Shown here piece by piece: positions 1 to 25,085 of a DNA stretch of 25,085 nucleotides. Made by a program: the position numbers and the translations under genes. Below the pieces are notes generated by a model. That model made no database searches. It saw nothing but the letters and a program-made list of their open reading frames with translations, and was not told the DNA's origin. Positions within the stretch are counted from its first letter, which is position 1. Each line of letters starts with the position of its first letter. Source of the stretch: a virus; IMG/VR virus record IMGVR_UViG_3300017753_000093, positions 1 to 25,085 of that record. One strand, given 5' to 3'.

Positions 1-1
1 C

Positions 2-712
2 GTAGCGGCCACTGTGAGCGCCGCACAGCAGCAAGTTGAGATGATTGCTCGCATATTTGCCGAGACGGGCGTAAAGCGTATGTATGAGCTTGTGCTTCAT
101 CTGGTAACGACCCACCAAGACCGCGAGCGCATGATAAAGCTTAATAATAATTTTGTGCCAATAGATCCGCGTGTGTGGAACAGCGACATGGACGTTACGG
201 TAAATGTAGCTCTCGGACGCGGTTCTGATACCGAGCGCATGTTGATGCTACGTCAGATTGCTGAAATGCAGAAAGATGCAATGAGCACAATGGGTCCGAT
301 TAACCCACTTACCGATATGCAGAAACTGTCTAACACATTAAAATCTATGACAGAAATAGCAGGGTTTAAAGATACCTCACAGTTTTGGGGCGATCCTGCG
401 CAGTTTCAGCCACCGCCTCAAGATAAAAAGCCAGATATTAACGAGCAACTTATCCAAGTGCAGATACAGCAAATACAGGCGGATATTCAGAAAAAAGCTG
501 CCGAGCTACAAATGGAGCGTGAGAAGTTTCAGCTTGAGGATGATCGCAAGCGTGACGAGCTAGAGGCGGAGCTATTTGTAAAAGCGGAAGAAATGAAAGC
601 TAAGTACGGCACGCAGCTTAACGTCGAGCAGATTAGATCTGATCTGGCGATTAATCGAGAAGTTATGAAGGCGCAGGCCGACGTAATAAAAGAGGCTGCG
701 CGTGAAGACTAA
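2..712 (+). CDS. Portal protein, C-terminal part (5' end outside window)
   Basis: This is the last 236 codons of a gene that enters from the left edge. The frame is open to base 2, so the GTG at 14 is probably internal. The stretch IFAETGVKRMYELVLHLV, followed by a DPRVW segment and a long charged helical tail rich in Q, K and E (about residues 140-230), resembles the C-terminal part of P22-type portal proteins, the dodecameric ring at the capsid vertex through which DNA is packaged and ejected. Scaffold and capsid genes follow directly, as expected for a portal. The TAA stop overlaps the start of the next gene. The fold is inferred from pattern and context, because the diagnostic N-terminal part is missing. 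Confidence 0.8.
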   Translation, partial: VAATVSAAQQQVEMIARIFAETGVKRMYELVLHLVTTHQDRERMIKLNNNFVPIDPRVWNSDMDVTVNVALGRGSDTERMLMLRQIAEMQKDAMSTMGPINPLTDMQKLSNTLKSMTEIAGFKDTSQFWGDPAQFQPPPQDKKPDINEQLIQVQIQQIQADIQKKAAELQMEREKFQLEDDRKRDELEAELFVKAEEMKAKYGTQLNVEQIRSDLAINREVMKAQADVIKEAARED

Positions 713-944
713 ACAGCAAATTATAGATGACGGCAGGGAGGCGGAGCGCCTTCTTTCCGACACAGATCTCAAAAGATTTTTACAGGAGATCGAGCAGGAT
801 TGTTGGTTTGAGTTTAAGTTAACTGAGGCCAGTGATAGTGGTAGCCGCGAGGCTATTTACATGAAATTACGCGGCGTCGAAATGGTACGCCAATCGCTGC
901 GTGCAATGGTAGATAACGGGGCTATTGAAATTAAAACAAAATAA
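702..944 (+). CDS. Small hypothetical protein between portal and scaffold
   Basis: An 80-aa acidic, mostly helical protein starting at a GTG that overlaps the portal stop by 11 bp, so translation is probably coupled. No other good start lies nearby. A short gene at this position, between portal and scaffold, is common in podovirus head modules. I do not recognise a family, and no catalytic motif, membrane segment or cysteine cluster is visible (one Cys, near residue 34). A head-assembly accessory role is inferred from position only. Confidence 0.7.
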   Translation: MKTKQQIIDDGREAERLLSDTDLKRFLQEIEQDCWFEFKLTEASDSGSREAIYMKLRGVEMVRQSLRAMVDNGAIEIKTK

Positions 945-967
945 GCCCATAATATGGAGTTAATGAG

Positions 968-1981
968 ATGGCAGAAAACAGCAACCCACAAGGGACTGAC
1001 CTGTACAGTGCTCAAAATGCAATCAGAGCCATGCTTGCGCCCGAAGAGGATAACGCTGCGGCAACTGATGCGCTTGAGGCCGAAACCACTGAAGAAGTAG
1101 TGGAGGAGGCTGAAGCCTCTGAGGAGATGGAGGCAACTGAGGAAGATAATTCAGTTGTCGAAGGATCTGAGGAGGAGCTCGAAGTTGAAGAAGATGCAGA
1201 AAGTTCGGAAGACGAATCCTTCGATATACTAGGGGCCATAGTAGAGGTCGATGGTGAAGAGATAACCGTTGAAGAGCTGAAAGCAGCTAATCTAAGACAG
1301 AGAGATTACACACGTAAGACGCAGGAATTGGCAGAGCAGCGTAAAACGCTAGAAGCGCAATACTCCGAAATCGAGCGTGAACGTGCACAATATGCTCAGA
1401 TGTTGCCTGCTTTGCAGCAACGGCTTGAGCAGAAGGAGCAGGAGCCTGATTGGGACACACTGTACGACACAGACCCCACGATGGCAGCGAAGGCAGAACG
1501 TCAGTGGCGGAAGCAGCAAGACGAGCGTGAAGCTCAGATGCAGGCCGTCCAAGCCGAGCAACAGCGATTGCAAAAGTTGCAGCAAGAAAAGATGCAGCAA
1601 ATGCAGGAGCAGTATGTTTCTCAGCAACGCGAAATACTGCCGGAAGTCATACCCGAGTGGCGCGACAGTAAAGTTGCGGCGCAGGAAGCAACCCAGATAC
1701 GGGACTTTCTACTTGGCGAAGGATTTACCGAGCAGGACATTGGCGGTTTGACAAATGCCACGCTTGTGAAGTTAGCAAGGAAAGCCATGCTATATGATCG
1801 AGGAGAAACGCGAGTTACTGCGGCAAAGGCCAAGCCGAAAAAAGCACGCGCCAAGACATTAAAAAGCGGCTCAAAAGCGTCACAGCCTAGACCTAAGTCA
1901 GATGCACAAAAAGCGATTCAGAACGCAAAACAATCCGGCCGTGTCCAAGACGCGGCTCAAGCAATAAGAGCCTTACTATAG
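968..1981 (+). CDS. Scaffolding protein of the procapsid
   Basis: A 337-aa protein with the composition of a phage scaffold. It has a very acidic, low-complexity stretch (about residues 25-85, nearly all E, D, A, S, T and V), a long Q/E/R-rich coiled coil (about 115-215, with repeated QQ), and a basic C-terminal segment (about 280-337, KPKKARAKTLK and onward) like the capsid-binding tail of other scaffolds. It lies directly upstream of the major capsid gene. GGAG lies about 10 bases before the ATG. Scaffolds fill the procapsid interior and leave or are cleaved before DNA packaging. Sequence conservation in this class is weak, so the call rests on composition and position. Confidence 0.82.
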   Translation: MAENSNPQGTDLYSAQNAIRAMLAPEEDNAAATDALEAETTEEVVEEAEASEEMEATEEDNSVVEGSEEELEVEEDAESSEDESFDILGAIVEVDGEEITVEELKAANLRQRDYTRKTQELAEQRKTLEAQYSEIERERAQYAQMLPALQQRLEQKEQEPDWDTLYDTDPTMAAKAERQWRKQQDEREAQMQAVQAEQQRLQKLQQEKMQQMQEQYVSQQREILPEVIPEWRDSKVAAQEATQIRDFLLGEGFTEQDIGGLTNATLVKLARKAMLYDRGETRVTAAKAKPKKARAKTLKSGSKASQPRPKSDAQKAIQNAKQSGRVQDAAQAIRALL

Positions 1982-1991
1982 GAGATTTATA

Positions 1992-2945
1992 ATGGCTATT
2001 GTAACAAATACTTTCACGTCCTTTTCAGCTAAAGGTATACGTGAATCGTTGGCTGACATAATCAGCTCAATTTCGCCCGAAGAGGTGCCTTTTCAAAGTA
2101 ATGTTGGATCTGAAAACGTGTCTAACACTTATTTTGAGTGGCAGACTGACGCTTTGGCGGCAACAAGCAAAACCGCACAAATCGATGGTGACGACGTAGG
2201 GTCTTTTGATGCTACGGCAGCAACCACTAGGGTTGGTAACTATACGCACATTTTGCGTCGTACAACTATTGTCGCTGACAACCTAGCAGCGCAAGATTTA
2301 GCCGGCAGAAATGATGAGTTAAGTTATCAGTTGGCTAAGCGCGGCAAGGAATTACGCCGTGATGTCGAGGCAGTTTTAACCGACAATAACGCTCAAGTGG
2401 CCGGTAACGCTTCCACAGCTCGTGAGACCGCAGGTCTTGGCGCTTGGATTGCTACCAACGACAACTTTGGGTCAGGTGGTGCATCACCAACTGGTGACGG
2501 TAGTGACGCTCGTACAGACGGTACGCAAGCTGCATTTACCGAGGCAAAGCTTAAAACTGCAATGCAGGCTGCGTTTACAGCCGGCGGTCAGCCAAGCATC
2601 TTGATGGTTGGGCCACATAACAAGACAGTCGTATCAGGCTTTGCCGGTATTGCTGCTCAGCGTTATCAAGCTCCAAGCGACAGCCCGACAACAATCGTTG
2701 GAACGGCAGACGTGTATATGTCAGATTTTGGAACCTTAAACGTGGTTTGTAACAGGTTCCAAAGAGACCGCGATGCGTTCATGCTAGACCCAGAGTATGC
2801 ATCAGTATGTTACTTACGTCCGATCCAACAGGTAGAACTTGCCAAAACCGGTGACGCAGAAAAAAGAATGATTCTCTGCGAATTTGGTTTAAAAGTTCTC
2901 AATGAGGCAGCTCATGCAGGATCTTTTGACCTAGCAACATCATAA
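1992..2945 (+). CDS. Major capsid protein (DUF5309 / SU10-like type)
   Basis: A 317-aa protein with a strong ribosome-binding site (TAGGAG, 7-8 bases upstream). The N-terminus (FTSFSAKGIRESLADIISSI) with the following VPFQSNVG and FEWQTDAL motifs, a central VGNYTHILRRT strand, and the C-terminal RPIQQVELAKTGDAEKR matches my memory of the DUF5309 capsid family found in SU10-like and many marine podoviruses, which have the HK97 fold. It builds the icosahedral shell. It follows the scaffold gene by 10 bp and is followed by a strong hairpin at 2953-2972, consistent with a highly expressed transcript. Confidence 0.88.
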   Translation: MAIVTNTFTSFSAKGIRESLADIISSISPEEVPFQSNVGSENVSNTYFEWQTDALAATSKTAQIDGDDVGSFDATAATTRVGNYTHILRRTTIVADNLAAQDLAGRNDELSYQLAKRGKELRRDVEAVLTDNNAQVAGNASTARETAGLGAWIATNDNFGSGGASPTGDGSDARTDGTQAAFTEAKLKTAMQAAFTAGGQPSILMVGPHNKTVVSGFAGIAAQRYQAPSDSPTTIVGTADVYMSDFGTLNVVCNRFQRDRDAFMLDPEYASVCYLRPIQQVELAKTGDAEKRMILCEFGLKVLNEAAHAGSFDLATS

Positions 2946-2952
2946 TACATTT

Positions 2953-2972
2953 GGGGCGACATTAGTCGCCCC
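2953..2972 (+). terminator. Strong hairpin directly after the capsid gene
   Basis: GGGGCGAC, loop ATTA, GTCGCCCC: a perfect 8-bp GC-rich stem that gains a further T-A pair at 2952/2973. It starts 7 bases after the capsid stop codon. The sequence after it (ATTTACTTGG) has only a weak T run, so termination would be partial at best. It may instead set transcript level or mRNA 3' stability for the capsid gene. Confidence 0.6.
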
Positions 2973-2990
2973 ATTTACTTGGAGTTAAAA

Positions 2991-3290
2991 ATGAAGCGTA
3001 TATTTAGCCAAGACCCTGCAACTGGAATAACCAAATATTGGCACGTAACTGATAAGGGCGAGTATGTCGTTGAGACAAAACAAGACGTCTCCGCAATCGC
3101 CGAAAGAAATAAAAACGAGTACAAAGAGACACCGAATAGATACAAAGACGTTAATAAAGTAGCGTCATTGCCTCTTACAGTGTACTATGAGCTCAAGCGT
3201 CAGGGGATTGCAGATGATCCGAAGGCGATGCGTAAGTGGCTAAACGATAGTGAGCAACAAGTATTTAGGACAAGGGCAGGCACATTATGA
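2991..3290 (+). CDS. Conserved-type small head protein, function unknown
   Basis: A 99-aa protein. The frame also opens at a TTG at 2979, but that TTGGAG contains the GGAG ribosome-binding site for the ATG at 2991, so I take 2991 as the start. The N-terminus (MKRIFSQDPATGITKYWHV) and the later LPLTVYYELKRQGIADDPKAMRKWLND segment are of a kind I associate with a short gene between capsid and adaptor in related phages. Its last codons overlap the next ATG by 4 bp. It may be a head-completion or other minor virion protein, but nothing in the sequence proves this. Confidence 0.7.
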   Translation: MKRIFSQDPATGITKYWHVTDKGEYVVETKQDVSAIAERNKNEYKETPNRYKDVNKVASLPLTVYYELKRQGIADDPKAMRKWLNDSEQQVFRTRAGTL

Positions 3291-3907
3291 GCATTACAAC
3301 CTACTCTGAGCTCAAGACATCCATAGCCAACTGGCTAAACAGAGATGACTTAACAAGCGTAATACCTGATTTTATCGCTCTTAATGAAGCAGATATGGAT
3401 CGCAGAATAAGACACTGGCGTATGGAACAAAGAGCTACCGCTACTATTGACACGAGATATACAGCTCTGCCTTCTGATTTTATGGAAGCCGTAAGGTTTC
3501 ATTTAGACGTAGATGAGCGGCCAATAGAATTGGCGACGCCTTTATTTCTGCAAAAGAAAAGAAACGAAAACTCTGACTCAACTGGGCGCCCACAGTATTA
3601 CGCAGTTATCTCAGGGCAAATAGAGGTTTGGCCAAAGCCAGACACAACGTATACCGGTGAGCTTTACTACTACGCTCGAACTGCAACTTTAAGCGACAGC
3701 AATACTTCTAATTGGATATTGCAGTATTTCCCAGATACTTACCTATATGGATCTTTAATTCATAGCGCCCCATATTTGGTCGATGACGCCCGAGCTCAAA
3801 CTTGGACAGCATTGTATCAAAGCGCAATAGGTGGTATAAACGGCAACAACGATAAAGCTAAATATGGCGGCTCGGGGCTGCGTATGCAAATTAACAGTTA
3901 TTCATAG
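3287..3907 (+). CDS. Head-tail adaptor protein (SU10/P22 gp4-like position)
   Basis: A 206-aa protein beginning MSITTYSELKTSIANWLNR, with ALPSDFMEAVRF, WPKPDTTYTGELYYYAR and a closing helical region. This pattern (short helix, 'LPxDF', 'YxGxLxYY', then 'YLYGSLI') is typical of the adaptor that docks under the portal ring in podoviruses and receives the nozzle and fibres. The ATGA overlap with the preceding gene (3287-3290) suggests translational coupling. Its place after the capsid gene fits. I am confident of the adaptor class, less so of the exact subfamily. Confidence 0.78.
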   Translation: MSITTYSELKTSIANWLNRDDLTSVIPDFIALNEADMDRRIRHWRMEQRATATIDTRYTALPSDFMEAVRFHLDVDERPIELATPLFLQKKRNENSDSTGRPQYYAVISGQIEVWPKPDTTYTGELYYYARTATLSDSNTSNWILQYFPDTYLYGSLIHSAPYLVDDARAQTWTALYQSAIGGINGNNDKAKYGGSGLRMQINSYS

Positions 3908-3915
3908 GAGTCAAA

Positions 3916-4287
3916 ATGGCAAGTATTTCAGATTATGTTTTGGACGCTGCGCTCGCTAAGTTAGATACCGAGGCAGACCGCATTGATATTACATCACAAG
4001 AAGCCACCACGTATGCAGGGGCGACTAGCACCTACACGCTTGGCAACTCAACATCCTTGGCGTTTGGCGCTCCAGAAAATGGGGACACATCTGGCCGCAA
4101 GGTCAGGGCAGGAGCTATAACTGATGGCTCGGTAACTGGAACTGGAACCGCAACTCATTTTGCCATAGTAGACGTCTCTGCAACAAGGCTTTTAGCCACG
4201 GGGGCTCTATCCACATCTCAAAGCGTAACATCAGGCAACTCATTTACGATTGCAGCATTTGACGTTGAAATCCCTGACCCATCATAG
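3916..4287 (+). CDS. Hypothetical virion-type protein, Thr/Ser/Ala rich
   Basis: A 123-aa protein with AGGAG 8 bases before its ATG. It starts with a short helical part (ISDYVLDAALAKLDTEADRI) and then becomes rich in T, S, A and G with alternating hydrophobic residues, a beta-type composition shared by the fibre genes that follow. It has no cysteines and no membrane segment. Small proteins of this type follow the adaptor gene in other marine podoviruses and are probably minor structural components. The function is not recognised. Confidence 0.65.
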   Translation: MASISDYVLDAALAKLDTEADRIDITSQEATTYAGATSTYTLGNSTSLAFGAPENGDTSGRKVRAGAITDGSVTGTGTATHFAIVDVSATRLLATGALSTSQSVTSGNSFTIAAFDVEIPDPS

Positions 4288-4294
4288 GTGACAC

Positions 4295-4894
4295 ATGGTT
4301 AAGTTAGTTAACAGAGCCAAGATGACGACGAGCACAACCGGCACTGGAACTATTACTTTAGGGTCAGCCTCGGTAGGATTTCAAACATTTACAGACGCAG
4401 GCGTATCAAATAGCGACACTGTTAGATACGTAATTGAGGATGGTAATAACTTTGAGATAGGCTCTGGCGTTTACACCCATAGCGGCACAACTTTAACGCG
4501 TAATGTATCAGAAAGCTCAAACAGCGGAAACGCTATAAATTTATCTGGTGCGGCTAAAGTTTTTATAACAGCTACAGCAACTGATATTCAGTACGCTAGA
4601 AAAACGACAACTGAATTTACCGCAACAAGTGGTCAAACATCTTTTACTGTAAGTCATGATGTTGGTCTGGAAATGGTTTTTTTAAATGGCGTTATGCTTG
4701 TAGACGGTGGCACAGATTACACAGCTAACGGCTCTACAATTTTATTAGCAACAGGCGCGACAACTGGTGACTTACTTTCAGTAGTCGCTTTTGAGGGTGT
4801 CAATCTAGCAGATCTTAACGCAACAGATGATTTCGGACTTATTACAGGTAGCGCAACTATTCTAGACGATTTTGGCTCAATTACAGGATCATAA
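4295..4894 (+). CDS. Beta-rich tail/fibre-like structural protein
   Basis: A 199-aa Thr/Ser/Gly-rich protein. The first part (about 1-100) is a beta-rich module ending in VFITATATDIQYAR. The second (about 105-170), with FTVSHDVGLEMVFLNGVMLVDG and DYTANGSTILLATG, resembles the short 'FLNGVLL...DYT' domain repeated in phage fibre proteins. The C-terminus contains a small duplicated motif (DDFGLITGS, then DDFGSITGS). AGGTGAC lies just before the ATG, and the next gene starts 2 bp after the stop. It is probably a fibre or fibre-attachment component; the exact role is unknown. Confidence 0.65.
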   Translation: MVKLVNRAKMTTSTTGTGTITLGSASVGFQTFTDAGVSNSDTVRYVIEDGNNFEIGSGVYTHSGTTLTRNVSESSNSGNAINLSGAAKVFITATATDIQYARKTTTEFTATSGQTSFTVSHDVGLEMVFLNGVMLVDGGTDYTANGSTILLATGATTGDLLSVVAFEGVNLADLNATDDFGLITGSATILDDFGSITGS

Positions 4895-4896
4895 AA

Positions 4897-5661
4897 ATGG
4901 CAAGACAAGTACAATTCAGACGCGGCACAACTAGCGAACATAGTTCATTTACTGGCGTTGTCGGCGAGATTACAGTTGATACTGACAAGGATACGGTGGT
5001 TGTTCACGACGGCTCAACGGCAGGTGGTCATCCACTTGTTAAGCAGCTATCTGATCTAAGCATTACGGCTAATGCAACTGAGATAAATACGTTAGATGGA
5101 GTACCTGCAACGCTGACGGCCACTGAACTTGGCTACGTTGACGGTGTAACCTCTGCTATTCAAACACAGCTAGACGCAAAGCAAGCGGTTGTAACAAACG
5201 TATCCGACACAGAAATAGGTTACTTAAATGGCGTAACAAGCGCAATACAAACGCAGCTAGATACTAAAGTTGGCGCTTCATACACTGGTGATGTAGATAT
5301 AACTGGCGAGCTACTCGTTGACAGCTACAACGAAACCTACGCAGCGGTCACTTCTAGCTCTAACGCCACAACGGTAAACTGTGAGGCGGCTAATGCATTT
5401 AGCCATGTACTAACAGAGAACACCACGTTTACTTTTAGCAATCCCCCTGCATCTGGCACTGCATTTAGCTTTAGCATTGAGATCATACAGGACGCATCAG
5501 CATCAGGCTTTACTGTGACATGGCCTGCCTCTGTAGATTGGCCTAGCGCCACCGCACCTACTCTGACAGCCACAGCAAATGCGAAGGATATATTTGTTTT
5601 CTACACGAGGGATGGCGGCACAAACTTCTACGGATTTACCGCAGGTCAGGCGTTAGGATAA
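4897..5661 (+). CDS. Tail fibre protein with Mtd-type N-terminal domain
   Basis: A 254-aa protein. Residues 1-45 (RRGTTSEHSSF, VGEITVDTDKDTVVVHDG) resemble the N-terminal domain of the major tropism determinant and hyaluronidase-like fibres. It is followed by 'LDGVPATLTATELGYVDGVT' repeats and two copies of SAIQTQLD (about 60-125), a coiled-coil or beta-spiral fibre shaft module. The last 110 residues are a beta-rich Thr/Ser domain with aromatic residues, possibly a head domain. It probably forms a trimeric fibre. The 'TAxELNxLDGVT' shaft motif recurs in the fibre genes at 8132 and 11487. Confidence 0.75.
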   Translation: MARQVQFRRGTTSEHSSFTGVVGEITVDTDKDTVVVHDGSTAGGHPLVKQLSDLSITANATEINTLDGVPATLTATELGYVDGVTSAIQTQLDAKQAVVTNVSDTEIGYLNGVTSAIQTQLDTKVGASYTGDVDITGELLVDSYNETYAAVTSSSNATTVNCEAANAFSHVLTENTTFTFSNPPASGTAFSFSIEIIQDASASGFTVTWPASVDWPSATAPTLTATANAKDIFVFYTRDGGTNFYGFTAGQALG

Positions 5662-5665
5662 ACGG

Positions 5666-7591
5666 ATGAGCACTAAGAAAAAGTTATTACTTGGGTCGGC
5701 AGGGGCGGCAGCAGGTGGTGCAGGTCTTGATGTAGACGAGGTGTTCAGCACTAATCTATGGGTTGGAACAGGAAGTGATGTCGTTGTAACTACTGGAATT
5801 GATTTGCAAAATGAAGGTGGAATTGTATGGGTAAAAAACAGAGGTAGGTCATCCACTGATCACACTATTTGGACAAGAAACGACCAAACAGGTTGGTTAA
5901 AACCAAATACAACTGCTGCAATTACAAATCAAAATTGGATACGTGATTGGACAACTACAACTTACACTGCTGCTGGTAACTCAACTAATTACGCTTCTTA
6001 TAGTGGCGATGATTATGTTGGTTGGACATTCCGCAAAGCCCCTAAGTTTTTTGATGTTGTGACATGGACAGGATCGAATTTTGGAGGTGGTAGACAAATC
6101 TCTCACAACTTAGGTTCTGTTCCTGCCATAATCATAATTAAAAGAACAAGTGCAGTTTCCGCTTGGTACACTTGGCACAGAAGTAGGCCCAATGCATATA
6201 CAGTTCTTGATGAAGCAGACGCTGAATCTACGTCTAGTACAAAGTATTACTTTGGAGATGGCACAAATGTAGTTGCGCCTACGTCTACAGAGTTTACCAC
6301 CCAAACAATGAATGAAAACGGTCACACTTACGTAGCCTATCTATTCGCACACAACGACAGTGGTGACGGTGGGTTTGGCCCTGATAGTGATCAAGATATT
6401 ATAAAGTGTGGAAGTTATACTGGTAATACCTCTACTAGACCTAGTATTGATCTTGGGTTTGAGCCACAGTTTCTTATGATTAAAAGAACAGATAGTGACG
6501 ATAATTGGTATATGCTTGACACTATGAGAGGTATAGTGACGAGTGCAGGTAATGACACTTATTTATATGCTAATACAAGTGGTGCTGAAGCTACTGTTTC
6601 AGAAGTTTTAAAAGTAACCTCAACTGGATTTAAGTTAGAGGATGACTTTGGTGGATGGAACGCCTCTGGCGGCACTTACATTTACATGGCAATACGCAGA
6701 GGCCCACTAGCTGTGCCAGATGATGCGACTAAGGTTTTTGCTATTGATAATCAGACTGCAAGTTCTGCGCCTTTCTTAACAAGTAACTTTCCTGTTGATA
6801 TGGTTCTTAGAAAAGATACAGCAGGTGGTAACTCAGAAATAATGTCAAGGTTGACGCAAGGTAAAGGACTTATTGCAAATTCTTCTGGCGCAGAACAATC
6901 AGATAGTGTTGCTCAGTTTGATTTCAACGATGGGTGTTTAGATGGTACTGGCACTGATACAAGTCGTTATGGTTGGATGTGGAGACGTGCACCCTCGTAT
7001 TTCGATGTGGTTGCTTACCAAGGCACAGGAAGCAATAGAACTGTAAGCCATAACCTTGGTGTAGCGCCTGAGATGATGTGGGTAAAAGAAAGAAATGGTG
7101 GTAGAAACTGGGCAGTTTATCATAGTGCATTAGGTGGTACAAAATATCTATATCTAAACACTACAGATGCAGAGGCTGCTCATATTAGTATCTGGAATAA
7201 TACAGCACCTACAAGCTCTGTATTTAGTGTTGGTACAGCAAATAATACAAATAGAAGTGGCGGTGAATACATAGCCTACCTTTTTGCTACCGTAGCAGGT
7301 GTATCCAAGGTGGGAAGCTTTAGTCATACAAGCGGCTCTACAACTAACGTAGATTGTGGCTTTAGTAGTGGTGCTAGATTTGTGCTTTTGAAACGTACAA
7401 GTGGTACTAGTGGTTGGTTTACTTATGATACTGAAAGAGGCATTGTAAGTGGCAATGATGCACTGTTGTATCTTAATTCAACTAATGCTGAAAACGGTTC
7501 GTTTGATATAATAGACCCTTATTCATCAGGCTTTACGATTAGTGGCCCAGACTTTTATGGTGGAACTCACATCTTCTACGCAATCGCATAA
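5666..7591 (+). CDS. Large tail fibre/receptor-binding-type protein (DUF7483-like, duplicated)
   Basis: A 641-aa protein made of two tandem copies of a roughly 300-residue unit (about 22-345 and 350-641). Each copy has a 'FDVVxWxG...SHNLGxxP...KR' element (at 129 and 446) and a second 'VDxGFxxxxxLLKRT...WxxxDTxRGIV' element (at 258 and 560), ending in an aromatic strand (YIYMAIR, IFYAIA). This is the kind of beta module (DUF7483-like) found in marine phage fibres. The N-terminus (MSTKKKLLLGSAGAAAGG) looks a little like a signal sequence, but such starts are common in this family and the context is virion assembly. AGGA lies 7 bases before the ATG, in the end of the upstream gene. Confidence 0.7.
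   Translation: MSTKKKLLLGSAGAAAGGAGLDVDEVFSTNLWVGTGSDVVVTTGIDLQNEGGIVWVKNRGRSSTDHTIWTRNDQTGWLKPNTTAAITNQNWIRDWTTTTYTAAGNSTNYASYSGDDYVGWTFRKAPKFFDVVTWTGSNFGGGRQISHNLGSVPAIIIIKRTSAVSAWYTWHRSRPNAYTVLDEADAESTSSTKYYFGDGTNVVAPTSTEFTTQTMNENGHTYVAYLFAHNDSGDGGFGPDSDQDIIKCGSYTGNTSTRPSIDLGFEPQFLMIKRTDSDDNWYMLDTMRGIVTSAGNDTYLYANTSGAEATVSEVLKVTSTGFKLEDDFGGWNASGGTYIYMAIRRGPLAVPDDATKVFAIDNQTASSAPFLTSNFPVDMVLRKDTAGGNSEIMSRLTQGKGLIANSSGAEQSDSVAQFDFNDGCLDGTGTDTSRYGWMWRRAPSYFDVVAYQGTGSNRTVSHNLGVAPEMMWVKERNGGRNWAVYHSALGGTKYLYLNTTDAEAAHISIWNNTAPTSSVFSVGTANNTNRSGGEYIAYLFATVAGVSKVGSFSHTSGSTTNVDCGFSSGARFVLLKRTSGTSGWFTYDTERGIVSGNDALLYLNSTNAENGSFDIIDPYSSGFTISGPDFYGGTHIFYAIA
5729..7588 (+). repeat. Protein-level tandem duplication inside the 641-aa fibre gene
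   Basis: Unit 1 (about 5729-6700) and unit 2 (about 6713-7588) encode the same order of motifs: an N-terminal strand region ending in FRKAP or WRRAP, then FFDVVTWTG or YFDVVAYQG, SHNLGSVP or SHNLGVAP, AYLFA, an LxKRT segment, and TMRGIV or TERGIV. The similarity is visible in protein, not as a long DNA identity, so the duplication is old. Confidence 0.65.
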
Positions 7592-7621
7592 CAAATCAAC
7601 TGACGAAAGGAGTATCAACTA

Positions 7622-8119
7622 ATGTCAGAATACAGAGAAAGAACAACAGGCGAAGTTAAAAGCCAAGGACAATGGAGGGCAGCATTTCCGAATATGTCTT
7701 TGCCTCGTGTTTGGGGCGCTAACGTCTGTGATAGTATGAATATTGACCCAGTGTTAGCAAGCCCTGCCGCTACAGTAGGCGCATATCAGTACAGCGCAAG
7801 AGATGGCGTTGAGCAAAACAGCAACGGTGATTGGGTTGAGAAGTATGTAGCAAGGGATATGTTTGCTGATACTACTGAGGATGGCGTTACCACTACAAAG
7901 GCAGAGCATGAGGCTGCGTATCAGGCAACGTTAGATGCTAACACTGCAACTGCAAACAGATCAACCAGAGACAGCAAGCTTGAAGAGACGGATTGGCATG
8001 GCATGTCAGACGTTACAATGTCTAGCGAAATGACCACGTATCGCCAAGCCTTGCGAGATATTACAGCGCATGAAAACTGGCCTAACCTACAAGATGCCGA
8101 TTGGCCTACAAAGCCGTAA
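7622..8119 (+). CDS. Tail fibre assembly chaperone-like protein (Phage_tail_APC type), copy 1
   Basis: A 165-aa protein with a clear AAAGGAG site before the ATG. The C-terminal half carries the pattern of the phage tail assembly chaperone family: TRDSKLEETDW, then a TYRQALRDIT helix and the ending WPTKP. In better-known phages such proteins help fold or trimerise the fibre encoded next to them. It sits between the large fibre genes at 5666 and 8132. A second gene with the same C-terminal pattern follows the fibre gene at 11487. The N-terminal 90 residues are not recognised. The chaperone role is inferred from family and neighbours. Confidence 0.68.
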   Translation: MSEYRERTTGEVKSQGQWRAAFPNMSLPRVWGANVCDSMNIDPVLASPAATVGAYQYSARDGVEQNSNGDWVEKYVARDMFADTTEDGVTTTKAEHEAAYQATLDANTATANRSTRDSKLEETDWHGMSDVTMSSEMTTYRQALRDITAHENWPNLQDADWPTKP

Positions 8120-8131
8120 GGAGAAAACAAT

Positions 8132-10861
8132 ATGTCAAAAGCGCGTGACCTTGCTAACTTAATAGCTAGCGGAAATGTATTAGCAGACGGTGCGGTTTCA
8201 GTAGCAGAGATAAGCGACTTAACTGCAAGCGCAGCCGAGCTAAACAAGCTTGATGGTGTGACTGCAAGCACAGCCGAACTTAACCAAGTGGTCGGTGCAA
8301 CAAGCGCACTACAGACACAGCTAGATAACATTAGCGTTACCTCCGGCAGCTTAACCAAGACGTTTACACAGAATGAAACAGCAGACATTACCTTGTCTCA
8401 GGGCATCACATCTGCACCAGTAGTCAGCGCAACGAAAGAAGTACCACAAACAGGCGTATCAACAAAGGGTAATTGGGATGTAAATTCTACAGCATCGAAC
8501 TATGACTTCCACAATACCGCTGCTAATGTGACGCTTACGCCAAATACATCAACAAATACATTAACATTAGGTTCTGGTTCATTTGCTGCAACAGACGTAG
8601 GCAAACGCATAGTCGGAAATGGCGGTGATGTTGTTCTTACCGCTACTTCTGGAACATATGATATTACTGGCGGCTCACAATTTACAGACGCTTCTACGAT
8701 TGCAGCAGGTAGTTGGTCTATGTTTGGGCTGAAAAGCGCAGGTGATGCTGATGGTATTACTATGGCAGGTGGCTCTGCATCCTCAGAAGCAATTTTTGAT
8801 ATTTTTGGTGATGGTTCAGCAGTTTCTTTACATCAACTTAATAATAATTTTACTGATGAGAGTGGTAATTATACAGCGACAGGTAACTCAGCATTTAATA
8901 CAAGTGCAAAATTTGGAAGCCACTCCTATTACACAGGTACAAATAGTAGTGATGTGTTTACAATACCATACAATCAGCCACATGCAGCGCAGTGGACAGC
9001 TTCCTTTTGGTATAAAAGAGCCGATGTAGGAGGAAATTTGTCGTTAAATAGTAGGATGGTTGATTTTAAAGAGCAGTCAGGAGTTGGAACAAGCATTACT
9101 TATGAAAGTGACAATAAGTGGTACTTTCACTTGCAAAGTACTAATAATGGTTTGGGCGGCAAATTAATAGGAAATATAAATGATAACCAATGGCATCATA
9201 TTGTTGTTGGGTCTTATTTTGACAGTAGTTCAACATCTTACTTTTCAAAAGTTTATGTCGATGGTGTAGAGTCAACTACTAATGTTTCTAGTTATACAAG
9301 GAGTGCTAGTAACCCAAACGCAGGTATCGTTTTTGGCGGAACATACAGCTATACAAATGAAATGTATTTTGATCAGGTCAGAATATTTAATAGAACACTG
9401 ACACAAGCAGAAGTTACTGCTCTTGGTGCAGAATTAGAAAACTCTAATACAGCATTAGGTCAGTATCATGTAGGCGTAACGAACACTTCTGGTCGCATAG
9501 ACAGTTCATCATTCACAGACATTAACGGAATGACAGCCGCACAAGCTGCCGCAACAGGCACAGTTAACTACGCAGTCTCAACTGATGGTAGAACTACTTG
9601 GTCTGTTGCTAAAGGTACTGATGGTGTCAGGCCGATTGTCAGGAATAATTCTGGCACTTGGCAGTATAACAGCGAGAGCAGTACAACGACAGCATCTAAT
9701 GATATAAGCACTAGCACTTTAACTGATACAGTTGCGTTTGATACAGCATCATATCAAACTGCTCGTAACATACGCTCCTTTTTTAACAACGATGGTACAA
9801 GATTATATATTTATGGTTATAACAACGAAGATTTAGTTTCTTATGCTCTATCAACAGCGTATGACATTTCAACTAAAGGCACACATTTACAGAGTGTAAA
9901 TTTAGGACAATCACCATACAATTTAGTAAATGGTTTTGGCCCAATTTGGAATAACGATGGAACAAAACTATATTATCCAGACCATGCAACTGTAAAAGAA
10001 CTTGCGGTTTCTACTGCATATGATTTGTCTGCTATCTCTAGTTCTGCTTCACATACACTAACGCCTAGTATAAATGGGCAATTAGCAGGAATTACATGGA
10101 AACCTGATGGTACTCGTTTGTATGTAGTAGACGATACATCTACTTTGCGAGTACACACTTATACTTTAACTACTGCATGGGATTTAAGTACAGCCTCTTT
10201 AGCTACTACTCATGATGGTTCAAGTTTGTGGTCGCACAGTGGCAATAGGTCTACATCTATTGCTTGGGCTGATAGTGGTTCACAATTGTATGTGTTAGAT
10301 AGAAATAATGATACAGTGCGTAGATATAATGTTTCAACTGCGTATGATGTTGGTACAGCTACTTACTCAGGTACGAGTAATGATATAGCACTTGGTGGCA
10401 GTAATGACCCATGTAGCATTACAATTGATAACAATGATGGTTTATTATTAGTATCAGATTACGGTTCTCAAGATACTTATGAGTATACTCCTACAGGTAC
10501 GTCAGTTACTGCATATAACACAACACCAACTTGGGCAAATGGTTCAACTAATGATGAACTTTATACATTACAACAAGCTCTATCTGTAGCAGCTAACCGC
10601 ATGGATAAAACACAACTAGACGCTATCCCAGATGCCAGCCATTTTCCAACTGGCACAAGCCTAGACCTAATGATTGCACTACGCATGGATACGGCTGCAG
10701 CTACACTGCCAACTAGCGATGGTGTGACGCTGAATTACGATGCGGCTGCACTGAACGAGGGTGCGGTGCTTGGTACGGATTATGACTTCTTCTTTCCTAG
10801 CAGTACCAAGGTGCAGATTAAGTCGTTGGCTGCACAGAACTTGAAGGTACGAGTAGTATAG
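8132..10861 (+). CDS. Giant tail fibre: LamG-like lectin domain plus beta-propeller-like repeats
   Basis: A 909-aa protein, the largest in the window, with AAGGAG before the ATG. Residues 1-70 carry the shaft motif (TASAAELNKLDGVT, STAELNQVVGAT). Residues about 232-432 look like a concanavalin-A/LamG-type lectin domain: WTASFWYKR, a WHHIVV strand, VYVDGVE, and FDQVRIFNRTLTQAEV at the end. Residues about 545-790 hold five repeats about 53 residues apart (starts near 551, 606, 656, 711 and 764) with the form 'xxDGTRLYVxD...YxLSTAYDLST', as in beta-propeller blades. The last 100 residues (LDLMIALRMDTAA to the end) look like a conserved fibre C-terminus. It probably binds host surface glycans; the receptor is unknown. 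Confidence 0.75.
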   Translation: MSKARDLANLIASGNVLADGAVSVAEISDLTASAAELNKLDGVTASTAELNQVVGATSALQTQLDNISVTSGSLTKTFTQNETADITLSQGITSAPVVSATKEVPQTGVSTKGNWDVNSTASNYDFHNTAANVTLTPNTSTNTLTLGSGSFAATDVGKRIVGNGGDVVLTATSGTYDITGGSQFTDASTIAAGSWSMFGLKSAGDADGITMAGGSASSEAIFDIFGDGSAVSLHQLNNNFTDESGNYTATGNSAFNTSAKFGSHSYYTGTNSSDVFTIPYNQPHAAQWTASFWYKRADVGGNLSLNSRMVDFKEQSGVGTSITYESDNKWYFHLQSTNNGLGGKLIGNINDNQWHHIVVGSYFDSSSTSYFSKVYVDGVESTTNVSSYTRSASNPNAGIVFGGTYSYTNEMYFDQVRIFNRTLTQAEVTALGAELENSNTALGQYHVGVTNTSGRIDSSSFTDINGMTAAQAAATGTVNYAVSTDGRTTWSVAKGTDGVRPIVRNNSGTWQYNSESSTTTASNDISTSTLTDTVAFDTASYQTARNIRSFFNNDGTRLYIYGYNNEDLVSYALSTAYDISTKGTHLQSVNLGQSPYNLVNGFGPIWNNDGTKLYYPDHATVKELAVSTAYDLSAISSSASHTLTPSINGQLAGITWKPDGTRLYVVDDTSTLRVHTYTLTTAWDLSTASLATTHDGSSLWSHSGNRSTSIAWADSGSQLYVLDRNNDTVRRYNVSTAYDVGTATYSGTSNDIALGGSNDPCSITIDNNDGLLLVSDYGSQDTYEYTPTGTSVTAYNTTPTWANGSTNDELYTLQQALSVAANRMDKTQLDAIPDASHFPTGTSLDLMIALRMDTAAATLPTSDGVTLNYDAAALNEGAVLGTDYDFFFPSSTKVQIKSLAAQNLKVRVV
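9764..10501 (+). repeat. Five beta-propeller-like repeats in the giant fibre
   Basis: The coding sequence holds five units of roughly 53 codons, each with a DGT(R/K)LY-type strand followed by a Y-x-(L/V)-S/T-TA-(Y/W)-D turn. The fifth unit is the most diverged (NNDGLLLVSD). Five visible blades could leave one or two undetected or form an incomplete propeller completed in a trimer. Confidence 0.6.
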
Positions 10862-10871
10862 AGGACTGTAA

Positions 10872-11474
10872 ATGTTTGGTTTTAACCCTATAGCATCATC
10901 TCCATTAGGAGCAATAGCAGACGGCGGATTACTTGCTGACGATATTATTGCAGGCGTGCCAACTATATCGGCTGTTACAATGGCAGAGGACGAGACGTTT
11001 GCAATTGCAGACATTGCTCTGACCCCAGTAGTTGATAGCATTGCCGTATCAACCACTTACGTAATGGATGTGCCGGATCTTACATCTACTCCAACAGTAG
11101 ACAATGTCACGATAATATCACAGCAACTTCTTGTAATGAGCGACATAACAGCCGGCACGCCAGTTGTAGATGTTGCGTCTATGACATTTTTCTTTGATTT
11201 TACGGCGACAGAAATAACATCTGGAGCGCCAGTAGTTGACGCTGCACAAGTCGAACAGTCAAATAATTTTACGGCAACAGAAATTAAGACGACTCCAACC
11301 GTAGATAATATTACGTTTGTGCAAACACATATTTTAACAGCAACAGATATAACGGCAGGCACGCCGACAATACCAGTACGCTTCCTATGGGACGTGCAGG
11401 AAATTACACCAGAGACATGGACAAATATTTCTGGTACAACAGAGACATGGACGGTCGTGCAGGACGCGGCATAA
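10872..11474 (+). CDS. Repeat protein with 22-23 residue 'TPTVD' units, virion-type
   Basis: A 200-aa protein between two fibre genes, with AGAGGA before the ATG. After a short N-terminus (MFGFNPIASSPLGAIADGG), residues about 29-168 are six to seven repeats of 22-23 residues built around 'xDITAGTPxVDxxxxxxxxxFTAT'. The spacings between successive TPxVD motifs are 22, 23, 23, 22 and 23. The end (residues about 170-200) holds a doubled TW motif (ETWTNISGTTETWTVVQ). I have seen similar repeats in marine phage virion genes but know of no assigned function. The regular alternation of hydrophobic residues suggests stacked beta strands, so a fibre or decoration role is plausible. Confidence 0.65.
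   Translation: MFGFNPIASSPLGAIADGGLLADDIIAGVPTISAVTMAEDETFAIADIALTPVVDSIAVSTTYVMDVPDLTSTPTVDNVTIISQQLLVMSDITAGTPVVDVASMTFFFDFTATEITSGAPVVDAAQVEQSNNFTATEIKTTPTVDNITFVQTHILTATDITAGTPTIPVRFLWDVQEITPETWTNISGTTETWTVVQDAA
10956..11375 (+). repeat. Tandem 66-69 bp coding repeats (TPTVD units)
   Basis: Six to seven in-frame units of 22-23 codons, each with a (T/A)P(T/V)(V/I) core preceded by an acidic-hydrophobic 'DIT' or 'EIT' turn. Copies are diverged in DNA, with local identities such as ACGGC(G/A)ACAGAAAT at two units. Confidence 0.65.
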
Positions 11475-11486
11475 AGGAGAAAGCAG

Positions 11487-12275
11487 ATGGCGTTATCAAT
11501 AACCAAAGCGACAGTAGGGGGCTCTGAGGATACATGGGGGACCACAACAAACACGGCATTGGACAGCATTGTATCCGAGATAAACAACAACGCAGACGGC
11601 ACAAACGCAACAACGCCAAACATGACATCATTGCAAATTGGCGGCGTGGCAATGACAAGCACGGCTGTGGAGCTTAACAAGCTAGACGGCGCAACTGTCA
11701 CTACGGCTGAGATTAACATACTTGACGGCGACACAAGTGCCACGTCTACAACCGTTGTAGATGCAGACCGCGTTGTGTTTAACGATGATGGCACAATGAA
11801 GCAGGTAGCACTGTCAGACATAAAAACGTACATTAATGCCTCCGCAGGATCTGGCTCAGTTACAAGCGTTGGTCTTAGTGTACCAACTGGATTAAGTGTT
11901 AGCGGTTCACCTGTTACGACAACAGGCACACTAGCAATCTCACTAGCCAGTGGTTACAGCATCCCAACTACGTCTAGCCAATCAAACTGGAACACTGCTT
12001 ATGGGTGGGGCGATCACGGAAGTGCAGGTTACTTGACATCTGCCCCTGCGCCAAACACACAGCAAGTTGGATCTGCTACGGCAGGTTTGGCTTTAGGCGC
12101 AGTCGGCTCTTATGCGTTTCTTAAACCTGCTACGTCAGCAGGTTCTACGGTTGCCGGAAGCTCTCTTTATTATTCTGACAGTAATGAAAACGCAGGAAGC
12201 AACCCTAGCGGTACTTGGCGTTGTATGGGTCACTCAACAACAAATGGTGTAACAGTATTTTTAAGGATTTCGTAA
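11487..12275 (+). CDS. Tail fibre protein
   Basis: A 262-aa protein with AAAGGAG before the ATG. It begins MALSITKATVGGSEDTWG and carries the shaft motif twice (STAVELNKLDGATVTTAEI and NILDGDTSATSTTVVDADR), a strand-rich middle (SGSVTSVGLSVPTGLSVSG), and 'NWNTAYGWGDHGSAGYL', a motif I know from other phage fibres. The C-terminus (GTWRCMGHSTTNGVTVFLRI) is a typical fibre end. It is followed without a gap by a chaperone-like gene, the usual fibre/chaperone pairing. It is probably a second receptor-binding fibre distinct from the 909-aa one. Confidence 0.75.
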   Translation: MALSITKATVGGSEDTWGTTTNTALDSIVSEINNNADGTNATTPNMTSLQIGGVAMTSTAVELNKLDGATVTTAEINILDGDTSATSTTVVDADRVVFNDDGTMKQVALSDIKTYINASAGSGSVTSVGLSVPTGLSVSGSPVTTTGTLAISLASGYSIPTTSSQSNWNTAYGWGDHGSAGYLTSAPAPNTQQVGSATAGLALGAVGSYAFLKPATSAGSTVAGSSLYYSDSNENAGSNPSGTWRCMGHSTTNGVTVFLRIS

Positions 12276-12683
12276 ATGGCAATTACAATTACACAATATC
12301 GCAACGCTACATCTCTCATCGAAGATAACACACTTATGAATGTAGAAATAAATCACCCTGATTACAGTTGGATACCTTACACAATATCATCTAGTGACAC
12401 AGACCAAACAATAGATAATACCGCACTTTTGGCTCTTATTGGCTCTGACTTTACTGCATCTACTCAAGAAGCTCGTGACGCAAGGTTAGGCTCTGAGCAA
12501 AGAGCTGTAAGAGACAATAAACTGCAATCAGAAGTAGATAGCATCGTATCCAACCCACTACGTTGGGCAGATATGACGTCAGAAAAACAAACTGAGTGGT
12601 CACAGTACCGTACAGACTTATTAAACGTGCCACAGCAATCAGGATTTCCAAACACTATTTCATGGCCAACAAAACCAGAGTAA
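12276..12683 (+). CDS. Tail fibre assembly chaperone-like protein (Phage_tail_APC type), copy 2
   Basis: A 135-aa protein whose ATG directly follows the stop of the fibre gene, with AAGGAT 7-8 bases before it inside that gene. The C-terminal half (EQRAVRDNKLQSEVDS, RWADMTSEKQ, WSQYRTDLL, ISWPTKP) has the same layout as the end of the protein at 7622-8119 and of the phage tail assembly chaperone family. The N-terminal 65 residues are different. I infer that it serves the fibre at 11487-12275, as copy 1 may serve a neighbouring fibre. Divergence between the copies suggests that each is specialised. Confidence 0.72.
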   Translation: MAITITQYRNATSLIEDNTLMNVEINHPDYSWIPYTISSSDTDQTIDNTALLALIGSDFTASTQEARDARLGSEQRAVRDNKLQSEVDSIVSNPLRWADMTSEKQTEWSQYRTDLLNVPQQSGFPNTISWPTKPE

Positions 12684-12687
12684 CGAC

Positions 12688-14499
12688 ATGCCGCTAATAC
12701 CGCTAAAAATTCCTGCCGGATTTCACAGAACAGGCACAGACCTCGATGCAGCCGGTAGGTGGCGCGACGGGTCACTGGTGCGATGGAGAGACGGGTCACT
12801 TAGGCCGATTGGCGGTTGGCGTGTAAATGAGAACATAGCTTCCATTACGACTAACGCGCCCCGTGGTATGCACACATGGGAAAGTAACAACGGAACAAGA
12901 TACGTCGCCGCAGGGTCGTACAACGAGCTGTTTGCCGTTGTATCTGGCGGTACGGCATACGACATTGCTCCTACAGATCTTTCAACAGGATCAGAAAGCG
13001 CATCTGTAAACATTGGCTACGGATATGGCTTTTACGGAGTTGGCGCATATGGTACACCTCGGCCAGACACTGGCAACCTCGTTGCTGCAACTACTTGGTC
13101 TCTAGATAATTGGGGCGAGTACCTCTTGGCGTGCTCCACGGCAGACGGTAGGATCTTGGAGTGGCAGCTTGGTACGTCGTCTAAGGCCGCAGTAGTAGCC
13201 AACGCGCCGACCAATAACCTCGGTATAATCGTAACCGAAGAGCGATTTGTGTTTGCGCTCGGCGCAGGCGGCAATCCGCGTAAGGTGGCGTTTTCAGATC
13301 GCGAGGATAATACGACTTGGACGCCGGCTTCGACAAACGAGGCAGGCGACATAGAGCTGCAAACGTCAGGCCAGATAGAAACGGCTATCAGAACTCGTGG
13401 CCAAACGCTTATCCTGACAGATGTCGATGCACACACAGCCCGATATATAGGACCGCCTTATGTGTACTCTTTTCAACGGGTTGGCACATCCTGCGGCATC
13501 ATATCAAGACGTGCGGCAGCCGACGTAGACATGGGCGTTTTCTGGATGGGTAACGGCGGCTTCTTCCGGTTTGACGGTAATGTTGTTTCAGAAATACCCT
13601 GCGCCGTGCATGATTATGTCTTTGGCGATTTAAATACCTCGCAGAAAAGTAAAACGTGGGCGTTTACAAATGGCCAGTTTGGAGAGATCTGGTGGTTTTA
13701 CTGTTCTGGCAGCTCAACAGAGATAGATCGATACGTTGCATTTGACTACAAGGAAAACCATTGGCTCATAGGAAGCCTCTCGCGCACCTCTGGTGCATCT
13801 AGAGGTGTATTTGAGTACCCTATGCTTATGGGGCAAGATGGCGCCATGTTCGACCACGAGGTTGGCCTAAGCTACGTTGACACTCAAACATACACGGTCA
13901 CAGTTGCAAGCGTTGGCGGTGGCAACAGGTTTATTTTAGACGGCAGTAACTATCCTGCAATTACACTTAAACGCGGATACACCTATGTCTTTGACCAAAG
14001 TGATGGCAGCAACTCTGGCCATCCACTGGCTTTTAAAAATGCAAGTGACGCCTCGTATACTTCTGGAGTTACAAGCACTGGAACCGTAGGCAACGCAGGG
14101 GCAAAAACAACTTTTGTTGTGCCAAGCGATGCGCCTGCAAGCTTGAAATATTACTGCACTGTACATGGTAACGGCATGGGCAATAATATTACCGTGATAG
14201 ACGCAGATGGCGTATTTGCAGAAAGCGGCCCGTTTAGCATGGGCTCTGGCGATAAGATTATGCAGGTAACCGACCTAATACCAGACGAGAAAACGCAGGG
14301 CGACGTAAATATTAAGTTTAAAAGCAGGTTCTATCCAAACGCAACAGAATCAACTCACGGGCCTTTTACGCCTGCCAACCCTACAGCCGTCAGGTTTTCT
14401 GGTCGCCAGATACGCATGAGGATTGAGGGCGACACGCCGTATGCAGCTTGGCGCGTTGGCACTATGCGTATTGATGCTAAAGCCGGTGGTCGCAGATAA
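12688..14499 (+). CDS. Tail nozzle / stabilisation protein (gp10-like) with cupredoxin-like insert
   Basis: A 603-aa protein. The N-terminus (LKIPAGFHRTGTDLDAAGRW, RDGSLRPIGGW) and the series GMHTW, ERFVFALG, NPRKVAFSDRED, MGNGGFFRFDG and IWWFYCSGSS are those of the podovirus tail-tube/nozzle 'stabilisation' protein, which forms a propeller-like hexamer closing the tail. The C-terminus (LIPDEKTQGDVNIKFKSRFY, RFSGRQIRMRIEGD, WRVGTMRID) is also typical. Between VGLSY (about residue 396) and VFAESGPF (about 509) the family architecture is interrupted by roughly 105 residues of a cupredoxin-like domain, listed separately. The gene follows the second chaperone by 4 bp and overlaps the next ATG (TAATG). 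Confidence 0.82.
   Translation: MPLIPLKIPAGFHRTGTDLDAAGRWRDGSLVRWRDGSLRPIGGWRVNENIASITTNAPRGMHTWESNNGTRYVAAGSYNELFAVVSGGTAYDIAPTDLSTGSESASVNIGYGYGFYGVGAYGTPRPDTGNLVAATTWSLDNWGEYLLACSTADGRILEWQLGTSSKAAVVANAPTNNLGIIVTEERFVFALGAGGNPRKVAFSDREDNTTWTPASTNEAGDIELQTSGQIETAIRTRGQTLILTDVDAHTARYIGPPYVYSFQRVGTSCGIISRRAAADVDMGVFWMGNGGFFRFDGNVVSEIPCAVHDYVFGDLNTSQKSKTWAFTNGQFGEIWWFYCSGSSTEIDRYVAFDYKENHWLIGSLSRTSGASRGVFEYPMLMGQDGAMFDHEVGLSYVDTQTYTVTVASVGGGNRFILDGSNYPAITLKRGYTYVFDQSDGSNSGHPLAFKNASDASYTSGVTSTGTVGNAGAKTTFVVPSDAPASLKYYCTVHGNGMGNNITVIDADGVFAESGPFSMGSGDKIMQVTDLIPDEKTQGDVNIKFKSRFYPNATESTHGPFTPANPTAVRFSGRQIRMRIEGDTPYAAWRVGTMRIDAKAGGRR
13879..14202 (+). other. Cupredoxin-like domain inserted in the nozzle protein
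   Basis: Residues about 398-505 of the protein. Seen: 'LKRGYTYVFDQSD', then SGHPLAFKN, a 'TFVVPSDAP' strand and KYYCTVHGNGMGNNITV. In plastocyanin-type proteins copper is bound by a His after the first strands, then Cys, His and Met near the end. Here H445, C490, H493 and M497 fall in the right order, with Cys-x-x-His as in plastocyanin and Met four residues after His (five in plastocyanin, three in amicyanin). Similar domains occur in other marine phage structural proteins. Copper binding itself is not shown. Confidence 0.65.
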
Positions 14500-14849
14500 T
14501 GGCGGCTCCAGTACTCCCACCTATTGGCGATGACGTAAAGGCATGGGGGCAAAACCTAACGACATATTTGCAGCGCCAGTTATCGCGCTTTTACCACAAG
14601 ACGGCAGATGACAACCCATCAGAAGATGGCGTCGTGCTTTGGGATAGCTCCAAAAAATATGCAGTTATCTCATCAGCAGGCGCATTTAGGCAGCTCGCCA
14701 CAAAGCAAGCCACCCCTGCGTCTAGCGTTGGCTCTACTGGCGACGTTATCGGCATGATTGCGTGGGATACAAATTACATTTACATTTGCACTGCTTCCTA
14801 TGACGGCTCTACGGCTATCTGGAAACGTGTCGCGCTGAGCACTTGGTGA
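14499..14849 (+). CDS. Small virion-associated protein
   Basis: A 116-aa protein starting in a TAATG overlap with the nozzle gene. The N-terminal 40 residues are helical (PPIGDDVKAWGQNLTTYLQR) and the rest is a small beta domain: LWDSSKKYAVIS, GDVIGMIAWDTNYIYICTA, DGSTAIWKRVALSTW. This ending is a small module I know from the C-terminus of several marine phage fibre or virion proteins. It may be a short tail-tip or fibre-attachment protein. The function is inferred from position between nozzle and ejection genes. Confidence 0.62.
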   Translation: MAAPVLPPIGDDVKAWGQNLTTYLQRQLSRFYHKTADDNPSEDGVVLWDSSKKYAVISSAGAFRQLATKQATPASSVGSTGDVIGMIAWDTNYIYICTASYDGSTAIWKRVALSTW

Positions 14850-14853
14850 TGAA

Positions 14854-15327
14854 ATGTCGGCTAGGGGTGTAAATATGCTAGATAATGTAGTAAGGTTAGA
14901 AACAAAGCCAAAGGTGAGCATTTTGCCCGTGTTATCTCAAGACTTTGATCAGTACGTTAGCGAGGGCATGGAGTTACTGGCTCCTGCGATACTGAGGCAG
15001 TCTCACAACGTCACAATGCAGGACGTTGAGGACGACATAAGAGGCGGTGGCTGCGTTATGTGGCTCATTAGTCTCGAGGACAAGTTAGTAGCAGCCATGA
15101 CAACCGTGGTTGTAAAGCACCCTCAAAGAAAAAATTTAAAGATTGAGTTTATTGGCGGTAAGCGTATGAGGCAATGGATGAACGAAGCGATAGACCTTAT
15201 GAAAAAATTAGCGTTAGACGCAGGGCTAGACGCCGTTGAGGCTGACGGGAGAAAAGGTTTTGAGAAATATGTAGATGCGTCGCCGTTTAGGTCGGTGTAT
15301 ACTCATTATGAGATGGAGTTAAGATAA
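14854..15327 (+). CDS. GNAT-like protein in the ejection cluster
   Basis: A 157-aa protein. Two starts are possible: ATG 14854 with GGTGA very close upstream, and ATG 14875 (MLDNVVRL) with AGGGG seven bases upstream. The second would give 150 aa. The centre (VMWLISLEDKLVAAMTTVVV) and the 'MRQWMNEAIDLMKKLALDAG', 'VEADGRKGFEKY' helices fit the order of strands and helices of the GNAT N-acyltransferase fold, and GNAT-like genes occur at this place before the ejection genes in related phages. The acetyl-CoA loop (R/Q-x-x-G-x-G/A) is not clearly present, so activity is uncertain and the protein may be structural. Confidence 0.5.
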   Translation: MSARGVNMLDNVVRLETKPKVSILPVLSQDFDQYVSEGMELLAPAILRQSHNVTMQDVEDDIRGGGCVMWLISLEDKLVAAMTTVVVKHPQRKNLKIEFIGGKRMRQWMNEAIDLMKKLALDAGLDAVEADGRKGFEKYVDASPFRSVYTHYEMELR

Positions 15328-16337
15328 TGGGATCTAAAAAAACCGAAACAAAAAGTATGCCACAATTCCAACAGGATTTTTTGGAAGGCACTGTAATACC
15401 ATTTGCCCAAGACTTTCTGGCTAAAGACTACCAGAGTTATGAAGGTGACCGCGTTGCAGGCATGACGCCATTAGGCGAGCAGGCAATGACCGGTTATGGC
15501 GCCTTAAATATGGGCGCCCCCTCGTATGGCCAAGCAGCAGACGCATATGCTCAATTAGCCACAATGGATGCCCCTACAATGCAAGCAGCCCAAATTGGAA
15601 ATGTTGGCAGCATTGCAGATGCAAACATGGCTAATTACATGTCGCCATACACTGACGCAGTTATTGAATCAGGATTGCGCGATTTGGGTGGCGCACAAGA
15701 AATGGCGTTAAATCAGCAAGGCGCCCAAGCCACGGCTGCCAAGGCATTTGGCGGATCTCGCCAAGGCATAGCCGAAGCCGAGACACGTAAGGCATACGGC
15801 CAACAGGCGGCGGATCTCATTTCACGAGAAAGGGCAAACGCATTTAATCAGGCGCAGCGTGCAGCTCAGTTCGACATTACTGGCCAACAGCAACGCGCAA
15901 TACAGCAAGCGCAGTTTGATCAGCAAGCAGGGATGTCAGGGCAGCAAGCCGCTCTGGATGCCGCAAGGCTCCGAGGCGCAGGCGCCGCCGGACTTGGCTC
16001 GATTGCAGGACAACAGCTACAGTCTCAGCTTGCAGGACTTGGCGCACAAACTGCGGCAGGCGAAGCCCAGAGGCAGCTTGGCCAAGCAGGGCTTGATGCT
16101 CAATTCCAAGACTTTATGGCTGCACAAAACTACCCACTTACTCAGTTTGGCGTTCTAACTGGTGCGGCAGGGGCCATACCTCAAGGTTACGGCACAACCA
16201 CGACAAGAACCGGTGGGCTTGGGCCTGCGTTGGGTGCTCTAGGTAGCGTTGGCATGGGTTTTGGCATGGCAGGAATGGGGCCATTAGCAGGGCTTCAAGG
16301 CAGTGGCATGGGTTTTAATCCATTTTCATTTAATTAG
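15327..16337 (+). CDS. Putative DNA ejection / internal virion protein, Gln-Ala-Gly rich
   Basis: A 336-aa protein starting in a TAATG overlap with the GNAT-like gene. The N-terminus (MPQFQQDFLEGTVIPFAQDF) is followed by a long Q/A/R-rich helical middle (about 100-260, for example AKAFGGSRQGIAEAETRK and repeated QQA) and a glycine- and methionine-rich hydrophobic C-terminus (about 285-336, with several GMGF motifs). Proteins like this lie just after the nozzle genes in many marine podoviruses and are thought to be ejected with the DNA to form the trans-envelope channel. The assignment rests on composition and position. Confidence 0.62.
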   Translation: MGSKKTETKSMPQFQQDFLEGTVIPFAQDFLAKDYQSYEGDRVAGMTPLGEQAMTGYGALNMGAPSYGQAADAYAQLATMDAPTMQAAQIGNVGSIADANMANYMSPYTDAVIESGLRDLGGAQEMALNQQGAQATAAKAFGGSRQGIAEAETRKAYGQQAADLISRERANAFNQAQRAAQFDITGQQQRAIQQAQFDQQAGMSGQQAALDAARLRGAGAAGLGSIAGQQLQSQLAGLGAQTAAGEAQRQLGQAGLDAQFQDFMAAQNYPLTQFGVLTGAAGAIPQGYGTTTTRTGGLGPALGALGSVGMGFGMAGMGPLAGLQGSGMGFNPFSFN

Positions 16338-16346
16338 GATGGCGTC

Positions 16347-17618
16347 ATGAAAGAAATAATTTTAACACCAGAAATGATCCAACAATATAATCTCCAAGGA
16401 GCTATGGCCGGTGAAATAGCGTCTATGGATGATATGATAAAAATGGGCCTTGTTGATCAGAAAACAAATTTACCTTTGCTTCCAAAAAGAGATCAAGAAG
16501 CAGAAAATATTGCTAATGAATCTGTAGAAGCTGTTGTTAATAATCCGCCACAAAATAAAGTAACGCCTCTTGTAGATCCTAACACAATGCAACGGTATTT
16601 TGTTAACCAAAATAAACAAATGTTAGATTTATTCGCGCAATCACAGCAACAGCAAGAACCGGCTGATCCAACGTCAAATCTTTCAAAAAATCAAAGAATG
16701 ATGCTTGCATTTGCAGGTATTAGAGACGCAGGCATGGCCTTGCAAGGCAAAAACAGTAGCACTGTTTCTGATCTTTTAGGTTCATTTACAAAGCAAGCTG
16801 ACGTAGATCGTAAGGCGGCGGCAGCGTTGCAGACACAACAGTTTCTTCAAGGAATGACCCAATTCGGGCCGCAAGGCACTGGAGCGATGCCAGAGGGCAT
16901 GTCAAATATTGATATGTTGAAAGCGCGAAGAGATAACATTCTATCTCAATCTTTTGCAATAGATCCACGGTATATGCCTGTCGTGCAAAGCACATTAAAT
17001 GAGCTAAACAGACAAATTAAAGAGCTAGAACAGAAATCGGCAAAAGATGAGGCTTCTGCAACTGGAGCCCGTACTGTTTTAGATACAGTAGGCAGTTTAG
17101 TTGGCGCAATAGAAGAAGACGGCAATATGATTACTGGCCCTATTGGTATGATTTTAGGAACAATGCCATTTACAAAAGCAGGCGAAGCTAGATTAAACAT
17201 TCAAACACTAAAGGCAAACTTAGCCTTTGATGCGCTAAGAGGTATCAAAGCTAGTGGGGCCACCCTTGGTGCAGTTAGCGCACCAGAACTGGCGTTGCTT
17301 GAAGCTAAAGTTGCCAACCTTGATTTAAATAGAGGTAAAGATGCAGTTATAGCAAGTTTGAAAGAAATAGATCGATACTACAAGCAGCTTATCGTAAACG
17401 CCTATAAAATATCAGAAGATCCAACAAAACTAGACGCTATATTTGGTGGCCGACCTGCGTGGGCAGATGGGCAGCAAATGGATTTACAAGCATTAGAATT
17501 TACTCGTACAAATGTGCCACAAGGCGAGTTAATTGTTGACCGAAACGGTGGCAATAAAGTGTACAGATATATTGGCGGCCCAAGAAATAAAGCAAGTAGC
17601 TATGAAGAGGTAAATTAA
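16347..17618 (+). CDS. Putative internal virion / ejection protein
   Basis: A 423-aa, mainly helical protein. Seen: a Q-rich stretch (about 85-115), 'KNQRMMLAFAGIRDAGMALQG', a coiled coil (about 205-245), and 'TLKANLAFDALRGIKASGATLGAVSAPELALLEAKVANLD' spread over about residues 285-325. The last is a pattern I associate with phage DNA transfer proteins. It lacks obvious enzyme motifs. It lies between two other ejection-type genes with gaps of 9 and 2 bp. It probably joins them in the capsid core. The exact counterpart of P22 gp7, gp16 or gp20 cannot be told from sequence alone. Confidence 0.62.
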   Translation: MKEIILTPEMIQQYNLQGAMAGEIASMDDMIKMGLVDQKTNLPLLPKRDQEAENIANESVEAVVNNPPQNKVTPLVDPNTMQRYFVNQNKQMLDLFAQSQQQQEPADPTSNLSKNQRMMLAFAGIRDAGMALQGKNSSTVSDLLGSFTKQADVDRKAAAALQTQQFLQGMTQFGPQGTGAMPEGMSNIDMLKARRDNILSQSFAIDPRYMPVVQSTLNELNRQIKELEQKSAKDEASATGARTVLDTVGSLVGAIEEDGNMITGPIGMILGTMPFTKAGEARLNIQTLKANLAFDALRGIKASGATLGAVSAPELALLEAKVANLDLNRGKDAVIASLKEIDRYYKQLIVNAYKISEDPTKLDAIFGGRPAWADGQQMDLQALEFTRTNVPQGELIVDRNGGNKVYRYIGGPRNKASSYEEVN

Positions 17619-17620
17619 TT

Positions 17621-19801
17621 ATGGCAGGCCCATCTTGGACAGACCCAAATTTTAAAGAAAAATCTATCGGCCCCTCTTGGACAACTTCTGAAGAAATAGA
17701 AGTCCCAGAAGGCGCTGAGCTTGTAAAAGAATTTGACGACGGTACGTACATATTAGAGCGTGGTGGAGTGCAGACATTTGTTGACCCCCAAGCGGCTTAT
17801 GTAACATCAGATCCAAGTAAGATTGCAGAGATAGTATCAAGTAATGGAGGCGGCCAACGATCTGGCGACATCTATCGTGGAGATCTAGCGCAGGAGCTAA
17901 TTGGTGGAGAGACGCCCACAAGAATACTATCTGCAATGCAGGGCATACCGTTTTTAAGAGAATACATACCAAATATCGCAGGCGCAGGGGCGTCTATGGT
18001 AAGCAGGATGGACGAAAACCAAGGTGCATCAGCAGGAGATATTACCGGATTAATAGAGCAGGCTACAGCCCGTAGAGAGCAGGAAGCGCCCAAAACTGTG
18101 TTAGGGTCTAGGCTTGTAACCGGTGGAGCTGCGGCTGTTCCGTTTGCTCCTGCAATAACAGCCAAAACAACAGTCGGTAAAATTGCTCAAGCAACTGGTT
18201 ATGGTGGCGGCATTGGCGGCGCAGAAGGTTTTGTGTCTGGTTTAAAAGATGGTTTTTCAGAAGCGGTTGAGCAAGGCACAACTGGAGCCAAGTTTGGCGC
18301 AGGTTTTGGAGCCGCAGGAACTGCCGTAGCAGGTCCGGCAGGGTTTTTGTATGGCAAGTATTTAGAAGGACCAGTACAGCGAACTATAGAGAGCATAGGC
18401 TTTAAGAAAGACGCAGCAAAAGTAGTCCAAGACGCATTGACTGCCGACGCCGCAGACGCAGTTGAAAGCGCTAAAGTGTCAGGCCCATATGGATCTCTGT
18501 CAGTATTAGGCCCAAATGTGACAAGTCTTTTAGATTACGTGGCTAATACGTCTGGATCTGGGCAGAGAATAATAAGAGATAATTTAAACGATACGGCCTC
18601 GGTTGCCTCTAAAGATCTTAATACCTCACTTGATAATAGTTTAGGAAGTATAACTGGAGGACCGAAGTCTCAAAAAGATGCTATAATGGCTAGTACGGCA
18701 GACGCAAGGCGCAAATTGTACGGCGAGGCATACGACTTTAACATTATTCCAGATAAACATGGTGACGTTGTTACGTTGCTGTCACGGGTTTCTGATGCAG
18801 ATTTATCTGGCGCTAAAACATTACTTAAAGAAGCAGGCGAAAAATTTGATTTAGAAAATCCAACTGTAGCAACTATTGATTACATAAGTAGACAATTATT
18901 TGATCAAGCTCAAAGTTTAAAAAATGCAGGAAATACAGCCGCAGCAATGTCAAAAAGAAACTTGGCCTTCCAACTGCGGTCATCTCTTGATGAGATAAAC
19001 CCAACTTACAAAGCTGCAAGGGCGGCAGGGAAAGACGCAATAGACCAGAAGCTTGCCGTAGATTTAGGCAACGACATACTTAGTCCTAAAATATCTCGTG
19101 AAGATGTTTCTATTGCTCTGGACGCATTAGACGCGGTTGGTATTAAGCAACTTAAAATAGCTTTAAGAAACAAATTAGACGAAGTTGCTGCAAACGCAAA
19201 AGTTAATCCAAGTGGAAATAATGATGCAGAGCTTGTTGAGGCTTTAGCTCAACTAAAAGCACTTAACACTAGGGCAGTAGCTGAAAAGTTACGCATGGTT
19301 TTAGGCGATGAAGCTGCCGATTTACTTGGCCAACAAATAAGCGACACATCAGCGGCCTTTGCTCAGCGTGCGGCTGTGGCGCTTAATTCAAAAACTGCAA
19401 TTAGAACGGCGATTGATCAGAGAGTTAAAGAGCTAACTGGTGAGAGCATAGGTGAGACCGTAGCAAAGCAAGGTCTCTTACCTACTGCGTCAGGTGCAGT
19501 TACTCAGTCGCTGATCGGAGGGCCGAAGCAGGCTGAGAGAGTAAGAAAAGTTGGCGAGGAAATAGCGCCAGTGCTAACGCAAAGAATGTCTCCAGAAGAT
19601 TTGCTTTTACAAGCTCAACGCATGGGGTCATTAGCGCCACAAATTGCTCAAGCACAAGAAGCTAAAAATCTTTTCCAAGAAAGACTTCGTAGTGGAGGCA
19701 TGGGTCTTGGCACTGCAACTGGAGGTCAGTTGGGACAGTCAGACTTCACAATAGAAGATCTGATGCGAGACATGGGACTGTCCAACTTTTCATATAGATA
19801 G
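17621..19801 (+). CDS. Large putative ejection / internal virion protein
   Basis: A 726-aa protein, the last of the structural run. The N-terminus repeats GPSWT twice (residues 3-7 and 17-21). Residues about 160-250 are glycine- and alanine-rich and hydrophobic (GYGGGIGGAEGFVSGL, GAKFGAGFGAAGTAVAG), of the kind seen in ejection proteins that enter membranes. The remainder (about 260-726) is helical with coiled-coil character. There is no lysozyme-type motif, so I do not assign a peptidoglycan-degrading role. It ends 3 bp before the stop codon of the leftward gene at 19805 and is followed by a terminator about 390 bp on. Confidence 0.62.
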   Translation: MAGPSWTDPNFKEKSIGPSWTTSEEIEVPEGAELVKEFDDGTYILERGGVQTFVDPQAAYVTSDPSKIAEIVSSNGGGQRSGDIYRGDLAQELIGGETPTRILSAMQGIPFLREYIPNIAGAGASMVSRMDENQGASAGDITGLIEQATARREQEAPKTVLGSRLVTGGAAAVPFAPAITAKTTVGKIAQATGYGGGIGGAEGFVSGLKDGFSEAVEQGTTGAKFGAGFGAAGTAVAGPAGFLYGKYLEGPVQRTIESIGFKKDAAKVVQDALTADAADAVESAKVSGPYGSLSVLGPNVTSLLDYVANTSGSGQRIIRDNLNDTASVASKDLNTSLDNSLGSITGGPKSQKDAIMASTADARRKLYGEAYDFNIIPDKHGDVVTLLSRVSDADLSGAKTLLKEAGEKFDLENPTVATIDYISRQLFDQAQSLKNAGNTAAAMSKRNLAFQLRSSLDEINPTYKAARAAGKDAIDQKLAVDLGNDILSPKISREDVSIALDALDAVGIKQLKIALRNKLDEVAANAKVNPSGNNDAELVEALAQLKALNTRAVAEKLRMVLGDEAADLLGQQISDTSAAFAQRAAVALNSKTAIRTAIDQRVKELTGESIGETVAKQGLLPTASGAVTQSLIGGPKQAERVRKVGEEIAPVLTQRMSPEDLLLQAQRMGSLAPQIAQAQEAKNLFQERLRSGGMGLGTATGGQLGQSDFTIEDLMRDMGLSNFSYR

Positions 19802-19804
19802 ACC

Positions 19805-20071
19805 TTAACTCTTCTTAGCCTTCTTCTTTGGCGCCTTGCCGCCTTCCCAAGCTTCGTTTTCCGGTGTCGCAGGATCGTCTGCTTTTAGCGTGCCGTTACT
19901 ATTACGAGCTCGCTTTGGCGTTGATGATTCGGTTAGTGCGGTTATCTCTGCATCTTGGCGTTTAATAATTGCCGCAGCATCCTCACAAGCCTGCATCATG
20001 GCTCTTGGGTTCGAGATCCTATGCGGAAGCTCCAACAGCATAATTAAACTTTGTTCTTTTTCACTTAACAT
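19805..20071 (-). CDS. Small leftward hypothetical protein with Lys-rich tail
   Basis: An 88-aa protein. The frame extends to a TTG at 20083, but TTGGAG there supplies the GGAG for the ATG at 20071 (six bases between), so I take MLSEKEQSL as the start. The first half is helical (EKEQSLIMLLELPHRI, AAAIIKRQDAEITAL). The second is polar and ends in a lysine-rich tail (GGKAPKKKAKKS), which could bind nucleic acid. It stands alone between the rightward structural genes and the rightward early run, and rightward read-through of the structural block would be antisense to it. A GTTAAC/GTAAAC pair lies just upstream. Function unknown. Confidence 0.6.
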   Translation of the reverse strand: MLSEKEQSLIMLLELPHRISNPRAMMQACEDAAAIIKRQDAEITALTESSTPKRARNSNGTLKADDPATPENEAWEGGKAPKKKAKKS

Positions 20072-20086
20072 TTTATTCTCCAAGTC

Positions 20087-20103
20087 GTTAACATAATGTA
20101 AAC
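20087..20103. promoter_or_regulatory. GTTAAC-type box pair, upstream of the leftward gene
   Basis: GTTAAC (20087-20092) and GTAAAC (20098-20103, one mismatch) begin 11 bp apart, the same spacing as three other intergenic pairs in the window. They lie 16-32 bases before the ATG of the 88-aa leftward gene, a usual place for an operator. I see no clear -35/-10 pair for that gene. Confidence 0.5.
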
Positions 20104-20160
20104 TACCATATGCTGCTTGTTTTTCAATACTTTAAGCTATATGTTGACAACATACCTCTG

Positions 20161-20183
20161 AGAGCTTCATGCCTGTAAGCTCT
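20161..20183 (+). other. Stem-loop upstream of the terminator
   Basis: AGAGCTT, nine-base loop, AAGCTCT: a 7-bp perfect stem 7 bases before the terminator stem. It could be part of the 3' end of the structural transcript or of a short RNA that starts in the gap. A TTGACA at 20144-20149 has no good -10 partner (17 bases on is TTCATG), so an independent promoter is doubtful. Confidence 0.4.
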
Positions 20184-20190
20184 TACACTT

Positions 20191-20231
20191 GCCCCGAGCT
20201 CTTCCTCCTTTTGGATCTCGGGGCTTTTTTT
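20191..20231 (+). terminator. Rho-independent terminator closing the structural block
   Basis: GCCCCGAG, an 18-base loop, CTCGGGGC, then seven T: an 8-bp GC-rich stem with a uridine run. It acts on rightward transcripts only, since no T run follows the stem on the other strand. It is the only strong intrinsic terminator I see in the window and lies about 390 bp after the last structural gene. Confidence 0.85.
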
Positions 20232-20239
20232 ATTTGCAT

Positions 20240-20268
20240 TTGTGTTAACCCTCAGTTAACGTGATAAT
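20240..20268 (+). promoter_or_regulatory. Candidate promoter with GTTAAC box pair, before the ParB-like gene
   Basis: A -10 GATAAT (20263-20268) lies 17 bases after TTGTGT (20240-20245), a weak -35. Two GTTAAC boxes (20244-20249, 20255-20260), 11 bp apart, sit between and over these elements, so a bound repressor would block the polymerase. The ATG is at 20297, with AAGAGG as ribosome-binding site. Confidence 0.5.
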
Positions 20269-20296
20269 CCTATAAAAAATAAAAAGAGGTTATACC

Positions 20297-21160
20297 ATGT
20301 TTAATAGTAATGAAGTTCAACCACACATATTAAAGTCTGATGAGATCGAAAGTAAGATCTTGTCTATTACGCCAAGTTTGGCGGCGAAGTGGCTGCATAA
20401 TAATAATTACGGCAATAGGGCGATCAGTCCTTCGGTTGTAAAAAATTACGCACACCAAATGAAGCTAGGTAGATGGATGTTAAGTCCTCAACCTATTATA
20501 TTTTCTAGACATAAAGGCAGGTTACTTGATGGACAGCATCGATTATCCGCTATTGTAGAAAGTAAGAAAACAATAAAAGCACACTGCTCTGTTGTTAAAA
20601 ATGACTCTATATTTAAAGTTTTAGATCAAGGTAAAAATAGATCTAATGCTGATATTTTGCACTTACCGACTTCAATTGTAAGTCCGATGCAGTTTTTGCT
20701 ACGTATTGATACGCATAGAAATTATAAGGTAGTTTCAACTGATATAGAGCCTTACTTAAATTCAACCTTACATCATCGTTTAGAGCACATTAATGAAGTG
20801 GTGCAGCCAAGAGATAAGCGTTTTAAAAACAACCCATTTAGAGCGGCATTTGCCGTTGCAACCTGCACTGGTGGAAATTATGAAAAATGCTCCGAAGCAT
20901 ATCGCGCATTATCTCATTTAGATTTTCAAAGCTGTAGCGAAATGATGAAATCATTATACTATCAATTTGATAAAGGGTGGGAGCAAAGTCGAGTTGGTGG
21001 AAGTAACCGAAATAATGAATATTTTGTTAGAGGTTTGTATATGTTTTACAATTTAGAAAGTAATAAAACTACAATCACAATAACTGAGCAATTTAAATAT
21101 GAGGTAAGAAATAAAGTTAGAATGGTTATGGATACGTGGAGGTCTCACAAAGATGGCTGA
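20297..21160 (+). CDS. ParB/Srx-like domain protein
   Basis: A 287-aa protein. Residues about 25-100 match the ParB/sulfiredoxin-like domain of phage and plasmid proteins: ITPSLAAKWL, NRAISPSVVKNYAHQMKLGRW, QPIIFS, and the key box LLDGQHRLSAIVES (76-89; GQHR is the ParB-type signature), then DQGKNRSNAD (110-119). The remaining 170 residues are helical, without a recognised domain. Relatives bind DNA, hydrolyse CTP or cut DNA, and which applies here cannot be told. No ParA-type gene is present, so classical plasmid partition is unlikely. It leads a four-gene rightward run and has a candidate GTTAAC-controlled promoter upstream. Confidence 0.72.
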   Translation: MFNSNEVQPHILKSDEIESKILSITPSLAAKWLHNNNYGNRAISPSVVKNYAHQMKLGRWMLSPQPIIFSRHKGRLLDGQHRLSAIVESKKTIKAHCSVVKNDSIFKVLDQGKNRSNADILHLPTSIVSPMQFLLRIDTHRNYKVVSTDIEPYLNSTLHHRLEHINEVVQPRDKRFKNNPFRAAFAVATCTGGNYEKCSEAYRALSHLDFQSCSEMMKSLYYQFDKGWEQSRVGGSNRNNEYFVRGLYMFYNLESNKTTITITEQFKYEVRNKVRMVMDTWRSHKDG

Positions 21161-21347
21161 TGACATAATGACAGACATTTTTAACTGCGATAAGTCAGAA
21201 AGACGCAGAATTTTGCAAGAGACAATATATCGAATTAAATGGGAAAATCTTCGCCAAGACGAGCGGAGCAGTACGCGAGAAACTCGCAACTCTCATCGTG
21301 GCGATTGTTGGTCTAAATCAGGTAACAAAAGGAAAGACGATGATTAA
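21153..21347 (+). CDS. Small charged hypothetical protein
   Basis: A 64-aa protein whose ATG overlaps the end of the ParB-like gene by 8 bp, with GTGGAGG about ten bases upstream inside that gene. It is rich in R, K, D and E (SERRRILQETIYRIKWENL, NKRKDDD) and has two cysteines. No family is recognised. Coupled translation with its neighbours suggests a shared early role. Its stop overlaps the next ATG by 8 bp. Confidence 0.6.
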   Translation: MADDIMTDIFNCDKSERRRILQETIYRIKWENLRQDERSSTRETRNSHRGDCWSKSGNKRKDDD

Positions 21348-21567
21348 ATATTTTACTTTCATGGTGCTAACTTATTTCGTGCAAGGCGAACAGGTGACCC
21401 ATAATATAATGTTCTCTAGCTATGACGGTTGCAGCTATTCTAAGGCCGCTATGTACGCTATAATGGAAAATGAGCATGATGATGTGCTAATCCACTGTAA
21501 AGGCACTACAGTGGCTTCTAATATGCTTATAAAGCCTAAACCAAGACCGGAGGTAACCAAATGGTAG
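21340..21567 (+). CDS. Small protein with hydrophobic N-terminus and two cysteines
   Basis: A 75-aa protein. The frame is open from a GTG at 21298, but that start has no ribosome-binding site, while AAAGGA lies seven bases before the ATG at 21340. The N-terminus (MIKYFTFMVLTYFVQG) could be a short signal or membrane-anchor segment. Two cysteines follow (about residues 30 and 50, GCSYSK and IHCKG), which could pair in the periplasm. The protein at 23492-23653 has a similar layout. Function unknown. Confidence 0.6.
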   Translation: MIKYFTFMVLTYFVQGEQVTHNIMFSSYDGCSYSKAAMYAIMENEHDDVLIHCKGTTVASNMLIKPKPRPEVTKW

Positions 21568-21782
21568 ATGAAGGACAGTTAATTTTAGAGTTTGCAATGG
21601 CTGCAAAAATTGTTGATCGTGCGGAAAGTGGAATACCGCAAGATCGATGGATACGTGGAGACCACGAAATGGAAGCTTTTGTGAAGTGTTATATTAATCT
21701 AGCTGCGGCAGTTGAGTTTCTAAAGAAAGAACTTAGAAACAAAGGCTCTGAGTCGATGAGCATTGACAACCAGTACACTTAA
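21561..21782 (+). CDS. Small hypothetical protein, end of the ParB-led run
   Basis: A 73-aa helical protein (GQLILEFAMAAKIVDRA, INLAAAVEFLKKELRNK) with a strong CGGAGG site before the ATG and a 7-bp overlap with the preceding gene. No motif is recognised. Its TAA overlaps tail to tail with the stop of the leftward lysozyme gene (21779-21782), leaving no room for a terminator between the two opposing transcripts. Confidence 0.6.
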   Translation: MVDEGQLILEFAMAAKIVDRAESGIPQDRWIRGDHEMEAFVKCYINLAAAVEFLKKELRNKGSESMSIDNQYT

Positions 21783-22321
21783 ACAATAGACAAGGCGAGC
21801 TCTAGCGTTTCTTTATTTCGCCTTGTCCACCCTTTCCCATAATGCTCAAAATCATCTAAACCCTCGTAAAACTTTTGACGACCATAGTAATAGTTGTCGA
21901 GCACTTCCTTTGGATCTCTGTCATGCACTGCGGCAATCGTCATTTTTCCGATAGCGCCGTCCACAGTAAGGCCACCAGTAGCCTTTTGTAAGATCTTAGC
22001 AGCCCTGCTAGGACCGGCGTTCACACACATGTCACTGACCGAGATGTCAACGCCAGATGGGAGCTTATCTGCGTGTATGACATCCCAGTAGTTTTTTTTA
22101 TAAAGCGGCTTGACGTCTTCTTCGGTCAAAGCTTTCATAACATCTTTAGGCGCAGGTTTGCCAGTATACTTAGCCCAGTTCCATGCAGTAACGCCGAGCA
22201 TTGTAGAGCCTTCGTTGCCATGACCGTCACCTTTGGCATTACCATTGTCGCGCTGATCGTCTGTAAAACCACCCTCATGCTTAATAAGCATTTTAAAAAA
22301 CATGTACCAATTTTCTTTCAT
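21779..22321 (-). CDS. Endolysin: GH108-type lysozyme with peptidoglycan-binding region
   Basis: A 180-aa protein. Residues 12-20 (LIKHEGGFT) carry the HEGG motif of glycoside hydrolase family 108, with E16 as the likely catalytic acid. It is followed by a glycine-rich loop, MLGVTAWNW (41-49), LTEEDVKPLYKKNYWD (65-80), and the C-terminal half with AAKILQKATGGLTVDGAIG (107-125), typical of the partner peptidoglycan-binding domain. The length is normal for phage endolysins. The loop between E16 and GVT (DNGNAKGDGHGNEGST) is somewhat long. It is the last gene of the leftward cassette. AGGAG for its ATG lies in the end of the upstream gene. There is no signal peptide, so a holin is needed for release. 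Confidence 0.87.
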   Translation of the reverse strand: MKENWYMFFKMLIKHEGGFTDDQRDNGNAKGDGHGNEGSTMLGVTAWNWAKYTGKPAPKDVMKALTEEDVKPLYKKNYWDVIHADKLPSGVDISVSDMCVNAGPSRAAKILQKATGGLTVDGAIGKMTIAAVHDRDPKEVLDNYYYGRQKFYEGLDDFEHYGKGWTRRNKETLELALSIV

Positions 22322-22322
22322 C

Positions 22323-22583
22323 TTACTCTCCTACTGGCTCTTTATCGCCACATACCCTGACATACACCATATCTGAGGTATAACTTTCCGACCATTTATT
22401 TTCTGTAAATGTGCAGAAATGCCATAGGTCATCTACGTCTGCATTAAGTAAATCCAGACTATCTTGATGAGCTGATACCTCTCCCTGCAAATGCTCTAAG
22501 TCATGGACCAGTGAGCTGATATACCAGACCAATGCAACCAACTGCACAGCCATTGCAAAGGCTAATCCGATGTTCACTTTCAT
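22323..22583 (-). CDS. Small membrane protein of the lysis cassette (spanin-like position)
   Basis: An 86-aa protein with one N-terminal transmembrane helix (about 5-26, IGLAFAMAVQLVALVWYISS), then a periplasmic-type heptad region (about 27-55) and two cysteines (C57, C78). The layout resembles inner-membrane spanins, but there is no matching lipoprotein partner, and I do not recognise it as Rz. It overlaps the holin-like gene by ATGA and precedes the lysozyme by 1 bp. It is probably a lysis accessory protein, with the precise role open. Confidence 0.62.
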   Translation of the reverse strand: MKVNIGLAFAMAVQLVALVWYISSLVHDLEHLQGEVSAHQDSLDLLNADVDDLWHFCTFTENKWSESYTSDMVYVRVCGDKEPVGE

Positions 22584-23038
22584 TTTTTTACACCATAATA
22601 TTTTGACACTGCACGATTACCAAACCAAAAAGACATTATTGCAGCGAACAATCCTTGCGTTTCTTGCGTCCACATTAAAGGTACTGCGTCTGTCCAGTTG
22701 CCACCCTCTGCCATAACTCTTAAAATGACTACCGTCTGTACGGCGACGAAAAGAGCAAAAAAACAATAAGTAATAACAGGCCTGACACTTCCACGAAGTG
22801 CGTTGACAAAACCTCCAGAATCCATTGAATCATGTTTATATAACCCCTCTGTCTCTTTAATCTCTGCTTGCTTATCTATAATATTTAGCTTGAGCTCGTT
22901 GCGCTTGGTCATCATATCCATCTCAACTTTCATGCGCTCAAGCTTGTGTTTGTGGTCTTGACTAGCTTTGAAATAGTTTAAAACTTCTGGCAAAAACGAT
23001 GTACCAAAGCCCAACAGACTGCCTAGTAATGTCATCAT
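22580..23038 (-). CDS. Holin-like protein (3TM holin family)
   Basis: A 152-aa protein (two adjacent ATG, 23038 and 23035). An N-terminal hydrophobic part (MTLLGSLLGFGTSFL) is followed by a charged coiled coil (about 25-65) and two hydrophobic segments (about 86-107, RPVITYCFFALFVAVQTVVI, and about 125-140, TQGLFAAIMSFWFGNRA). The 'RGSVRPVITY...TQGLFAAIMSFWFGNRAVSKY' pattern is that of the Holin_3TMs / GTA-holin family. It forms inner-membrane holes that let the endolysin out. It overlaps by ATGA the genes on both sides. Confidence 0.78.
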   Translation of the reverse strand: MMTLLGSLLGFGTSFLPEVLNYFKASQDHKHKLERMKVEMDMMTKRNELKLNIIDKQAEIKETEGLYKHDSMDSGGFVNALRGSVRPVITYCFFALFVAVQTVVILRVMAEGGNWTDAVPLMWTQETQGLFAAIMSFWFGNRAVSKYYGVKK

Positions 23039-23385
23039 TGTTCATTCTCCATTTTTACACTTGCTGATTTGCCGTTTGATTTTGCGCTGTAAGCATTAAA
23101 CCCCATGAACGCCCCCACCACGGCACTGGCTGACAACACGTAAACTGATGCAACATCTGTTATTAAACTTGCCGCCTTATCAAATCCAAGAACAGAAGCA
23201 AGTAAGATAAAAAAAGGATAAACCAACATTCCTGCTAATGCAAAACCAGTGAATCTACGCTCTGAATTGCGCTTTAAATCTTGGTCTACCATCTCCAATC
23301 TGGCCCGTTCGAGCTTCAGATTATCCCACTCATTTCTCTCTATGACCCCATTTTTATTGGTGTCTACTCTATCAAATTCTGTCAT
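23035..23385 (-). CDS. EF-hand membrane protein of the lysis cassette
   Basis: A 116-aa protein. Residues 8-19 (DTNKNGVIERNE) form a complete canonical EF-hand calcium loop: D1, N3, N5, G6, I8 and E12. A coiled part (about 20-44) and two transmembrane helices (about 46-67 and 73-97) follow. Such EF-hand/TM proteins next to the holin are known in marine phages, but their role is not established. The single EF loop suggests that the protein could dimerise or sense calcium in the cytoplasm or periplasm. The start overlaps the stop of a 37-codon gene (ATGA). Confidence 0.72.
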   Translation of the reverse strand: MTEFDRVDTNKNGVIERNEWDNLKLERARLEMVDQDLKRNSERRFTGFALAGMLVYPFFILLASVLGFDKAASLITDVASVYVLSASAVVGAFMGFNAYSAKSNGKSASVKMENEQ

Positions 23386-23495
23386 CTCTTCGCCTTCGCA
23401 TATGCAATTGCTATTCTTTTTTCCCGTGTGATTATAACAACTTTACCAGATTTGTCATATATTATGTATTTACCTCGACGCTCGACTACAATCAC
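23382..23495 (-). CDS. Tiny coupled gene, 37 codons
   Basis: A GTG-start frame of 37 codons fills the gap between the 53-aa gene and the EF-hand gene. Its GTG overlaps the upstream TGA (GTGA at 23495-23492) and its TGA overlaps the next ATG (ATGA at 23385-23382). The predicted peptide starts MIVVERRGKYIIYDKSGKVV and ends basic (EKRIAIAYAKAKR). It is a strand-rich, net positive peptide with no Cys or membrane helix. The exact fit of both overlaps argues for a real gene. There is no clear Shine-Dalgarno, so it depends on coupling. Confidence 0.6.
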   Translation of the reverse strand: MIVVERRGKYIIYDKSGKVVIITREKRIAIAYAKAKR

Positions 23496-23653
23496 AGTTC
23501 TATTTTAATGCACACAACTTTTGATTTATCGCTCGTCACAAGAACTTTAGCTTCCTCTTTGGCAATCTCACACACTTCTTGCTTGGTGTAGCTGCCAATA
23601 TGATAATGCTCAAAGCCTTGCGTTGCTAACTGAACCCAGAGTAAAACCCACAT
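23492..23653 (-). CDS. Small membrane/secreted-type protein, 53 codons
   Basis: This frame starts at an ATG that directly follows the stop of the gene at 23654, with GGTAGG-like bases about ten upstream. The peptide begins MWVLLWVQLATQG (short hydrophobic N-terminus) and has cysteines near residues 28 and 48 (EVCEIAK, VVCIKIE). It is part of the tightly coupled leftward run. It resembles in layout the 75-aa protein at 21340-21567. No family is recognised. Confidence 0.6.
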   Translation of the reverse strand: MWVLLWVQLATQGFEHYHIGSYTKQEVCEIAKEEAKVLVTSDKSKVVCIKIEL

Positions 23654-24139
23654 CTACCACCTACCCTGCCATTTGCCTAAAAAGTAAAAGCCTGCAAACA
23701 AAATGCCGCCACTAATAGCAAAAATTACGGCGCCAATAGCAAAGTTAATCATGGCGTCTATTTGTTCCTGCTTACGATACAACTCATCTTTACGCCTTTT
23801 GCGTTGCTGCGCCTCGATGGCCAAAACCTCTTTCCATGCTGACGGCCCGTACATGAACGAGATTTCATCCTTCAAGGATTGACGCATCTCCTTGAATTTA
23901 CGCTCATTATTCCAGAGTAAGATCGCGTTTTCCTCGTCGCTACCTTTGAACGTCTTTTTCCAAAATGGAGGGTTCTCCTCACGCCGTTGAAGCTCTGTAA
24001 AATCTGAAAATGCTTTGCCCCACTGATTTAGTTGGCCGGCCATTTCCCCTAGATCCTTGCCGGCGGAAATGGCGCCCTTGAGCGCCTTAAAGCTTCCGGT
24101 GGCGAGAGCTACGCATCCACTGATTGTAACGGGGTCCAT
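23654..24139 (-). CDS. Membrane-anchored protein of the lysis cassette
   Basis: A 161-aa protein. The N-terminal part has a weakly hydrophobic start and a helical middle (GEMAGQLNQWGKAFSDF, NPPFWKKTF) ending in a strongly basic coil (QQRKRRKDELYRKQEQ, about 110-126). A C-terminal transmembrane segment (about 131-154, INFAIGAVIFAISGGILFAG) is followed by a short basic tail. The motif 'NPPFWKK' and the layout recur in proteins of other marine phages that I know only as hypothetical. It may be a holin partner or a cell-envelope protein. The start is 1 bp after the preceding stop. Confidence 0.65.
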   Translation of the reverse strand: MDPVTISGCVALATGSFKALKGAISAGKDLGEMAGQLNQWGKAFSDFTELQRREENPPFWKKTFKGSDEENAILLWNNERKFKEMRQSLKDEISFMYGPSAWKEVLAIEAQQRKRRKDELYRKQEQIDAMINFAIGAVIFAISGGILFAGFYFLGKWQGRW

Positions 24140-24140
24140 T

Positions 24141-24332
24141 TTAGCCCATGAATGTCATATTCAACAGCAGCAATAAACTTGCACCAGTAATGGCAATCAT
24201 CACCGACTGTAACTGGCGTATTTTATTGTATAAATCTTTAAACTGTATTTTCATTTCAGTTTTAATTTCTGCAACTTGGATCTGTATTTCGTCTATACGC
24301 TCATGCGCTGATGATACTGTACGTTTATCCAT
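24141..24332 (-). CDS. Coiled-coil/tail-anchored membrane protein (XhlA-like layout)
   Basis: A 63-aa protein, first in the leftward cassette. Residues about 8-42 form a heptad-patterned coiled coil (ERIDEIQIQVAEIKTEMKIQ) and 43-63 a C-terminal transmembrane helix (SVMIAITGASLLLLLNMTF). Small proteins of this layout (haemolysin XhlA family) work with holins in some phages. The name is only a layout match. It follows the divergent promoter region by about 40 bp, with GGGA before the ATG. Confidence 0.6.
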   Translation of the reverse strand: MDKRTVSSAHERIDEIQIQVAEIKTEMKIQFKDLYNKIRQLQSVMIAITGASLLLLLNMTFMG

Positions 24333-24371
24333 AGATAAGTCCCTTTCTGCTTTGCGTCTCTTTTAACATAT

Positions 24372-24399
24372 ATAATAGGGCTTGTACATCTGTTAACAA
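24372..24399 (-). promoter_or_regulatory. Candidate leftward promoter for the lysis cassette
   Basis: On the minus strand, TTGTTA (24399-24394, four of six to the sigma70 -35) and TATTAT (24377-24372, five of six to the -10) are separated by 16 bases. The -35 overlaps the first GTTAAC box. It points to the eight-gene cassette beginning at 24332. Confidence 0.55.
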
Positions 24400-24408
24400 T
24401 TTGTTAAC
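24392..24408. promoter_or_regulatory. GTTAAC box pair in the divergent promoter region
   Basis: Two perfect GTTAAC boxes (24392-24397, 24403-24408) 11 bp apart, between the leftward lysis cassette and the rightward regulatory run. They overlap the -35 elements of both candidate promoters, so one bound protein could control both directions. Confidence 0.6.
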
Positions 24409-24421
24409 GTATATATATAAC
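24393..24421 (+). promoter_or_regulatory. Candidate rightward promoter
   Basis: TTAACA (24393-24398, five of six to the -35) and TATAAC (24416-24421, five of six to the -10) with 17-base spacing, the best sigma70-type promoter I see in the window. It would drive the genes from 24441. The -35 lies in the first GTTAAC box. Confidence 0.6.
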
Positions 24422-24440
24422 GAATCAACGGAGGTAAAAA

Positions 24441-24770
24441 ATGTACTATACACTTTTAGAAACAATTAATGACCACATAGTAAAAGCAAAATTATGTTTA
24501 CAGCCAGATATAACTTTTGCCGCAAAAGCTCATAAAAAAGAAGCTATGCAACTTTTAAACGCAGCTTATGATAGATTAAAAACAGCTAACACTAGATATG
24601 CAATTCTATCTTTATCACGAGAAGATAATTTTTCTATACCACATGATCTTTTTCAAATTCGTGATAAGCATTTTAGGCTTTTTATGAAAGATTATCACGA
24701 AGACCTTAAAAGACTAGTGCAGTTACGATCAGATTTTAAAAATATAAAAGTAGTAAAGGTTGGGGCGTAA
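24441..24770 (+). CDS. Hypothetical helical protein, 109 aa
   Basis: It follows the divergent promoter, with a strong GGAGGT site before the ATG. It is almost entirely helical (YYTLLETINDHIVKAKLCLQ, KEAMQLLNAAYDRLK, FRLFMKDYHEDLKRLVQLR), with one Cys and a basic C-terminus. I see no helix-turn-helix or enzyme motif. It is the first gene of the right-end regulatory run, just ahead of the RHH gene, and may be an early protein acting on the host or on transcription. Family unknown. Confidence 0.65.
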   Translation: MYYTLLETINDHIVKAKLCLQPDITFAAKAHKKEAMQLLNAAYDRLKTANTRYAILSLSREDNFSIPHDLFQIRDKHFRLFMKDYHEDLKRLVQLRSDFKNIKVVKVGA

Positions 24771-24775
24771 GCCCC
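24762..24775 (+). terminator. Weak hairpin at the end of the 109-aa gene
   Basis: GGGGC, tetraloop GTAA (GNRA type), GCCCC: a 5-bp stem overlapping the TAA stop of the 109-aa gene. There is no proper T run after it, so termination is doubtful. It may only stabilise the message. Confidence 0.3.
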
Positions 24776-24803
24776 TCCCACATTCTTTGAGCCTTGCTTT
24801 CTT

Positions 24804-24842
24804 TTTAACAAGTAGTTAACAATAAGAAAAAACGGAGTTAAC
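24804..24842. promoter_or_regulatory. GTTAAC box cluster before the RHH gene
   Basis: TTTAAC (24804-24809, one mismatch), GTTAAC (24815-24820) and GTTAAC (24837-24842) lie at 11 and 22 bp intervals, one and two helical turns. The last overlaps the region just after the CGGAG ribosome-binding site and ends 3 bases before the ATG at 24846. This suggests autoregulation. Confidence 0.55.
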
Positions 24843-24845
24843 ACA

Positions 24846-25010
24846 ATGGAACTAAAACAGATAGGCCCACGTATTCGTAAAGAAGTTTACGACAAATTTG
24901 CGAAGGACTGTGAGAACACACGATATAGTCAGTCTGTGATTATCGAGAAGCTTATTATTAACTACTTGAAGGACAAAGGCTATGAGTTCGCCAGTGACAT
25001 TAGGGATTGA
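24846..25010 (+). CDS. Ribbon-helix-helix (Arc/CopG-type) transcription regulator, 54 aa
   Basis: It has CGGAG before the ATG. The layout is that of a minimal RHH repressor: a basic strand (about 4-12, KQIGPRIRKE), helix A (13-24, VYDKFAKDCEN), a turn with a Ser cap (YSQS), then helix B (30-44, VIIEKLIINYLKDKG). RHH proteins form dimers that insert the paired strands into the major groove and bind tandem or inverted short sites about one turn apart. GTTAAC boxes with that phasing lie directly upstream and before three other transcription units, so it probably represses itself and them. That link is inferred. The gene overlaps the RuvC-like start by 29 bp. Confidence 0.72.
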   Translation: MELKQIGPRIRKEVYDKFAKDCENTRYSQSVIIEKLIINYLKDKGYEFASDIRD

Positions 25011-25085
25011 TTGCGGCTACCGCCACGGCGGTGTCGCTCTCATCTCGGATGATTGGTCAGAGGTTCACGACCTGCCAGTTTACAG
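24982..25085 (+). CDS. RuvC-like Holliday-junction resolvase, first 34 codons (cut by window edge)
   Basis: The frame starts at an ATG inside the end of the RHH gene, with AAAGG upstream, and runs off the right edge. The visible peptide reads MSSPVTLGIDCGYRHGGVAL, then ISDDWSEVHDLPVY. 'LGIDxGxxxGGVAL' with a following 'xxVxDLPxY' is the start of phage RuvC-type nucleases, where the Asp (D10) is the first metal ligand. The family uses Pro after that Asp most often, and here it is Cys. Such nucleases resolve DNA branches before packaging. The other catalytic acids are outside the window, so the call is tentative. Confidence 0.6.
   Translation, partial: MSSPVTLGIDCGYRHGGVALISDDWSEVHDLPVY

Follow-up and report, generated by a model that had tools for sequence, protein, structure and literature searches.

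A phage-encoded Arc-type ribbon-helix-helix protein as the probable reader of paired GTTAAC boxes in an uncultured phage family

Near the end of a 25,085-bp IMG/VR virus record, the whole of which is referred to as the window, a gene for a 54-aa protein closely follows a row of GTTAAC-like hexamers. The window is a fragment of a tailed phage whose major capsid protein is of the SU10 type. The question raised by this locus is whether the small protein reads the hexamers and, if so, whether it controls its own gene alone or other promoters as well. The reading favored here, with a probability of roughly 0.8 on the basis of sequence comparison, is that the protein is a phage regulator of the Arc-type ribbon-helix-helix (RHH) family, which would recognize pairs of GTTAAC boxes, repress its own gene, and regulate a small number of additional promoters. 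The locus comprises the following features:

24794–24796, + strand: TTG, inferred to be a -35-like element, 10 bp before box 1
24804–24809, unstranded: box 1 of the own operator, TTTAAC, found in the sequence; relatives in clades A and B have it at the same position with one mismatch as well
24815–24820, unstranded: box 2 of the own operator, GTTAAC, found in the sequence 11 bp past box 1; conserved in relatives
24837–24842, unstranded: box 3 of the own operator, GTTAAC, found in the sequence 22 bp past box 2; conserved in clades A and B
24846–25010, + strand: RHH protein of 54 aa, candidate box reader, with ribbon residues 2–10 and helices 12–25 and 29–43 (open reading frame, phrog_3180 at E = 2e-6, AlphaFold2 model, Arc fold match)
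24982–25085, + strand: 5′ portion of a gene for a RuvC-like Holliday junction resolvase, cut off by the record end (phrog_1770 at E = 0.0027 for the fragment)

The three boxes upstream of the RHH open reading frame lie at 0, +11, and +33 bp, which gives spacings of 11 and then 22 bp, and the ATG at 24846 stands 3 bases past the end of the third box. The initial annotation had described three phased boxes 3 bases before the gene, and its coordinates, the phasing, and the gap to the ATG are all confirmed. The slot between boxes 2 and 3 (24826–24831) reads GAAAAA, so that the own operator consists of three boxes in an 11-bp register of which one slot is degenerate. The third box shares its first base with the Shine-Dalgarno sequence GGAG (24834–24837), of which it is the last G, and a third in-phase box over the Shine-Dalgarno sequence is found in clades A and B. 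Further upstream, a hairpin, GGGGCGTAAGCCCC, occupies 24761–24778 between a 109-aa open reading frame and the RHH promoter and may be a terminator of the upstream transcript; some relatives carry GGGGGCAACAGCCCCC at this position. A terminator scan performed at chance level.

The protein encoded at 24846–25010 on the + strand has the sequence MELKQIGPRIRKEVYDKFAKDCENTRYSQSVIIEKLIINYLKDKGYEFASDIRD. The window protein matches phrog_3180, annotated in PHROGs as “Arc-like repressor”, and the same profile is matched by 25 of 32 family members; Pfam RHH_3 is matched by 18 of the 32, the window protein alone being under threshold in a Pfam RHH search. When the RHH alignment was compared with PDB profiles, the matches were AvtR, which was the best sequence-profile match, CopG (PDB 1b01/2cpg), and Arc. 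The AlphaFold2 model has a mean pLDDT of 89 and displays an extended N-terminus followed by the two helices, a single chain being unable to show the two-stranded ribbon. Its best fold match is Arc, with a TM of about 0.65; Arc and CopG fall in the TM range 0.6–0.7 with weak E-values of about 0.6–1, which is expected for a chain of this length. The Arc/CopG-type fold attributed to the protein in the initial annotation agrees with the profile matches and with the two-helix model.

The profile alignment pairs window residue i with Arc residue i+4, so that Q5, G7, and R9 fall on Q9, N11, and R13 of Arc. These three Arc residues contact bases in the structure of the Arc-operator complex. Across 20 de-replicated, divergent RHH proteins, conservation is highest in the columns of Q5 (20/20), G7 (19/20), and R9 (19/20), the exceptions being a leucine in place of G7 in the protein of the LLVR clade and a histidine in place of R9 in the GAHI protein. 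The family combines, besides its profile matches, the conserved, alternating, DNA-facing ribbon residues of RHH proteins with short repeats separated by roughly one turn of the helix, here at an 11-bp spacing with an N5 linker.

This phage family is present in more than 400 viral stretches. In the first 20 loci with RHH relatives, ranging from 100% down to 35% identity, GTTAAC boxes are found directly upstream of the gene in every case; in the most distant clade among these, the N-terminal nine residues (MELKQIGPR) are fully retained, although identity over the whole protein is only 33–35%. A larger set of 281 loci was anchored on the neighboring RuvC gene, many of them being overlapping fetches of the same contigs, and an RHH gene lies near RuvC in 275 of them. 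Five of the six remaining loci appear to be cut near a contig end, and the sixth, L125, carries a different small open reading frame and no GTTAAC. In that locus, at 2700–3001, a close RuvC relative follows the different frame (MKKESRVILTEEQHQVL...), and AGGAT/ATCCTAT repeats stand in place of GTTAAC; here one regulator may have been exchanged for another that brought its operator along.

After the RHH loci were collapsed to 25 upstream-sequence clusters, exact GTTAAC was found upstream in 21 of the 22 clusters whose ribbon is of the Q-x-G-x-R type, and the 3 clusters whose ribbon differs all lack it. The lone Q-x-G-x-R exception, L292, has GTTAGT and GCTAAC 11 bp apart. Boxes directly ahead of the RHH gene are accordingly seen in 21 of the 25 clusters. 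In the offset profile around the exact box, a sharp peak is at +11, where 71% of positions agree in at least 4 of 6 letters (neighboring offsets 0–4%), and minor peaks occur at -11 (37%) and at +/-22 (about 20%).

The boxes are not confined to this locus. Single GTTAAC hexamers have an unremarkable density in the window (11 seen, 6.9 expected), whereas pairs spaced by 11 bp with at most one mismatch number 4, as compared to a mean of 0.055 and a maximum of 1 in 400 dinucleotide shuffles. All four are intergenic and lie 15–36 bp ahead of an open reading frame with a Shine-Dalgarno sequence. Besides the own operator, they and the genes that follow them are:

24392–24408, unstranded: GTTAAC-N5-GTTAAC, a perfect pair located 32 bp ahead of the 109-aa open reading frame
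24441–24770, + strand: 109-aa open reading frame, candidate regulon gene (phrog_8776, unknown function, E = 3e-4)
20244–20260, unstranded: perfect pair GTTAAC-N5-GTTAAC, 36 bp before a 287-aa open reading frame
20297–21160, + strand: 287-aa open reading frame, candidate regulon gene (phrog_5931, unknown)
20087–20103, unstranded: pair GTTAAC-N5-GTAAAC with one mismatch, 15 bp before a leftward 92-aa open reading frame
19805–20083, - strand: 92-aa open reading frame, candidate regulon gene, with its predicted start inside 20083

The pair ahead of the 287-aa frame is kept in four related contigs. The 287-aa protein itself, which has a faint ParB-like match, was considered as a box reader and set aside, as its close relatives were found in four contigs only. 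A Pfam match of this protein to an aerolysin/pertussis toxin domain, with E = 7e-4, does not reach the curated cut-off and is probably spurious. The compact self-regulated circuit that had been proposed earlier is thus retained in so far as boxes occupy the gene's own promoter; since other promoters bear them too, a small regulon is indicated and not a self-loop alone.

Every perfect GTTAAC-N5-GTTAAC pair contains TTAA-N7-TTAA, and this brings in a serious rival which the earlier account had omitted, namely, that the boxes are bound by CtrA, the cell-cycle regulator of the host, as happens in some phages of Alphaproteobacteria, and that the RHH gene is simply one of the genes under CtrA control. 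TTAA-N7-TTAA occurs in several Alphaproteobacteria phage promoters and has been shown to bind CtrA (PMC9437464), and the CtrA motif of Dinoroseobacter has been written TTAAC-N5-GTTAAC (PMC7232146). The intergenic, promoter-proximal position of the pairs fits CtrA as well, and the window is accounted for equally by both readings. The relatives, on the other hand, are explained less well by CtrA. Many RHH promoters have one perfect GTTAAC together with a GTGAAA, GTTATA, or GTTAGA half-site, which breaks TTAA-N7-TTAA; the motif is present in the window and in clades A–C and is broken at the RHH promoters of clades D and E, so that it does not hold family-wide. Moreover, the outer G and C of the hexamer are conserved though CtrA does not need them. 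CtrA as sole reader is consequently considered improbable, whereas the RHH reading put forward in the initial annotation gains support.

The association between ribbon and box bears on the identity of the reader. GTTAAC-N5-GTTAAC pairs are present in all 20 contigs whose RHH protein has a Q-x-G-x-R ribbon, and in these records (581 kb) there are 54 pairs at gap 5 as compared to a mean of 1.4 at other gaps. No gap-5 GTTAAC pair occurs in the four LLVR/GAHI records (81 kb), whose ribbons are Q-x-L-x-R (LLVR clade) and Q-x-G-x-H (GAHI, one contig). When the 64 possible palindromic hexamers were compared for gap-5 pairs within each clade set, the largest excess belonged to GTTAAC in each of five clade sets and to GATATC in the LLVR set, where ribbon residues 7-8 have changed from G-P or G-S to L-V. 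The LLVR records contain 6 GATATC pairs at gap 5 and 0 at other gaps; all six precede open reading frame starts and represent about three promoters in two related phages. One of them lies between the LLVR RHH gene and a divergent gene, where the boxes again stand at 11 and 22 bp. In the full table of hexamers by gaps for LLVR, GATATC at gap 5 ties with AGCGCT at gap 4, so that the evidence for replacement is good but not overwhelming. Apart from this, the LLVR clade (L315–L319, records G024–G026) has zero GTTAAC in about 58 kb, and its AGCGCT pairs, with a 10-bp period and located outside called open reading frames, are possibly another regulatory or terminator element. For the GAHI ribbon, no replacement box stood out in the hexamer screen, and the RHH gene of that contig is apparently internal to a transcription unit.

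That the RHH protein reads GTTAAC, as had been suggested earlier, is hence supported by comparison, ribbon residues and box sequence changing together; the changes are few (one LLVR lineage and one GAHI contig), and the covariation therefore amounts to one or two evolutionary events. The same records weigh against CtrA, whose motif is nearly absent from them (one site, GTTAAG/GTTAAT) despite a RuvC about 80% identical, with GATATC pairs in its place in the LLVR records. A role for CtrA beside the RHH protein is possible. The specific version in which both read GTTAAC pairs, the phage RHH protein having converged on CtrA-consensus sites so as to compete with CtrA at phage and possibly host promoters, is thought unlikely.

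Across 17 records, 44 of 46 pairs lie 10–52 bp ahead of a predicted open reading frame start with a Shine-Dalgarno sequence, and 17 of 35 non-redundant box pairs have a TTG at an offset of exactly 10 bp ahead of box 1. In promoters of the type found at 24392, box 1 and its next base form TTAACA, and a TATAA-like sequence follows 16-17 bp on. This arrangement would resemble a promoter, a reading that stays putative because a plain sigma-70 consensus scan at the boxes performed at chance level and gave no convincing promoter. The longer pattern TTG-N7-GTTAAC-N5-GTTAAC, often followed by TATAA, might also mean that the pairs are promoter elements for RNA polymerase or for a phage-specific sigma factor or polymerase and are not read by the RHH protein. 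This is considered very improbable, given that two palindromes 11 bp apart have the shape of a dimer-dimer operator and that the hexamer becomes GATATC together with the ribbon change.

A blind scan of IMG/VR for TTG-N7-GTTAAC-N5-GTTAAC returned at least 80 loci; 42 of the 80 listed belong to the RHH phage family by protein similarity and 38 fall outside it, so that the pattern also occurs elsewhere. The triple-box pattern gave 18 matches across all viral contigs, mostly repeat arrays, and no RHH protein of this phage family was recognized near them. These contigs (L025–L042), with three or more GTTAAC at 11-bp spacing, perhaps contain iterons or sites of other regulators.

As regards mechanism, an RHH dimer would insert its two-stranded ribbon, with Q5, G7, and R9 from each chain, into the major groove at a single GTTAAC palindrome. 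A pair of hexamers spaced by 11 bp, with a 5-bp linker, would hold two neighboring dimers on the same helix face, as in Arc. Because the own boxes lie between the -35-like TTG and the Shine-Dalgarno sequence, binding of the RHH protein should block RNA polymerase. Alternatively, the protein may read the boxes and activate, aiding RNA polymerase at promoters with a poor -10 element. The lack of a convincing sigma-70 promoter at the boxes makes activation possible, and the RHH protein AmrZ is both an activator and a repressor (PMC3325190). However, the boxes do not lie upstream of the -35 element but overlap the Shine-Dalgarno sequence and the presumed core promoter, and small RHH proteins of this type from phages and viruses are repressors of the genes that encode them (SvtR, PMC5569661). 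Activation is therefore regarded as rather doubtful, and repression by the RHH protein is preferred.

Repression would limit the expression of an operon devoted to replication and recombination. The RuvC-like frame starts at 24982 and shares 29 bp with the RHH frame, in another frame; it is truncated by the record end in the window and complete in relatives, a full-length relative matching phrog_1770 at E = 1.7e-24. The overlap between the two genes, already pointed out in the initial annotation, is conserved, and in a 36-kb relative the gene order after the RHH gene is RuvC, exonuclease VIII-like, HNH, and primase/helicase. In clade E (L118–L150), an additional small gene (MSAVASNTMSEANALMRD...) separates the RHH gene from RuvC; the second box there reads GTTATAGT and, lying 16 bp after TTGCAC, could double as a -10 element. 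According to the proposed scheme, the RHH protein would accumulate after expression of the operon and then shut its own promoter as well as the other promoters that carry boxes, three more of which are in the window and may be under the same protein.

The regulator belongs with the known phage and viral RHH autoregulators Arc, SvtR, and AvtR. Arc of Salmonella phage P22 is likewise a phage RHH protein, of about 53 aa, and the N5 linker of the window boxes is shared with the half-sites of the Arc and CopG operators, which have 5-bp linkers (PMC3325190). Unlike the Arc operator, the hexamer here is a perfect palindrome; furthermore, Arc is encoded in the immunity region of a temperate phage, whereas the present gene heads a RuvC/exonuclease/primase operon, and a search of 15 related records, which may be incomplete, turned up no integrase. 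CopG (45 aa) is an RHH repressor of its own promoter but is a plasmid copy-number protein with another ribbon and operator sequence. SvtR (SIRV1) and AvtR (AFV6) are likewise virus-encoded but act in archaeal viruses, on archaeal promoters, through imperfect inverted repeats and not palindromic hexamer pairs at 11 bp. Phages of the phiCbK-like and vB_BsubS-Delta types also have TTAA-N7-TTAA promoters (PMC9437464), but there the host CtrA reads sites that cluster in gap or terminal regions, whereas in the present family the hexamer varies with the ribbon of the phage RHH protein, and the CtrA motif is disrupted at many sites.

Searches beyond the family returned little. With tblastn, the RHH protein and its clade D and E versions had no relative in named phages, and none was found in bacterial genome contigs searched with the RHH alignment. 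The RuvC relatives in named phages are below 40% identity and have mixed hosts, tRNAs as a host clue were absent, and nothing on GTTAAC in connection with RHH and phage was found in the literature collection searched.

The added interest of this regulator lies in a natural specificity series and a map of boxes. The rule by which a ribbon of three alternating residues selects a hexamer is known for few RHH proteins; here the gene and its place stay the same and the 11-bp geometry is constant, and the hexamer goes from GTTAAC to GATATC with a change at ribbon residues 7-8, so that the recognition rule can be tested directly with small proteins and short probes. A further caution is that a TTAA-N7-TTAA motif in a phage promoter is not necessarily a sign of CtrA. 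For this uncultured phage family, the result would be a map of a regulator and its operators.
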